Shown: piece by piece, positions 1 to 64,000 of the stretch
How positions within the stretch are numbered: position 1 is the first letter of the stretch
Layout of the letters: the number at the start of each line of letters is the position of its first letter
The notes under the pieces: model-generated
What the model saw: the letters and a program-made list of their open reading frames with translations, nothing else
Told to the model about the DNA's origin: nothing
Databases searched by the model: none
Program-made: the position numbers and the translations under genes
Assembly (NCBI RefSeq): GCF_026427595.1
Contig: NZ_CP101527.1
Span: 2,017,501 to 2,081,500 of the forward strand
DNA length: 64,000 nucleotides
Source of the DNA: Alkalimarinus sediminis
GTDB taxonomy: Bacteria; Pseudomonadota; Gammaproteobacteria; Pseudomonadales; Oleiphilaceae
Reading direction: 5' to 3'

Positions 1-1144
1 CCTTTTGACGCGCCTCCGTCTCTGTTTCACCTCGGGCCAACGCGACCCCCATACGCCTCTTACCCTCTAATCCGGGTTTACCAAAAAGCCTGAGCTGAGT
101 ATCCTCTTCCCTCAGAGCAACCCCCATTCCTCCAAATTTTGGTGAAGATGACGTACCTTCAACTAATATTACTGAAGATGCAGAGGGACCAAACTGCCGG
201 ATCAGTGGAATAGGCAAACCTAATATCGCTCTGGCATGCAAAGCAAACTCAGATAGATCTTGTGAGATCAATGTAACCAACCCTGTATCATGAGGTCTTG
301 GCGACACTTCACTAAAATATACCTCATCACCAGCTATAAACAGCTCAACCCCAAAAACACCGTAACCACCGAGACTTTTGGTAACTTTTGATGCTATCAA
401 TTTCGATTTTTCAAGTACTGCATCATTCATTTGCTGCGGCTGCCAAGATTCTCGATAGTCTCCATCCGCTTGGACGTGACCTATAGGCGAACAATAAGAT
501 ACTCCGTCACTATGTTGAACCGTAAGTAAAGTTATTTCATAATCAAAATCTACAAATCCTTCTACAATCACCTTTCCCGCACCAGCCCGACCACCTTCTT
601 GAGCATAATTCCATGCAGACTGAATATCTTCATCAGACTTAATTACACTCTGGCCTTTTCCTGAAGAGCTCATAATCGGTTTAACAACACATGGGATGCC
701 TACCAGTGTCACGCCCTTTTTAAATTCGTCATAGTTCGATGCAAACACATATGGAGATGTTTTTATACCCAACTCTTCTGCAGCTAAACGACGAATACCT
801 TCTCTATTCATTGTTAGATTGACAGCCTTTGCTGAAGGTACAACGTTGAATCCTTCTTGCTCTAAACGAACTAACTCTTCAGTAGCTATGGCTTCTATTT
901 CAGGAACAATAAAATCTGGCTTCTCTTTAAGTATCACTTCACGCAATTCAGTGGGCGAGAGCATGTCAATGACATATGACCGATGCGCTACCTGCATCCC
1001 TGGTGCATTTTCATAACGATCTACAGCAACCACCTCAACACCATATCGCTGCAACTCAATTATAACCTCTTTACCAAGCTCTCCAGCTCCGCAAAAAAGT
1101 ACTTTTGTGGCACTACTACTTAACGGCGTTCCAATTGCTATCAT
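1..1144 (-). CDS. purT: Formate-dependent phosphoribosylglycinamide formyltransferase 2 (3' end cut by window)
   Basis: Catalyses ATP- and formate-dependent formylation of GAR in purine synthesis. The reading frame is open to the left edge and encodes about 381 residues. Family members have about 392, so only the last dozen or so residues are missing. I translated it by hand: an N-terminal Rossmann-like start with GAGELGKEV near residue 20, then VPEIEAIAT, the ATP-grasp segments [12 protein letters not shown] and [14 protein letters not shown], and the metal-site stretch [12 protein letters not shown]. All of these match the PurT family closely. The ATG is at 1144. The gene lies upstream of, and in line with, nothing obviously related. 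With purL also present, the window holds two purine synthesis enzymes that are not in one operon. Confidence 0.96.
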
Positions 1145-1184
1145 CTACCTTCCCCACTCTATCGAATATAAATAATTAGTGACA

Positions 1185-1376
1185 TTAGCCAATATAAGAA
1201 GCTTTTTCTCGTTCTTTAACCAAGTCAATCACATTACGTTTTTCTTCAGGTGACATACTCCCCCATTGAGAGATCTCGACTCCCGTTCGATAACACCCCA
1301 CACATAAATCATTTTCATCAAGCGCACAAACACTTACACAGGGTGAGCTAACAACTTCAGACTCAACTTTATTCAT
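1185..1376 (-). CDS. DUF1289 family small protein
   Basis: A 63-residue protein with the DUF1289 pattern: a cysteine pair in SPCVSVC, then LCVGCYRT, then the conserved EISQWGSMSPEEK. The four cysteines look like a small metal-binding knuckle, but the function of the family is not established. It sits about 40 bp before purT on the same strand and about 30 bp after the gamma-carbonic anhydrase-like gene, so the three could be co-transcribed. ATG start at 1376. Confidence 0.85.
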   Translation of the reverse strand: MNKVESEVVSSPCVSVCALDENDLCVGCYRTGVEISQWGSMSPEEKRNVIDLVKEREKASYIG

Positions 1377-1409
1377 TTTTTGACACCTAATTCAAGCACA
1401 ACACAATAA

Positions 1410-1970
1410 CTATCGCTCAACTAACTGCTTTCTATAACGCGCTGCATTTTGAACATAATGAGCAGAACTAGCCTCTAATATTTTCTTTTCAACATCCGTC
1501 AATGCTCTTTTCACCTTTCCCGGATTTCCCACCACCAGACTCCCGTCGGGAATTTCAACCCCCTCTGGGATAAGTGTGTTTGCACCGATAAGGCAATGTT
1601 TACCAATTTTTGCACCGTTCAGCACAACGGCATTGATACCTATCAGGCTATATTCTCCAATCTTACACCCATGCAGCATTGCCTTATGACCTACCGTTAC
1701 TCCGTGGCCAATTTCTAGCTTGTAAGATGGGTCTGTATGTAAAACAGCACCATCTTGAACATTACTATTGGGGCCAATCATAATGGAGTCATTATCTGCG
1801 CGAACAACCACATTAAACCAAACACTCGCATTCTCACCCAACACCACTGACCCAACTAAAGTCGCATTTGGCGCAATAAAATGCCCGCTTCCTTCTAGAA
1901 CAACCTTTCTATCACCTAAATCGTATATCACCTTTACCCCACTTATGACCAAACCAATCGATTCAGTCAT
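1410..1970 (-). CDS. Gamma-carbonic anhydrase-like hexapeptide-repeat protein (YrdA family)
   Basis: A left-handed beta-helix protein of 186 residues built of hexapeptide repeats such as IGENAS-, IGPNSN- and IGKHCL-like turns. The three histidines that bind the metal in gamma-class carbonic anhydrases are present (HTDP, then [10 protein letters not shown]). It begins with the usual [10 protein letters not shown] segment, about 30 residues in. I took the ATG at 1970; a TTG one codon upstream also fits the frame. Many YrdA-family proteins have no proven anhydrase activity, so the catalytic role is inferred. Probably co-transcribed with the DUF1289 gene downstream. Confidence 0.88.
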
Positions 1971-2070
1971 CAATCAAACCAGAATATATTTAAGCCACCA
2001 CCATAATGAAATGACGCTAGTTTTGAATCGCTATATACTTTAGCGTAAACCTAGCAACCCGGTAACAGTT

Positions 2071-2601
2071 ATGAAATTTTGCAGCGAATGTGGCAACCAA
2101 ATAAAGCAAGCAATCCCAAAAGGCGATAACCGGTTACGCCATATCTGTACACACTGCGACATCATACATTATCAAAACCCGAAAATTGTAGCAGGAACCC
2201 TGCCTGTATTTAATGGCAAAATTTTACTCTGCAGACGGGCAATTGAGCCTAGACTTGGATTTTGGACACTTCCTGCAGGATTCATGGAGAATCAAGAAAC
2301 AACCACGGAAGCAGCCATAAGAGAAACATTAGAAGAGGCTGAAGCAGCCGTTGAACTTGAAGGGCTCTACACCATTATAAACGTACCCCAGATTGATCAG
2401 GTTCATATTTTCTTCAGAGCTCGCCTCATAAATGAGCACTATGGCGCAGGAGAAGAAACACTTGAAACCAAACTATTCGCCCCAGAAGAGATCCCTTGGA
2501 ATGAGATATCATTTCCGACAGTATTCCAAACCCTGCAGCACTATATTGCCGACCATCCTCTTGACCACTTTCCAGTGCATGTGAAAGATATCATTAGGTA
2601 A
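2071..2601 (+). CDS. Zinc-ribbon Nudix hydrolase (NudC-like)
   Basis: A 176-residue Nudix hydrolase expected to cleave a nucleoside diphosphate linked to another moiety. The N-terminal zinc ribbon (CSECG at residues 4-8, then CTHC near residue 26) resembles that of NADH pyrophosphatase, but the protein is shorter than NudC. The Nudix box starts at GFMENQE and runs to RETLEEA. The glycine usual after EE is replaced, as is common in this subfamily. The substrate is not clear from the sequence. It is transcribed divergently from the gamma-carbonic anhydrase-like gene with a gap of about 100 bp. Confidence 0.9.
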   Translation: MKFCSECGNQIKQAIPKGDNRLRHICTHCDIIHYQNPKIVAGTLPVFNGKILLCRRAIEPRLGFWTLPAGFMENQETTTEAAIRETLEEAEAAVELEGLYTIINVPQIDQVHIFFRARLINEHYGAGEETLETKLFAPEEIPWNEISFPTVFQTLQHYIADHPLDHFPVHVKDIIR

Positions 2602-2680
2602 CATGCAAAAGATCTACAATCTACACAGCCAACACTAACAGTTTATACTGCAGCAGATTATGTGTTTAGGTGGTCTTCTC

Positions 2681-2992
2681 TTAAAAATCAAGTAACTCGA
2701 TTACTTCATAGGCAGGCTCTTCGTAGGGGTGAGCCTGCTTCAATGATTCAATAACCTCAGTGATAAATTTACTGTCGCACACCATCTCAACCTTGTACTC
2801 ATCCAACACTTCACACCGCCCTACCTCTCCAATAAATGGCTGACTACCCGCTAATGGCTTAAATTGCCCTACACCCTTTACCTGCCAACAACAGTGTTCA
2901 TAATCCCCAATCTTTCCTGCCCCCGCTTTAAACAAAGCATGCTTAACGGGCTCTAATTGCATTTCGGGGACATAAAAACTTATCTTATACAT
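2681..2992 (-). CDS. YqfO/NIF3 accessory-domain protein
   Basis: A 103-residue stand-alone version of the CutA-like domain that is inserted in NIF3/YqfO proteins. Recognisable features are YKISFYVPE at the start, GAGKIGDYEHCCWQ in the middle, and the conserved AHPYEEPAYEV near the end. Proteins of this kind are usually annotated as YqfO or NIF3-like. The function is unknown. A PII or CutA-type fold that binds small ligands is an inference from the fold. It converges on the Nudix gene, with about 80 bp between the two ends. Confidence 0.82.
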   Translation of the reverse strand: MYKISFYVPEMQLEPVKHALFKAGAGKIGDYEHCCWQVKGVGQFKPLAGSQPFIGEVGRCEVLDEYKVEMVCDSKFITEVIESLKQAHPYEEPAYEVIELLDF

Positions 2993-3488
2993 CTCTACTC
3001 TCCATCTACTAGAGTCTTCTGTTTACAAAACTACCGTATGATAGGAAGATCGAATCAGTTATTCACACATTCTGTGGATATCTTTGGGGATAAAACCTTT
3101 AAAAGTAACCCGAAGCCCCATAAATACTGACACCTCGTTACATTGATGAGAATTTAACCCAATTTTATATAGTCTTTATTTATCATATACTTAACTTTGT
3201 CAACCACCTTAAATACTTTAACAATCCCATTTAAATGAGCAACAATTATCCAAAGCAATAAAAATGTGCATAAACAGTCATCTTTCCCAAAAATCAAGCC
3301 ATATTTAGCTTAAATATTAGCTATTTTAATGCCTCCTAACTAAACTTTTGGCAAGCTATTTGAGAGGCGGTGTAATTTTGATTACAAACTTTATCATCAT
3401 GTTACACTTCCTTACATTTCACCGCATTTAATTTATCCAAAAAAAAACCGCCTCAACTCTGAGGCGGTTTTTTGTGCGTTGCTGCAGA
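2993..3488. other. AT-rich intergenic region of 496 bp
   Basis: No convincing ORF on either strand. It holds the purL terminator at its right end and, near 3059-3080, two sequences close to the DnaA box: TTATTCACA, and TGTGGATA in the opposite orientation. From about 3120 to 3440 the DNA is strikingly AT-rich. It must also contain the promoter of the YqfO-like gene. Confidence 0.6.
3441..3473 (-). terminator. Rho-independent terminator of purL
   Basis: Perfect 7-bp GC-rich stem (CCGCCTC / GAGGCGG) with a 6-nt loop, flanked by an A run and a T run that lengthen the stem. It lies 15 bp beyond the purL stop codon and has a U-tract on both strands, so it should be bidirectional. Confidence 0.92.
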
Positions 3489-6400
3489 TTAATTAAACCA
3501 CTTTCTCGCGTTTCTAAACATTCTCATCCATGGTGCATCCTCACCCCACTCTTTAGGGTGCCAAGAGTGCTGTACAGTTCTAAATACCCTTTCTGGATGA
3601 GGCATCATAATAGAGACTCTTCCCGTTGCACTTGTTACACCTGAAAGCCCTAGTGGTGAGCCGTTGGGGTTAGCAGGATACGTCTCTGTAACGCCACCAC
3701 GGTTATCTACATAACGTAATGAAACCAGACCACTTTCATTAAGTGCTGTAAGTTTATCGTCAGATGCAAACTCCGCTCGCCCTTCACCATGCGCGACGGC
3801 TATTGGTAAACGAGAGCCATTCATTCCTGCAAAAAATGCAGATGGAGAATCTTGAACCTCAACCAGCGTTAGTCGCGCTTCAAATTGTTCAGAACGATTT
3901 CTAACAAAGTGTGGCCACAATTCGGCTCCTGGAATTAACTCATGGAGATTCGATAGCATTTGACAGCCGTTACAAACCCCTAACGCTAAAGTATCATCAC
4001 GCTCAAAGAAGCCTGCAAACTGATCTCTGGCAAGGTTATTGAAAAGGATAGATTTAGCCCAACCTTCACCTGCACCTAATACGTCGCCGTAGGAGAAACC
4101 ACCACATGCTACGAGCGCATTGTAGTCTTGAAGCGTCACCCTGCCTGATAAGATGTCACTCATATGGACATCAACCGCACTGAATCCTGCACGAGTAAAC
4201 GCAGCTCCCATCTCGATTTGACCATTGACCCCCTGCTCTCTCAGAACAGCGATCTTGGGGCGAGCGCCACTACTGATATAAGGAGCCGCTATATCTTCAC
4301 AAGCGTCGAACGTGACGATCGCGTTGAGCCCCGGGTCTTCAACATCTGAGATCTGTTCAAACTCCTCTAAAGCACACTCAGAGTTATCCCGCAGTGACTG
4401 CATTTGGTAACTGGTTTCTGCCCACGCTCGTTGGTATTCAGCGCGAGAATCACCCAACACCTTCTCACCATCGAACATAAATCTAATTTCATCTTCTTGG
4501 TTCAGCGTACCAATTACAAGGGTGTGCTCCCCAAGTCCGGCTGCACTAAATTGCTGAAGTACAAACTCAGTGTCTTCAGAGCGTACTTGTATAACAGCAC
4601 CTAGCTCTTCGTTAAACAACTCACGAGCAAAGTGCGTCTTATCTTCAGCGAGCATATCTAGTTTTACGTCTATTCCCGTATGACCAGCAAACGCCATTTC
4701 ACACAGGGTAACAAACATACCGCCATCAGATCGGTCATGGTACGCCAGTAACTTATCATCACCATTTAAGCCTTGAATAACCGCAAAGAATGCTTTCAAA
4801 TCCTCCGGGTCATCCAGGTCCGGTGCAACAGCACCTACCTGCTTGTAGACTTGAGCTAATGCTGACCCACCCAACCTGTTCTGGCCGTTAGCAAGATCAA
4901 TCAAGATTAAGTCGGTATCACCCTTATCAACCTGCAACTCAGGCGTAACAGTATTTCTAACATCAACAACTGGAGCAAAACCACTAATGATAAGCGATAG
5001 AGGCGATGTAACAGATTTTTTGCGTCCGTTTTCTTCCCAAACGGTCTTCATTGACATTGAGTCTTTACCAACAGGAATAGTAATGCCTAATTCAGGACAC
5101 AACTCCATACCAACCGCTTTTACAGTGTCATATAGATTTTCATCTTCACCTGGGTGTCCTGCTGCGGCCATCCAGTTTGCGGACAAGCGAATGTCAGATA
5201 GTTTTTCAATTTGAGCGGACGCGATATTGGTAATCGTTTCGCCAATCGCCATACGTCCAGAGGCTGGCGCATCAATAATAGCAATAGGGGTTCTTTCACC
5301 CATCGCCATTGCTTCTCCACGATATGTGTCGAATGACGCTGCTGTTACCGCTACATCAGCTACGGGCACTTGCCACGGACCAACCATTTGGTCACGAGCA
5401 ACTAAACCGGTTATTGATCTATCTCCAATAGTGATCAAAAAGCTCTTGCTTGCAACGCTCGGCAGTCGAAGTATACGACCAGCCGCCTCTGCAATATCTA
5501 TCTCAGCAGACTCAAACACACTCTTGGTGAAGCTCTTTCTTTCTACACTACGATGCATTTTAGGTGGCTTGCCAAACAGTACATCCATTGGCAGATCAAC
5601 AGGGTTATTCCCGAAGTGATCATCTTGTAGTTTAAGGTGCATCTCTTCAGTTGCTTCACCAATGACAGCATAAGGACAACGCTCACGCTTACAGATAGCA
5701 TCGAACTTCTCAAGATTTTCTGGTGCTACAGCAAGCACATAACGCTCTTGCGACTCATTACACCATATTGCCAGTGGAGACATGCCTGGCTCATCACAAG
5801 GAATATTGCGAAGATTAAATATTCCGCCACGATCACCGTCTTTGACCAGTTCAGGGAAAGCGTTTGATAAACCACCTGCGCCAACATCATGGATAAACGC
5901 GACAGGGTTTTCGTCATCAAGCTGCCAGCATCGATCTATAACTTCTTGACAGCGGCGCTCCATCTCAGGGTTCTCTCGCTGTACAGATGCAAAATCGAGA
6001 TCTTCTTGGCTACTACCTGAGTCCATTGATGAGGCTGCGCCACCGCCGAGCCCAATAAGCATCGCAGGGCCACCCAATACGATAAGCTTTGCGCCGACAG
6101 GAATCTCACCCTTTTCAACATGCTTGGCTTTTATGTTACCCAAGCCACCAGCGATCATAATAGGCTTGTGATAACCTTTAACTTCGTCGCCATTAGGGCC
6201 AGCTACTGTCTCTTCAAATGTTCTGAAGTAACCACACAAATTAGGTCGGCCAAACTCGTTATTAAACGCTGCGCCGCCAATAGGGCCATCCAGCATAATA
6301 CCGAGTGCCGAAGTAATTCTCTCAGGCTTACCATAATCAGACTCCCATGGCTGCTCGAAACCAGGGATCTTTAAGTTTGATACCGTAAAACCATTGAGTC

Positions 6401-7391
6401 CTGCTTTAGGTTTTGACCCTTTACCGGTAGCGCCCTCATCGCGAATTTCTCCACCTGAGCCAGTAGAAGCACCGGAGAAAGGGGAGATAGCTGTTGGGTG
6501 GTTATGAGTCTCAACCTTCATCAATATGTGAATATCTTCTTGATGAGCGGCATACTCTTTCGTATCTGGATCGGGGTAGAAGCGACCCGCTTTAGAACCC
6601 TCTATTACAGAAGCATTATCTTTATAGGCTGAAAGTACGCCTTCACTGTTTGCCTCATAGGTATTTCTAATCATTGCGAACAGTGATTTGTCTTGCGCCT
6701 CGCCATCTATATCCCACGAGGCGTTGAAAATTTTATGCCTACAGTGCTCAGAGTTTGCCTGAGCAAACATCATTAGCTCAACATCAGTTGGATTTCTTTC
6801 AAGACCGATAAATGATTTTGTTAAATATTCGATTTCATCATCCGCTAAAGCCAACCCTAGCTTACGATTAGCCTCCTCGAGTGCAGCCTGGCCATTATTC
6901 AATACATCAACACTGCTCATTGGTTCGGGTTCAGCAACACTAAAAAGAAGCTCAGCCCCCGCCATTTCGTAGAACACTGCCTCGGTCATTCGATCATGAA
7001 AAACTTCAGACAAGCGCTCTCGCTCTGTCTTATCTAGCTTTTTCTCAGAACGGACATAGTAGGCAATACCGCGTTCTATTCGCTTAATACCTTCCAAGCC
7101 ACAATTGTGAGCAATATCGGTTGCCTTACTTGACCATGGGGAGATAGTGCCTGGACGGGGAACCACCAAAAACAGCTGTCCATCAGCTGCTTCAATATTA
7201 GCCTTAGGCCCATACTTAAGAATACGATTGAGAGTATTTAGTTCTTCCGCCTTTAGTTCTTTTTCAACATCAACAAAATGCATAAACTCAGCGTAAACAG
7301 AGCTGACAGCAGGTACCTGCTCTTTAATAGCCGATAGCATTTTAGTATTTCGAAAAGAAGAGAGTGCGGGTGCGCCTCGCAGTTCCAGCAT
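3489..7391 (-). CDS. purL: Phosphoribosylformylglycinamidine synthase, single-chain form
   Basis: Converts FGAR, glutamine and ATP to FGAM in purine biosynthesis. This is the large one-chain enzyme (1300 residues) found in gammaproteobacteria. It has an N-terminal PurS-like part, two AIRS-like synthetase halves (with SEHCRHKIF and the ATP-site stretch [13 protein letters not shown]) and a C-terminal class I glutamine amidotransferase. In the latter the nucleophile is Cys1140 in GVCNGCQML, and the partners are His1265 and Glu1267 in PHPER. I chose the ATG at 7391 because the frame then begins like other PurL proteins ([12 protein letters not shown]); a GTG lies one codon upstream. It is divergent from mltF, a common gammaproteobacterial arrangement, and ends at a strong terminator. 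Confidence 0.98.
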
Positions 7392-7738
7392 CACTTGGCT
7401 TAGCCTCTTGGAAGGAGTGAAAAGAAAGTTGCGTATAATACTTGAAACTCCCCCCTAGCAACAACACTCATTTATCTATTTACTGTCACGCGGTCATGGA
7501 TGCGACATAAGTTTTACAAAGTTTTTCACAGTTATAAACACATACTATTGACTATAAAACCGCTAACTGGAAATATGTACAGGTATGGAAACTGTAAAGG
7601 TTTTCGATATTTAGAAAGACAACTTTGCTGTTTAGCTCTTGATCAGAAAGAAAAGCAGCTCTAGCACGAAACCAAAAAGCAGCAGATGAAAAAGTAGAAT
7701 CTAAAGCAGTGCATAGGCAGTACATAGAGTGTGATTAG
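7392..7738. other. Divergent purL/mltF intergenic region, 347 bp
   Basis: Holds the promoters of purL (minus) and mltF (plus). No ORF or strong repeat was seen. I could not identify a convincing PurR-type operator. Confidence 0.5.
7435..7464 (-). promoter_or_regulatory. Possible sigma-70 promoter of purL
   Basis: On the minus strand TTGTTG at 7459-7464 is followed, after 18 bp, by TATTAT at 7435-7440. This would give a leader of roughly 40 nt before the purL ATG. Inferred from consensus only. Confidence 0.35.
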
Positions 7739-9229
7739 ATGACAAATAAAAGCTTATTGAGAAAGGGGTTAACGCTCAGCGGTCTGCCGTTCATAGTTTT
7801 TATACTCTCTGTTTTGTCACTATCTGGATGCTCACGCCCTACAACGGTCGAAAAAATCGAACAAGAGCAGGTATTACACGTTATAACCCGCAACGCACCT
7901 GCTATTTATTTTGAAGATAAAGATGGGCCTGCAGGCTTTGATTACGAAATCACCAAACTATTCGCTGAGGAGTTGGGGGTTGAGCTTAGGTTGCGAGTAG
8001 CTGATAACCTCGGAGAGCTGTTATCAGTCATCGATCAAGGGTATGCACATTTTGCTGTTGGTGGTCTTGCGGCTACAGAAACAAGAAACTCCAGATTCGA
8101 ATACTCATCCCCCTATCTTGAGGTCACCCCGAAAGTTGTTTATCGCTTAGGCACGTCAAGACCTCGTCAGTTATCAGACATTGTTGGTAAGCGAGTCGTG
8201 GTCATTGCTGATAGCCACCATATAGACATTCTTAAACAGCTTAAACAAGACTTCATAGATCTAACTTGGGAAGAGTCAGAAGAGCTTGATACCTCTGACC
8301 TTTTAAGACAGGTTAGTGAAGGTCTAATAGACTACGCGATTGTAGATTCAACGGACCTTGCAATACATCAAGCATACTATCCAAAAGCTGTCGCAGCATT
8401 TAGTCTGAGTCGACCACTCAACTTTGTTTGGTACTTTCCTGCCAGTGAAGATGATTCACTCAACCAAAAAGCTAAAGCATTCTTCGAGAAAATCAAACAA
8501 GATGGCACGCTACTGCAGCTAAAAGAGCGCTATTATGGTCACTTAAACCAGCTTAATTATGTAGGCGCGAGGACTTTTATACATCATATCAACAAAAGAC
8601 TTTCCCGCTACGAAGAGACGTTTAAAGCGGAAGCAGATCGCCACAAACTCGACTGGCGCCTACTCGCTGCCATTGGTTATCAAGAGTCTCATTGGAGACC
8701 AAACGCAACATCGCCTACAGGAGTAAGAGGCCTGATGATGCTAACAAGAGTTACCGCTAAAGAGTTGGGTATTAAAAATCGACTCGACCCAAAAGCCAGC
8801 ATTAAAGGTGGCGCAAAGTACTTTGCCAAAATAAGAGCCAGAATTCCGGCTAGAATCACCGAACCTGATAGAACATGGATGGCACTGGCCTCATACAATG
8901 TTGGCTACGGTCATGTTGAAGATGCGAGAATTCTCGCTCAAAGAGATGGTAAAGACCCAGACAAGTGGATTCACGTCAAAGAGTACCTGCCACTGCTGCA
9001 AAAAAAGAAATGGTACAAGCAAACCAAGCACGGTTACGCTAGAGGCTCAGAGCCAGTTGTTTATGTGCAGAACATTAGACGATATTACGATGTATTAACA
9101 TGGATGAAGCAACCTCAAGTCGAAGAGGGCATCATTGCTAGCCAAACACCTGACGAAGAGTACGGTACCCCCGCCGCAGATGAGTTAATGCTACCTAACA
9201 CACTTCAAGAGATGCCGCCTACGCTTTAG
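7739..9229 (+). CDS. mltF: Membrane-bound lytic murein transglycosylase F
   Basis: Cleaves the MurNAc-GlcNAc bond of peptidoglycan and leaves 1,6-anhydro ends. The 496-residue protein starts with a lipoprotein signal ending in LSGC, with Cys31 the likely lipidated residue, so it should be anchored to a membrane facing the periplasm. Residues about 45-265 form a family 3 solute-binding-like domain that is regulatory in MltF. Residues about 300-440 form the SLT catalytic domain, with the probable catalytic Glu316 in GYQESHW, followed by a GVRGLMMLT stretch and YNVGYGH. The C-terminal tail is acidic and low in complexity. The purL/mltF divergence supports the assignment. Confidence 0.96.
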   Translation: MTNKSLLRKGLTLSGLPFIVFILSVLSLSGCSRPTTVEKIEQEQVLHVITRNAPAIYFEDKDGPAGFDYEITKLFAEELGVELRLRVADNLGELLSVIDQGYAHFAVGGLAATETRNSRFEYSSPYLEVTPKVVYRLGTSRPRQLSDIVGKRVVVIADSHHIDILKQLKQDFIDLTWEESEELDTSDLLRQVSEGLIDYAIVDSTDLAIHQAYYPKAVAAFSLSRPLNFVWYFPASEDDSLNQKAKAFFEKIKQDGTLLQLKERYYGHLNQLNYVGARTFIHHINKRLSRYEETFKAEADRHKLDWRLLAAIGYQESHWRPNATSPTGVRGLMMLTRVTAKELGIKNRLDPKASIKGGAKYFAKIRARIPARITEPDRTWMALASYNVGYGHVEDARILAQRDGKDPDKWIHVKEYLPLLQKKKWYKQTKHGYARGSEPVVYVQNIRRYYDVLTWMKQPQVEEGIIASQTPDEEYGTPAADELMLPNTLQEMPPTL

Positions 9230-9242
9230 CCTGTAGTGCAAG

Positions 9243-9277
9243 CAATCGACCAATCGACCAATCGACCAATCGACCAA
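9243..9277. repeat. 8-bp tandem repeat, four copies
   Basis: CAATCGAC is repeated four times exactly and followed by a partial copy (CAA), in the 58-bp gap between the convergent ends of mltF and recX. It is followed at once by a short palindrome, GCTAGT-CT-ACTAGC. Confidence 0.9.
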
Positions 9278-9287
9278 GGCTAGTCTA

Positions 9288-9779
9288 CTAGCTAACCTCC
9301 CCTATTGCAGAAGAGATTTGATCTTGGGTGAAGCCTTTTTGATATAGAAAGCGCATCTGTTTGGCCTTGTCAGCAAAGTCCTTAATTTTACTCGCGCCGA
9401 ATTTTTTCTCTCTCTGATAAGACGCTGATTCAAACCAGTCAGCCATAGTCGGGTCAACGTAACGGTCTACTAAGCTATTATCGACTTGCCGCTCTCTTAA
9501 CTCTGTTGCAATTTTAACAGGCCCAAACCCTCTTGCTTTTCGATGATAGCAATAAGCTTCTGCAAATCGCTCATCACTGACTAACGATTCAAACTCTAAT
9601 TGGTCTAACACCCTATCAATTAACCCGCTATCAAAAGACTTGAGGGTCATTTTGACTTTGAGTTCATAGCGACTGTGCTCTCGTCGTGCTAGCGCTCGAA
9701 TAATTCTACCCCTAATATCTGTCAGAACCTCATTCTCAGGAGCCTCTTGCCGCTCTTGTCCAGATTCAGATGAATTCAT
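9288..9779 (-). CDS. recX: RecX-family regulator of RecA
   Basis: A 163-residue protein of the RecX family, which modulates RecA filament growth. Visible features are the tandem three-helix repeats with R-EHSRYELKVKM, then SDERFAEAYCYHRKARGFGPVKI, a strongly conserved RecX stretch, and a third repeat near the C-terminus. The open frame extends to a TTG at 9806, but the ATG at 9779 has a good Shine-Dalgarno (GGGGAT about 6 nt upstream) and is preferred. In many relatives recX follows recA; here no recA is adjacent. It converges on mltF. Confidence 0.88.
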   Translation of the reverse strand: MNSSESGQERQEAPENEVLTDIRGRIIRALARREHSRYELKVKMTLKSFDSGLIDRVLDQLEFESLVSDERFAEAYCYHRKARGFGPVKIATELRERQVDNSLVDRYVDPTMADWFESASYQREKKFGASKIKDFADKAKQMRFLYQKGFTQDQISSAIGEVS

Positions 9780-9923
9780 CAATATCCCCAAAATATCTTT
9801 AAACAAATATTCCGCATTTGAACAATCAGGGTTAGACTATGCCCCTAACTAATCGGCCCTCGCTGACGAAGGCCTGTTTCGATGCTTATGCCAACGCGCA
9901 ATATTAACGGTGAAAATAAACCT

Positions 9924-12743
9924 ATGTCTGCATTTCTTAAAAAGCTATTTAAACCTAAATGGAAAAGTTCGAATGCGATTACTCGTAAGGAGTATATATC
10001 TGCACTTAACCCATCAACAGAAGAAGATCGAAAAATCCTTCTAGATCTAGCAAGAAATGATAGCGACAACCAAGTGCGACGAGCGGCGATTAAAAAGATA
10101 GATTCAGTCAACACTCTATTAAGCCTCTACCAAGACCCATCCAACCTCATTAAACCAGCAGTCAAAGATAGACTCGAAGAACTCGCTAAATCCAACTCTC
10201 TTCCTATTTACGAGATAATCACAGATGAATCCCTGTTAGTTGAACTAGTTACAAGCGCAGAGACAGCTGAGCAGTATCTCGGGGCGTTAAGTCGCTTATC
10301 TGCCTCTTCACTTGAGAGCATTGCTACTGATGCAAAACTCAATCAACTGAGATTATCTGCGGTAGAACTGGTAACCGAGGAGGCGTCACTGGCCACTATC
10401 GAGAAACAGGCGAAAAACAAAGACAAACGCGTTTACCAAGTAGCGAAATCTAAACTCAAAGAGATAAAAGAGAGCAAAAGAAAGCGCGCTGACGCCCTAG
10501 CGAAACAAGAGACTCTAATTTCTTCACTTGAAGCTCATGCAAAAAGCGAAACCGTAAAGCTATATAGTGCCAAGTTGAACTCACTACTAGATACTTGGAA
10601 TCAACTGGGCGAATGTCTAGATGAGTCTCTTATTAAACGATTCGATGCAAGCAAAACTGCATGCGAATTGAAAGCAGAACACTTTAAACAAGAACAAACG
10701 AAAGCTGAATTAGAGCAACAAAGAATACAAGAACAAGCATCTGAGCGCACCGAAACACTCAACACTCTTGAGCAAACCTTCGAACGCTTTAAGCAAACAC
10801 CTTTTGAATCTGCTAGCGAGCTTTCTGCCCTGGACGCCATCATCAAAACCCAAGAGACCAGATGGCTTGAAGCGACCAAAAATAGTAGTATTGATAAAGC
10901 TGAACAAAAGCAGTATCAGCAGCTTATGAACGACCTGAAGCACTACCTGAAATCTGCACAATGTTTTATGGGCAACAAGGATCAGTTTGCAGCCCTGCAA
11001 GATAAAAGTGATACCTCAGATACAGTTGATCACACGCTAGACCTTAAAAAAATAAGTCACTTCATAAATCAAGTTGATTGGCCGAGTCACTTTGCAGCAC
11101 CACCGCTTTTTAAAGCGCTATCAAAAGCCGCAGGTAACATCTCGACTCAGAAGCAGAAAACACAACAAAACACCGACAAGCTTCAACACACGATTGAAGA
11201 GCAACTCGCCTTACTAGAGAAAGATTTAAACAACCGAGCATTAAAGCCATCAGCTCTTCGTTTCAAAGAGCTTAATCAACTAGTTCGGTCCCTCGACAAG
11301 CCTACATCGGGCCAATACACGGGGAAGCTTCAGCTGTTAGGCAAGCAGTTAGATGAACTAAAAGATTGGTATGGATATGCTGTCACACCTAAACAAAATG
11401 AGTTGTGTGAACAGATAGAACGCTTGGCAGAACAGCACTTAGAACCACAAACAAAAGCGGACAAAATCAAAGAACTCCAAGACGAATGGAAAAAGCTAGG
11501 AGGCTCTTCAGATCAAAAGGTTTGGTTGCGTTTCAAAGCTGGTTGCGATGCCGCCTATGCACCTTGTAAAGATTACTTTGAGGAGCAAAAATCACTCAAG
11601 AAAAGCAATATCGAGAAACGAAAAACAATCTGTCAGCAGTTAAGCGACTTTGTGAATCAAAACGACTGGCATAATACTGACTGGAAAGCCGTTGAAAAGA
11701 TTAACCGCACGGCCAGAGAAGAGTGGAAATCATGCTATCCAGTTGAGTTTAAAGAAAACAAACAAGTACAAAAGACCTTCAACGAACTGTTAGCTAAGTT
11801 AGACCAGTATCTCGATGACGAGCGTGAACGAAACAAGCAGTTAAAGCAAGATATAGTCGAAAAGGCACAATCTCTCATCACTCATGAACCGTTATCTGAA
11901 GCAATAGAGAGTGCGAAAACGCTGCAGTCTGAATGGCAAAAAGTTGGGATTACGCTACACAAAGACGATAGAGCCCTTTGGAAAGAGTATCGAGCAGCTT
12001 GCGATGAGATCTTCAAGCGAAGAGACGAAGCTAACGAAAGCAAACAGCACGCAATTAATGAAGCTTTGGCTCAAGCAGACGCCCTGTGCGAAGAGGCAGA
12101 ATGCCTATCTGAAAAAACAGACACGGTTTCCGCTAAAACGTTAGCAGACCTTCGTCAGCGCTTTAAAGAAATATCACCAATACCCAAAAAAGAACATGAA
12201 AAGCTTGCTGCCCGACTAGATAACAGCATCAACTATATAAAGTCTGAACAGGATAAACGAAAAGCGGCAGAAGAAAATGCATTGTGGCTAGATGCCAACA
12301 GAAAATCCAAGCTAATAAGGGATGCCGCCGAGACGTTACACTCTGGTGGTACAATTGAGAACATAGCTGAGCTGACTAACGAGATTAGCTCCTCCTCAGA
12401 GCAAGCTCAACCGATCACAAACGCATTACTTGACGTTTGGACAACGCTAACAGGCGACACTCCATTAGCTAAACAACCTGCCTCAATTGAACAAGCAAAA
12501 ACAATTTGTATCCAATGTGAAATAGCAGCAGAGATAGAGTCCCCGGAAGAAGATCAGGCACTACGAATGCAGTTACAGGTAAACCGACTATCACAGGGTA
12601 TAAATAATCAACAAGATGGTGACAGTAAAAAAATTGAGTTAGAGAAGCACTTACTTGAGTGGTTCCAACTTTGCCTGTTACCTAAAGAGGTAAGAGCGGG
12701 GCTAGAGGCTAGAATAGATAACGTTTTGGCCAATCGCACTTAA
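9924..12743 (+). CDS. Large DUF349 coiled-coil protein
   Basis: A 939-residue, charged, mostly helical protein. The N-terminal 180 residues look like HEAT-type repeats (DNQVRRAAIKKI and similar). The rest is coiled coil with repeated DUF349 units, for example the W-K-LG segments EWKKLGGSSDQKVWLRFKAGCDAAY and EWQKVGITLHKDDRALWKEYRAACDEIF, which I see at two or more places. I start it at 9924 (MSAFLKKLFKPKW) because relatives begin that way and GGTGA lies about 10 nt upstream; an in-frame ATG at 9882 also exists. The function of DUF349 proteins is not established. No signal peptide or membrane segment is visible, so it is probably cytoplasmic. Confidence 0.85.
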   Translation: MSAFLKKLFKPKWKSSNAITRKEYISALNPSTEEDRKILLDLARNDSDNQVRRAAIKKIDSVNTLLSLYQDPSNLIKPAVKDRLEELAKSNSLPIYEIITDESLLVELVTSAETAEQYLGALSRLSASSLESIATDAKLNQLRLSAVELVTEEASLATIEKQAKNKDKRVYQVAKSKLKEIKESKRKRADALAKQETLISSLEAHAKSETVKLYSAKLNSLLDTWNQLGECLDESLIKRFDASKTACELKAEHFKQEQTKAELEQQRIQEQASERTETLNTLEQTFERFKQTPFESASELSALDAIIKTQETRWLEATKNSSIDKAEQKQYQQLMNDLKHYLKSAQCFMGNKDQFAALQDKSDTSDTVDHTLDLKKISHFINQVDWPSHFAAPPLFKALSKAAGNISTQKQKTQQNTDKLQHTIEEQLALLEKDLNNRALKPSALRFKELNQLVRSLDKPTSGQYTGKLQLLGKQLDELKDWYGYAVTPKQNELCEQIERLAEQHLEPQTKADKIKELQDEWKKLGGSSDQKVWLRFKAGCDAAYAPCKDYFEEQKSLKKSNIEKRKTICQQLSDFVNQNDWHNTDWKAVEKINRTAREEWKSCYPVEFKENKQVQKTFNELLAKLDQYLDDERERNKQLKQDIVEKAQSLITHEPLSEAIESAKTLQSEWQKVGITLHKDDRALWKEYRAACDEIFKRRDEANESKQHAINEALAQADALCEEAECLSEKTDTVSAKTLADLRQRFKEISPIPKKEHEKLAARLDNSINYIKSEQDKRKAAEENALWLDANRKSKLIRDAAETLHSGGTIENIAELTNEISSSSEQAQPITNALLDVWTTLTGDTPLAKQPASIEQAKTICIQCEIAAEIESPEEDQALRMQLQVNRLSQGINNQQDGDSKKIELEKHLLEWFQLCLLPKEVRAGLEARIDNVLANRT

Positions 12744-12771
12744 TAAACAACTACAGTTTTCATGTAGTGCA

Positions 12772-12810
12772 AAGGGTTAAACTGCTTCGCCAGCGGTCAG
12801 TTTAACCCTT
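12772..12810. terminator. Bidirectional terminator between DUF349 and comFB-like genes
   Basis: Perfect 13-bp inverted repeat (AAGGGTTAAACTG / CAGTTTAACCCTT) with a 13-nt loop, between two convergent genes. The outer part is A/T at both ends rather than a long U-tract. Confidence 0.75.
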
Positions 12811-12817
12811 GTTCGAT

Positions 12818-13084
12818 TCATTCTCGCGCTCGTTCATTCACGTAAGCAAGTGCACCTTCTACAGCCTTTTTAACTTTATCTTGCATCTCTTTCGCTTCTA
12901 TTGGCGAAAGGTAATAGATCATATCAACTTCATGCCTGATATATCTGGGTGGAAGATGGTTCAACGCCACACACATCACATCTATTAACAGGTCATCACT
13001 AAACGCTTTATCACGTGTTAGCTCTGCAAGTGTTTCGATAACCAAAGGCTCATAATAGTTTTGAATACTATCCATAATTGACAT
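12818..13084 (-). CDS. ComFB-domain protein
   Basis: An 88-residue single-domain protein with the ComFB signature: the opening NYYEPLVIETL, then DVMCVALNHLPPRYIRHEVDMIYYLS. In Bacillus comFB lies in a competence operon but its role was unclear. More recent work describes ComFB proteins as cyclic di-nucleotide binders, which I cite from general knowledge and cannot show here. It is a lone gene, so no competence link is implied. The frame starts at the ATG at 13084; the ATG at codon 4 is an alternative. Confidence 0.8.
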   Translation of the reverse strand: MSIMDSIQNYYEPLVIETLAELTRDKAFSDDLLIDVMCVALNHLPPRYIRHEVDMIYYLSPIEAKEMQDKVKKAVEGALAYVNERARE

Positions 13085-13378
13085 ACATATACCTGCTTAT
13101 TACAACACCATAAACGTAGAGTTTTTTGTAAAAACACGGTTGAGATGAGCCCGCAAAGAATACAAAAACCAATCAACTAGTACTTAAAATAGTTAATTAC
13201 CCTGAATATTCAAATGGATAGTTCGCAAATACGTCAATCAATGACGCTTTTCGCTAACGTTTTTGTCAACAATCGCCATTTTTTCTGAATTGTCGCTACT
13301 CTAAGGTAGTCTCACTGAAAATAAAAAATTCGGTACGCAGTTTTATTCACGCCGAACAAACCACATGAGCTAATGATT

Positions 13379-14587
13379 ATGAGTAACGAAGCATTTATCT
13401 ATGACGCAATTCGCACACCTCGAGGCAAAGGTAAAAAAGATGGATCTTTACATGAAGTAAAGCCCATCACCCTGCTTTCCTCGCTTTTGTCTCAATTGCA
13501 AACCAGACATGATCTCGATACGTCCCAGGTTGACGATGTCGTTATGGGATGTGTATCCGCTATCGGTGACCAAGGGGCTGATATTGCTAAAACCGCCGTA
13601 TTAGTGGCAGATTGGCATGAGAGTGTAGCCGGTGTGACACTCAACCGCTTTTGCGCTTCTGGCTTGGAGGCTGTCAATATGGCCGCCATGAAAGTTCGTT
13701 CAGGCTGGGAAGACCTTGTCGTAGCAGGTGGTATTGAATCTATGTCTCGCGTAGCGATGGGATCAGATGGAGGTGCTTGGGCCTTAGACCCCGCCACCAA
13801 CCTCACAACCGGGTTTATGCCACAAGGTATTGGTGCCGACCTCATAGCCACCATAGATGGGTTTAGTCGTGAAGATGTAGATCGGTTCGCCCTAAATAGC
13901 CAAAAGAAAGCAGCTCACGCCCAAGCAGAAGGTTACTTTAATAAGTCTGTTTTACCAGTGTTAGACCAAAATGGCGTAACAATTCTAAGCCATGACGAGT
14001 TTATTCGCCCCGATGCGACGTTAGAAGCATTAGGCTCACTCAATGCGTCATTTAAAATGATGGGAGAGATGGGTTTTGATAGTGTTGCGGCAAAGAAATA
14101 TCACTATATCGAGTCCATTAATCATGTTCACACACCAGGAAACTCATCAGGCATTGTCGACGGTTCTAGCGCATTGTTAATCGGTAGCGAAGCTAAGGGC
14201 AAAGCACTCAATTTAACCCCAAGAGCCAGAATAGTGGCTACCGCTGTCACTAGCACAGACCCGACAATTATGCTGACCGGCCCAGCCCCTGCAACACGCA
14301 AAGCATTAGAAAAAGCGGGTCTGAGCATTGATGATATCGATCTTTTCGAAGTTAACGAAGCCTTTGCTGCTGTCGTTATGCGGTTCCAGAAAGAGCTTAA
14401 TGTACCTGACGAAAAAGTTAACGTGAATGGTGGCTCAATCGCCATGGGCCATCCATTGGGTGCGACTGGCGGGATGATACTAGGGACACTATTAGACGAG
14501 CTTGAGAGACGCCAGAAAAAATACGGATTAGCCACTCTTTGTGTCGGCGGCGGCATGGGTATAGCGACCATCATAGAGCGCGTATAG
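13379..14587 (+). CDS. Acetyl-CoA C-acyltransferase (thiolase), beta subunit of a beta-oxidation pair
   Basis: Thiolase of 402 residues that cleaves 3-ketoacyl-CoA in fatty acid beta-oxidation (or condenses acetyl-CoA). The catalytic Cys92 lies in NRFCASG, His358 in GHPLGATGG and Cys388 in LCVGGGMG, giving the complete thiolase triad. I start at the second ATG (13379) because the GAG at 13367-13369 is 9 nt upstream, whereas it is only 3 nt from the ATG at 13373. The FadB-like gene follows after 80 bp, so the pair probably makes a trifunctional complex. The order thiolase then hydratase/dehydrogenase is like fadI-fadJ and the reverse of E. coli fadBA. I cannot decide between FadA and FadI types. 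Confidence 0.93.
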
Positions 14588-14669
14588 CCCACCAACACCT
14601 AATAACGAGAATAAAACCCAATATGGATTTTTATTGCATCGACACAAAACTGATTCAGCGGGAAACACC

Positions 14670-16817
14670 ATGACAGCTATAAAATACGAAAAAGACAGCA
14701 ACGGAATATTAACACTAACAATAGACATGCCTGGGCAATCTGCTAACACCATGAATGCAGAGTTCAGAGAAGCGTTGAGACTAACAGCAGAGCGAGTAGT
14801 TGAAGATAAAGCGTCGCTCAAAGGCATTATTATCGCATCGGCTAAAAAAACATTTTTTGCAGGCGGAGATCTCAACGAGTTGATATCCGTTGGCCCCGAA
14901 CAAGCAGAGCCATTCTTAAATATGGTACAAGAGTTAAAAAGCCATATGAGGACAATCGAAACATTGGGTATTCCGGTTGTAGCCGCTATAAATGGAGCTG
15001 CGCTAGGTGGAGGCTGGGAGATATGCCTGGCATGCCATCATCGAATAGCTCTTAACGACAAATCTGTACAATTGGGCCTTCCAGAAGTTACGTTGGGCTT
15101 ACTACCTGGTGGCGGAGGCATTGTAAGAACCGTTAGAATGTTAGGCCTAGAAAAGTCACTACCCTATTTAGCTGAAGGCAAGAAATCCACCCCTGAAGCG
15201 GCCTTAAAAGCAGGTTTAATTGACCAAGTCGCCACCGATATTGAAGACATGATGGCAAAGGCAAAGCAGTGGATCAATGAAAACCCTAAATATACCCAGC
15301 CTTGGGATATCAAAGGATATAAAATCCCCGGGGGAACGCCTTCAAGCCCAAAAGTTGCTCAAATGCTAGCTATCGCCCCCGCTATGCTGCGTAATAAGAC
15401 CAAGGGCTGCTACCCTGCACCCGAGGCGATTATGTCAGCCGCTACGGAAGGCGCTCAAGTAGATTTCGATACTGCACAAAACATTGAAGCGCGCTATTTC
15501 ACCCAGTTAGTTATCGGTCAGGTCAGCAAAAATATGATCGGGACATTCTGGTTTCAACTGAATGAGATTAAGTCAGGTGCAAGCCGCCCTAAAGACATTG
15601 CAAAAAGCAGTGTCTCCAAAGTGGGCGTATTAGGTGCCGGCATGATGGGAGCAGGTATCGCCTACTCGGCAGCTATGAGCGGTATAGAAGTGGTACTAAA
15701 AGATATCTCTCAAGAGAATGCTGACAAAGGCAAGCAATACTCTGAGAAGCTTTTATCGAAACGTGTATCTCGAAAGCGTATGACAGAAGATAAAAAGCAA
15801 GCGACCCTAGATCGTATTCTCGCTACCGACAATGTGGACGACCTTACAGGCTGTGACTTGATCATTGAAGCTGTTTTTGAAGATAGCTCTCTTAAAGCCA
15901 AAGTCACACAAGAAACCGAAGCTAAACTAGCTGAAGGGGGGACTTTTGCATCTAACACCTCAACCATCCCGATCACCCAGTTGGCCGCAGCATCATCTTC
16001 ACCTGAGAACTTTATCGGCCTGCACTTTTTCTCGCCCGTAGACAAAATGCCGCTAGTAGAGATCATCACAGGCAAGGAGACATCTGACGAGACATTGGCA
16101 AAAGCATTCGATTTTGTAATACAGATAAACAAAACACCAATTGTTGTTAACGATAGTCGAGGGTTCTTTACCTCCCGCGTCTTTGGAACATTTGTCAATG
16201 AAGGCATTGCAATGCTAGGCGAAGGTTACAGCCCTGCATCTATTGAGAATGCCGCTCGACTAGCCGGGATGCCTGTAGGGCCTCTCGCCATCATGGACGA
16301 GGTAAGTTTATCTCTATCAAAAAGCGTCAGGGAGCAATCTAAGCTAGATATCGAAGCTGCAGGAGGTACATGGAAGTCGCACCCAGCAGAAGCAGTTATT
16401 GATACAATGATTGAACAGCATGGGCGCAAAGGAAAAGCCGCCGGGGCAGGTTTTTACGACTACCCCGCTAATGGTAAAAAACATCTATGGCCTGAGCTAG
16501 AGTCGCTCTTTGTAGACAGCGAAAAATCTATCAATGCCGACCTGCAAGCGCTAATGGACCGTTTTTTATTCATTCAATCAATAGAGACGGTTAGATGTCT
16601 TGAAGAAAACGTCCTCACCTCAGTAAAAGACGCAAATATCGGTAGCATATTCGGCATAGGGTTCGCACCTTGGGCTGGTGGCGCTATCCAATATATTAAT
16701 CAATATGGAGTCAGAGCATTTGCAGAGAGAGCTGCCGAACTAACTAAGCAGTGTGGCGAACGGTTTACGCCCCCCTCTCTTTTAATCTCAAAAGCTGAAA
16801 GCAATGAGTTGTTTTAA
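14670..16817 (+). CDS. Multifunctional enoyl-CoA hydratase / 3-hydroxyacyl-CoA dehydrogenase (FadB/FadJ type)
   Basis: Carries out the hydration and NAD-dependent oxidation steps of beta-oxidation. The 715-residue chain has an N-terminal crotonase domain with the two acid residues expected for hydratase, Glu117 in GGGWEIC and Glu139 in GLPEVTLG. A Rossmann domain begins near residue 317 (VGVLGAGMMGAGI), and the dehydrogenase His452 lies in GLHFFSPVDKMPLVE. The ATG at 14670 has GGGA about 8 nt upstream; the longer frame from 14634 lacks this. It follows the thiolase gene and is probably in the same operon, ending at the hairpin at 16841-16890. Confidence 0.95.
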   Translation: MTAIKYEKDSNGILTLTIDMPGQSANTMNAEFREALRLTAERVVEDKASLKGIIIASAKKTFFAGGDLNELISVGPEQAEPFLNMVQELKSHMRTIETLGIPVVAAINGAALGGGWEICLACHHRIALNDKSVQLGLPEVTLGLLPGGGGIVRTVRMLGLEKSLPYLAEGKKSTPEAALKAGLIDQVATDIEDMMAKAKQWINENPKYTQPWDIKGYKIPGGTPSSPKVAQMLAIAPAMLRNKTKGCYPAPEAIMSAATEGAQVDFDTAQNIEARYFTQLVIGQVSKNMIGTFWFQLNEIKSGASRPKDIAKSSVSKVGVLGAGMMGAGIAYSAAMSGIEVVLKDISQENADKGKQYSEKLLSKRVSRKRMTEDKKQATLDRILATDNVDDLTGCDLIIEAVFEDSSLKAKVTQETEAKLAEGGTFASNTSTIPITQLAAASSSPENFIGLHFFSPVDKMPLVEIITGKETSDETLAKAFDFVIQINKTPIVVNDSRGFFTSRVFGTFVNEGIAMLGEGYSPASIENAARLAGMPVGPLAIMDEVSLSLSKSVREQSKLDIEAAGGTWKSHPAEAVIDTMIEQHGRKGKAAGAGFYDYPANGKKHLWPELESLFVDSEKSINADLQALMDRFLFIQSIETVRCLEENVLTSVKDANIGSIFGIGFAPWAGGAIQYINQYGVRAFAERAAELTKQCGERFTPPSLLISKAESNELF

Positions 16818-16840
16818 GAAGCATCACTAAAACAACAGAC

Positions 16841-16890
16841 ATTAAAGGTTGGCCGTTAACACTCATAAGTTAGCGACCAACCCTTTAATT
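16841..16890. terminator. Hairpin terminator after the beta-oxidation pair
   Basis: Long imperfect inverted repeat: ATTAAAGG-TTGG-C-CGTTAAC pairs with GTTAGCG-A-CCAA-CCCTTTAAT across an 8-nt loop, 24 bp after the stop codon. Stem ends are A/T-rich on both sides. Confidence 0.6.
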
Positions 16891-17024
16891 GCTTGATTTT
16901 CAACACACCTCTGAACGAAAGCCTACATGAATTAACAATAATTAATCGCAAATACGCTAGTCAGCCGGGTTTCTGTGCCCTACAATCGTTATAATTTTAT
17001 AATGCGTGATTCAAAATAATTATT

Positions 17025-19184
17025 ATGATGACAAAAAACACCGTTAGCCGATTTTTTCCCTCACTCAGCTTAACTCGCACCTCTTTTATTGTAAGCACTT
17101 GGGCATTTGCCGCGCTTCTAAATAGCACTTCTGTTTCTGCGCTGGCACTTAGCGCTGAAGATTTTCAGCCACTAGTACCAGACAAAGAACAGCAAGCTGC
17201 CAGTATTCATGTCTCTAGGCAACTGTTGTTATCCCATTACCGTAAACAACCCATAGACCGCGTATTATCTGAACGCATATTTGAAAACTATCTCAATGCC
17301 TTGGACAGCCAGCGCATCTATTTTTTAGCCAGCGATGTTGAGAGCTTCGAGCCATACCGATATCGACTTGATGGTGCATTAAAAACTGGTCAACTTGAGC
17401 CTGGCTTCAATATTTATAACAACTATGAAAAACGTGTAATAGAGCGCTTAACCTATCTTTTAAAAATGCTTGATGCAGGCATCGATAAACTCGACTTCAA
17501 TAAAAATGAGTCTTTACAGACAGATCGAAAAGACAGCCCTTGGCTGACCACAAAAGAAGAGATGGATGACCTGTGGCGCAAGCGGCTCAAAAGTGCAGTA
17601 CTTTCGCTAAAATTAAGTGGTAAGACTGACGAAGAGATCATGAAAACACTCAGGACTCGCTACGAGAGCCAACTTAACCGAGTGCTACAGACCCGAAGCG
17701 AAGATGCATTTCAAGCGTACATGAACGCATTTACCGGTGTTTACGACCCCCACACCGCGTACTTCTCCCCTCGCACATCTGAGAACTTTAACATTAATAT
17801 GAGTCTTTCACTTGAAGGGATAGGTGCAGTATTACAGAGCGACAATGAGTACACCAAAGTTCTTCGTATGGTTCCGGCAGGTCCAGCTGATAAACAGGGC
17901 CAACTCAGCCCTGCGGATCGTATAGTCGGTGTCGGGCAAGGTAAAACCGGTGAAATTGTCGATGTAATTGGTTGGAGACTTGATGAAGTCGTTGACCTGA
18001 TTCGTGGCCCTAAACATTCAACTGTTCGTTTAGAAGTCATTCCAGCAGGTACAAAGGACGAGAATCAGACCAAAGTTATCAGTATCGTTCGCGATAAAGT
18101 AAAACTTGAAGAGCAAGCCGCTCAAAGTAAAGTTATGGAGATCGAAAAAGACGGCATGACCAAGCGTATTGGCGTAATTGATATCCCCGCGTTTTATGCA
18201 GATTTCAAGGCTATGCAAGAAGGTGATCCTAACTACAAAAGCACCACTCGTGATGTTAAAAACCTGCTTAAAGAACTTGAAACAGAAGGAATAGACGGCT
18301 TAGTTATCGACCTGCGTAACAACGGTGGTGGTTCTCTTCAAGAGGCCAATATGTTAACAGGACTGTTTATAAAAGAAGGGCCAACTGTTCAGATTAGAAA
18401 CAGCAGGGGTGTTGATGTATTAAAAGATCCTGACCCTGAGTTGGTGTATGGCGGACCACTAGTCGTACTGGTTAACCGAATGAGTGCATCAGCTTCAGAA
18501 ATATTTGCAGGAGCGATTCAAGATTATGGCCGCGGTGTGATTATGGGGAGCCAAACCTTTGGTAAAGGAACGGTACAATCGGTACGCTCACTCAATCACG
18601 GTCAAATTAAAATCACCCAAGCAAAATTCTATCGTGTATCAGGGGCAAGCACACAGCATAAGGGGGTTATCCCAGATATTGAACTACCCTCAACCATTGA
18701 TAAAACCGAAATCGGAGAAGACGCACTACCAGAGGCTCTACCTTGGGATGCAATTGAGCCAGTTGAGCACACTAAATATACCTCTACCAGCGATATTCTG
18801 GACCAATTAAAAGGCCGTCATGAAGCGCGTTTTAATGCAACACCAGAATACAAGCTTCTACTTGAGCAAATTGAGTTTTTAAAAGAGCGACGAGAGACAA
18901 CAACGCTTTCCCTTAATGCCGCTGAACGAGAAAGGCTGCAGCAAGAGCTAGATAAGAAGCAACTGGAGCTCATTAACAAGAGTCGCGTTATCAAAGGTGA
19001 AAAGCCGTTCAAGACAATAGAAGAAAAAGAAGAGCATGATAACGAACTCGCCGCTAATCCCAAGAAAGATAAAGAGCTCGATTTTGTAGCGAAAGAAGGC
19101 GCAGAGGTAATACTAGACTTAATCGAGTTTAACCAACGTTTTGCCACACATAGTGACAACCCAGCTCACTACACACTTAGATAA
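17025..19184 (+). CDS. prc: Carboxy-terminal processing protease Prc/Tsp
   Basis: A periplasmic S41 protease that degrades or trims proteins from the C-terminus. It acts on, for example, penicillin-binding protein 3 and endopeptidases in relatives. The 719-residue chain starts with a signal peptide, continues with the N-terminal helical domain, a PDZ domain near residues 255-345, and the S41 protease core. The Ser/Lys dyad is Ser489 in MSASASE with Lys514 in TFGKGTVQ, and Asp500 falls at the same spacing as in E. coli Tsp. The C-terminal DUF3340-like tail is rich in charge. ATG at 17025 (or 17028). A strong hairpin follows. Confidence 0.97.
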   Translation: MMTKNTVSRFFPSLSLTRTSFIVSTWAFAALLNSTSVSALALSAEDFQPLVPDKEQQAASIHVSRQLLLSHYRKQPIDRVLSERIFENYLNALDSQRIYFLASDVESFEPYRYRLDGALKTGQLEPGFNIYNNYEKRVIERLTYLLKMLDAGIDKLDFNKNESLQTDRKDSPWLTTKEEMDDLWRKRLKSAVLSLKLSGKTDEEIMKTLRTRYESQLNRVLQTRSEDAFQAYMNAFTGVYDPHTAYFSPRTSENFNINMSLSLEGIGAVLQSDNEYTKVLRMVPAGPADKQGQLSPADRIVGVGQGKTGEIVDVIGWRLDEVVDLIRGPKHSTVRLEVIPAGTKDENQTKVISIVRDKVKLEEQAAQSKVMEIEKDGMTKRIGVIDIPAFYADFKAMQEGDPNYKSTTRDVKNLLKELETEGIDGLVIDLRNNGGGSLQEANMLTGLFIKEGPTVQIRNSRGVDVLKDPDPELVYGGPLVVLVNRMSASASEIFAGAIQDYGRGVIMGSQTFGKGTVQSVRSLNHGQIKITQAKFYRVSGASTQHKGVIPDIELPSTIDKTEIGEDALPEALPWDAIEPVEHTKYTSTSDILDQLKGRHEARFNATPEYKLLLEQIEFLKERRETTTLSLNAAERERLQQELDKKQLELINKSRVIKGEKPFKTIEEKEEHDNELAANPKKDKELDFVAKEGAEVILDLIEFNQRFATHSDNPAHYTLR

Positions 19185-19201
19185 CAGCTTACCTCTCAGC
19201 T

Positions 19202-19230
19202 CTCGAAAGCACTCTCAGAGTGCTTTCGAG
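19202..19230 (+). terminator. Hairpin after prc
   Basis: A 29-nt near-perfect palindrome (CTCGAAAGCACTCT and its complement around one central base) starting 17 bp beyond the prc stop. There is no clear U-tract, so its terminator role is likely but not certain. Confidence 0.65.
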
Positions 19231-19346
19231 CAATAATTTCAACGATCAAACACTATCTCATCCCTTGATTAGTAGGCTAAACTACTATTACTGAACAAGT
19301 TATATACAAGCTTTAGACGACGCTACATTAAAAAGGACTGATGCTA

Positions 19347-20219
19347 ATGAGCGAAGATAATCGTGACAAACATAATGCACTGGAAGAGTTTTTAGAAGAC
19401 GCACTTAACGAAGCAGATGATGCCACCGTAGGTGCTAATATTCCCGATCAAGAGTATAAGTCATCTTCTGCCACCCAAACGAAAAGTAGTCACAAAGAGG
19501 ATCAGGACGAAAACACCTCAAATAAATCTAAACAACGTAAAGCAAAGCCAGAGCCACAGGTAGAAGAAGATATTGATGACGAGACATTGATTGAAAGGCT
19601 GAGCGGCCTTACATCATCCGCATTCAATTTTGCTAAACGAACCACCCAGACCTCTTTTAAAGTAGGAAAAGCCCTTATTCACTCCCAAGATCAGCTCAAA
19701 CTCATGTTAGCTGCAGGGCAATCGCTCAAAGACCTACGCGAAGTCGCAGGGTTAACCCTTTCAGAAGCAAATGAAGCACTTAACTTAAAAGATAAATCAA
19801 TACTCGAAGCTGTTGAGAATGGCACTGCAACATTATCTTTCGAGCTTATTTTAAGACTATCTGCACTATTAGCACGTAACGATCCAATACCTTTTATTAT
19901 TAAATATACCCGCACCTATAATCCGGAAATATGGAAAATTCTAAGTGATTGGGGGCTCGGTCGTATTCCTCTTCAATATGAAAGAGAACGACAGTTTATC
20001 AATATTTTCAGAGCCCACGATGAGGCAAGAAAGTTATCAGATGACGGTTATAAAAAGGTATTAGAGTTCACTCAAAAAGCATTCGATATGTCTTTACACT
20101 TTATTGCAGAGCAAGAAAATGTACCATTTGAAGAAACTGACGAGAAGAACGAAAACACGGTAAAACCAAACAAAGGCGACGATAAGAAGAGCGAAAAAAA
20201 CAAACGGCCTGACAAATAA
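19347..20219 (+). CDS. Helix-turn-helix domain protein with charged tails
   Basis: A 290-residue protein I cannot name. The first 75 residues are acidic and disordered (LEEFLEDALNEADD and similar). Residues about 125-190 resemble an XRE-like helix-turn-helix (AGQSLKDLREVAGLTLSEANEALNL..). A conserved-looking helical part follows (WKILSDWGLGRIPLQYER), and the tail is rich in K and E (GDDKKSEKNKRPDK). It starts at the ATG at 19347, which has AAGGA about 10 nt upstream; the ATG at 19341 is too close to it. A DNA-binding role is inferred from the HTH only. It lies between prc and a CTAG-rich repeat block. Confidence 0.7.
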   Translation: MSEDNRDKHNALEEFLEDALNEADDATVGANIPDQEYKSSSATQTKSSHKEDQDENTSNKSKQRKAKPEPQVEEDIDDETLIERLSGLTSSAFNFAKRTTQTSFKVGKALIHSQDQLKLMLAAGQSLKDLREVAGLTLSEANEALNLKDKSILEAVENGTATLSFELILRLSALLARNDPIPFIIKYTRTYNPEIWKILSDWGLGRIPLQYERERQFINIFRAHDEARKLSDDGYKKVLEFTQKAFDMSLHFIAEQENVPFEETDEKNENTVKPNKGDDKKSEKNKRPDK

Positions 20220-20226
20220 GGCCGTT
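20203..20226 (+). terminator. Hairpin overlapping the stop codon of the HTH gene
   Basis: AACGGCCT and AGGCCGTT (8 bp) pair across an 8-nt loop that contains the TAA stop. No U-tract follows, so termination is only a guess. Confidence 0.4.
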
Positions 20227-20230
20227 GATC

Positions 20231-20356
20231 AGACTAGCTAGTCTAGACTAACGTGGCTAGACAAAGATGCCTAAACGACCCTGTATCTAGACTACTGGCC
20301 CTGCATCTAGACTACTGTGAGCCTAGACTGCAAGGTGTTTAGACTGCAGGGTATTC
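20231..20356. repeat. CTAG-dense repeat block
   Basis: Contains a 14-bp perfect palindrome (AGACTAGCTAGTCT, 20231-20244) overlapping a second one (AGTCTAGACT). Two tandem 20-bp units at 20279-20298 and 20299-20318 share CCCTG-ATCTAGACTACTG with two mismatches. Two shorter related units (TAGACTGCA-GG) follow up to about 20350. The tetranucleotide CTAG, normally rare in these genomes, occurs seven times within about 110 bp. Confidence 0.8.
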
Positions 20357-20364
20357 AGAGATTA

Positions 20365-20655
20365 CTAATCACTTTTGCTAGTAGACTCATCAAATGTAAA
20401 CTTGGGTAGGTTTGCATTACCCATAATAAACAGGCACACGCCAGCAAATATACAAAAGAAGAATGACGCCAAAAAGCTCGCTGTTACGGGGTCAGACGCC
20501 CCTAACTCCTGGGTTTTAAGATACAGAAGCACCCCACTAATAGCCGCCAATGTAAAGCTAAAGTAAGCGAAAAAAAGCGCTACTTTTTGCATCATTCCTT
20601 TCGGGTTGCTCTTGATGCCAAGCTCAGCTTGTTCGTTAATATCAGATGTACTCAT
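20365..20655 (-). CDS. Small two-helix membrane protein
   Basis: A 96-residue protein of unknown function with two hydrophobic segments, about residues 25-46 and 60-81, and polar ends. It is 24 bp downstream of mtnA on the same strand and is probably co-transcribed with it. I do not recognise a family. Confidence 0.65.
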   Translation of the reverse strand: MSTSDINEQAELGIKSNPKGMMQKVALFFAYFSFTLAAISGVLLYLKTQELGASDPVTASFLASFFFCIFAGVCLFIMGNANLPKFTFDESTSKSD

Positions 20656-20679
20656 TACATATACTCTCGTTTATTGAAT

Positions 20680-21729
20680 TCAGCCTAATAACGCTTTCAT
20701 CTTTTCTAGTGTAGGTTTTAATACAACACCCTGCTCTGTCACAATCGCGTCAATTAATTCAGCCGGTGTGACATCAAACACAGGGTTAAACGCATCCACC
20801 TGTTCAGGCGACAACTGTATACCCTGAATGGTCGTCACTTCTTCAGCTGTTCGCTCTTCTATCGGAATCAAATCACCTGATGATAATGACATATCAACCG
20901 TACTTGAAGGTGCCACGACCATAAATTTAATACCATGATAGCGCGCTAACACTGCCAAACTATAGGTCCCGATTTTATTTGCGGCATCGCCATTGGCAGT
21001 AATTCGGTCTGCTCCCACCACCACCCATTTAACGTCACCTTGCTTCATAATATGAGCAGCGGCAGAATCTGCGTTTAACGTGACAGGAATTCCATCCCTT
21101 TGCAACTCCCAAGCGGTTAATCTAGCCCCTTGTAGCCACGGTCGTGTTTCATCAGCATATACATGGTTAATAATACGATGCTTCCAACCATGCCTGATTA
21201 CCCCCAAAGCGGTACCATAACCGCCAGTGGCTAAAGATCCGGTATTGCAATGGGTTATGACTGAAAAAGGCAAATCAGCCGATTCAGCCATTAACTCGGC
21301 ACCGAGTTTACCCATAAGTTTGTTCGCGTCTACATCTTCATTGTGGATATTTTTTGCCTCATTAAGAAGTGCTACCGTAGGATTCTGTTGATCGGGTAGA
21401 GACTCGATTAGGCGCTTCATACGATCAAGCGCCCAGAACAAGTTAACGGCCGTTGGTCTAGAGTTGGCCAACTCATTCAACGCAGCATCAATTTTAGTTT
21501 TCCAACTGACACTATACTCGTCATAGGCATCACGACAAGCCAACACAACACCATAAGCCGCGCTCACGCCGATTGCTGGAGCACCCCTGACGACCATCTC
21601 AGTAATCGCACTAGCGGTCTCTGATGAGGTGTTGCAGGTAATAAATACCTCTTGCCCAGGCAGCAATCGTTGATCTAACAACTCAAGGTGATCACTCTCC
21701 CACTTAATAGCTTCAACACCGCTACTCAT
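20680..21729 (-). CDS. mtnA: S-methyl-5-thioribose-1-phosphate isomerase
   Basis: Isomerises MTR-1-phosphate to MTRu-1-phosphate in methionine salvage. The 349-residue length is normal. Family landmarks include [15 protein letters not shown] near residue 50, the catalytic cysteine in [18 protein letters not shown] and the catalytic aspartate in [19 protein letters not shown]. It is divergent from mtaD. This pairing with mtaD matches the Pseudomonas route in which methylthioadenosine is first deaminated. The ATG is at 21729. Confidence 0.96.
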
Positions 21730-21933
21730 TCATTACCTCTTTCGCAGATTCTTTAGTTCAATGATGATTATTTCGGCCTAGTTTACGGGCAAAGCCGCTG
21801 TAAATGAACGATTAATACAAAAACAGCCCATGATTTTACCTTTGATGAAAAAACTGTAATAAAGCGATAAGACAGCTAACATCATTCAAGGTATACTGAG
21901 CCGAATATTAATTGGATATCACTCATAGATTTT

Positions 21934-23289
21934 ATGCTTAACAATCAATCAGTAGACACCATAATCCATGCCCGCTGGGTGATTCCTGTCATCCCTCATA
22001 ATACCGTGTATGAAAATCACAGTGTGGTTATATCTGGGCACAAAATTCTAGATATCCTGCCTAAAGACGCAGCCTTGGTAAAATATACGGCAAAAGAAAT
22101 ATTTAGCCTTGATGAGCATCATGCATTGTTACCTGGACTTATTAATGCCCACGGTCATAGCGCGATGAGTTTATTTCGAGGGTTAGCCGACGATTTACCC
22201 TTAATGGAGTGGTTAAATAATCATATTTGGCCTGCTGAAGCCAAGTGGGTGGATGAAGACTTTGTTGCAGATGGCACTTTACTCGCCATCACAGAGATGA
22301 TCAGAAGTGGCACAACCTGTTATAGCGACATGTATTTCTTCCCTAATATTAGCGCTAAGGTAGCCGCCGAGCATAAAATGAGGACACAAATATGCTTCCC
22401 GGTGATAGATTTCCCCACAGCGTGGGCTCAAAATTCTGATGAGTATATACACAAGGGTGTAGAACTATTTGATCAGTATCGGAATAGTGATTACGTTAAT
22501 GTTGCTTTTGGCCCTCATGCACCCTATACCGTATCGAATGACCCATTGAAACAAGTTGCTACACTAGCTGACCAACTTAACGCCCAAATACAGATTCATT
22601 TACACGAAACAGCCTTTGAAGTTAAGGAGTCAATTGAGCAGTACGGCGTTACTCCAATTAAACGACTCGCAGAGCTAGGCTTGTTATCACCATCGCTACA
22701 GTGTGTACATATGACTCAGCTTAGTGATGACGATATTACACTAATCGCTGAGAGCGGTGCCCATGTAATCCATTGCCCAGAGTCAAACTTAAAGCTTGCC
22801 AGTGGCTTTGCACCAGTTGACAAGTTACTCAACGCCGGAGTGAATGTAGCCCTAGGTACAGATGGAGCAGCGAGTAATAACGACCTAGACCTCTTAGGCG
22901 AAATGAAAACCGCTGCACTGATCGGCAAAGCAGTAGCGGGTGATGCGTCAGCGGTTAGCGCCCATCAAGCATTGGAAATGGCAACCATCAATGGCGCTAA
23001 GTCAATGGGGCTAGAAGAAAAAATCGGTTCATTAGAATCTGGTAAACTAGCGGATATTATAGCGATCGATCTAGGCCAGATAGACTGTCAACCGGTCTAT
23101 GACCCCGCATCTCATATTGTTTATGCGACCAACAGCCACCAGGTTACCCATAGTTGGATTGGCGGCGATATACATATGAACAACCGGCAGCTTGTAATGA
23201 TCGACACATTACACTTGAACGCTCGCGTCAAACAGTGGGCTCAAAAAATAAAAGACGCCGATAGCCAGCAAGCATCGGTCACGGCTTAG
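21934..23289 (+). CDS. mtaD: 5-methylthioadenosine / S-adenosylhomocysteine deaminase
   Basis: A TRZ/ATZ-type amidohydrolase of 451 residues that deaminates methylthioadenosine to methylthioinosine. The metal-site motifs are all present: HGHSAMSLFRG near residue 70, GPHAPYTVS near 192, QIHLHET near 217, VIHCPESNLKLASG and the aspartate in GTDGAASNNDLD. It lies opposite mtnA and directly before ubiG, as in Pseudomonas (PA3170-type locus). Substrate choice between MTA and SAH or adenosine cannot be read from sequence with certainty. Confidence 0.92.
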   Translation: MLNNQSVDTIIHARWVIPVIPHNTVYENHSVVISGHKILDILPKDAALVKYTAKEIFSLDEHHALLPGLINAHGHSAMSLFRGLADDLPLMEWLNNHIWPAEAKWVDEDFVADGTLLAITEMIRSGTTCYSDMYFFPNISAKVAAEHKMRTQICFPVIDFPTAWAQNSDEYIHKGVELFDQYRNSDYVNVAFGPHAPYTVSNDPLKQVATLADQLNAQIQIHLHETAFEVKESIEQYGVTPIKRLAELGLLSPSLQCVHMTQLSDDDITLIAESGAHVIHCPESNLKLASGFAPVDKLLNAGVNVALGTDGAASNNDLDLLGEMKTAALIGKAVAGDASAVSAHQALEMATINGAKSMGLEEKIGSLESGKLADIIAIDLGQIDCQPVYDPASHIVYATNSHQVTHSWIGGDIHMNNRQLVMIDTLHLNARVKQWAQKIKDADSQQASVTA

Positions 23290-23360
23290 TCGTTTTAGGT
23301 TTGCACACATTGATCAACACATTCAAATACCATTGATATACGTATTAAGGTCAAATCACC

Positions 23361-24074
23361 ATGAATAACCCAGCATACAAAAACGTAGACAGCAACGAGA
23401 TTGCAAAATTTGAGGCATTAGCTAGCCGTTGGTGGGATAGAGAAAGTGAATTCAAGCCGTTACATGATATCAACCCTTTACGGGTTAACTATATTGATGA
23501 GAGGGCCAACCTACCGGGTAAAAAAGTCTTAGACGTTGGCTGTGGCGGCGGCATTTTATCAGAAGGGCTATCTCAGCGTGGCGCACATGTTGACGGTATT
23601 GATATGGGTGAAGCGCCTTTGGCGGTTGCTCGCTTGCACGGTCTTGAGTCTGGCGTTAGCGTTAATTACAGGCAGATTACCGTTGAAGAGCTAGCCAGTC
23701 AGGAACAAGGCAGTTACGACGTCGTTAGCTGTCTTGAAATGTTAGAGCATGTACCTGAGCCCGCATCGGTAATAAAAGCCTGTTTCGATCTTCTAAAACC
23801 CGGTGGAAAACTCTTTCTGTCAACATTAAACCGAAACCCAAAGTCGTTTCTATTTGCCATAGTTGGCGCGGAGCACATCCTAAAAATGCTACCCAAGGGG
23901 ACCCATGAATATAAAAAATTCATTCGCCCTTCTGAGTTAGCCGGGTTTGTAAGAGATGCAGGATTCGAGCTTAAAGACCTTACAGGGATGACCTACAACC
24001 CGATTACAAAACGCTATAAGCTGGGCAAAGACGTTGATGTAAACTACTTAATGTACGCCGTTAAACCTGCTTAA
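23361..24074 (+). CDS. ubiG: Ubiquinone biosynthesis O-methyltransferase
   Basis: Performs both O-methylations in ubiquinone biosynthesis using SAM. At 237 residues it begins with the typical [23 protein letters not shown] stretch (shown here only in part: [10 protein letters not shown]). It carries SAM motif I as [13 protein letters not shown] and the downstream [12 protein letters not shown]. It is followed by mupP after 27 bp and probably forms an operon with it and the YciK-type gene. Confidence 0.97.
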
Positions 24075-24101
24075 TTACCACTGATTACAGAAGAGAAACT
24101 A

Positions 24102-24773
24102 GTGTTAACATTTACACCTGAAGCAGTTCTATTCGATCTTGATGGTACGTTGCTAGATACGGCGCCGGATTTTATCAGGGTGCTCAACCAACAACGCCTA
24201 ATGCACAACCAAGAGGCACTAGCGCCTCACCTAATAAGAGAGACTGTTTCAAACGGTGCACGAGCATTAATCAAACTAGCATTTGGCCTTGAGAGCGGTG
24301 ATGACAATTTCATTGATAGACATACAGAACTATTGGCGCTGTATGAAGCCACTATCGCTGAAGAAACTGTCTTTTTCCCTGGAATCGACCTATTTTTAAA
24401 ACAGCTAGAAGCAAGTTCGATACCTTGGGGCATCGTAACCAACAAACCATCACGCTTTACGCGTCCGTTACTAGAACGACTAAACCTACATAAGCGATGT
24501 AGTGTAACCGTCTGCCCCGATGATGTAAGCCATAGCAAACCACACCCAGAACCACTATTTCTAGCCTGTAATAAGCTTAATTGCTCACCCCAGAAGTCAC
24601 TATACATAGGTGATCATGAGCGAGACATAGAAGCGGGTCGTCGTGCTGGCATGATCACCATCGCTGCCAGATACGGTTACATTGATATCCCAGAACGGGT
24701 TGATGACTGGAAAGCAGATCTGATCATCGATCACGGAAACGAACTCACTGAATGGCTTAAAGCGGTCAGTTAA
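24102..24773 (+). CDS. mupP: N-acetylmuramic acid 6-phosphate phosphatase (Gph-like HAD)
   Basis: A HAD-superfamily phosphatase of 223 residues with the nucleophile motif FDLDGTLLDTAPD near residue 11, motif II at VTNKPSR, lysine in SHSKPHPEP, and the acidic YIGDHERDIEAG. The sequence alone would fit phosphoglycolate phosphatase. The location between ubiG and a YciK-type gene is that of MupP, which works in MurNAc recycling in Pseudomonas, so I prefer that name. Start codon is GTG at 24102, with AAGAGA about 9 nt upstream. Confidence 0.85.
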   Translation: MLTFTPEAVLFDLDGTLLDTAPDFIRVLNQQRLMHNQEALAPHLIRETVSNGARALIKLAFGLESGDDNFIDRHTELLALYEATIAEETVFFPGIDLFLKQLEASSIPWGIVTNKPSRFTRPLLERLNLHKRCSVTVCPDDVSHSKPHPEPLFLACNKLNCSPQKSLYIGDHERDIEAGRRAGMITIAARYGYIDIPERVDDWKADLIIDHGNELTEWLKAVS

Positions 24774-24793
24774 TAAAAACAGGTCAAGCTATT

Positions 24794-25543
24794 ATGCAAA
24801 ACTATCAAGCCCCAAAAGACCTTTTAGAAGGTAAAGTCATATTGGTTACCGGAGCAGGAGCAGGCATTGGCCAAGCAGCTGCTAAAACATTTGCGGCTCA
24901 TGGCGCAACTGTTATTTTACTGGGTCGAACCATTAAAAAACTCGAAGATGTGTACGACGAAATTGAAGCAGCGGGCTACCCTCAAGCAGCTATCTACCCT
25001 ATGAACTTAGAAGGCGCTGTCGCTAAAGATTATGACGATATGGCAGCAACCATTCAAAAGGAGTTTGGCCGCCTCGACGGCATTCTTCACAATGCGGCGC
25101 TTTTAGGAAGCCTAACCCCTATCGAACAGTACGACCCTGATGAGTGGCTGAAGCTTATGCAGGTCAATCTGAACGCACCATTTATGATGACCCAAGCGCT
25201 CATTTCACTGCTAAGAGAGTCCGAAGATGCATCAATCATCTTCACATCATCAAGTGTCGGTAGAAAAGGCCGCGCTTACTGGGGTGCATACGCCGTCTCA
25301 AAGTTTGGTGTGGAAGGGCTAATGCAAACGCTTTCAGATGAGTTAGACGATGAGCATCACAACGTTAGGGTAAATAGTATCAACCCTGGCGCAACCAGAA
25401 CCAATATGAGAGCTCACGCCTACCCTGCCGAAAACCCCGTACATAACCCGTTACCCGAAGATATTATGAGTACTTACTTATACTTGATGGGTAGAGATAG
25501 CGCCGGTACTACAGGACAAGCATTTGACGCACAAAAGAAATAG
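24794..25543 (+). CDS. YciK-family short-chain dehydrogenase
   Basis: A 249-residue SDR oxidoreductase with the cofactor motif VTGAGAGIGQ near residue 18, HNAALLG (in place of NNAG), catalytic Ser in FTSSSVG, and YAVSK as the YxxxK motif. The YciK family begins with a Y-P-DLL-K segment as here. Substrate unknown. Likely the last gene of the ubiG-mupP operon. Confidence 0.9.
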   Translation: MQNYQAPKDLLEGKVILVTGAGAGIGQAAAKTFAAHGATVILLGRTIKKLEDVYDEIEAAGYPQAAIYPMNLEGAVAKDYDDMAATIQKEFGRLDGILHNAALLGSLTPIEQYDPDEWLKLMQVNLNAPFMMTQALISLLRESEDASIIFTSSSVGRKGRAYWGAYAVSKFGVEGLMQTLSDELDDEHHNVRVNSINPGATRTNMRAHAYPAENPVHNPLPEDIMSTYLYLMGRDSAGTTGQAFDAQKK

Positions 25544-25924
25544 GTTGTTTTAGATAGCTAGGCCTAACCTTAATAGTAAAATTATAGCCTTGGTGAGGCG
25601 GAGGGGCTATGAAAGCACCCTTTAACAGTGCTTTGCGACTAAGAACCGCTCCTACAATTGCTCATAAAATATACGAAGCCTTGTGCAGGAGCGCTACTTT
25701 AAGTGTTAAGAAGATTCAATTTAGCACAAATGTTGTGCTGAAGAGTTTGATAGCAGAAGAGTGACGAAGCCTCAGCCTCAAAGAGTTATCAGGGGCTTTA
25801 TTACAACCCCCAATATAGCAGCTCGCCAATAGTTCCTTTACCACTGATTTGACCCTGACAATGCTCCCGCCTCCTATCGCCAAGACTAAGAAGCATTATC
25901 GATTCAATACAAAGGAAGCGAGCC
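25544..25924. other. Intergenic region of 381 bp with a REP-like inverted pair
   Basis: No gene seen. It holds the REP-like pair at 25635-25704. The rest is unremarkable, and contains the end of the ccm operon transcript and the end of the yciK transcript, which converge here. Confidence 0.5.
25635..25704. repeat. REP-like inverted pair (REPIN-like)
   Basis: On the minus strand CAATTGTAGGAGCGG reads toward 25635. On the plus strand CTTGTGCAGGAGCG starts near 25680. The two arms match at about 11 of 14 positions and enclose about 25 bp. The core TGTAGGAGCGG is like the extragenic palindromes (REP, GTAG type) of Pseudomonas. It lies between convergent transcripts, a usual REP position. Confidence 0.45.
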
Positions 25925-27283
25925 TTAATTCACCTTTTCGTTAATCACTACTTTAACCACTTCACCACTACCGACCTTCACGGGTGACATACCGCCTTGT
26001 AGATCACCAGGCATAGCGCCCGGTTGGCCGCTTTTCGAAACTCTGGCAATAATACTCACCTCTTCTGCAGAGGATATCTTCGCCATTGGCCCCATAGCCA
26101 TTTCATCATTTAAAGTAACTAAGATCGGTAAACTAGATACCGTCTGACGGCTTGCAGCCAGAGGCATAGGTGAACCATTAACCGCTCTCGCAAAGATGAA
26201 AATAATATCATCAGGAGATACTTCACTGGCTAAAGACGCATCCAACTCGACTAGGACTTTGACATCAGCACCCACAGAAGACGAGGTGTTACTTTGCTCG
26301 TTTGGATCGTCCGTTGTCTGTCCCTGAACCGCTTCAGAATTTGACTCTAACGGTGCCTCAGAATATTTATCTACAGGTAGTGGCAGACCTAAAGCGGCTC
26401 TTGCTTTGTTGATACCGGCAACTATCGCATCTCGACTCGGGTTATCGGGCTCTACTTCTAAAATACGTCCCCAATACTTAATGGCATCTTCGTATTGACC
26501 CTGTTCGAAAGCGCTTATCCCCAACAAACCTAACCCATTAGTTTCGTCAGGATTAGTGGCAAATGCTTTATCAAGAATACTTTTAACCTTATCTGTCATC
26601 TGACCCTGCTCAGCAAAAAACAGTGCTTGTGCAGCCAAACCATAAATAGCAGATGCATCTTCCTGCTCTTTTTCGAGTAACTCTGCCATTCTCAAAAACG
26701 CATAGGAAGCTTGATCATACTTTTCAAGATTCATACTAGAACGGGCCAACATAAACCAACCATCTGGGTTGTCTGGGTTTGCTTCAAGCTTCTCTCTTAA
26801 CGCGACCAGTAACTCATCAATATTCTGCTTTGGCATGCCTTCGCTAATCGCAGGCACCGAGTTACCCCACTCACGGTATTGCTCTACGCCGTCTAAAGCA
26901 CCCCACTTTGCGTAAAGTGCATAACTCACAATTGGAATACTCAACAACATTATGCCGGTCATACTCCAAGCCGCGACACTTACTTTCATCGATTTTGCCG
27001 CGCTTTCAGCATCATGGCTTAAACCATCAACGTCAGTAATAAGACCCGCTTCTAACTCGCTTTTAAGCTGTTCAAATTGCTCGTCTGATAAATTGCCGGC
27101 TTCTTTTTCTGCATTAATTTCTTCAAGTCGATCTTTAAAAAAGGCGATATTTTGTGACCGCCTATCAAGCGCCTCAACGCTCCCCTCATTACTTTTTGCT
27201 CGATGAGCTCTAACAACAGGGTAAAGCACAAAACCTAATGCTAAAACGACTAAAACGACGGATATAACCCAAAAATCACTCAT
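25925..27283 (-). CDS. ccmI: Cytochrome c maturation protein CcmI
   Basis: Presents apocytochrome c to the haem ligation complex. The 452-residue protein has two membrane segments, residues about 5-24 and 100-122, with a coiled-coil loop between them (RRSQNIAFFKDRLEEI). A periplasmic TPR region follows (residues about 160-310, e.g. NPDNPDGWFMLARSSMNLEKY), and then a C-terminal beta-rich domain. It is 3 bp after ccmH. No terminator was recognised after it. Confidence 0.94.
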   Translation of the reverse strand: MSDFWVISVVLVVLALGFVLYPVVRAHRAKSNEGSVEALDRRSQNIAFFKDRLEEINAEKEAGNLSDEQFEQLKSELEAGLITDVDGLSHDAESAAKSMKVSVAAWSMTGIMLLSIPIVSYALYAKWGALDGVEQYREWGNSVPAISEGMPKQNIDELLVALREKLEANPDNPDGWFMLARSSMNLEKYDQASYAFLRMAELLEKEQEDASAIYGLAAQALFFAEQGQMTDKVKSILDKAFATNPDETNGLGLLGISAFEQGQYEDAIKYWGRILEVEPDNPSRDAIVAGINKARAALGLPLPVDKYSEAPLESNSEAVQGQTTDDPNEQSNTSSSVGADVKVLVELDASLASEVSPDDIIFIFARAVNGSPMPLAASRQTVSSLPILVTLNDEMAMGPMAKISSAEEVSIIARVSKSGQPGAMPGDLQGGMSPVKVGSGEVVKVVINEKVN

Positions 27284-27286
27284 TTA

Positions 27287-27769
27287 CTACTTCTCGTCTT
27301 CAGACAAAATATTACTTAACTGGCTCTTCTCTTCATTCGAGAGTGTAGAGCCACTGTCAGTTAATGCTTCACGCTTCTTGCGAGCGCTAATAATCACAAT
27401 CACCAAGCCCAATAAAGCAATGGCTGCAGGGCCTAACCATAAAAGATAGGTAGACGCATCGAATTTTGGTTTGTAGACAACAAAATTACCGTAACGCTCA
27501 ACCATAAAGTCCACTATCTGTTCTTCGTTGTCCCCTTCTAATATCAGACGGTGCACTTCGTTTCGCAGATCTTTCGCGATCGGTGCATTAGAATCTGCAA
27601 TATTCTGATTCTGACATTTAGGGCAACGTAACTCTTCGGTCAAACGTTGATATTGTGAGCGCTGCTCATCGGTGTTAAACACGATAGTGTCTTCACCCTC
27701 TTCTGCTGAAACCGCAGCCCCTAGCAAAAGTGATACTAGCATGAACAAAGTGGTGGTTAATTTCTTCAC
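27287..27769 (-). CDS. ccmH: Cytochrome c maturation protein CcmH (CcmL type)
   Basis: Thiol-disulfide component for apocytochrome c. The 160-residue chain has a signal peptide, the conserved ELRCPKCQNQNIADS (two-cysteine motif near residue 49), and a membrane segment near 105-128 with a short cytoplasmic tail. It is the short, separate form, with CcmI encoded by the next gene. Confidence 0.96.
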   Translation of the reverse strand: MKKLTTTLFMLVSLLLGAAVSAEEGEDTIVFNTDEQRSQYQRLTEELRCPKCQNQNIADSNAPIAKDLRNEVHRLILEGDNEEQIVDFMVERYGNFVVYKPKFDASTYLLWLGPAAIALLGLVIVIISARKKREALTDSGSTLSNEEKSQLSNILSEDEK

Positions 27770-27802
27770 AGTTTTTCGTCTCGTCCTCTTAGTAATAACT
27801 TA

Positions 27803-28339
27803 CTAACGTTCTTGTGCGTACTGATTAACTTTTGGCTCTAATATGCTTTTCCATACGGTGTCATCTACAACACCTACATGGCGATAACGCACTACTCCCT
27901 TCTTGTCGACGATATACGTTTCGGGAGCACCATATACCCCTAGGTCTAACCCTAACTTTCCTTTTTCGTCAAAAATATTAAACAAGTATGGGTCTTTGAG
28001 TTTTATAAGCCACTCTTTAGCGGCATCTCGATCATCTTTATAGTTGAGACCAATAACCGGTACCTGATATTGCTTGGCAATTTTCAACAAGTAAGGGTGC
28101 TCGACACGGCATGAGGGACACCAAGTAGCCCATACATTTACCAGCGAGACTTTTCCTTTAACGTCTTGTTGAGACAAGAACTTTGCAGGATCTTGAAGGC
28201 TTGGCAAATTAAACGCCGGGAACGGGTCATCTATTCGGGCAGACTCCAGTTTTGTAGGGTCGTTACCCAACCCCCAAAACAAGACCACACCAATAACAGC
28301 AGCCAAAACCAATGGTAAAAATAACAGTGCTCGTTTCAT
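27803..28339 (-). CDS. ccmG: Thiol:disulfide interchange protein CcmG/DsbE
   Basis: Membrane-anchored periplasmic thioredoxin that reduces the apocytochrome haem-binding motif. A single N-terminal anchor (residues 4-22) is followed by a thioredoxin fold with the active site WATWCPSC near residue 73, and the acidic YGAPETYIVDKKG typical of DsbE. 178 residues. Confidence 0.97.
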   Translation of the reverse strand: MKRALLFLPLVLAAVIGVVLFWGLGNDPTKLESARIDDPFPAFNLPSLQDPAKFLSQQDVKGKVSLVNVWATWCPSCRVEHPYLLKIAKQYQVPVIGLNYKDDRDAAKEWLIKLKDPYLFNIFDEKGKLGLDLGVYGAPETYIVDKKGVVRYRHVGVVDDTVWKSILEPKVNQYAQER

Positions 28340-28397
28340 ATTTCGAATTTAAACCTTTAAAAAATCCCTTACATCAAACTCAACTTGTAGTTAAACC

Positions 28398-30416
28398 TTA
28401 TACTGTGCCTGGTTGACTTTCTCGAGGTGAAGCCGAGTCTGCTTTTGTCGCAATATTATTGGTTTCTTGAGGCGCAGATTTCTTTTTACGGATACGGTAA
28501 CGACGATCTGTGATCGCTAAAAATCCACCTGCTGCCATCATTAAAGAGCCCAGCCACATCCAGCGCACAAAAGGCTTGTAATGCACACGGATAGCCCATG
28601 CATCGCCATCTAAAGGCTCACCCATTGCCACATATAGATCTCTAAACAATCCAGGGTCGATAGCTGCTTCTGTCATCATGCTACGCTGAGCATTATAAAC
28701 ACGCTTTTCAGGCTTTAAGGTTGTGACCTGTTCGCCATCAGCCCATACTGTAATAATCGCTTGGTCAGCCTCGTAGTTAGGGCCTGTTTTGTGGGTCAGT
28801 TTATCAAACTTAAACTCAAAGCCGGCTACAACAACACTATCACCAGGGGCTAAGCGAAGGTCTCGCTCTTCCTCATAGTTTGAAACCAGGCAGATTCCGA
28901 TGATTGCAGCAGCTAAACCCAAGTGCCCTAACACCATACCAGTATAAGAGCGTCCTAGTTTTGAAAGACCTTTGATACGGCCCTGCTTGGAAGATGATTT
29001 ATTCCAAATATCTTTAAACGTGACCGCAGTCAGCCAGAATGCTATCCACATACCCAAGAATACAGATGCATTAAATTCGCCACCAAACATAAATGGGAAT
29101 AACAATGCCAACCCAGTGCTAAGAATAGCCGCTAACCACAGCTGCTTGACCAGGTATTCAACTTTAGTATCTTTCCATCGACTAACAATGCCCACACCCA
29201 TAATAGCCACTAAGACAGAGACAATAGGCACAAACAGCTTGTTAAAGTATGGAGCGCCAACAGACAGCTTTCCGCCACCAATAAAATCCATAAACAGTGG
29301 GTATAAAGTACCTAAAAATACAGTAACAGTGGCGACCATCAAAAATACGTTGTTTAACAACAGGAAGGACTCTCGTGAGAGTAAAGTGTGTGTCGCACGA
29401 CTACTCACAGCTGGAGCTCTTAACGCATACAGAGTTAGCGCTCCGACCAATGTAATGGCTAACAATCCAAGAATAAATGCACCACGAGCAGGGTCAGAAG
29501 CAAACGCGTGCACTGAAGTTAATACCCCCGATCGAACCAGGAATGTCCCTAACAAACTTAGCGAGAATGCAATAATTGCGAGCAACACCGTCCAGCTTTT
29601 AAATACACCGCGCTTTTCAGTGACCGCTAACGAGTGCATCAATGCAGTACCGACTAACCAAGGCATAAATGAAGCATTTTCAACTGGATCCCAGAACCAC
29701 CAGCCGCCCCAGCCTAGCTCGTAGTATGCCCACCAGCTTCCGAGAGATATACCTAGGGTAAGAAACGCCCATGCAACCGTCGTCCAAGGTCGAGACCAAC
29801 GAGCCCATGCAGCATCTAGTCGTCCACTCATCAAAGCAGCGAGTGCGAAAGCAAATGCAACTGAAAAACCAACATAGCCCATATAGAGCATTGGAGGGTG
29901 AAGAATTAAGCCAATATCTTGTAACAAGGGGTTAAGGTCTGCCCCTTCTTGCGGAAACTCAGGTAAGTAACGCGTAAACGGGTTTGAAGTGGCTAGGATA
30001 AACAGCCCAAAACCAACGCTGACCATCCCCATAATCGATAGCACTCTGGCGACCATGTCTTGTGGTAAGTCACGACTAAAAACAGCGACAGCAAAACTCC
30101 AGCCAGCAAGAATTAATGCCCACAACAGCAATGAGCCTTCATGCCCGCCCCATACCGCACTTATCTTGAAGTAATAAGGAAGGTGTGAGTTGGAGTGTGA
30201 GGCCACATACTGAACCGAGAAGTCATCGGTAACGAATGCAATGCTGAGACAGACAAAACTGATCATCAAGAATACAAACTGACCCGTAGCCATAGGACGG
30301 GCAAAACTCATCCAAAGATCGCTTCTGATAATCGTACCTACCAACGGAACTATTGCTTGGATGATGGCAATGGCAAATGCGAGTATTAACGCAAAATGGC
30401 CTAACTCGGGTAACAT
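28398..30416 (-). CDS. ccmF: Haem lyase subunit CcmF
   Basis: The core membrane subunit that attaches haem to apocytochrome c. 672 residues with many hydrophobic segments. It carries the WWD-type haem-handling motif as GWGGWWFWDPVENASF near residue 234 and the conserved HPP in LILHPPMLYMGYVG near 172. The C-terminal cytoplasmic tail is hydrophilic. It lies about 85 bp after ccmE. Confidence 0.97.
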   Translation of the reverse strand: MLPELGHFALILAFAIAIIQAIVPLVGTIIRSDLWMSFARPMATGQFVFLMISFVCLSIAFVTDDFSVQYVASHSNSHLPYYFKISAVWGGHEGSLLLWALILAGWSFAVAVFSRDLPQDMVARVLSIMGMVSVGFGLFILATSNPFTRYLPEFPQEGADLNPLLQDIGLILHPPMLYMGYVGFSVAFAFALAALMSGRLDAAWARWSRPWTTVAWAFLTLGISLGSWWAYYELGWGGWWFWDPVENASFMPWLVGTALMHSLAVTEKRGVFKSWTVLLAIIAFSLSLLGTFLVRSGVLTSVHAFASDPARGAFILGLLAITLVGALTLYALRAPAVSSRATHTLLSRESFLLLNNVFLMVATVTVFLGTLYPLFMDFIGGGKLSVGAPYFNKLFVPIVSVLVAIMGVGIVSRWKDTKVEYLVKQLWLAAILSTGLALLFPFMFGGEFNASVFLGMWIAFWLTAVTFKDIWNKSSSKQGRIKGLSKLGRSYTGMVLGHLGLAAAIIGICLVSNYEEERDLRLAPGDSVVVAGFEFKFDKLTHKTGPNYEADQAIITVWADGEQVTTLKPEKRVYNAQRSMMTEAAIDPGLFRDLYVAMGEPLDGDAWAIRVHYKPFVRWMWLGSLMMAAGGFLAITDRRYRIRKKKSAPQETNNIATKADSASPRESQPGTV

Positions 30417-30500
30417 ATCTGCTTCCTGTTTTTTGCGTTACTTTTAACGCGTTTCAATTTCTCTAATGCCGTTAAATCGGTCAACAGCTGTTTAGTGCTT

Positions 30501-30977
30501 TTAGTATGCTTGCTTCTCAGAATAGGGCTGAACATCCTTCCCGTCGGCCGTTTTTCCAGACTTCTCCAACGCCTCTTGAACTTCTGGAGGCATATAGTTT
30601 TCATCATGCTTAGCTAGTACTTCATCCGCTTGAAATACACCATTTCCATCAACCTTGCCCATCGCGACAATTCCCTGACCTTCTCTGAACAGATCAGGCA
30701 ATATGCCGGTATACTCAACTGGAATACTGGCATTAAAATCAGTCAACTCAAAGTTCACCAATAGGCTTGAGTCGTCTCTTTTGATACTTCCATCTACTAC
30801 CATTCCTCCGGCTCTAATGCGAGCGCCTTCAGGGGCTTCCCCTTCTGCTATTTGAGTAGGGTTGTAGAAGAGATTGATGTTCTCTTGAAGTGCAAATAAT
30901 ACCAACCCAACTACTGATGCAAACCCGAAGACCAAGAACAGCACTAATATTAATCGTTGTTTACGTTTTGGGTTCAT
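30501..30977 (-). CDS. ccmE: Haem chaperone CcmE
   Basis: Binds haem covalently and passes it to CcmF. The 158-residue protein has an N-terminal anchor ([20 protein letters not shown], residues about 8-27) and an OB-fold. The haem-binding histidine lies in [10 protein letters not shown] near residue 127, with the tyrosine of HxxxY also present. Its ATG overlaps the ccmD stop by one base (TAATG). Confidence 0.97.
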
Positions 30978-31153
30978 TAGGCAACACTCTCCCGCTTTAG
31001 CCTTTGTTGGTGTTTCTTAACTATCTGTTTCTTCTTTGTCATCGGCAACACGATATTGGCGATGAAGATTAATGCTGCAACACCATAAGAGAGCCAGACA
31101 TAAAGACCATGCCCACCCATGGCTAAAAAATCGGAGAAACTCTCAAAACTCAT
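30977..31153 (-). CDS. ccmD: Haem exporter protein CcmD
   Basis: A 58-residue single-pass membrane protein that stabilises CcmC and CcmE in the ccm complex. Translating the minus strand from the ATG at 31153 gives [16 protein letters not shown], then a hydrophobic stretch with [10 protein letters not shown], then a very basic tail ([16 protein letters not shown]). This is the standard CcmD plan. It overlaps ccmC by ATGA and ccmE by one base. Confidence 0.95.
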
Positions 31154-31896
31154 AACGAAGCTCCTTTAGTGACTAACTTTTTCACCCAGTTCGTTCGGCG
31201 CTCTCGCTCAAGAATCTCATTTCTTGTACGAAGTAAGATGACCGTTGTAAAAAAACAATAAAACCCAATCAACATTATCAGCAGTGGCACCCACATTTCG
31301 GCTGGCATTGCCGGCTTCTCAGTAAGTGTGAATGTGGCAGGCTGATGCAGGGTATTCCACCATTCCACGGAGTATTTAATAATCGGAATATTCACCAACC
31401 CAACCAGTGCTAAAACAGCACTGGCTTTAGCGGCCGTGGTGGCATCCTCAATTGCTGACTGCAACGCCATAATGCCAAAATAAAGAAATAGCAGTATTAA
31501 CATCGAAGTTAAGCGAGCATCCCACACCCACCAAGTACCCCAAGTCGGCTTGCCCCATACAGCGCCTGTTAGTAACGCCATAAACGTAAAAGACGCACCT
31601 ACAGGAGCGGCCGCCTTTACAAACATATCGGCCAGTTTCATTTTCCATATCAACCCTATAGCACCCGCAATCGCCATCATCATAAAGCAGGACTGTGCGA
31701 GTATGGCCGAGGGAACATGAATATAGATAATCCGAAAACTATTCCCCTGTTGATAATCTTCTGGTGCAAAGGCCAATGCCCAGACGCTGCCAAAAACAAG
31801 TAAAATCGCAGATATAGCTGCGAACCAAGGCAACCATTTTCCAGAAATGTCATAAAACCATTTTGGAGAGCCTAGTTTGTGAAAAAAAGTCCACAT
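31150..31896 (-). CDS. ccmC: Haem transport membrane protein CcmC
   Basis: Loads haem onto CcmE. 248 residues with six membrane segments, and the tryptophan-rich WWD motif as WGTWWVWDARLTS near residue 126, plus histidines in YIHVPSA near 61 and in LHQPATF near 191. It is the first of the ccmC-D-E series, ending in an ATGA overlap with ccmD. Confidence 0.97.
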   Translation of the reverse strand: MWTFFHKLGSPKWFYDISGKWLPWFAAISAILLVFGSVWALAFAPEDYQQGNSFRIIYIHVPSAILAQSCFMMMAIAGAIGLIWKMKLADMFVKAAAPVGASFTFMALLTGAVWGKPTWGTWWVWDARLTSMLILLFLYFGIMALQSAIEDATTAAKASAVLALVGLVNIPIIKYSVEWWNTLHQPATFTLTEKPAMPAEMWVPLLIMLIGFYCFFTTVILLRTRNEILERERRTNWVKKLVTKGASL

Positions 31897-31966
31897 TGAT
31901 AATTTCTCGTACTTTAATTTAAAAACTGTTTCTTTAGTTAATTAACTATTGTTAATGCACTGTTAA

Positions 31967-32674
31967 TTAATTAGACAAGCTAATTCTTAATGCGGCCGCA
32001 GCGGCTAGCGGCGACATGGTTAACGCTAGTGCAAAAATAGCCCCCATTAAGGCAATATAACCCTCTATCGGCAACATATTGGCGGCTGCCTGTACCGTAC
32101 CGGTACCGAAAATTAACACAGGTATGTATAAGGGTAAAATCAGTAACGATATTAATACCCCTCCTACCCTTAACCCCACCGTCAATGCGGCACCAATAGC
32201 ACCGACAAGACTCAGTACAGGCGTACCTAACAGTAGCGTTAGCATCAGTACTTTAATGGTGTCAAAATCAAGGTGCATCATAACACCTAACATGGGAGAT
32301 AAAATAATAAGTGGGACACCCGTCACCAACCAATGAGCCGTTATTTTAGCTAACACCATAATAAACAGTGGTTGCGGAGTGAGGACTATCTGTTCGAGTG
32401 AGCCATCTTCGAAATCAGACCTAAATAAACTATCAAGTGACAGCAGTGTGGCTAGCAACGCGGCTACCCAGACAACGCCTGCACCAGCCTCTTGCAGAAA
32501 TGACTTTTCGGGGCTAACCCCTAAAGGGAATAAACTCACCACGATCACAAAAAAGATCATCGGATTAACAAGATCTTGTCGCCTTCTATAAGCAAGGGTT
32601 AGATCCCGTTTTAAGACCGTAATAAAGATACTCATTACGGAGGGGGAAGCAGTATTCTGAACACTTACATTCAT
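31967..32674 (-). CDS. ccmB: Haem exporter permease CcmB
   Basis: Membrane part of the CcmAB ABC transporter that releases holo-CcmE. 235 residues with about six hydrophobic segments. Conserved stretches include FRSDFEDGSLEQ near residue 65 and LLLGTPVLSLVGAIGAALT near 150. It overlaps ccmA by ATGA and is followed by ccmC after 70 bp. Confidence 0.95.
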   Translation of the reverse strand: MNVSVQNTASPSVMSIFITVLKRDLTLAYRRRQDLVNPMIFFVIVVSLFPLGVSPEKSFLQEAGAGVVWVAALLATLLSLDSLFRSDFEDGSLEQIVLTPQPLFIMVLAKITAHWLVTGVPLIILSPMLGVMMHLDFDTIKVLMLTLLLGTPVLSLVGAIGAALTVGLRVGGVLISLLILPLYIPVLIFGTGTVQAAANMLPIEGYIALMGAIFALALTMSPLAAAAALRISLSN

Positions 32675-33393
32675 TCTGCTTCACCTGCTACTAATGGCTT
32701 GTGGGCTTGCTCTTTAAGAGGCTCTTGTTTCAATGAAGATTTACCAAGCTGTAGCTTTTTGAACCCTTGCTCAAGCTGCAACTCATGATGAGTCGTAAGC
32801 AACACAGCACCACCCTGCTGGGCGCGTTCTTGTAGCAGTGCTTCAAGCTCTTTAACGCCTTTTTTATCAATCGCTGTGAACGCTTCATCTAGAATCCACA
32901 GTTCATCTGTCGATAAATATAACCTGGCCAGAGCAACTCGCCGATGCTGACCCGCAGAGAGGTTATGGCAAGGAACGTCTTCATATCCGTATAGCCCGAC
33001 TTTCTCTAATGCATGATGTATCTGCTCATCAGTTACACTCTGGCGGACTCCCATGAGAGCGCGCAAATTTTCAACCGGTGTCAGAATTGCCTTAACACCT
33101 GGCTTATGCCCCAAGTAAAGCAGGTTTGAAAGAAAGTCGATTCTCGCGGAGTGTATCGCTTCGCCTTTCCAGAAAATATTACCTTCGTATGCGCTAGATA
33201 GTCCGCTCATAATTCGAAGTAGTGTGGTTTTACCTGACCCGTTAGGCCCTTCAACCTGAATTATCTCACCAGCATTAATCGAGAAGTTAAGGTCTTCAAA
33301 CAATACTCGCTCGTCACGCTCACAGAATAGAGACTCAGCACGTAACAATTCGCGACTAGAAGACTGGGTAACAATAGGTGAGACAGCAGACAT
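32671..33393 (-). CDS. ccmA: Haem exporter ATP-binding subunit CcmA
   Basis: ATPase of the CcmAB transporter. 240 residues with Walker A GPNGSGKTTLLR near residue 50, the signature LSAGQHRRVALARL near 144 and Walker B WILDEAFTAID near 165. It is the first gene of the ccmABCDEFGHI operon in this window; the C-terminal 25 residues are charged and seem extra. Confidence 0.95.
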   Translation of the reverse strand: MSAVSPIVTQSSSRELLRAESLFCERDERVLFEDLNFSINAGEIIQVEGPNGSGKTTLLRIMSGLSSAYEGNIFWKGEAIHSARIDFLSNLLYLGHKPGVKAILTPVENLRALMGVRQSVTDEQIHHALEKVGLYGYEDVPCHNLSAGQHRRVALARLYLSTDELWILDEAFTAIDKKGVKELEALLQERAQQGGAVLLTTHHELQLEQGFKKLQLGKSSLKQEPLKEQAHKPLVAGEAE

Positions 33394-33625
33394 TAATAAC
33401 CTTCAACGACAATTTGGCTAATCAGTTTGCAGCACCATCAGCCTTTAAGGCCGCACAGTATACACAAACGGAATAAACTTCCCTAATGCTTAACGCAGGC
33501 CTATTATATAGTAACGATTGAAACAAATCCCTTGACCTAACTCACGTTAGTTTGGGGCAAAGATTACATCTAGTTAAGGTTATAGCTTGATGGCCTAGCA
33601 GTATAATTGAGGACTGAGTAATTTC

Positions 33626-35152
33626 ATGTCGATTGACGCCCCAAACAACAAAGCGGATAAGTATGGTTCCCACGCTAAACAAGCTACGCGAACCGACTCG
33701 TCATCAAGCAACGCGTCCAGTTCAACTCATACCTCTTCCGCAACGACTAAACCTGCTACGTCGTTAGACAGCATCAATATTAAGGTAGGTCAGGCTATAC
33801 AAGCGAAAGTCATAGAGGTGCTCAACTCAGTATCTACACGCTCCAACCAAAATAACTTTAACGTCACGCTAGAGATAGGTGGAGAAAAGCTAGCCGTCAA
33901 AACTAATATCGCACTGCAACCTGGACAAGTAATCGAACTAAGCGCAAATGCCAAAGGCGAGCTATTACTGCCAAGACCCACACAAGCAGATACACCGCCG
34001 CTAATCTCAGCACTTTCAAAAGTTTTGCCATATCAGCAACCGATTGGAAAAGTCATCGCTCTATTGATGCAGAACCTTCCTGCTCTTACTTCCGGTAACG
34101 CCGAGGTTAAACAACTGGCTGATCAACTTACGGCGCTGCTACCTAAATCTGCTAATTTTACTGGGAATACCAACGGGTCGACCTCGCCGTCAGGAAGCGT
34201 GGTAAATGGTGCGCAATTAGTAAAGCAGGCAATATCTCAGTCGGGTATATTTATGGAGAGTAAACTTGCCCTTGCAGGCCAACAAAGCGCCCTCGTCAAT
34301 TCCAGCAGAAGCCAGATAAACAGTTCATCCATTAGCTCTGCCACCCATGCCCTCGCCCAAGCCTTGAAATCGGTAGCCCAGGCTCCGTCTAGCACAACAT
34401 CAGCTACCGGCACCAGTACAAACAATTTAGCAGCATTAAACGCTGGCACTGTTTCAAGCACCCCTTTAACCACAGATTTAAAGTCAACGATAAGCCAGTT
34501 AATTGGCTCATTGAATGCTATTTACGCGACTCAACATTCCGCAACAGGGCAAACACCCAATTTTATAGCTGAGTCAGACCCTGCACTACTGGTTAACCCG
34601 TTTAATTTTCCATCGGCCTTAAGCACATCAAAACTAGGTCTCCAAGGTGATAGAGATCTGTCTGTCGGGGATCTTCTGAAGCGATTAGCCGGCGCACTTA
34701 ATCGCATTCAGTTTCAACAACTTAATAGCCTTTATCAAGCGCAGTCTGCATCAACTGACACAACAACCATTCAGACCTGGCAGATGGAGCTACCGTTTTT
34801 ATCGCAACAAAACCAAATAGACTCAATTCAATTAAGAATTGACCAAGAAAAAGAAAAAAATGATGATCAGGAAGGCGCAGAAAAGACGTCTAAATGGAAG
34901 CTTGCTCTCACCTTCGACCTGGAAGAACTGGGCCCTATGTTTATTCAGGTTAACCTGACACCGCCAACTATCTCTTCCACCATTTGGGCAGAGAATCAGG
35001 CAACATTAAAGCTCATCAATAAAGAAGCGCACAATCTAAGAGAGAGCTTTGCAGAACTGGGGTTGACGGTTGAAGATATCTCTTGCCGTAAAGGTCAACC
35101 TAATATGCGAAAAACCCGATTAGACCAACAGATCGTCGATATAAAGGCGTAA
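33626..35152 (+). CDS. FliK-like hook-length control domain protein
   Basis: A 508-residue protein. Most of it is a low-complexity S/T/A/N-rich region (residues about 15-65, and 170-300). The last 120 residues resemble the FliK C-terminal (Flg_hook) domain: DLEELGPMFIQVNLTPP followed by IWAENQATLKLINKEAHNLRE (given in part). It does not have the usual flagellar hook gene neighbours and is separate from the standard fliK at 61166-62368. In related genomes this FliK-like gene also sits opposite ccmA and before fhlB. It may control an export switch with FhlB, but that is inference. Confidence 0.8.
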   Translation: MSIDAPNNKADKYGSHAKQATRTDSSSSNASSSTHTSSATTKPATSLDSINIKVGQAIQAKVIEVLNSVSTRSNQNNFNVTLEIGGEKLAVKTNIALQPGQVIELSANAKGELLLPRPTQADTPPLISALSKVLPYQQPIGKVIALLMQNLPALTSGNAEVKQLADQLTALLPKSANFTGNTNGSTSPSGSVVNGAQLVKQAISQSGIFMESKLALAGQQSALVNSSRSQINSSSISSATHALAQALKSVAQAPSSTTSATGTSTNNLAALNAGTVSSTPLTTDLKSTISQLIGSLNAIYATQHSATGQTPNFIAESDPALLVNPFNFPSALSTSKLGLQGDRDLSVGDLLKRLAGALNRIQFQQLNSLYQAQSASTDTTTIQTWQMELPFLSQQNQIDSIQLRIDQEKEKNDDQEGAEKTSKWKLALTFDLEELGPMFIQVNLTPPTISSTIWAENQATLKLINKEAHNLRESFAELGLTVEDISCRKGQPNMRKTRLDQQIVDIKA

Positions 35153-35186
35153 CCAACCTTAAATAAACCACAAGCACGACCGCCAT

Positions 35187-35507
35187 ATGAACAAACATGA
35201 AGAACTGACAACAGCCGTTGCACTAAAATATGATGGTAAAGACGCGCCAACCATTACGGCCACTGGCGAAGGGTCTGTTGCCGAGGAGATCATTCGTATT
35301 GCCAAAGAGGCGAATATCCCACTTTACGAAAATGCCGATTTAGTAGCGCTTTTATCTCAACTAGAACTTGGGGAGAACATTCCTGAAGTACTTTATAAGG
35401 TTATCGCGGAGATAATTGCGTTTGCCTATCACATTCAAAACAAGGTACCCGAAGGGTTTAATAGAGAGACCGGCGAGATGGAGAGAAGAGAAAAGCCGAT
35501 TAATTGA
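35187..35507 (+). CDS. fhlB: FhlB, orphan FlhB cytoplasmic domain
   Basis: A 106-residue protein that lines up with the part of FlhB after its NPTH cleavage site: TTAVALKYDGKDAPTI corresponds to FSIALKYDGDTMVAPV in the FlhB of this window, and EIIRIAKEANIPLYENADL to the matching EIALKIREIAKEHNVEIVQ region. The NPTH motif and membrane domain are missing. Such proteins are known as FhlB, which can replace the FlhB C-terminal domain in export switching. It lies 34 bp after the FliK-like gene, likely co-transcribed. Confidence 0.86.
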   Translation: MNKHEELTTAVALKYDGKDAPTITATGEGSVAEEIIRIAKEANIPLYENADLVALLSQLELGENIPEVLYKVIAEIIAFAYHIQNKVPEGFNRETGEMERREKPIN

Positions 35508-35552
35508 TCACTAGCCTATATCGCTTCGAGCCTTATCTTACCAAGCAAGCGA

Positions 35553-36890
35553 TTATCGCCGACTTGATTGCCTAAGTGCGCCAGGTGAAAAGTGTCGCTT
35601 ACTCGGCAATTCATTAGAAAATTCTACCTTATTATCTGCCCCTCCTTTTACTAGCTGAGAAAAGTGCTGCGATGTCTTCAAATCATGATAGGTATCAACA
35701 ACTTTCCATATACCAGGCATCTCTGGATAAAACTTGGTATACGATAAGCTCACACGCCATAGCGCATCATGTTTATCATACTGTTCAGCATGCATTGTGA
35801 TCCATGAGTCCTCATCAATATACATGCGTCTTCGCCCATAGATATGTCGATGATCTTCTTTTAGCACCCCTTCTACCACCCAAACCCTATGTAGCTCAAA
35901 CCGGGCATTAGTTAGATCAATATGGTGCTTTTGTGTCAGCTGATCTATGTCCATGTTTATGAGCCGGTTATTGTTATAAGGGATATATAGCTCTTTTTTA
36001 CCTAACAGCTTCCAGTGATAGCGCTCTGGCAACCCGTTAAATAGATCAACCTCATCAACCACCCTCACCATTTCAGAGTTAGGGTTTGGGGTGTCATGGC
36101 CTAAATCGGGAATGCGAATAACACGTCTTTGCTGCGCATCATAGAACCACACCTTTCTAGGGTTAAGCCGCTGATTCAACGTGTCGTAGATTAACAGTCC
36201 GCCACCTGCTAAATTTGCCGGTGATAGCGTTCGGGTAAGGTAATAGGTTTTGACATGCCTATCAGCAAAAATATCTCTATCCGGTGCATTATAGGGGCTC
36301 GCAACTTCTCCCCTAGAGACTATCTCTTGAAAAGAACCATTCTCCTGTACCAACACTTCAGTGTAGTTAACCTTAATATGCACCCCTCGCCATGAAACGA
36401 GATGATTCCACAACACCTGTTGGGCGTTTTCAGGCACCGGAAAAGGAACCCCCTGCCACACATTTTTAATGCCGTTTCCTTCATCAATCAATTCGGCTGA
36501 GAGATAGTTTTTGGCCGTCGCCTGGTAGATGTAGTCCGGCACATGATGGGTGCGGTAGGAGTTATATACCGGTACTTTAAATGTATCTGGATACTTATTT
36601 ATTAAGGCCTGCACCCCTACACTTAGATGAGTACGATGTTCATTTAGGTTCTCTTGAGTGATATAAAACAATGGCTTTTCATTGGCAATTTCATCCAGGC
36701 GCTGCTGGGAGAGTACTTCGCTTTTATTCCAAGCGGGGATGGTACCCTCCATATTGCCGGCCTTCTCAGCACCCAGAGCTGTTAAGCCTAACTCTGCAAA
36801 AGTCCGCCGTTTATCACTTTCGGCACTTTTTGCAATCTGAGAAACAAGCACTGCAACAAATAGAATTACCAAGACCGCAACATTACTCAT
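35553..36890 (-). CDS. DUF1329 protein
   Basis: A 445-residue protein with a hydrophobic N-terminus that reads as a signal peptide (residues 1-22), so it should be exported. The remainder matches DUF1329: LGLTALGAEKAGNMEGTIPAW near residue 33 (given in part) and PYNNNRLINMDID, plus W-V-EG-LKEDHRHIYGRR near residue 316. DUF1329 proteins are probably outer-membrane or periplasmic, with unknown function. Its ATG overlaps the end of the diguanylate cyclase gene by 8 bases (ATGAGTAA), so translation should be coupled. Confidence 0.8.
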   Translation of the reverse strand: MSNVAVLVILFVAVLVSQIAKSAESDKRRTFAELGLTALGAEKAGNMEGTIPAWNKSEVLSQQRLDEIANEKPLFYITQENLNEHRTHLSVGVQALINKYPDTFKVPVYNSYRTHHVPDYIYQATAKNYLSAELIDEGNGIKNVWQGVPFPVPENAQQVLWNHLVSWRGVHIKVNYTEVLVQENGSFQEIVSRGEVASPYNAPDRDIFADRHVKTYYLTRTLSPANLAGGGLLIYDTLNQRLNPRKVWFYDAQQRRVIRIPDLGHDTPNPNSEMVRVVDEVDLFNGLPERYHWKLLGKKELYIPYNNNRLINMDIDQLTQKHHIDLTNARFELHRVWVVEGVLKEDHRHIYGRRRMYIDEDSWITMHAEQYDKHDALWRVSLSYTKFYPEMPGIWKVVDTYHDLKTSQHFSQLVKGGADNKVEFSNELPSKRHFSPGALRQSSRR

Positions 36891-38595
36891 GGGCAGAAAT
36901 CCACCTGTCTCTTCCAGTCTTTTTGGCTTTGTACAATGCTTCGTCTGCCAAGTTAACTAAACGCTCCTCTAAGCAATTCGGAATCAGGTTAGATGTTGAA
37001 ATTCCAATACTAATTCTGATATCAATCTCATTTTCTTCAATATTTAAGCTGAGCTCCCTAATACTTCGACACAGCCTCTCTGCGATGGTGATTGCGCCTA
37101 TCTCATCGGTAGCGGGTAATAATACAGCAAACTCCTCTCCCCCATATCTAGCTACGACATCACCAGGTCGACTCAAATTATCTTGAAGTGTTTTTGCCAC
37201 TAGCTGTAAACATTTGTCACCCACGGTATGCCCATAGGTATCGTTAACGCACTTGAAATGATCAATATCCATCATGAGCAAGCTAGTGGGCTGATCAGTT
37301 TTTCGACAAAGCGCCATGCACTCTTTCAGCTGTTCATTAAAATATTTTCTATTTTTCACCCCGGTGAGTGTATCCGTCACTGTCATGTCTAGAAGCTGTT
37401 GCTCTCTATCTTTAAGCTGAACCCGCATTTCATCCAACAGCGCAGCTAGCGTCTTGAGTTCATCATGGGAGCTGATAGTAATAGGCTTATCTAAAGAGCC
37501 CTTTGCAACCTGTACAGCCGCTTTAGACAACTCACCTAATGAACCTTTAATGCCTAGATAGAATCCAATAAAGAGATAGATAAACACACAGATAAGGGCA
37601 CTTACACCGAATACATAAGAATTTTTATTTGACTCCATCACTCTTTCTTTTGCTTCATAATATTTTGCGAGAAAAAGAACAATCTGCCTTCTAAATTGGT
37701 TAAAGGCTTTAATAGAGTCGCTAGACTGCTGCCAAAACACCTCGAACGTGGTGGTTAAATCCGGATCTAACAAAATCTGGTCATCCACCTGCATATAGAT
37801 ATCATTTAATCTATTGATCGCTGATGAGTCGATAGCAAGGGTACCGTTAGCCTTTGGGTGAGATGACAGCAATATAGTAAACCGATCACTGAGGTGTAAT
37901 TCACTATCTTTGAGTTTTGAAAGAGCGCCATTAATCAGCTCTACACCATAGGAGCTTAATATCTGGTTAGCAATAAAATAGCTACCGTATGCTCGCGCCT
38001 CTCCCATTGCTTCAAAAGATTGTTGCAGCTCTGCTGTGAGAATTATGACCAAATGGTTAGCCAGTGGGTCTATATCCCCTAGTAAGCCATTTACATTCGC
38101 GATTTGATACTGAATTGAGTATGCAGCGCTTACAAGCAGATTAACTTTATCAAAAATCGTCCTTTCCAGGTCCGCTTCAGAGCCACTAGTAAGTTTCAGC
38201 GTTTCAACGGCTCGTTGCAGTGCAAAGGTATTTAGACTAATGAGTTGGTTGTTCTCATCAAGGTCGTTGTTGATAAATTTCTCTATCTCTAACATTGCTT
38301 GTTGTTTTGCTTCAAGGTACTTGGCTTCAACAACCTCAGATCGATGAAACCTCTCTGCCACACTCAAGTCACGCATCGTTTCCAATGCTTCAATGACTGG
38401 CAAAAAAGCATGAACATTTAGCGCGCCAAGGTGTTTGATATGCGCAGTTCTGAGCTGCTCATTACTATCAACTACAGACTGGAAACTCGTAATACTAAGT
38501 GGGACCGCCAGCAACATTGAAATTAAAAAGAACTTCGCAGGGAACGTGAAACGATCCATAAAACTGCGGGCTGGTAAAAAGAAATAGTGAAACAT
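36883..38595 (-). CDS. Membrane-bound diguanylate cyclase (HAMP-GGDEF)
   Basis: Makes c-di-GMP from two GTP. The 570-residue protein has a first membrane helix near residues 20-38, a periplasmic sensor part of about 290 residues that is mostly helical, a second helix near 327-347, a HAMP-like linker, and a GGDEF domain at residues about 405-565. The active site reads RYGGEEFAVLLP, and an inhibitory I-site RPGD lies five residues before it, so product inhibition is likely. An in-frame ATG at codon 13 is an alternative start. The DUF1329 gene is translationally coupled to it. Confidence 0.94.
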   Translation of the reverse strand: MFHYFFLPARSFMDRFTFPAKFFLISMLLAVPLSITSFQSVVDSNEQLRTAHIKHLGALNVHAFLPVIEALETMRDLSVAERFHRSEVVEAKYLEAKQQAMLEIEKFINNDLDENNQLISLNTFALQRAVETLKLTSGSEADLERTIFDKVNLLVSAAYSIQYQIANVNGLLGDIDPLANHLVIILTAELQQSFEAMGEARAYGSYFIANQILSSYGVELINGALSKLKDSELHLSDRFTILLSSHPKANGTLAIDSSAINRLNDIYMQVDDQILLDPDLTTTFEVFWQQSSDSIKAFNQFRRQIVLFLAKYYEAKERVMESNKNSYVFGVSALICVFIYLFIGFYLGIKGSLGELSKAAVQVAKGSLDKPITISSHDELKTLAALLDEMRVQLKDREQQLLDMTVTDTLTGVKNRKYFNEQLKECMALCRKTDQPTSLLMMDIDHFKCVNDTYGHTVGDKCLQLVAKTLQDNLSRPGDVVARYGGEEFAVLLPATDEIGAITIAERLCRSIRELSLNIEENEIDIRISIGISTSNLIPNCLEERLVNLADEALYKAKKTGRDRWISAHE

Positions 38596-38711
38596 GGTCT
38601 ATTTTTAGTATCCGGTATTTATCATTTTTCATAGCCTAGAAAATCAAAGACGAGATGTTTACATAATCAGTGTAGCAGTGGTGACAATAAACGCTTATAA
38701 ATTAGAGCAGT

Positions 38712-38786
38712 TATCAGCTATTGCTACTATCAGCTATTGCTACTATCAGCTATTACTACTATCAGCTATTACTACTATCAGCTTTT
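38712..38786. repeat. 16-bp tandem repeat, 4.5 copies
   Basis: TATCAGCTATTGCTAC occurs twice, then TATCAGCTATTACTAC twice (one base differs), then a partial copy TATCAGCTTTT. The units abut exactly. Confidence 0.9.
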
Positions 38787-38902
38787 GCTTTTATGAGACA
38801 TGACTAAACGGTGTCTGGGAAAGACTCACCAGAACTGGATACAGTTGAAAGAGCAGCCAATAAAAGAAATGAAAAAGAACGGAAGATGCGGGTAGATGAC
38901 GA

Positions 38903-38925
38903 CAACGCTCTCTTCCGGAGCGTTG
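38903..38925 (-). terminator. Hairpin after the DUF2802 gene
   Basis: CAACGCTC and GAGCGTTG pair (8 bp) around a 7-nt loop, 62 bp beyond the DUF2802 stop on the minus strand. No U-tract, so its terminator role is weakly supported. Confidence 0.35.
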
Positions 38926-38987
38926 CATGTTGTTGGTAGAAGCAATAAGGGCTACACAATTTTCAAACTAACACCCCTACAAACCGG

Positions 38988-39386
38988 CTAGTTGACCGTA
39001 ATGTCACCAGATTGGCTTTTTTGGCTTAACGCGGTCACTAGCTCCGCTTCGGGGCGTGATATTCCGCAACTATTCATCAAGTCTTCGACGTCAGCACCTA
39101 ACTCAACTAATCGGCTAGCCTCTGTATAGGAGACTCTGTTTGGGTCGTTTTTAACCATTTCATCTTGATTATGCTTTAGTGCCGCTATCTGTTTTTCGAG
39201 CATGATCAGCTTTCTACCGACGCCCATAGAACCACTACCAATAGCCTGAAGCTCTTGATTGACGGTTTTCAGTCGCTCACTATGCTCTTTCCTTTGTTTG
39301 CTAATGATATGTCTTAGAAAAAGGACATACCCTACTAACACCGCAGTGGCAGTCAAACTCAGCAATGGTGCATATTGTTCCAGCAT
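38988..39386 (-). CDS. DUF2802 protein
   Basis: A 132-residue protein of unknown function. It has an N-terminal membrane segment (about residues 7-25), a coiled-coil middle, and a C-terminal helical domain with EASRLVELGADVEDLMNSCG (first 20 residues) and SRPEAELV, diagnostic for DUF2802. The same gene follows cheW in Pseudomonas and Marinobacter-type flagellar clusters, so a link to chemotaxis or flagella is suggested by position only. Confidence 0.85.
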   Translation of the reverse strand: MLEQYAPLLSLTATAVLVGYVLFLRHIISKQRKEHSERLKTVNQELQAIGSGSMGVGRKLIMLEKQIAALKHNQDEMVKNDPNRVSYTEASRLVELGADVEDLMNSCGISRPEAELVTALSQKSQSGDITVN

Positions 39387-39475
39387 ATCCTTCCCCTTGT
39401 ACCTATGTTCTTATAGACCTTTAATACTGACAGACTTTTCTTGATCACAAACAGTTAGTTTCTAAAGAGCCGTTC

Positions 39476-39964
39476 TTAAAGACTAGACATATCAGCCCAC
39501 TCGTCTTCGCTGAGCATTTTTTCAAACTCAACAAGGATAATAAGCTCACCATTTTTATTACAAACACCTTGGATAAATCGAGCACTCTCTTCATTACCGA
39601 CATTGGGCGCAGTTTCAACCTCGGACTGTTTTAAGTAAACCACTTCTGCAACAGAGTCGACCAATACGCCAACGACCTGTCCGTCGATTTCCAACACAAC
39701 AATTCGGGTATGGTCAGAAATATCAGACTGACTCAACCCAAACCGCTTTCGTGTATCTATAACAGTCACCACATTACCTCGGAGATTAATAATCCCCAGC
39801 ACATAATCTGGCGCTCCTGGCACGGGTGCTATCTCCGTATAACGTAACACTTCCTGTATTTGCATTACGTTGATGCCATACGTTTCATCGTCTAACCGGA
39901 AAGTTACATACTGGAAGATAGGATCTTCTGTTGTTTGACCACTATGCCCTGTACTAGATGCCAT
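39476..39964 (-). CDS. cheW: Chemotaxis coupling protein CheW
   Basis: Bridges chemoreceptors and CheA. The 162-residue protein starts its domain at FQYVTFRLDDETYGINVMQ (residues about 18-36) and carries the conserved NLRGNVVTVIDTRKRFGL and a VDSVAEVV segment. It has its own sigma-28-like promoter upstream and is 215 bp from parP, so it may be expressed apart from the cheA operon. DUF2802 follows 89 bp downstream. Confidence 0.96.
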   Translation of the reverse strand: MASSTGHSGQTTEDPIFQYVTFRLDDETYGINVMQIQEVLRYTEIAPVPGAPDYVLGIINLRGNVVTVIDTRKRFGLSQSDISDHTRIVVLEIDGQVVGVLVDSVAEVVYLKQSEVETAPNVGNEESARFIQGVCNKNGELIILVEFEKMLSEDEWADMSSL

Positions 39965-39991
39965 ATTCCGAACCTCTTGATCCTATATTAA

Positions 39992-40019
39992 TTATCGGGT
40001 GTCAAAAAATCATCGTTTA
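39992..40019 (-). promoter_or_regulatory. Sigma-28 (FliA) type promoter of cheW
   Basis: On the minus strand TAAA (40016-40019) is separated by 16 bp from CCCGATAA (39992-39999). The FliA consensus is TAAA, 15 bp, GCCGATAA. It lies about 28 bp before the cheW ATG. Confidence 0.65.
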
Positions 40020-40179
40020 AACTTATTAACGGTTTTTATCGCACAAATCATGCCATATGAAAACGTCATAAGTAAAAAGTTCTAAATGTTTAGCTATAGT
40101 ATAGACAGAGTTTAGATAAGTGACAGAATCTTAATAAGAATAACGCTTAGCTCAATAGAAAACAGAACATCTTTACCGG

Positions 40180-41328
40180 TTAAATAGGCGACTGATTGGT
40201 TTTTTCTGCGCTATCAAGTAAACGGGCAACCGCCGCTACATCCATCAAAGCGCACATATGATCAATAACCGTGCCCGCCAGCCAGGGCCGCTTACCTCGG
40301 TCAGTTCTCCAACGCACCTCTTCTGGCGAAATTGAAAAAGACTGGGCAACAGAGTCACAGGCCATACCCCACTCGCTTTTATCTAGACGAATAACGAAAC
40401 GATAGCCATCTTTCACGCTTTCGTTGTAACGCTCAGGCATAATCCATAACGCTGAGTCCACCACTCTTATATTCTTCTCTCCGACTGGCAATAATCCTAA
40501 GAACCAGTCTGGCCGCCCCACTAATGGGGTTAGCTCTTGGTCAATTGTATGAATCGCGCCTAGCGATACAAGCGGAACCGCTAACTTCAGGCCTGCCACA
40601 GTGAAAATCAAGCATTCAAAACGGCCTTGAGCCCACTCTGGGCGACCATTTTCAAGCCACTCATCTGAATGCTTTTCTTTTTCAATAGACGCGGTTTTTT
40701 TCGCTTCGGCCACTGAATTATCAGGTGCAGATTCAACCTGTCTAGTGGTTGGCTGGTCAGGGGGTGGCTGTTTAAGAGGAGATTGCATCGGCACACTGCA
40801 AGGCACCTCGGCAACTTTATTCTTTGGCGTCTCTTCTGCCACCTTTATTTCGGCTAGCGCAGACTCCACGTCTTCCGCTGAGATCTTTTTAGCAACAGCA
40901 GCTTCTCTTATTACCGGGCTATCTGTTTTGAGGTCAAGCGCGCTGCTTTGCACCTCTGGCATTGCTTTTAGAAGCGGTGACGGCTTGATAGTTGGCGGCT
41001 CGCGAAAGTCTCGCCTAGAAGCTCTATCTAACGCTCTTTTTTGCTCTAGTCGCTGTGCCGCAAGAGAGGTCTCTCGACCGGCGCTGTAGTTCGCCCCAAC
41101 AGTACGATAGCTAGGATTATACCTTGTTTTAGATTCTGGCTTATGAGCTGGTTTGCTCACTGACTTTTGCGCTTTTTGTTTATCTGCAACAGTGGCAGCT
41201 TTATCTTCCTCTTGTTGTCTCAACCTATCGAGTGGCGAAGTTGCTGGTAGTTTTTGCAGCAGGTCGTCTAAGTAATCTTGCACCGCAATTTGGGGGTTGA
41301 TGGTGTCACTATACCGCTTATTACTCAT
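40180..41328 (-). CDS. parP: CheW-like polar array protein ParP
   Basis: A 382-residue protein with a short N-terminal motif (PQIAVQDYLDDLL near residue 12), a long proline/charge-rich linker (about 35-225), and a CheW-like AIF domain from about residue 237 (FECLIFTVAGLKLAVPLVSL). In Vibrio and Pseudomonas, ParP sits between parC and cheW and tethers CheA arrays to the pole through ParC. The order here is parC, a short gene, then parP, then cheW. Its ATG overlaps the preceding short gene by ATGAGTAA. Confidence 0.88.
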   Translation of the reverse strand: MSNKRYSDTINPQIAVQDYLDDLLQKLPATSPLDRLRQQEEDKAATVADKQKAQKSVSKPAHKPESKTRYNPSYRTVGANYSAGRETSLAAQRLEQKRALDRASRRDFREPPTIKPSPLLKAMPEVQSSALDLKTDSPVIREAAVAKKISAEDVESALAEIKVAEETPKNKVAEVPCSVPMQSPLKQPPPDQPTTRQVESAPDNSVAEAKKTASIEKEKHSDEWLENGRPEWAQGRFECLIFTVAGLKLAVPLVSLGAIHTIDQELTPLVGRPDWFLGLLPVGEKNIRVVDSALWIMPERYNESVKDGYRFVIRLDKSEWGMACDSVAQSFSISPEEVRWRTDRGKRPWLAGTVIDHMCALMDVAAVARLLDSAEKTNQSPI

Positions 41329-41830
41329 GACGTATCCCTCCTGCTGATGGCAGTTGGGTGATATCTGTAAGTAATCGACATTCCATTATCCGTTGACGAC
41401 AATGTTCAAATACAGATAAGCGCAGTCGGCCTGCTATTGGCATTCGTAATAAGTGCAAACCCCATAACAACAGCAAAAAAGAAGCAGACTTTGATCTCTG
41501 GGGGCGGGATAAATCTAATCGATACCGCTCTAACGAAACAAGCGGAATCAGAGAGTAGCCGGGTTTGATGTTATTTGAGTTTACCAACTGCGGGTCTGAA
41601 GAGGTGTTTGAATGAGCGAGACTATCGCAATGCACGTCGCCCACAGATTCTGCCTTAGTAGCATGATCAGTCGAAGAAGCCGACTCATGGGCTGTTGCTG
41701 ATTCAGTTAGCTTATCAGACTCAAGGGTAGTGCCGGAGTATAAAAGATCTCCAATATAGCTGTTCATCGCATCATTAGGCGATACTACAGTGTGCTGAAT
41801 TTCAGCCGACTGATTGCGATCACGACTCAT
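41321..41830 (-). CDS. Short gene between parC and parP; possible truncated ParP paralogue
   Basis: A 169-residue protein that I cannot assign by family. Its N-terminus (SPNDAMNSYIGDLL) is like that of ParP next door (NPQIAVQDYLDDLL). A polar S/T/D-rich linker follows. Near residue 123 the segment FLLLLWGLHLLRMPIAGRL resembles the first strands of the ParP AIF domain (CLIFTVAGLKLAVPLVSL), but the chain ends soon after, so any CheW-like domain would be incomplete. Stop and start overlap with parP (ATGAGTAA) implies coupled translation. It could be a decayed duplicate or a small partner; both readings are inference. Confidence 0.6.
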   Translation of the reverse strand: MSRDRNQSAEIQHTVVSPNDAMNSYIGDLLYSGTTLESDKLTESATAHESASSTDHATKAESVGDVHCDSLAHSNTSSDPQLVNSNNIKPGYSLIPLVSLERYRLDLSRPQRSKSASFLLLLWGLHLLRMPIAGRLRLSVFEHCRQRIMECRLLTDITQLPSAGGIRHE

Positions 41831-41926
41831 ATCGAACTACTCATATCGAACGTCTCACACCGAACTTTGTATATTTAAACTAACCATCGACCAACCACTC
41901 AATTATTTGTGGTAGTTTGCGCTGTT

Positions 41927-42712
41927 TTATCCTGCATTAACTGTTTCGCTTTCCCTAATATTTTCCAGCAGTTTTTTATAGGCTCGTACACCATGAGTAG
42001 AGGCATCAAGCTCTGAAGGCACAACACCTAACCGACTGGCATCTCTAAATTTAGTATCGATCGGAATAGCATATTTCCATACCTGATTACCCCATGTTTG
42101 TTTAACCGCTCTAAGACTCTGCACTGATGCTTGTGTTCGTCTATCAAACATGGTCGGAATAATGGTATACGTCAATTTACTTTTTTGAGATTTAATCACC
42201 ATATCGAGCGTATGCATCATTCTTTCCAAACCCTTTAGGGCTAAAAACTCGGTCTGAACAGGCACCATTAGGTGCTGGCTAGCGGCTAACGAGTTGATCA
42301 TCAATACACCTAAAGACGGTGTGTTGTCGATCAGCACATAATCAAATTCATCCCATAAAATGGCTAACGCTCGAGAGATAATCAAACCCATGCCATCAAC
42401 CCCAACCATACGTCTTTCAAGCGTGGCGAGCGCCGTAGATGCAGGAAGCAACTTTAAGCCAGGCATGGATGTTTTAACGATCAATGTTGCGGGCAAGTCT
42501 TCTGGCACTTTTCCTTGATGCAAAAACAGATCAAATGCACTGTGTTCAATAGTGTCTGGGTCATATTTGAAGTAGCTTGTCAGAGAGCCATGAGGATCAA
42601 GATCCATCAAAAGCACTCTCTTACCTTCTTTGGCCAACAACCCACCTAACGCAACAGTGGTCGTTGTTTTGCCGACTCCACCTTTCTGATTTGCAATTGC
42701 CCAGATACGCAC
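41927..42712 (-). CDS. parC: ParA-like polar ATPase ParC
   Basis: A ParA/Soj-family ATPase of 261 residues that positions chemotaxis arrays at the old pole. The deviant Walker A reads NQKGGVGKTTT near residue 8. The Walker B-like YVLIDNTPSLG and VPVQTEFLALKGL segments fit ParA. The frame continues upstream, but I start at the GTG at 42712: AGAGG lies 7 nt before it and the protein then begins RIWAIANQKGG as in relatives. Note the name also denotes topoisomerase IV subunit A, which this is not. Confidence 0.9.
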   Translation of the reverse strand: MRIWAIANQKGGVGKTTTTVALGGLLAKEGKRVLLMDLDPHGSLTSYFKYDPDTIEHSAFDLFLHQGKVPEDLPATLIVKTSMPGLKLLPASTALATLERRMVGVDGMGLIISRALAILWDEFDYVLIDNTPSLGVLMINSLAASQHLMVPVQTEFLALKGLERMMHTLDMVIKSQKSKLTYTIIPTMFDRRTQASVQSLRAVKQTWGNQVWKYAIPIDTKFRDASRLGVVPSELDASTHGVRAYKKLLENIRESETVNAG

Positions 42713-42763
42713 AGCGCAACCTCTTCTCTTTATGTATATTAAAATCAACAGCCTGAGGTAGTT

Positions 42764-42790
42764 ATATCGACAACAATCTCAATAACTTAA
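42764..42790 (-). promoter_or_regulatory. Sigma-28-like promoter of parC
   Basis: Minus strand TTAAGTTA, 11 bp, GTCGATAT: six of eight matches at each box of TAAAGTTT-N11-GCCGATAA with exact spacing. About 50 bp upstream of the GTG start. Confidence 0.45.
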
Positions 42791-42954
42791 CGACAGATTT
42801 AACATTAATACCGCCTTGGGACTAGCAACAGACAACTGTGTTTACACTAACAGCGCCATACTAGACATCAGGCACAACATTGCCGGTTTACCTATATTAA
42901 TCCTATTAGGCAGGAATCATGCCATAGAAAAATGTAAAGAAAAGTAGAGTCGCT

Positions 42955-43746
42955 TTAACCTTTATTGCGTAAGGTTACTCTAACATTAGGGTCTTTGGAG
43001 ATGACTAATACGATCCTGCGATTACGGCTTCTGCCTTCAGGTGTATCGTTACGCGCAATAGGCTGAAATTGACCATAGCCAATTGCTGCCATTCTCGAGG
43101 GGTCAACACCTTCATGAGCGAGCAGTCGTACTACCGCGGACGCTCGAGCGGATGACAACTCCCAATTAGAGGGGTGGGACCGCGTTCGGATCGGTATATT
43201 GTCAGTAAAGCCTTCAACTAAAAGTGCGTTATCCTGAACCTTTAAAATAGCGGCGATCTGCTCAAGAATCGGAAACGCATCATCGTAGGGTTCAACATCG
43301 CCACTCTTAAACAAAATCTTGTTCGATAGCGAGAGCTCCACCCACTCTTCATTCTCATTTACAGAGACCAGTCCGTCGGTAATCAGCCCTGAAAACTCGG
43401 CGGCAAACTTATCCGCAATTTCTCGCATTCCTTTGGTTCGGTCTTTGACACGCCCTTCACTGCCTCTTGGAATCGTATCAACCGGCTGCATCTGTTGTTC
43501 GTCGGCATCAAGCTCTTCAGACTTAACAATGTTGTCGCCAACCTGAATAGGCTTTGTAGTTCTTTGAACGGAGTTGAAAGCCCCCTCTAAGGTTTGAGAC
43601 AGTACTTTGTATTTACCTTCGTTGATAGAAGATATCGAATACATAACAACAAAAAACGCGAACAGGAGCGTGATAAAGTCAGCATAGGAAACCAACCAGC
43701 GCTCTTTATTATGAGACTCGTCATCCTCTCGTTGTCGTCTCATCAT
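42955..43746 (-). CDS. motD: Flagellar stator protein MotD (MotB family)
   Basis: Peptidoglycan-anchored stator partner of MotC. 263 residues with one membrane helix carrying the proton-path aspartate (SYADFITLLFAFF, Asp22) and a C-terminal OmpA-like domain (GFTDNIPIRTRSHPSNWELS in part; GYGQFQPIARN). In Pseudomonas MotCD is the second stator set, placed here next to cheB as in this window. It is 9 bp after motC. ATG at 43746; a second ATG is the next codon. Confidence 0.94.
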   Translation of the reverse strand: MMRRQREDDESHNKERWLVSYADFITLLFAFFVVMYSISSINEGKYKVLSQTLEGAFNSVQRTTKPIQVGDNIVKSEELDADEQQMQPVDTIPRGSEGRVKDRTKGMREIADKFAAEFSGLITDGLVSVNENEEWVELSLSNKILFKSGDVEPYDDAFPILEQIAAILKVQDNALLVEGFTDNIPIRTRSHPSNWELSSARASAVVRLLAHEGVDPSRMAAIGYGQFQPIARNDTPEGRSRNRRIVLVISKDPNVRVTLRNKG

Positions 43747-43755
43747 GAGTTAGCC

Positions 43756-44496
43756 TTAGTGAAGGAAGCCGCGCAGTTTAAGCTCAATAGAGCGAGGGTT
43801 CTCCCCCTCTGATATTGAAACTAAGCCTTCAATCATGAGCTCCCGATAAAGAGACTCAAGTTTTATAACCGCTTTTAGCTTATTAGCAATTGGAAATAAC
43901 AACAGGTTAGCAAATGCAACACCATAAATAGTGGCAACAAACGCTGTTGCAATACCTGACCCAAGAGAGGCGGGATCTTCAAGGTGACTCATTACATGAA
44001 TCAATCCCATTACCGCACCTATAATACCGATGGTGGGTGAGTACCCACCCATACTTTCGAACACCTTTGCGCCTTCAAAGTCACGATTCTCTTTAGCGAT
44101 TAATTCCAATTCCATCACGCTTCTAATGGTGTCAGGTTCAGCACCATCAACTAAAAGTTGCAGCCCTTTTTTGGCAAACACTTCGGTCTCTTTACCGGCG
44201 ATGGTTTCAAGCCCTAACAGCCCTTCTTTTCGAGCCCTCATGCTCCACTTTACTACTTTTTCGATCCCATCTTCGAGGCTAACGTATGGGGGCATAAAAA
44301 CCCAAAGCAGCATGCGCCCTGCGTGTTTTAGGAGTTTAAAGGAAGTTTGCAGCATAATCGCGGCAAAGGTTCCGCCAATCACTATGATGGTAGCAGGAAG
44401 ATTAATCAGCGCATCAACCGTACCACCTTCAAGGAAGTTACCACCAATAACCGCCCCAAATGCCAGGATGACACCGATTATACTGAGTAAGTCCAT
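43756..44496 (-). CDS. motC: Flagellar stator protein MotC (MotA family)
   Basis: Ion-channel subunit of the second stator. 246 residues with four membrane segments: about residues 4-19, 32-48, 148-168 and 182-203. The cytoplasmic loop includes R-KEGLLGLE as in MotA. The family's GIIGAVMGLIHVM region is present. Its start overlaps the cheB stop by one base. Confidence 0.95.
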   Translation of the reverse strand: MDLLSIIGVILAFGAVIGGNFLEGGTVDALINLPATIIVIGGTFAAIMLQTSFKLLKHAGRMLLWVFMPPYVSLEDGIEKVVKWSMRARKEGLLGLETIAGKETEVFAKKGLQLLVDGAEPDTIRSVMELELIAKENRDFEGAKVFESMGGYSPTIGIIGAVMGLIHVMSHLEDPASLGSGIATAFVATIYGVAFANLLLFPIANKLKAVIKLESLYRELMIEGLVSISEGENPRSIELKLRGFLH

Positions 44497-45746
44497 TACT
44501 TCAGCCCTGCCACAATACGCCCTGCTACATCATCAAGGCTTAATATTTCATCGGCCAAACCAGCCTTAACTACGGCCATTGGCATGCCATAAATAACACT
44601 ACTTTTTCGATCTTGCGCCCAAACGGTTGAACCGGTCTGCTTCATTAAACGACAGCCATCTTTTCCGTCAGCACCCATCCCAGTAAGAATAATGCCTAGT
44701 GTTTTGCCAGGGAAGCACCTTGCAGCAGAACCAAATGTGACATCTACGCAAGGCTTGTAGTGCAAGCGCTCATCACCTTCTAGAATTTTTACTCGCGCAC
44801 TACCAGAACGAGACTCGATTATCATCTGTTTGCCACCCGGAGCTAACAGTGCCAACCCGGGTTTTAACAGATCGCCATCTTCTGCTTGCTTGACGGTAAT
44901 TTGACACTGCCGGTTCAAGCGCTCAGCAAATGCTTGGGTGAAAGACGCAGGCATGTGCTGAATCAGGAGAATAGGCTTTGCAAAATTGCCCGGTAACTTA
45001 GTCAGTATCTTTTGTAACGCTATTGGCCCCCCAGTCGAAGTACCAATAGCAACTAGGCTAACCTGGTGGGGGATTTTACTGTTTGAGACCGAGCTCGCTT
45101 TTTCGTCAACTCGTTCATTAGCGGTAGCAGCTTGGTGTCCCTGCAGTTTTGCCCCTGATTTTGGTACTACGGTGGGGCGCTTTAGGCGATTCTTAACTCT
45201 TTCTGCAATTGGGATTCGGTTTGTTGTGGCACTATCAGCGGTAGACCTATTCACAGTGCTCGGTGATGGAGAGTGAGTTGAAGATTTAGCTGCCGGTGCG
45301 ATATTGGTTTCGCGTGTGGTTACTTCAGATACAGATGAGCGGCTCTTATTGGTCGCCGCAACTGCCAGTATACGTTGCTTGAGCACCTCCTGCATATGGC
45401 TGGAGTCTCGCGCGATATCTTCAAAGTTCTTGGGCAGAAAATCAACGGCACCTGCATCTAACGCATCTAGCGTTACTCTTGCACCTTCGTAAGTAAGAGA
45501 AGAAAACATTAATACAGGTGTGGGGGCTTCTCGCATGATCTGTTTAACCGCTGCGACGCCATTCATCACTGGCATTTCATAGTCCATTGTTACCACATCA
45601 GGCTTGAGTTTTTTGACTAACTCAAGTGCTTCCTGGCCATTGCTTGCAGTACCAACTACTTTAATTGTGCTTACCGAATCAAGTATTTCACAGACTCTTC
45701 GTCTAAAAAAACCCGAATCATCTACCACTAAGACGGAAACCGTCAT
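44496..45746 (-). CDS. cheB: Protein-glutamate methylesterase CheB
   Basis: Removes methyl groups from chemoreceptors when phosphorylated. It has an N-terminal receiver domain (VLVVDDSGFFRR, phospho-site in VVTMDYEMPVMNG near residue 56). A long variable linker (about 130-220) follows, then the methylesterase domain with the catalytic triad in IGTSTGGP (Ser), IQHMPASFT (His) and GMGADGKDG (Asp). 416 residues is longer than the E. coli enzyme because of the linker. It lies between cheA and motC. Confidence 0.96.
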   Translation of the reverse strand: MTVSVLVVDDSGFFRRRVCEILDSVSTIKVVGTASNGQEALELVKKLKPDVVTMDYEMPVMNGVAAVKQIMREAPTPVLMFSSLTYEGARVTLDALDAGAVDFLPKNFEDIARDSSHMQEVLKQRILAVAATNKSRSSVSEVTTRETNIAPAAKSSTHSPSPSTVNRSTADSATTNRIPIAERVKNRLKRPTVVPKSGAKLQGHQAATANERVDEKASSVSNSKIPHQVSLVAIGTSTGGPIALQKILTKLPGNFAKPILLIQHMPASFTQAFAERLNRQCQITVKQAEDGDLLKPGLALLAPGGKQMIIESRSGSARVKILEGDERLHYKPCVDVTFGSAARCFPGKTLGIILTGMGADGKDGCRLMKQTGSTVWAQDRKSSVIYGMPMAVVKAGLADEILSLDDVAGRIVAGLK

Positions 45747-45841
45747 TCATGAATCTCCAGATAGAAATGCGCCTCCAAGTAGTTCACACCAGAGGCTCTT
45801 CTGCACTCGCCCTATTCGCCTTGTCAGGACTCCCGCCTATA

Positions 45842-48109
45842 TCACGCGTAACGCTGCAACAAACTAGGAATATCGAGAATCAATGCTATACGGCCATCAC
45901 CTGTTATTGTTGCCCCAGACATACCTGGGGTACCGTGCAACATTCGGCCTAAAGGCTTAATAACCACTTCTTCCTGACCTACTAACTGGTCAACAACAAA
46001 ACCGACACGCTTAGTCCCAACTGAGACTATCACGACATGGGCTGAGTCACTCTCTGGCTCATTCGGAATATTATTAACCAGCCAACGTTTGATATGAAAT
46101 AGAGGATATACGTTATCTCTAACCACTACGCACTCTTGGCCATCAACAATATTGGTGCTTGATAGATCAAGATGAAAAATTTCAACAACGCTCACTAGCG
46201 GAAATGCAAATGATTGATCATCAAGCAATACCATCAATGTCGGCATGATAGCCAACGTCAAAGGTACTTTGATAATAATGTGTGATCCGCTACCTTTTTC
46301 TGAATCAATTGAGATGGTGCCATTAAGCTGAGTGATTTTGGTTTTAACCACATCCATTCCAACACCACGACCAGAAACATCGGAGATCTCAGTTTTGGTC
46401 GAGAAACCAGGGGCAAAAATAAGATTGAAACACTCAGTATCAGTTAAACGTTCAGCCGCATCTTCATCATAAAGCCCTTTCTCTACAGCCTTACCTCGAA
46501 GTACATTCGGGTCCATACCGGCACCGTCATCTTCAATAGAAAGCAAGATATGATCACCCTCTTGCTCAGCTGCTAATATGACTCGTCCGGTTCGAGGCTT
46601 GCCATTTGCCTCTCTAATGTCAGGCAGCTCGATACCATGGTCCACTGCATTTCTAACCAAGTGAACTAGTGGATCAGATAGCGCTTCAACCAGATTTTTA
46701 TCTAAGTCGGTATCTTCACCTTTTAAGACCAGGTTAACTTCTTTCTTCAAGTTTCTGGCAAGATCTCTAACCACTCTAGGGAATCGGCCAAATACTTTCT
46801 TAATCGGTTGCATACGGGTCTGCATGACCGCAGATTGCAAGTCTCCCGTTACGACATCTAAATTAGACACCGCTTTTTGCATTGACTCATCTTCACTTTC
46901 ATCACCCAGACGCTTAAGACGGTTCCTCACCAACACGAGTTCACCGACCATATTCATAATATCGTCAAGGCGTTTAGTATCTACCCGAACCGTTGTTTCA
47001 GTCGCGATAGACTGCTCTTTGCCAGCAGGCTTCTTAGCCGCCTGAGCTGCAGGTTTTGGTGCTGCTTTGGGTTGAGGCGCTGGTTTTGGCGTTGGTTTTG
47101 GCGTTGGTTTATTGACAGGCGCTTCAGCGTCTGTTGCCGTTGGCCCTTTACCCTTACCATGAAGATCATCTAGTAGTTTTTCGAATTCACTATCATCAAT
47201 GATGTCAGATGCACCATCAGCGTTAGGCGATTCAGCAGAACCTGGTTTATCTGCCGCTGGCTCACTACCTGCTACCTCACCCTTAAATTGGCCTTTGCCG
47301 TGGAGATCATCAAGTAGCTTTTCAAACTCATCATCGGTGATTTCATCAGAATCTGACGCTTGCGGTGCAGGGGGTTCTTCAGCAGGGGCTTCCGCAGCCG
47401 GCACTACACTGCCATGCTTACCTGCTCCGTGGAGGTCATCAAGTAACTTTTCGAACTCATCATCGGTAATTTCATCACTTGGTTGCGCTGAGGAAGGTGC
47501 ATCGCTGGCTTCATCTGCAGGAGCCGATGCATTGGTCTCAGGTGAATTGGTCTCAGGTGCATCAAGCGCACTCAGTAACTGCTCAAATTCGTCATCGGTA
47601 ATATCACCCTTCTCGTCGCTACTATCATCAGAAGGTGATTCAATGGGTCTATCTGCAGCAGGTTCTTCTGCGGCAGTGTCATCCGTTGCTGCGGGTTCTG
47701 TTTCTACGCCAGATTCAGACTCCGGAACAGCAAGTTTTGCTAGCGCTTCGATTAATGAGGGATCTGCAGGAACAAGCTCTTCTCTGTTTCTACACTGTTC
47801 AAACATCTCGTTGACGGCGTCAAGTGCCTGCAGCACGACATCCATAAGCTCAGCATCAACTCGACGTTTGCCATTACGAAGAATATCAAACACATTCTCC
47901 GCCACGTGGCAGCATTCAACTAACGCTTCAAGCTGTAAAAAACCAGCTCCGCCCTTGACTGTATGAAACCCACGAAAGATCGCGTTAAGCAAATCCGTAT
48001 CGTCCGGATTTTGCTCCAAATCCACCAGTTGCTCTGACAGAAGCTCAAGAATTTCCCCTGACTCTACTAGAAAGTCCTGAAGAATCTCTTCATCCGCTTC
48101 AAACCCCAT
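45842..48109 (-). CDS. cheA: Chemotaxis histidine kinase CheA
   Basis: Central kinase of the flagellar chemotaxis system. 755 residues: P1/Hpt domain with His49 in FRGFHTVKGGAG, and a long acidic, proline-rich linker about 130-365 in place of a recognisable P2. Then P3 (VDTKRLDDIMNMVGELV near 377), P4 kinase with the N box LVHLVRNAVDHG, and a C-terminal CheW-like P5. The linker holds four copies of a D-EFEKLLDDLHG-type motif (about 169-181, 211-228, 254-271, 301-318). I start at the ATG at 48109, which has GAGGAG 7 nt upstream; the frame extends to a TTG at 48124. Confidence 0.96.
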   Translation of the reverse strand: MGFEADEEILQDFLVESGEILELLSEQLVDLEQNPDDTDLLNAIFRGFHTVKGGAGFLQLEALVECCHVAENVFDILRNGKRRVDAELMDVVLQALDAVNEMFEQCRNREELVPADPSLIEALAKLAVPESESGVETEPAATDDTAAEEPAADRPIESPSDDSSDEKGDITDDEFEQLLSALDAPETNSPETNASAPADEASDAPSSAQPSDEITDDEFEKLLDDLHGAGKHGSVVPAAEAPAEEPPAPQASDSDEITDDEFEKLLDDLHGKGQFKGEVAGSEPAADKPGSAESPNADGASDIIDDSEFEKLLDDLHGKGKGPTATDAEAPVNKPTPKPTPKPAPQPKAAPKPAAQAAKKPAGKEQSIATETTVRVDTKRLDDIMNMVGELVLVRNRLKRLGDESEDESMQKAVSNLDVVTGDLQSAVMQTRMQPIKKVFGRFPRVVRDLARNLKKEVNLVLKGEDTDLDKNLVEALSDPLVHLVRNAVDHGIELPDIREANGKPRTGRVILAAEQEGDHILLSIEDDGAGMDPNVLRGKAVEKGLYDEDAAERLTDTECFNLIFAPGFSTKTEISDVSGRGVGMDVVKTKITQLNGTISIDSEKGSGSHIIIKVPLTLAIMPTLMVLLDDQSFAFPLVSVVEIFHLDLSSTNIVDGQECVVVRDNVYPLFHIKRWLVNNIPNEPESDSAHVVIVSVGTKRVGFVVDQLVGQEEVVIKPLGRMLHGTPGMSGATITGDGRIALILDIPSLLQRYA

Positions 48110-48120
48110 GCAAGCACTCC

Positions 48121-48909
48121 TCAAAAACCTAGACTGGAGAGTAAATCATCCACATCATCTTGGCTCGAAACCACATCAACACGCTCTTCGGCGTTCATCT
48201 GAGGCCCTTCACCACGCTCAATATTATTTTCTTGTTTTTGTTCTAATCCTTCGTGAACGGTACCTGTAATCTGGTCTACCTTACCGGCCATTGCCACTAA
48301 GCTTACTAGGTTTTCCTCAACCTCCTGCACTAGCCCGGTTACCCGCTTGATAACCTGACCTGTGAGATCTTGAAAATCTTGCGCCAATAATATGTCGGAC
48401 AAGTTTCGATAAACTTTATCCGATTGGCTGCTTAATTTATCAAGAAATAGGTCCATTCTTTTATACAGTTGACGAAACTCATCGGGGTTCATCTCCCGTC
48501 TACGCAACTTAGCCCAATCTTCTTTTAAGATATCTGCCTCTTCTTTCATTTCTGAAGCAATAGGCATGCTCTCTTCAACAAGATCGAGTGTTTTGTTCGC
48601 TGCCTTATTGGTCATATCGACCACATAGGACAAGCGATCGGTCGCATCATCAATTTTAGAAAGCTCTTCTTGATCAGCCGACCTAGCCGTATCGATCTGA
48701 AAGTTCCTTATTGATTCGTGCAGAGTCCGCGTAAGACGGCCCACCTCTTGGTATAGACTTTGATCTCTAGTCGCGTTTAGGTCAGAGATAACCTTTAACG
48801 CTTCGGAGATATTACCTGAGTCAACTAAGTCTTTCAGATCAGCCGCCTGACTCTTGAGCTGCGTTTCAAATCCTGACATATCTTGCGAATTATCTTCTTT
48901 ATTTGTCAT
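48121..48909 (-). CDS. cheZ: CheY-P phosphatase CheZ
   Basis: Dephosphorylates CheY-P. 262 residues, mostly helical, with the conserved catalytic region LAQDFQDLTGQVIKRVTGLV near residue 182 (the active-site Q is in QDFQDLTGQV) and a C-terminal CheY-binding peptide DVDDLLSSLGF. It is 14 bp after cheY and its end is followed by cheA after 11 bp. Confidence 0.96.
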   Translation of the reverse strand: MTNKEDNSQDMSGFETQLKSQAADLKDLVDSGNISEALKVISDLNATRDQSLYQEVGRLTRTLHESIRNFQIDTARSADQEELSKIDDATDRLSYVVDMTNKAANKTLDLVEESMPIASEMKEEADILKEDWAKLRRREMNPDEFRQLYKRMDLFLDKLSSQSDKVYRNLSDILLAQDFQDLTGQVIKRVTGLVQEVEENLVSLVAMAGKVDQITGTVHEGLEQKQENNIERGEGPQMNAEERVDVVSSQDDVDDLLSSLGF

Positions 48910-48923
48910 GCACTAACCTGCGC

Positions 48924-49310
48924 TCAAGAATCGATACGCTCAAATATTTTATCAATTTTTTCTTTCAGTACTGCGGCAGTAAAAGGCTTCACAACATAGC
49001 CATTAACCCCTGCTTGAGCTGCGGCAACAATCTGATCCCTCTTCGCCTCTGCAGTAACCATTAGAACCGGTAACCCTTTTAAATTATCATCAGCCCTGAC
49101 TGCACGTAGCAAGTCGATGCCTGTCATACCTGGCATATTCCAATCAGTCACAAGAAAGTCATACTTGCCAGTCTGAAGCATTGGCAATGCGGTATTGCCA
49201 TCATCTGCCTCATCAGCATTAGTAAAGCCAAGATCTCTCAGCAGGTTCTTAATAATTCTCCTCATCGTTGAAAAATCATCAACCACCAGGATTTTCATAT
49301 TTTTATCCAA
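48924..49310 (-). CDS. cheY: Chemotaxis response regulator CheY
   Basis: Single receiver domain that binds FliM when phosphorylated. 128 residues with [13 protein letters not shown], the phospho-aspartate in [13 protein letters not shown], the VMVTAEAK-like threonine region and the lysine in VVKPFT. I start at the TTG at 49310 ([11 protein letters not shown], as in relatives) because GGAGG lies 5 nt upstream. The ATG at 49298 is too far from that ribosome site, and the TTG at 49322 overlaps it. Confidence 0.94.
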
Positions 49311-49485
49311 GTCGACCTCCAAAATGCCGAAGCTGGAACCCTTAACAAGCCAGAACTCTATTCAGGTTCGTGGTATGACTGTAAGTCTAGCTTGAGTTCG
49401 ACGGGTATCCAGTTTTTTTTAAAGTTTAACGAAATAACTACAATCTTTTTTCTAAAAAATTCAAGTAGCTATGCGCATATCAATT

Positions 49486-50217
49486 TTAATGCCACTCAAT
49501 AAGTCGGGATCTTAGGCGTAAAGCTGCCTGACTATGTATTTGGCTAACCCTTGATTCGCTTACCGAAAGCACTGCACCAATTTCCTTCAGGTTAAGCTCT
49601 TGATCGTAGTAGAGCGAAAGTACCAAGCGCTCTCGCTCGGGCAGAGAAGCAATGGCTTTTACCAGCCCCTCTTTGAACGCATCGTCCTGTAGTTCTGAGT
49701 AGGGATTATCCATAGCTTCCGGGGGTTGATCAACGGTTCCATCCCCACCTTCCAGTATCTCTTCGAAGCTAAACAGCCTCCCACTGGCACTATCTTTTAC
49801 ACAAGAGTAATACTCATCTAAGTCCATACCTAGTTCAGCCGCAACCTCATGATCTTTTGCATCCCGGCCTTCCCGGTCTTCAATGCACTTAATCGCTTCT
49901 GCTATTTTACGAGTATTTCTATGAACCGACCGAGGAACCCAGTCCCCTTTACGAATCTCGTCCATCATAGCACCCCGTATTCGAATACCTGCATAGGTTT
50001 CGAATGAAGCACCTTTTGATGGCTCATATTTCTTAGAGGCTTCTAATAACCCCATCATACCAGACTGGATGAGATCATCGACCTGCACACTAGCGGGAAG
50101 TCTTGCCATCAGATGATAGGCTATACGCTTCACCAAAGGTGCGTGCTGTCGAACTAAACTATCAGCCCGTTCAATATTTGAGTCACTATACATCATCTGG
50201 CCGTGTACCAATGCCAT
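49486..50217 (-). CDS. fliA: RNA polymerase sigma-28 factor FliA
   Basis: Directs late flagellar and chemotaxis transcription. 243 residues with region 2 (IAYHLMARLPASVQVDDLIQSGMMGLLE in part; SFETYAGIRIRGAMMDEIRKGDW in part), region 3 and region 4 (LKEIGAVLSVSESRVSQIHSQA in part), which is the standard FliA layout. It follows fleN by 11 bp and precedes cheY by 175 bp. Confidence 0.97.
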   Translation of the reverse strand: MALVHGQMMYSDSNIERADSLVRQHAPLVKRIAYHLMARLPASVQVDDLIQSGMMGLLEASKKYEPSKGASFETYAGIRIRGAMMDEIRKGDWVPRSVHRNTRKIAEAIKCIEDREGRDAKDHEVAAELGMDLDEYYSCVKDSASGRLFSFEEILEGGDGTVDQPPEAMDNPYSELQDDAFKEGLVKAIASLPERERLVLSLYYDQELNLKEIGAVLSVSESRVSQIHSQAALRLRSRLIEWH

Positions 50218-50228
50218 AAATTAATAAT

Positions 50229-51041
50229 TTAAGCCTGCACTAATCGTTCTACAAAAAACTCAAGGTGCCCTCTAGGAGAAGATGGTAGAGGCCAACTATC
50301 TGCTTTTTGTGCCAATGATTTATACGCTAATGAAGCTTTCGCTCGAGGATACGCGTCTAAGACAGCCCGCTGACGCTGCACCGACTTTTTGACAGCCTCA
50401 TCAAAAGGAATGCTGCCTACATATTGCAGAGCCACATCAAGAAACCGGTCTGTTACTTTAACCAGTTTTGAGTATAGATGACGACCTTCCTGCTGAGTTT
50501 TAACCATATTAGCCAAAACCCTAAAGCGGTGAATACCATAGTCTCGGTTAAGCAGTTTAATAAGCGCATAGGAGTCGGTAATCGATGTTGGCTCGTCTAC
50601 TACCACTACGACTATTTCTTGTGCGGCCCGTAAGAAACTTACGACACCCTCAGAGATACCTGCTGCCGTATCGACAATAAGCACATCCAGATCACCAGAG
50701 ATTTCACTAAAGGCGTTGATTAATCCAGCATGCTCTAATGGGCTTAGCGCTACCATTTTTTGCGTGCCTGAGGATGCAGGTACTACTTTAATGCCGCCAG
50801 GGCCTTCAACCATCACGTCTCGCAAACCACACTCGCCAGACAGTACGTCGGCCAGGTTTTTCTTCGATGTAATACCTAACAGAACATCAATATTTGCCAA
50901 CCCCAAGTCAGCATCAAGCACAACGACTCTCCTTCCTAACTCAGAGAGCGCAAGTGCAAGGTTTATAGATACGTTACTTTTGCCAATTCCACCCTTACCG
51001 CCGGTAACTGCAATAACCTGGACTGGATTTGAATTACTCAT
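50229..51041 (-). CDS. fleN: Flagellar number regulator FleN (FlhG, MinD-like ATPase)
   Basis: Limits flagellar number, acting against FleQ. 270 residues of MinD-type ATPase with Walker A VTGGKGGIGKSN near residue 14, VVVLDADLGLANIDVLLG near 40, and VLIVDTAAG near 122. It lies between flhF and fliA, 223 bp after flhF, in the standard order. Confidence 0.95.
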   Translation of the reverse strand: MSNSNPVQVIAVTGGKGGIGKSNVSINLALALSELGRRVVVLDADLGLANIDVLLGITSKKNLADVLSGECGLRDVMVEGPGGIKVVPASSGTQKMVALSPLEHAGLINAFSEISGDLDVLIVDTAAGISEGVVSFLRAAQEIVVVVVDEPTSITDSYALIKLLNRDYGIHRFRVLANMVKTQQEGRHLYSKLVKVTDRFLDVALQYVGSIPFDEAVKKSVQRQRAVLDAYPRAKASLAYKSLAQKADSWPLPSSPRGHLEFFVERLVQA

Positions 51042-51263
51042 ACAGGTGCTTTTCCCCTATCACTACTAACGATTTTCGACTAGCACTCACTCATTGCTAT
51101 TAACTTATTAACCACAAGCCCATTGCGACTAAACGGAAGTGACTTTTCTAGCGGGTGTTATAGCATTTTGGTCAAAAAACAGACTATCGATTCGCTCAGC
51201 CAGCTGCAAAACAACTAAACTTTTCATCAGTTTAGCAGAGGAAACTGGTTTATGTTTTAAATT

Positions 51264-52610
51264 TCAGGCAGTGTGACCAAAATACATTGATGTCAATTCA
51301 TTCGCACGGCCGTTATTATGTATCCGGCCCTGCGTATTAGACAACAATTCTGATTCAAATTTCTCTTGCTCTTTAAATAAACTCACACCTCGACTCACAA
51401 TCGAGTGGGCTTTTGCAAGATGAATATCATCGGGTATTTTTTGTCCATCGGTCACATACGCAACCGATAAACCACTAAGATAGAGAAAACTAATCACTTC
51501 ACCCAAACTAACAGCTTCATCTAACTTGGTCACAAGACAACCGGCCAAGCCAACCATCTTATAGTAGTGATAAGTCGATTTCATAATCTGAGTTTGCGTA
51601 ATAGCCGAAAGAACCAGATAACTTTGTATGGGGTATTTTGAATCACGAATTTCATGCAACTGTTCGGCCCAATCGGGGTCTTGGTGGTTAAGGCCCGCAG
51701 TATCAATAAGCACCAGCTTTTTATCCTGCAATGAGTCTATAACATCATCTAATGAGTTCTGCTCATCAACAATTCGTACAGGGATATTCAGAATTCGACC
51801 AAACACCATCAACTGCTCATGGGCAGCGATTCGATATCGGTCGGTCGTGATTAATGCAACTGACTCTGGGCCGTGTTGCAGCACATAGCGCGCGGCCATT
51901 TTCCCGATAGTAGTGGTTTTACCTGAGCCTGTTTGCCCCACCAAGGCATATACTCCACCTCGATCAATCAACTCATCATCCTCTACTGCAAGCACATGAG
52001 ACAACTCGGCCAATGCTCTATTCCAGGCAACACTAATGTCAGCCCCTTCTTTTATACCGGGCATTAAGGCATCAATAAGGGACTTCTCTATTCCCATACG
52101 GCTTAGGCGATCTTCAATATTTGATTTGACAATCGAAGCAGCGCTGTCGGTACTTTTGCGGGCTTCACTACTGTTTTGTAACTGCTGATTAAGAAGGTCT
52201 TTAAGGTGATGGAGTTCTGCTCTCATAGACTCCAATTCTGACGTCGGTGCTGACTTTTGAGTGCTTTCAACCTCACTAGGGGCTGGGCTCGGTTGATCCT
52301 TATTGTCGATAGTTTGACGATTTTTTACGCCACTAATCTTCTCACGAGCTCTCTCCATCTCTTCTTGAAGACGTACATGCCTTTCAGCTTGCATACGGCC
52401 AATTTGAGTTGGCGAGGGAGCCTTCTCTGGTGAGCTTGCCACATCAACCTGACTCATTGCCAATTGCTCGTCGTAGTCTAGGGCTGTAACAATTTCAACA
52501 CCTCCACCCACTTTCTGATTAGAAAGAATCACCGCATCGGCACCCATTTCTTCACGAACCATACGCAAAGCTTCTTGCATGGTAGCGGCAAAAAAACGTT
52601 TTACTTTCAT
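51264..52610 (-). CDS. flhF: Flagellar GTPase FlhF
   Basis: SRP-family GTPase that marks the pole for flagellar assembly. 448 residues with the opening MKVKRFFAATMQEALRMV (in part), a B region rich in charged residues, and the G1 motif VGQTGSGKTTTIGKMAARY near residue 227. A G3-type IDTAG follows, then KLDEAVSLGEVIS. The ATG at 52610 has GGAG about 9 nt upstream; the frame runs on to 52625. Confidence 0.96.
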   Translation of the reverse strand: MKVKRFFAATMQEALRMVREEMGADAVILSNQKVGGGVEIVTALDYDEQLAMSQVDVASSPEKAPSPTQIGRMQAERHVRLQEEMERAREKISGVKNRQTIDNKDQPSPAPSEVESTQKSAPTSELESMRAELHHLKDLLNQQLQNSSEARKSTDSAASIVKSNIEDRLSRMGIEKSLIDALMPGIKEGADISVAWNRALAELSHVLAVEDDELIDRGGVYALVGQTGSGKTTTIGKMAARYVLQHGPESVALITTDRYRIAAHEQLMVFGRILNIPVRIVDEQNSLDDVIDSLQDKKLVLIDTAGLNHQDPDWAEQLHEIRDSKYPIQSYLVLSAITQTQIMKSTYHYYKMVGLAGCLVTKLDEAVSLGEVISFLYLSGLSVAYVTDGQKIPDDIHLAKAHSIVSRGVSLFKEQEKFESELLSNTQGRIHNNGRANELTSMYFGHTA

Positions 52611-52753
52611 GGTGCTTCTCCTCAACGCTTTAGCTATCTAGTGTGTGTAGCTAACTGGTTATCAATCATCTTATTATTTGGCAGCTCTATGCGGTTTGTT
52701 TGTTGAACCGTCAAATTACCGTCTAACGCTATAATCAGTTCTGAATGTTAAAT

Positions 52754-54934
52754 CTACTGCCCTACGGTTGCGACGATTGTAATTTGCTTGTTGTCGGGTA
52801 CTTCTTGGTAAGAAAGCACATGCAACCGTTCAATACCAAACCTTACAAACTTCGCAAGCACTGGTCTTAGAGGCGCTGAGACCAGCAATATTGGGGGCTT
52901 GCCCATAACTTCTTGTCGCTGTGCGGCGTCATTCAACGAACGCTGCAGTTTTTCAATCATTCTTGGTTCGAGCACTAATCCGACATCATCGCCTGCGCCA
53001 ACTTTCTGCGCTTGCTGTACAGACTTAAGCAATAGTTGTTCCAGCTCTGGATCAAGGGTAATAACTGGAATCTCACCATCTGCGCCACAGATATTTTGTA
53101 CGATAAGTCGCTTCAACGACTGTCTTGCGGCAGCTACTAACATTACAGGGTCTTGGCTCTTAGGTGTTACATTGACAATGGCCTCGGCGATACTTCTCAT
53201 ATCTCGAATCGGCACATTTTCTATTAGCAGACTTTGCAGCACTTTAAGAAGCAGACTCACCGATAGCGTCGCAGGTACAAGCTCTTCGCCTAATTTTGGT
53301 GACGCTTTTACTAACTGCTCTAACCACTGCTGAACTTCTTCATGCCCGATCAACTCGTGCGCATGTTTTTGTAAAATTTGATTAAGATGGGTCGCCACCA
53401 CAGTACTAGCATCGACGACGGTGTACCCTAGTGTCTGTGCGTGGTCTTTTTGACTGGGTTCGATCCACACCGCATCTAAACCAAATGCGGGATCTTTGCC
53501 TTCTATTCCTTCTAACTTACCAAATACCTGCCCTGGATTAATCGCCAACTCCCGGTCCGGATGAATCTCTGCTTCTGCCAAATTCACCCCCATTAAGGTA
53601 ATACGGTAAACATTTGGCATAAGGTCGAGGTTGTCTCTGATATGCACAGAAGGCATTAAAAAGCCCAACTCTTGAGATAGTTTTTTTCTCACCCCTTTTA
53701 TGCGACCTAGTAACTGACCACCTTGAGACTTATCTACCAGCGGAATGAGGCGATAACCCACTTCTAACCCAACCACATCAACGGTCAAAACATCATCCCA
53801 ACCTAACTCTTTGGTCTCGCTAGAAGGCGTCGTTGGTGCACCGCCACCAGGAACCGGCGAAGGTACCGACCCTGCTGTACCACCACTGCCACCACTGCCA
53901 CCAGTGCCTGCAACGCCTGGCTTTACTACACCTTCATCCACTTGCCCTCGATTTTTTCGATACCAAATGTAGTAAGCAATCGCGGCTGTAAGTAGACCTA
54001 GCCCCAGAAAAGCAAAATGAGGCATACCAGGAATAGACCCCATAATGAGCAGTATTGCCGCTGCAACCGCCATCGACCGTGGAGAGGCGAACATTTGATT
54101 GTACATTTGGTGAGACATATCCTGTGTGGTGCTCACCCGGGTCACCATAATCGCGGCGGCCGTTGATAGTAACAGTGACGGGATCTGTGCAACCAAACCG
54201 TCACCGATCGTTAATAATGAGTATTTTTGCATGGCATCACTAAAGTCGAGGTCATGCTGAATCATACCAATGGTCAATCCACCAATAATATTGATCACCA
54301 GAATCATCAACCCTGCAACAGCATCCCCACGAACAAACTTACTCGCGCCATCCATTGAGCCGTAAAAGTCAGCCTCCTGTGCTATCTCTTCACGACGCGC
54401 TTTAGCATCTTCTTGACCAATAAGCCCTGCATTCAAGTCTGCGTCGATAGCCATTTGTTTGCCAGGCATTGCATCTAAGGTAAATCGTGCACTCACTTCG
54501 GAGACCCTACCCGCCCCTTTGGTCACAACCGCGAAGTTAATAATCATGAGTATTGCAAACACCACTAAACCAACGGCGTAGTTCCCACCTATCACGACTT
54601 CACCAAAGGCCTCAATAACTTTACCCGCCGCATCGCCCCCCTCATGACCGTAAAGTAAGACAACTCGTGTTGATGCAACGTTAAGCGCTAGCCGCAATAA
54701 CGTCGCTACTAGCAATATTGTCGGGAAAATGGCGAAATCGACGGGTCGCATGGCATAAACACACACCAACAACACCACAATGGCCAATGCAATATTAAAG
54801 GTAAACAGGAGATCCAATAGAAAAGGAGGCATGGGTAAAACCATCATACCCAGTATTACTAACAACAGTAACGGTATACCAAGGTTGCCCTGGGTAAGGC
54901 TTTTAAGATTTTGTAAGCTGAACGCTTGTTCCAT
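52754..54934 (-). CDS. flhA: Flagellar export gate protein FlhA
   Basis: Large membrane component of the export apparatus. 726 residues. The N-terminal 310 or so hold about eight hydrophobic segments (MMVLPMPPFLLDLLFTFNIALAIVV in part). A low-complexity G-rich and proline-rich linker (GVAGTGGSGGSGGTAG) leads to the cytoplasmic domain, which has EVGYRLIPLVDKSQGG near residue 386. The ATG at 54934 has a GGA near the start; the TTG at 54949 is a less likely alternative. Confidence 0.97.
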   Translation of the reverse strand: MEQAFSLQNLKSLTQGNLGIPLLLLVILGMMVLPMPPFLLDLLFTFNIALAIVVLLVCVYAMRPVDFAIFPTILLVATLLRLALNVASTRVVLLYGHEGGDAAGKVIEAFGEVVIGGNYAVGLVVFAILMIINFAVVTKGAGRVSEVSARFTLDAMPGKQMAIDADLNAGLIGQEDAKARREEIAQEADFYGSMDGASKFVRGDAVAGLMILVINIIGGLTIGMIQHDLDFSDAMQKYSLLTIGDGLVAQIPSLLLSTAAAIMVTRVSTTQDMSHQMYNQMFASPRSMAVAAAILLIMGSIPGMPHFAFLGLGLLTAAIAYYIWYRKNRGQVDEGVVKPGVAGTGGSGGSGGTAGSVPSPVPGGGAPTTPSSETKELGWDDVLTVDVVGLEVGYRLIPLVDKSQGGQLLGRIKGVRKKLSQELGFLMPSVHIRDNLDLMPNVYRITLMGVNLAEAEIHPDRELAINPGQVFGKLEGIEGKDPAFGLDAVWIEPSQKDHAQTLGYTVVDASTVVATHLNQILQKHAHELIGHEEVQQWLEQLVKASPKLGEELVPATLSVSLLLKVLQSLLIENVPIRDMRSIAEAIVNVTPKSQDPVMLVAAARQSLKRLIVQNICGADGEIPVITLDPELEQLLLKSVQQAQKVGAGDDVGLVLEPRMIEKLQRSLNDAAQRQEVMGKPPILLVSAPLRPVLAKFVRFGIERLHVLSYQEVPDNKQITIVATVGQ

Positions 54935-55004
54935 ACATATTCCGGTCAAGTAGTAAAAGCAGATGACGCTTTTTTGACATCATTTATTGGATTAGTATGG
55001 AGTT

Positions 55005-55020
55005 TGCAGGAACTGTACCG
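55005..55020 (-). promoter_or_regulatory. Sigma-54 promoter candidate of flhA
   Basis: Minus strand CGGTACAGTTCCTGCA: GG and GC elements spaced exactly 10 bp, two mismatches to TGGYACRNNNNTTGCW. It lies 70 bp before the flhA ATG, between flhB and flhA. Confidence 0.6.
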
Positions 55021-55073
55021 ACTTTTCGGTTTTACCGTATTTTTGTTGTTAATAAACGATGGTAGAAGCAGCG

Positions 55074-56207
55074 TTAATCGTGCTTCAAGTCATCAGGAAT
55101 GGGAAAATCAGGCATTTGCGGTTTCGGGTTAGCACCGGCACGAAACCGACGCAACTGAAAAATATAGGCGAGTATTTGTGCAACCGCTACATATAAACCA
55201 CTTGGGATCTCATCGCCCACTTCTGCGTTATAGTAGATAGAGCGGGCAAGAGGTGGAGCCTGTACAATTTCAACATTGTGCTCTTTTGCAATCTCTCGAA
55301 TTTTCAAGGCGATCTCATCACCGCCTTTTGCCAACACCACCGGTGCAACCATCGTATCGCCATCATATTTCAAAGCTATGGAGAAGTGAGTCGGGTTGGT
55401 AATAACCACATCAGCTTTGGGAACATCTTGCATCATCCGCCGCTGTGCCATCTCCATCTGTAATTGACGAACTTTCTGCTTAACTTCTGGCTTACCTTCC
55501 GTATCTTTATACTCGTCTTTGACCTCTTGCTTGGTCATCTTGAGCTTTTTGTTGTGGTCATAAATCTGAAACGGTACATCCACTACGGCAATAACCACCA
55601 TTGAACAAGCCAACCAAAAGACAATCCACGCTAAAATATTGACTGCATGCCCCATAGCAGGAACAACAGGCTCATTTCCTACCCCCAACAGTTCAGCTGT
55701 ATAAGCATTAAGCATCAACAGAGCAACCGTCACCACAACGGTTACTTTAGCGATGCTCTTCAACAACTCCACAAGGGATTTTAGTGCGAACATTCGCTTT
55801 ATACCCTCAACAGGGTTAAGCCGACTAAACTTGGGTGCCAGTGCCTTTGCCGAAAATAACCAACCTCCCAGACTGATGGGACCAACGATAGAGGCGACAA
55901 GCAGCACTCCTAGGAATGGAGCAAGAGCCCAGGCGACTTCAACAAAACTATGCCCTAAAAAAAGACCCATTTGGCGGATATCAAATATGACTTCACGAGG
56001 GAATGAGAAGCTATGCTGCATGACACTCTTTAATGCCATACCAAGGTGGTCACCAAACATTAATAACCCAGCTGCACCACCGATTAATATCGCCATGGTA
56101 TTAAGCTCTTTAGAGCGCGGAATCTGCCCTTCTTCACGGGATTTTTGAAGCCGCTTGGCGGTGGGTTCCTCGCTTTTTTCAGCGCTGCTATCTTGACCTT
56201 CAGCCAT
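55074..56207 (-). CDS. flhB: Flagellar export switch protein FlhB
   Basis: Switches export from hook to filament substrates. 377 residues: hydrophilic N-terminus, four membrane segments at about residues 36-54, 92-112, 150-170 and 190-210, and a cytoplasmic domain with the autocleavage motif NPTH at 271-274, as expected. The C-terminus ends in a basic then proline-rich tail. It follows fliR by one base and precedes flhA by 140 bp. Confidence 0.97.
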   Translation of the reverse strand: MAEGQDSSAEKSEEPTAKRLQKSREEGQIPRSKELNTMAILIGGAAGLLMFGDHLGMALKSVMQHSFSFPREVIFDIRQMGLFLGHSFVEVAWALAPFLGVLLVASIVGPISLGGWLFSAKALAPKFSRLNPVEGIKRMFALKSLVELLKSIAKVTVVVTVALLMLNAYTAELLGVGNEPVVPAMGHAVNILAWIVFWLACSMVVIAVVDVPFQIYDHNKKLKMTKQEVKDEYKDTEGKPEVKQKVRQLQMEMAQRRMMQDVPKADVVITNPTHFSIALKYDGDTMVAPVVLAKGGDEIALKIREIAKEHNVEIVQAPPLARSIYYNAEVGDEIPSGLYVAVAQILAYIFQLRRFRAGANPKPQMPDFPIPDDLKHD

Positions 56208-56208
56208 C

Positions 56209-56997
56209 CTAAACGCCTAAAATTTGTCTTAGAAATTCAAAAACATCACCACTAAACCGGTGAAACTGAGGCATAAAGCCGACGAAACCTATCCAGATTA
56301 TCAACATTCCAAATAACTGGGAGATCGGGAAACCGAGCGCAAAAACGTTCATTTGTGGGGACGCTCTAGACATAATCCCAAATGAAATATTGACGACCAA
56401 AACCGAAGTAATAACAGGGAGCGAAACCAACAACGCTGCAGCAAACATCCATGATATACGGTGAATCATCTGCCACAGTATCTCAGGCGTAAAGCCACCT
56501 TCGGTAAACAAACTGCCTGCAATAGGCCAAACCCTAAAGCTTTCAAGAAACACCTCAATCATTACTAAATGGCCATTAGTTGCCAAAAACAATAAGGTAA
56601 CGCAGATCAGAAATATTTGAGATAAAACGGGCACCGAAACCCCATTGGTAGGGTCTACCATCGAGGCAAATCCGAGTCCCATCTGCATAGCAATGATCTG
56701 TCCAGCCACCACAAATAACTGAACAAACAAAACAAACATAAACCCCATCATACTACCGATAAACATCTGCTGAATCAGTACGCCGATAGATGAGAGTGAC
56801 AGCGGATCGACCACTGGAATAACCTCAATTAAAGGTGCAACCAGTATGGTCGTCATCAGTGCTAACCCCAATCGAATGCGCACCGGTACTAACTGAGTAC
56901 CAATAATCGGGATAATCATAAAGAAACTGGCTATTCTAAATAGCGGCCATAAATGCCCGGCAATCCAATTAAAAATATCCTGCTCAGAGAATTGCAC
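56209..56997 (-). CDS. fliR: Flagellar export gate protein FliR
   Basis: Component of the export pore. 262 residues, almost entirely hydrophobic with about six membrane segments; conserved stretches include SFFMIIPIIG and GLGFASMVDPTNG near residue 105. I place the start at the GTG at 56997, which has GAGG 6 nt upstream; the TTG at 57009 would add four residues. It follows fliQ by 56 bp. Confidence 0.93.
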   Translation of the reverse strand: MQFSEQDIFNWIAGHLWPLFRIASFFMIIPIIGTQLVPVRIRLGLALMTTILVAPLIEVIPVVDPLSLSSIGVLIQQMFIGSMMGFMFVLFVQLFVVAGQIIAMQMGLGFASMVDPTNGVSVPVLSQIFLICVTLLFLATNGHLVMIEVFLESFRVWPIAGSLFTEGGFTPEILWQMIHRISWMFAAALLVSLPVITSVLVVNISFGIMSRASPQMNVFALGFPISQLFGMLIIWIGFVGFMPQFHRFSGDVFEFLRQILGV

Positions 56998-57053
56998 ACG
57001 GCACCTCAAGCCAGGTTGTTAATGATAGATAGGTCATTTAACGTCATCGCTAG

Positions 57054-57323
57054 TTAGCCTATCAACATCGGGATATTAGTGACAAGACGCTCAAAGTACT
57101 CCATTAAGCGCTGAACCATCCAAGGCCCAGCAACAATGATTACGGTTAGTGTCACCAACAAACGGGGCAAAAAGCTCAGTGTTTGCTCGTTGATTTGGGT
57201 CGCCGCCTGAAACACACTCACCGCTAAACCTACAATAAGACTAGGCGTAATGATGACCGTTACTAAAAGCAGTATCAGGTACAACCCTTCGCGTACTATT
57301 TCCACAGCTACTTCTGGAGTCAT
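57054..57323 (-). CDS. fliQ: Flagellar export gate protein FliQ
   Basis: Export pore subunit with two membrane helices (residues about 16-38 and 53-75). 89 residues, the usual length, with TPEVAVEIVREGLYLILLL at the start (in part) and ATQINEQTLSFLPR in the loop. It is 27 bp after fliP. Confidence 0.96.
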   Translation of the reverse strand: MTPEVAVEIVREGLYLILLLVTVIITPSLIVGLAVSVFQAATQINEQTLSFLPRLLVTLTVIIVAGPWMVQRLMEYFERLVTNIPMLIG

Positions 57324-57350
57324 GGGGCTACCTCTTAAAGATCACGCGCT

Positions 57351-58172
57351 CTAGATGCCAAAACTGGCCGCTAATGTACCGATAATCAACGCCCAACCAT
57401 CAACCAGTACAAACAACATAATTTTGAATGGTAACGAGATAATCATCGGGGATAACATCATCATCCCCATTGCCATCAATACACTCGCGACCACCATATC
57501 GATAATCAAAAATGGTATAAATAGAATAAAACCGATCTGAAATGCTGTTTTTAGCTCACTGGTAACAAAAGCAGGCATCAACACCCAAAATGAGACATCT
57601 TCCAGTGTTTGATACTCTTTGCCAGAAATCCGTACAAACAGATTCAAGTCATCTTCTCGAGTTTGGGCCAACATAAAGTTTCTAAAGGGAATACTCGCCT
57701 TCTCTAGTGCTTCTGTGGGTGCCAAAGTCTCATCCAGATAGGGCTGAATAGCAGTACGGTTGGCCTCTTCGAAAACCGGCGTCATAATAAATATGGTTAG
57801 AAACAGCGCTAAACCGATCAGTATCTGATTTGAGGGTGTCTGTTGAAGCCCTAGTGCTTGGCGTAAGATCGAAAACGCGATAATAATGCGGGTGAATGAG
57901 GTCATCATCATTAATGCGGCAGGCAAAAACGTTAAAGCCGTCATCAACGCCAGTATCTGGATGGTGACTGTATATTTCTGCCCGCCATCTTCATCGGTCA
58001 CCAGTGTTAACGCTGGTATACCTGGTGCTTCAGCCGCAGCCGAGAATGAGAGACCCGCCAACAGAAATAAGGCGATAACTCCACCGCCCCATCTGGTCAA
58101 AGACCTAATCTGAAGTGCCTTTACTAAGAATAGCTTGCAGGCGACTGGAAAAATCAACAGCTGTTTTATCAT
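57351..58172 (-). CDS. fliP: Flagellar export gate protein FliP
   Basis: Export pore subunit. The core matches Fli[24 protein letters not shown] near residue 91 (in part), [12 protein letters not shown], and [16 protein letters not shown] near 229. The ATG at 58172 gives 273 residues and overlaps fliO by 68 bp, which is 20 or more residues longer than usual. A TTG at 58100 would give 249 residues and a normal signal peptide ([13 protein letters not shown]). Neither start has a good ribosome site, so the start is uncertain. Confidence 0.93.
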
Positions 58173-58707
58173 TTTTATTAACGACCGGTTCTTCGAATGA
58201 GTGTAGTAAATTAATATTGTGCTGGGTAATGCCTACCAAAAGCTGCTTCTCGGCCACCTCGATCAATGCAATTCGCTCTTTGGTGCCCACTGGAATGGCA
58301 GATATAATTCTCATCTGCTGTTGATTAGAAACAGCCAACCCGGTAAATCGCTTAACAAACCAAGCAATTGCAAATATTAAGGCGACCACCGCTATCAACC
58401 CTAAAATCGCTTTTAACCAGTCGGAAGAGTTAACTCCTGGGGAAGAGACGACCTTGTTATCCTTTGGCGCGAGTATTAACCGTTTGTTTTCGACTGTTTC
58501 ACTTTTGCCTTGCTCGCCTGCTTGGGTATTGCTCTCTGTAACCTGATACTCGACAGCAGACTCTTCAACCGTTGCGTCTTGGAGGCCGTTTTCCGCGAAT
58601 GCCAAATGATTCAGAAGAAGCAAAAAGGACGCGAGCATGATCCGCGGCCAAGGGCATGCAACACTGTATCGATCCGACCTTCGCTGACTACCATTACAAG
58701 ATTTCAT
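58105..58707 (-). CDS. fliO: Flagellar assembly protein FliO
   Basis: Helps FliP assembly. 200 residues from the ATG at 58707. A single strong membrane segment lies near residues 88-108 ([22 protein letters not shown] in part), followed by the FliO cytoplasmic domain with [22 protein letters not shown] (in part). A hydrophobic stretch near residues 24-38 looks like a signal peptide and would be N-terminal if translation began at the ATG at 58638. No clear ribosome site decides between them. FliN precedes it by 3 bp. Confidence 0.9.
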
Positions 58708-58710
58708 AGG

Positions 58711-59214
58711 TCACTTAAGGCGTTTTATTCGCTCGGAAGGGCTAACAACATCAGTCAAACGAATACCAAACTTTTCGTTTACCATGACCACTTCACCATG
58801 GGCAATCAACGTACCATTAACCAATACATCTAATGGCTCACCTGCCAAACGGTCAAGCTCTACTACTGACCCTTGGTTAAGCTGCAATAGATTACGAATA
58901 GGTATTTGAGTGCTTCCGACCTCCATCGAGATCATCACCGGAATATCAAGGATAACATCCAGGTCTGGATTAGTACCTGAACCACCACCATCCATCGGAG
59001 TACTTTCAAAGGACTCAAGTGGCGCAGCCTGCACATCAAGATCAGACTCACCGCCCTCTCCTGCTGCTTCTGCTTCGGCCATTGCCGCTGCCCACTCATC
59101 ATCAACACTATTGGCATCATCACCAGACTCCGCCATTGCAGCGCCCCATTCATCAGCCAACTTTTGATCGTCAATGCTGCCTTCGTTTTCCTCTGGTACT
59201 TCATTTTCACTCAT
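58711..59214 (-). CDS. fliN: Flagellar motor switch protein FliN
   Basis: Switch component. 167 residues; the first 85 are acidic with two copies of a short DEW-AAMAE motif (residues 21-29 and 38-47), and the last 85 form the SpoA domain (VILDIPVMISMEVGSTQIPI in part; NEKFGIRLTDVVS). The N-terminal acidic extension is common in this group. Its ATG overlaps the fliM stop by 8 bases (ATGAGTGA). Confidence 0.96.
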   Translation of the reverse strand: MSENEVPEENEGSIDDQKLADEWGAAMAESGDDANSVDDEWAAAMAEAEAAGEGGESDLDVQAAPLESFESTPMDGGGSGTNPDLDVILDIPVMISMEVGSTQIPIRNLLQLNQGSVVELDRLAGEPLDVLVNGTLIAHGEVVMVNEKFGIRLTDVVSPSERIKRLK

Positions 59215-60211
59215 CGGCTACTTCACTCCCGGGTTTGCTCAAGAACGAATCTTGGCGCCCAATTCGGTTTTCAATTTTAAGTGCCAGGCTTGCCCCTAAC
59301 TGGCCCACCTTGGCTTTGAACATTGGAATTTTATTTGCGGTCATCGTCACCACGTCAGGAAGATCAACCGGAATCACATCTCCAGCCCGTAAATTAGAGA
59401 TATCTCGCAAAGATATCTGCTTTTCTACCAGTGTCGCATTGATAGGTACTTTTGCATCGAGAATATCCTGCTGCAGCGCTTTAACCCACCGCTCATCAAC
59501 ATCATCAATATCACTTTGCACGCCGGCATCTAACACTTCGCGAATGGGCTCAATCATCGAATAGGGTACGGCCACATGAAGATCGCCTCCCCCCCCATCC
59601 AATTCGATGTGGAAGGTACTGACCACCACCACTTCACTCGGACTGACAATATTGGCCATAGAGGGGTTTACTTCTGAATTGACGTATTCGAAATCCACTT
59701 TCATAACCGCATTCCAAGCCTCTTTCATGTCGATAAAGACTTGTTCCAGTACCATCTGCACAACGCGAATTTCTGTTGGCGTAAATTCACGCCCTTCTAT
59801 TTTTGCATGACGGCCATCACCACCAAAAAAATTATCAACCAGCTTAAATACAAGCTTCGCGTCAAAAATAAATAACGAGGTGCCCCGCAGAGGTCTTATC
59901 TTGACGAGGTTCAAACTGGTAGGAACATAAAGCGTGTGTATATATTCCCCAAACTTGAGAATCTGAATACCACCTGTGGCAACGTCTGCGTTTCTGCGCA
60001 ATAGATTGAATAGACTAATACGGGTATACCTAGAGAATCGCTCGTTGATCATCTCCAATGTAGGCATTCGCCCACGGACGATACGGTCTTGACTGGCGAG
60101 GTCATAACTTCTGACCCCTTCAGCATCAAGATCGTCATCGGTATCTATATCCCCGTCATCGACACCATGTAAGAGCGCATCAATTTCGTCTTGTGATAAT
60201 AAATCTTGCAC
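59207..60211 (-). CDS. fliM: Flagellar motor switch protein FliM
   Basis: Switch protein that binds CheY-P. 334 residues with the N-terminal CheY-binding peptide (LLSQDEIDALLHG, residues 4-16), a middle domain with MINERFSRYTRISLFNLLRR (20 residues) and GTSLFIFDAKLVFKLVD, and the C-terminal SpoA domain. It is 12 bp after fliL. Confidence 0.97.
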   Translation of the reverse strand: MQDLLSQDEIDALLHGVDDGDIDTDDDLDAEGVRSYDLASQDRIVRGRMPTLEMINERFSRYTRISLFNLLRRNADVATGGIQILKFGEYIHTLYVPTSLNLVKIRPLRGTSLFIFDAKLVFKLVDNFFGGDGRHAKIEGREFTPTEIRVVQMVLEQVFIDMKEAWNAVMKVDFEYVNSEVNPSMANIVSPSEVVVVSTFHIELDGGGGDLHVAVPYSMIEPIREVLDAGVQSDIDDVDERWVKALQQDILDAKVPINATLVEKQISLRDISNLRAGDVIPVDLPDVVTMTANKIPMFKAKVGQLGASLALKIENRIGRQDSFLSKPGSEVADE

Positions 60212-60222
60212 GTAATTTCCCG

Positions 60223-60735
60223 CTACTGCATAACAAAGTTGGTAAATAACACTTGTTCAATAGACGAACCACTTGCTTCTTTTTCAAGTATTTCATTTAT
60301 TAAAGTAAGAGATTCTGTTCTTAATGCTGCCTTACCCTCTGGGGTTTGCAGTGCTTCGAAATCCTGGCTGCTAAACAGCATGATTAACTTGTTTCGAATC
60401 AGAGGCATATGTAACTCCATCTCATCTAACGACTCCTGAGAGCGACTTTGCGCTGAAACAAATACCTGCATATACCGCTGTCTTCCCGATACATCATAGG
60501 TCACCACAAAGGGTGGCTTGATATCCAGGTACACCGCTGGCATCTTCACCTCTTCAGCAGGTACAGCTTCATCTTCGCTTGAACCTGAGTCATCCCCCTT
60601 CAAAAAGAAGAGTGTCGCACCAACAGAAAGGCCAATTGCCAATATCACCACTATTGCAACAATAATGATTAACTTCTTCTTTGACTTACCGCCTTGCTCT
60701 TCTTGGTTTTCGCTATTGTTATCGTCTGCTGCCAT
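60223..60735 (-). CDS. fliL: Flagellar basal body protein FliL
   Basis: Associates with the stator at the inner membrane. 170 residues with a lysine-rich start, one membrane helix (LIIIVAIVVILAIGLSVGAT, residues 22-41), an acidic spacer (GDDSGSSEDEAVPAEEV) and a periplasmic domain with YLDIKPPFVV. It is the first gene of fliLMNOPQR-flhB, and a perfect sigma-54 type promoter lies about 50 bp upstream. Confidence 0.95.
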   Translation of the reverse strand: MAADDNNSENQEEQGGKSKKKLIIIVAIVVILAIGLSVGATLFFLKGDDSGSSEDEAVPAEEVKMPAVYLDIKPPFVVTYDVSGRQRYMQVFVSAQSRSQESLDEMELHMPLIRNKLIMLFSSQDFEALQTPEGKAALRTESLTLINEILEKEASGSSIEQVLFTNFVMQ

Positions 60736-60785
60736 GTCAAATTCTCGTCATTAATCTCGCTGACACCCTTCATGCTTATGTTTAG

Positions 60786-60801
60786 AGCAATCCCTGTGCC
60801 A
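60786..60801 (-). promoter_or_regulatory. Sigma-54 promoter of the fliLMNOPQR-flhB operon
   Basis: Minus strand TGGCACAGGGATTGCT fits TGGYACRNNNNTTGCW at every fixed position, with GG and GC separated by 10 bp. It lies about 50 bp upstream of the fliL ATG. Confidence 0.85.
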
Positions 60802-61096
60802 ATAAATTTCAACTATTCAATTAGTTATAACCTATTTCTAATATTCATTGTAGCCTATTAAGCTAGGAGATAAATCTGATTGCATCGATCAAGCAAAGTT
60901 TTATGGGGTTGTTTGCATGAAAACACCCCTAGAAACGTTAGAGAAGGCTGTTTGGAAGGCAATCCCTTGGGGTTTTAGTGGTGCTAATGTATTGTGACAA
61001 CTAACAAGTGCAATGCGCCGCACTCAACGAGTTTGGGCAGCGCAGAATAGATGGACGAAAATTTATGCTCAGGGGCTGGTTCAGGCTCAGGGGCTA

Positions 61097-61147
61097 TTTA
61101 GATTTAAGAACCGTTTAGATTTAAGAACCGCTTAGATTTAAGAACTA
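61097..61147. repeat. 17-bp tandem repeat, three copies
   Basis: TTTAGATTTAAGAACCG twice exactly, then a third unit CTTAGATTTAAGAACTA with three differences, immediately downstream of fliK. Confidence 0.9.
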
Positions 61148-61165
61148 GATAGATCCAGAGTCTAT

Positions 61166-62368
61166 TTAAGCGTAATAATCAACTAGGTTATCTAACGTGA
61201 TTGCTTCGGTGATACTATGTTCATCAGCCAAACTCGATAGCTCATCTTCTCCCTCTCCTGCCTGAGCATTAACGCCGCCGTCTTCATCATCTGTTTGTTG
61301 CTGAGATGACTGGTCAGAAACGTCAACATGCGCTAAATCTACGCCATTTTCGCTCATCATTTCACGAAGTCTATTGACGTTGAGTTCAAGCAACTCTCTT
61401 ACGCTTTGGTGCTGACTGTTAAAGGTAACCGTGGCTTGGTCATTTTGCACATTTATCTTAACCTCCATCGGTCCAAGATCTTGAGGGTTGAGGTGAATTT
61501 CGGCAAACTGAATTTTCTGATTAGCCAACCAGACAATTTTGTCGTTCACTTTATCAGCCCACGCACCCGGTGCGACAGGCAGTTCAACCGATGTGGTGTA
61601 GGTTTTTAGGCAAGACTGACTCTGCTTTAACTGCACATCATTAAAGCGAAACACCTCTCTGATACTCCCTTCGCTATCGGTATCAACATCAACCTCTAAT
61701 TCAGCAAGTGTTTCGACGCCTTTTTCTAACGATAGCTTCATTTGTTCTAACGTCATGAGCTTTTCGAGTGGCTGATTTAAACGCGTATCTTGGCCATCAG
61801 CTAGGCCACTACCATTTGCCGATACTCCGTTTAACGACCCTGGAAGCAACCCTGAAGCACTGTACCCTGACTGAGCAAGACTCTCATCCCCAAACAGGTG
61901 TAATGAGCCTAACCCCTCCTCTCCCTCAAGTAAGGTTGATTCCAATGTGTCGTAAGTATCAGATAGCGGCCCTAGCTCCCCCGGCATCAGGTTCAAATTC
62001 TGGACCTCACTCAGCGCTGTTTGATCAATTTGAGTCGTAAGACCTGCCAACTCAGTCGATTCTTGAAGAGACTCTATACCAGTAGCACTCTCTGCCTGCT
62101 GATCACCTTCTGCCTGCGGAGGCAACTCTTCGCCGCCTTTGGTGTTATCAGTGGCAATGGTTGCCGCTTTAGATGATGCATCCGCATCTTGCGACTTAAC
62201 CTCGTTACCAGCCCTATCTTTGTTAGATAGGTTGCTATCCTGGGTATTGCTTTCTTGTTTACTCAACTCTTTTTTGAACTTGTCAGCATCTTCGTTGGCA
62301 GTGACCTTTGACGAAGGCTTATTCGTTGAATTACTTGTAAAATCAAGAGATACCGGTAATGGATTCAT
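61166..62368 (-). CDS. fliK: Flagellar hook-length control protein FliK
   Basis: Molecular ruler that measures hook length. 400 residues; a polar low-complexity N-terminal half (many S, T, K, Q, D) and a C-terminal Flg_hook domain with LNPQDLGPMEVKINVQNDQ (residues about 306-324) and VNRLREMMSENGVDLAHV. I start at the ATG at 62368, which has AGAG about 7 nt upstream. The frame continues to a GTG at 62452 without a ribosome site. It lies between hptB and fliL, as in Marinobacter-type clusters. Confidence 0.92.
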   Translation of the reverse strand: MNPLPVSLDFTSNSTNKPSSKVTANEDADKFKKELSKQESNTQDSNLSNKDRAGNEVKSQDADASSKAATIATDNTKGGEELPPQAEGDQQAESATGIESLQESTELAGLTTQIDQTALSEVQNLNLMPGELGPLSDTYDTLESTLLEGEEGLGSLHLFGDESLAQSGYSASGLLPGSLNGVSANGSGLADGQDTRLNQPLEKLMTLEQMKLSLEKGVETLAELEVDVDTDSEGSIREVFRFNDVQLKQSQSCLKTYTTSVELPVAPGAWADKVNDKIVWLANQKIQFAEIHLNPQDLGPMEVKINVQNDQATVTFNSQHQSVRELLELNVNRLREMMSENGVDLAHVDVSDQSSQQQTDDEDGGVNAQAGEGEDELSSLADEHSITEAITLDNLVDYYA

Positions 62369-62542
62369 AAGCTGCTCTGTAATAAACAATTGTTCAACAG
62401 GTTCAATCAGGCGATCACCTAGCGCGAAATATAACCCGCTATCAGATGACACTTGTATGAATATTGACTGTTATAAAGTGACTAATCACTCTGCATGTTT
62501 TGCCTCAAAAGGCGTGACATGCATGTTCATATATGAGTAATT

Positions 62543-62558
62543 AGCAAAATGCAGACCA
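62543..62558 (-). promoter_or_regulatory. Sigma-54 promoter candidate of fliK
   Basis: Minus strand TGGTCTGCATTTTGCT: GG and GC spaced 10 bp, and a perfect TTGCT at the -12 part; two mismatches at the -24 part. It lies 175 bp before the fliK ATG. Confidence 0.4.
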
Positions 62559-62597
62559 GCATTTAGGAAGGGTAAATCAATGAGCCAAATGGGATGG

Positions 62598-62945
62598 CTA
62601 CGAAAGATGCTCTTTTAATAGTTGAGTCACTTGAGTAAAGGACTGCTCTATCGAACCAACTAGCTCTTCGATGCCTTCGAGATCGTTCTGCTTACCTTTT
62701 TGCTCTGCCTCCATGCATAATTTGGCGAGTATTGGCACTCCAATATTCGTGCAGCTCCCTTTAAAACTGTGAGCAGCACGCGATAGTGCTTCTGCGTCTT
62801 GCGCTTTCATGGCTTCTTTAATTTGAATAACTCGCTCGGCTGAATCATGCAGAAAAGTCTCTAGCAGAATATCAAACTCCTCTTCCATGACCTCTTTAAG
62901 CTCAGCTAATGCCGATAAATCAAGATGTTCAATATTATCACTCAT
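62598..62945 (-). CDS. hptB: Histidine phosphotransfer protein HptB
   Basis: Carries phosphate to an HsbR-type regulator in flagellar control. 115-residue Hpt domain, mostly helical, with the phospho-histidine His59 in SRAAHSFKGSCTNIG. It lies between the HsbR-like gene (117 bp upstream) and fliK, the same group seen in Pseudomonas-like HptB signalling. No receiver domain is present in the visible part of the partner. Confidence 0.9.
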   Translation of the reverse strand: MSDNIEHLDLSALAELKEVMEEEFDILLETFLHDSAERVIQIKEAMKAQDAEALSRAAHSFKGSCTNIGVPILAKLCMEAEQKGKQNDLEGIEELVGSIEQSFTQVTQLLKEHLS

Positions 62946-63062
62946 AGATCAACCTGTTTTTATGATGCCTTTTACTTAGGCAAACGTTATCAAATTCAAG
63001 AGCCAGAATCACCTGTCATGATCTCTGAGCAGGGTACGGATATGGGCTCATCTATAGGCAGT

Positions 63063-64000
63063 TTACTGTTCTGGCTGCCAAGCAAACTCTGCTTCTACCA
63101 CATTACCCGCACCCACATATTCAAAATGCCTGCATAGAGACATCAGCAATGGTATACCACGCCCGGCATAACCACTGTTGTTCATTTTGGCTTGTTTGAA
63201 GTTGCTATAATCAAATCCATGGCCACTATCTTCTATTTTGATACTCAACAACCCACCATGACCATCTGGTAAGTGATCTATCGAAATCTTAACCCAGTCG
63301 TTCTCAAGCTGCTCGAGTCGCTGTGCTCTTAATGCATAATAGGTTGCAAACCCTTCAGGTGATACCTTTAACCCTGAGTCGAGCCCCAACACTCCGTGTT
63401 CAAGAGCATTTGAGGTTAACTCCGCCAGTATGGTGTAGACCTGCCCACTGAATAATCGCAAACCAGGCACTTCCATAATAATATGCAATAACATAGGAAG
63501 CGGATTAAAATCTTTAAGGGTCTGCCCTCGTAGTTCATAACGCAGCGCCCAGTCTACGGGACCTATTAGCGCACTTTTTGCCAAGTGGGCACCGCTCTCA
63601 ATAGCCATTTGATCTTCACTTACCATTTCAACTTCGACCATTGTTAGGTCGTCGTCACGCTCTCCTTCTCCGATAAAGTTGTGCACTTTTTGTTGAATGC
63701 TCGAGAACAACCTAGAAGGCACTTTTTGGTCTTGATAAACCTGATAGAGTCGATCTTCTCCGAACATCTCTCCATGCACGTTCCGGGCTTCGATTATTCC
63801 ATCTGACCACATGAAAAAGCGGTCTCCGGGAGACATCTCATATTTATAGGTTTCCGTGGTAAAACGATTAGCCGCTAGTACGCCGAGTGGTAAATGGTTA
63901 GAGGGTATTTTTGTTAGCTCTCCGTCAGTTCTGTAAAGAACCGCTTCTGGCAAACCACCAATCCACACCTCCACATCCCCTCTTGCAAAACTCATATCGA
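63063..64000 (-). CDS. hsbR: HsbR-like PP2C/SpoIIE phosphatase-kinase (5' end cut by window)
   Basis: The frame is open to the right edge, so the true start is outside; an in-frame ATG at 63995 is only internal. What is visible is the later part of a SpoIIE-type PP2C phosphatase (GDRFFMWSDGIIEARN), then a HATPase domain with an N-box ELTSNALEHGVLG and a GHGFDY motif. This is the RsbU plus RsbW arrangement of HsbR, which acts on an anti-sigma antagonist in relatives. A receiver domain would be expected before position 64000. Confidence 0.85.
   Translation of the reverse strand, partial: DMSFARGDVEVWIGGLPEAVLYRTDGELTKIPSNHLPLGVLAANRFTTETYKYEMSPGDRFFMWSDGIIEARNVHGEMFGEDRLYQVYQDQKVPSRLFSSIQQKVHNFIGEGERDDDLTMVEVEMVSEDQMAIESGAHLAKSALIGPVDWALRYELRGQTLKDFNPLPMLLHIIMEVPGLRLFSGQVYTILAELTSNALEHGVLGLDSGLKVSPEGFATYYALRAQRLEQLENDWVKISIDHLPDGHGGLLSIKIEDSGHGFDYSNFKQAKMNNSGYAGRGIPLLMSLCRHFEYVGAGNVVEAEFAWQPEQ

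Follow-up and report, generated by a model that had tools for sequence, protein, structure and literature searches.

The parC–parP junction in Alkalimarinus sediminis

The window, by which is meant the whole stretch of 64,000 nucleotides that was analysed (contig NZ_CP101527.1, positions 2,017,501 to 2,081,500), carries on its minus strand, in this order, a MotB-type gene (PF13677/PF00691), parC, a short open reading frame (ORF), parP, cheW, and a DUF2802 gene (Table 1). The original prediction, made from the sequence, placed a gene between parC and parP and proposed that it overlaps parP. Both points are confirmed, with an ORF of 169 aa on the minus strand and an overlap of 8 bases, ATGAGTAA. 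The start of parP is overlapped by the short gene in all four of the copies found in the genus. Near the C-terminus a Gly-Gly pair, residues 164–165, is conserved in the three sequences compared; it may be kept for the overlapping ribosome binding site of parP, since the AGGAGGG sequence sits there.

Table 1. Features of the parC–parP region and its surroundings, in window coordinates
Feature	Position	Strand	Basis
Short ParP-motif gene (169 aa)	41321..41830	-	ORF; homologues, same place, in three other genus genomes
N-terminal ParP-type motif SPNDAMNSYIGDLLY, residues 17-31; predicted helix 18-30	41738..41782	-	
Variable linker, residues 32-84; length differs by species	41579..41737	-	
C-terminal domain, residues 85-159, homologous to family C-domain	41354..41578	-	
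AGGAGGG in last codons of short gene; probable parP ribosome binding site	41336..41342	-	Read from sequence
parP (382 aa); N-motif residues 11-24, CheW/AIF domain 238-369	40180..41328	-	ORF list and Pfam
parC, ParA-like ATPase	41927..42748	-	PF13614 E 3.8e-44
cheW	39476..39964	-	PF01584 E 6e-42
DUF2802 gene	38988..39386	-	PF10975 E 1.2e-20
cheA, same cluster; four spaced EFExLL-type repeats	45842..48124	-	Named from sequence alone

The ORF is kept in four of the five genomes of the genus and is under purifying selection. For the whole gene, pS is 0.65–0.80 against a pN of 0.19–0.45 in the six genus pairs. Between the window copy and that of genome G004, residues 85–162 give a pS of 0.74 and a pN of 0.13, and the N-terminal part a pS of 0.47 and a pN of 0.16, while the linker between these conserved ends is nearly free to change, like that of ParP. 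ParC and the AIF domain evolve more slowly than the short gene, which is nonetheless clearly constrained, and the genus copies have neither the relaxed selection nor the broken frames of a pseudogene.

In the fifth genome of the genus, G001, there is no short gene at the junction, nor a match to its C-terminal domain anywhere in the genome at E ≤ 1. Here the sequence found ahead of the short gene in the sister genomes runs directly into the start of parP, which is the arrangement that a deletion between two similar gene starts would be expected to give. The short gene has likely been lost in this genome, the place of which within the genus is not fixed by a three-gene tree. The leader that directly precedes parP in G001 (L010:2647-2743), and that is 5' of the short gene in the sister genomes, contains repeated TTCGATATGAGT-like units.

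The two conserved ends of the short protein

It had been claimed that the short protein and ParP begin with a common motif, and this has held up: the letters that were quoted are exact and the match is above chance for its place. Among the 90 window ORFs of at least 80 aa, the motif pattern is present only in the short ORF and in ParP. Against a profile of ParP N-termini from outside the genus, the four genus copies score 11.2, 7.7, 5.8, and 4.2 bits, scores that are reached by 0–2 of 5000 shuffles. In profile-profile comparison the N-terminal parts of the short protein and ParP align with a probability of 93% (P 3.5e-7), and the whole proteins with a probability of 58% (P 9.9e-5), where the aligned region is the motif only. 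The match weakens when the profile contains only the five genus ParPs: its score is then reached by 26–83 of 5000 shuffles and exceeded by one unrelated window ORF. In a search of proteome size (Z 4000) the motif alone would not be significant, the four copies having E values of 0.52, 2.7, 7.4, and 8.1, so that the case rests on the motif together with its place and its recurrence in a family of such proteins.

In the sample of the order, the pattern [YF][LIVFMY]xx[LMVI][LFMI] is found within the first 80 residues of 125 of 127 ParPs, and the two that do not have it (at loci L108 and L118) are without a true N-terminus. With a slightly stricter pattern the count is 123 of 127, the Tyr at the key place being present in all 123 and followed mostly by Leu-Asp. 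The likeness of the N-terminal motif to that of ParP stands, and it is too short to separate descent from convergence.

Ahead of the motif Tyr there is no Lys or Arg in 14 of 24 short sequences, against 12 of 123 ParPs, a comparison that can be taken as a hint only, start codons having been assigned by a rule in the ParPs and judged by eye in the short proteins. The 24 sequences include a doubtful case (G007) and leave out a near-copy (G342). The window copy has two basic and three acidic residues in the 24 residues preceding the motif Tyr, its start codon being uncertain; the genus copies have two to three basic residues before the motif, and the sequence from G386 has six. If the starts are right, this would hint that many of these proteins bind without the charged tail described as acting on the ATPase in such partners.

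A segment in the remainder of the protein had been likened to the strands with which the AIF domain of ParP begins, and this part of the original prediction is not borne out. When the C-terminal part was compared, profile to profile, with the C-terminal 165 residues of ParP, hhalign gave a probability of 0.4% over 7 columns; there is no Pfam CheW match, and both AlphaFold2 models have helices only, at low confidence. The 7 columns correspond to the letters PLVSL, on which the reported likeness seems to have rested, and these are not kept in two of the four genus copies. A profile of the C-terminal domain has no match among the 127 ParPs (best E 0.73), and PF01584 (CheW) is matched by none of the 12 short proteins scanned, the window copy and 11 others.

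In the window copy the C-terminal domain consists of a G-x-x-L-I-P-L segment and then two predicted helices, at residues 114–129 and 134–159. The AlphaFold2 models, which were made with three sequences, contain no strand and have a pLDDT of 44.8 (whole protein) and 53.4 (C-terminal part). From these predictions the domain, of about 60 residues, would be a pair of helices. The window copy has no match in Pfam or NCBIfam, and searches of the PDB gave only an unrelated best match at E 0.71 by sequence and none up to E 1 with the C-terminal domain profile.

A family of short proteins at the parC–parP junction

A profile of the four genus copies has no true relative outside the genus in 390 genomes of the order, and a scan of genome contigs gave two loci only, both from genus members. 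Matches to this profile in two further genomes, three hits with internal stops, were taken as chance. The gene restricted to the genus that this suggested was overturned by reading the parC–parP junctions themselves, the family being one that a single-clade profile search misses and that reading of the same operon gap reveals. In the order, 130 loci were read, from 35 of 140 genomes of the same taxonomic family with a ParP match and 95 of 100 from other families. Both parC and parP are present at 127 of the 130, with a gap of at least 150 bases at 17. Fourteen of these 17 long gaps, the doubtful locus L082 among them, contain a short ORF with the ParP motif at its start, and there is no such ORF at 113 of the 127 junctions. 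At L080 nothing was found in a gap of at least 150 bases. There is a masked stretch inside parP at L108 (genome G307), and at L118 (genome G318) parP looks split, with its N-terminus and AIF domain in separate ORFs; the long junction gap at each of these loci is without the short gene. In the other orders of the class, 60 of the 68 genomes with a ParP match were read. Both genes are present in 59 of these, none of the 59 junctions has the short gene, and 58 of the gaps are no longer than 34 bases; the other, at L193, is 505 bases and contains no ORF of 50 aa.

Profile A4, built from 13 of the short proteins, was searched against 381 whole genomes of the order and matches 33 of them at E ≤ 0.1, of which 19 are at E ≤ 1.2e-3. 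Ten genomes outside the model are found at the latter threshold, eight with the match between parC and parP and two (G258 and G197) with it elsewhere. Among the eight, G342 was already known and is a near-copy of G322, a row of the model, and the contig of G251 breaks off within parP. Of the 14 weaker matches, 11 were examined (G291, G443, and G506 being left out): eight are by position at the N-termini of ParPs, two have internal stops, and one is a member (G490), the C-terminal part of which scores 34.9 bits, with none of 5000 shuffles as good. With a profile of the C-terminal domain only (A7, 22 rows), 26 of 356 genomes have a match at E ≤ 0.01, of which 20 are strong (19 in the model, and G342), one is new, and five are weak and partial. 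The new one, G386 (E 6.9e-6), has an ORF of 98 aa at the parC–parP junction, with the motif at its start, and the N-terminal motif formed no part of the search that found it. The weak partial matches (G215, G226, G240, G273, and G318; E 5.8e-4 to 0.006) were not counted as members, nor was a second match in G386 (E 0.0084). Outside the order, in 229 genomes of the class, the whole-length profile found only the N-terminus of one ParP (G596).

Homology of the C-terminal domains was assessed with the protein's own taxonomic family left out of the model and the N-terminal motif cut off. Under these conditions 20 of 22 sequences beat all 2000 of their shuffles, the exceptions being G003 (equalled by 6 of 2000) and G007 (49 of 2000), and, when the model contains other families only, the C-terminal part of the window copy reaches 19.1 bits. 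For the domain the consensus is G-x-x-L, a gap, and LxLLxLLxxLPxSRL, from which it can be called the LxxLPxSRL domain. In G007 (locus L082) the motif is present, the C-terminal part is not clearly homologous, and the search with the domain profile gives no match there.

In total there are 24 members in four families of the order (f1, f6, f7, and f38), 21 of them from the 356 genomes of the order sample and three from genus mates, with G007 as one doubtful addition. All but three of the 24 lie between parC and parP (the window copy and 20 others). The window protein has both the ParP-type N-terminal motif and the homologous C-terminal domain, in addition to its place between parC and parP. None of the 12 members scanned reaches a Pfam cut-off, the sub-threshold matches of 5 out of 10 members (E 0.055–0.24) being to unrelated families and disregarded, and there is no NCBIfam match for the two members scanned. 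Among the papers listed by the literature searches, no title or abstract opening names a gene in the parC–parP interval. The original prediction knew of no described member of this kind, which agrees with the literature, Pfam, NCBIfam, and PDB searched; the gene does, however, belong to a family of at least 24. It has been maintained as part of a family of short proteins, apparently undescribed, that is tied to the ParC/ParP system.

On a parC tree of 133 rows, 21 of which carry the gene (the doubtful L082 included), presence of the gene at the junction requires 9 changes, where shuffled labels need 19.9 on average. Homology of the C-terminal domain is the reason for reading the history of the family as a single origin followed by repeated losses; alternatively there may have been several gains, or transfer. 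The short gene is dispensable, since it is absent from most of the ParC/ParP genomes read and from G001.

In three genomes, G258, G197, and G490, the junction is empty, with gaps of 83, 55, and 105 bases, and each has one convincing copy of the C-terminal domain elsewhere, on account of which the copy seems to have moved. These copies away from parP retain both the motif and the C-terminal domain. In G258 (L226:718-4706) the member adjoins, and is divergent from, an MCP gene (PF00015 E 5.5e-28), and in G197 (L227:3745-7727) it is beside, and divergent from, what is by sequence likeness a close look-alike of the same MCP. In G490 (L225:2117-3780) it follows an ODP-family gene (PF19583 E 4.5e-73) at a distance of 18 bases. 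ODP proteins are oxygen sensors of chemotaxis. The link to MCP and ODP genes, from three genomes and two sites, is only suggestive. A SpoIIE-type phosphatase with a receiver domain is also near the relocated member, by Pfam in G258 and as look-alikes in G197. The member in G490 also lies behind a protein of 214 aa that resembles, by eye, a degenerate receptor tip and has no Pfam MCP match.

Possible roles at the ParC-based anchor

In ParP, the N-terminus has been assigned both interaction with ParC and dimerisation, and the AIF domain at the C-terminus connects with MCPs and CheA (PMC5706961); the ParC site is assigned here on that basis to this end of ParP as a whole and not to exact residues. 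The short protein is like ParP of Vibrio and its relatives in its N-terminal helix motif, in its operon place beside parC, and in having a linker between conserved ends. It differs in having another C-terminal domain, of about 60 residues, in place of the CheW-like AIF domain, and in being less than half as long (in the window, 169 aa to the 382 aa of ParP). With CheW and the CheW-domain coupling proteins it shares the gene cluster, but it has no CheW domain by Pfam or by profile comparison.

The short protein is probably a second partner on the ParC side, without an array-binding domain, that tunes or redirects polar anchoring. It would be a fast-evolving protein of three parts, with a ParP-type N-terminal helix, a variable linker, and a C-terminal domain of its own. 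The helix would dock on ParC or pair with the N-terminus of ParP, which is the most likely mode given the published binding of ParC and dimerisation by that part of ParP. Unlike ParP, the protein would bring along no array-binding domain, and its C-terminal domain might contact another polar or receptor component or make dimers. The outcome would be that ParC-based polar anchoring is tuned, or given a second connection. Counting against this reading are the poor structure models, the weakness of the motif at proteome scale, the many ParC/ParP genomes read in which the gene is missing, and the frequent lack of basic residues ahead of the motif Tyr. It had been proposed that the protein is a partner using only the pole- or ParC-facing part of ParP; this fits the evidence as far as the N-terminal end is concerned, while the rest is a domain of its own and not a stub of AIF. 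Reuse of the ParC-facing end without the array domain would amount to a natural separation of two ParP functions, and the lineages with and without the gene are a ready set in which this could be tested.

How the C-terminal domain would contribute can be read in more than one way. Tentatively, the protein could be a competitor that occupies ParC, or pairs with the N-terminus of ParP, and so sets the number of tethered arrays, the C-terminal domain being a dimerisation module only. This would suit a ParP motif that comes without an array domain, as well as the 14 of 24 sequences without basic residues before it, but the genus copies and G386 do keep such residues, if their uncertain starts are right, and in our judgement the conservation of the C-terminal domain seems beyond the need of a generic dimeriser.

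It is rather doubtful, though conceivable, that the protein is an adaptor, in which the N-terminal helix holds ParC and the target of the C-terminal domain is a polar landmark (FimV/HubP) or else one specific receptor or sensor. Conservation of both ends around a free linker is consistent with this, as are the orphan copies beside chemotaxis genes, an MCP gene in G258 (and, by likeness, in G197) and an ODP gene in G490. One review describes how ParC is tied to the pole as open and the factor linking ParC to HubP as unidentified (PMC7534058). However, the gene is missing from most of the ParC/ParP genomes read, and the neighbours of the orphan copies, in three genomes at two sites, may be chance. 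That the ParP-type helix grips ParC while the C-terminal domain grips a polar landmark or selected receptor, thereby linking ParC to the pole, is unlikely; were it the case, the family would supply, in the lineages that carry it, the link between ParC and the pole. FimV, ParC, and ParP of Pseudomonas putida are the subject of prepublished work, cited in PMC12918733, that could bear on the family.

It is improbable that the motif is simply a general amphipathic helix and that the protein serves, for example, in ParP folding or in control of parP translation. The overlap with parP in the genus, with a Shine-Dalgarno sequence within the gene end, and a motif too short for significance in a proteome-sized search would allow it, but the profile match to ParP is far above shuffles and copies remote from parP keep the motif and the C-terminal domain. 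Finally, the suggestion that the gene is a decaying, functionless partial duplicate of parP, for which its short length, its fast-changing linker, and its clean absence from G001, where the leader is joined directly to the parP start, could be cited, is largely refuted and very improbable, given its retention in the genus with near-saturated synonymous and suppressed amino-acid change, a C-terminal domain unrelated to AIF that is homologous in three other families as well (four in all), and the relocated single copies.

The partner proteins of ParA/MinD-type ATPases place an N-terminal peptide on the ATPase and bind cargo with the rest (PMC10241942). The second ParC-side partner proposed here would be like these, ParB, MinE, and McdB (PMC10241942) and TlpT (PMC5706961), in likely having an N-terminal segment for the ATPase with a different module behind it. 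The family differs in that the charged tail would, if the start codons are right, often be missing, and in that its binding to the ATPase is putative. Elsewhere in the same cluster, the linker of CheA contains four spaced DDEFEKLLDDLHG-like repeats, at residues 177, 221, 264, and 311, which are perhaps repeated docking sites.
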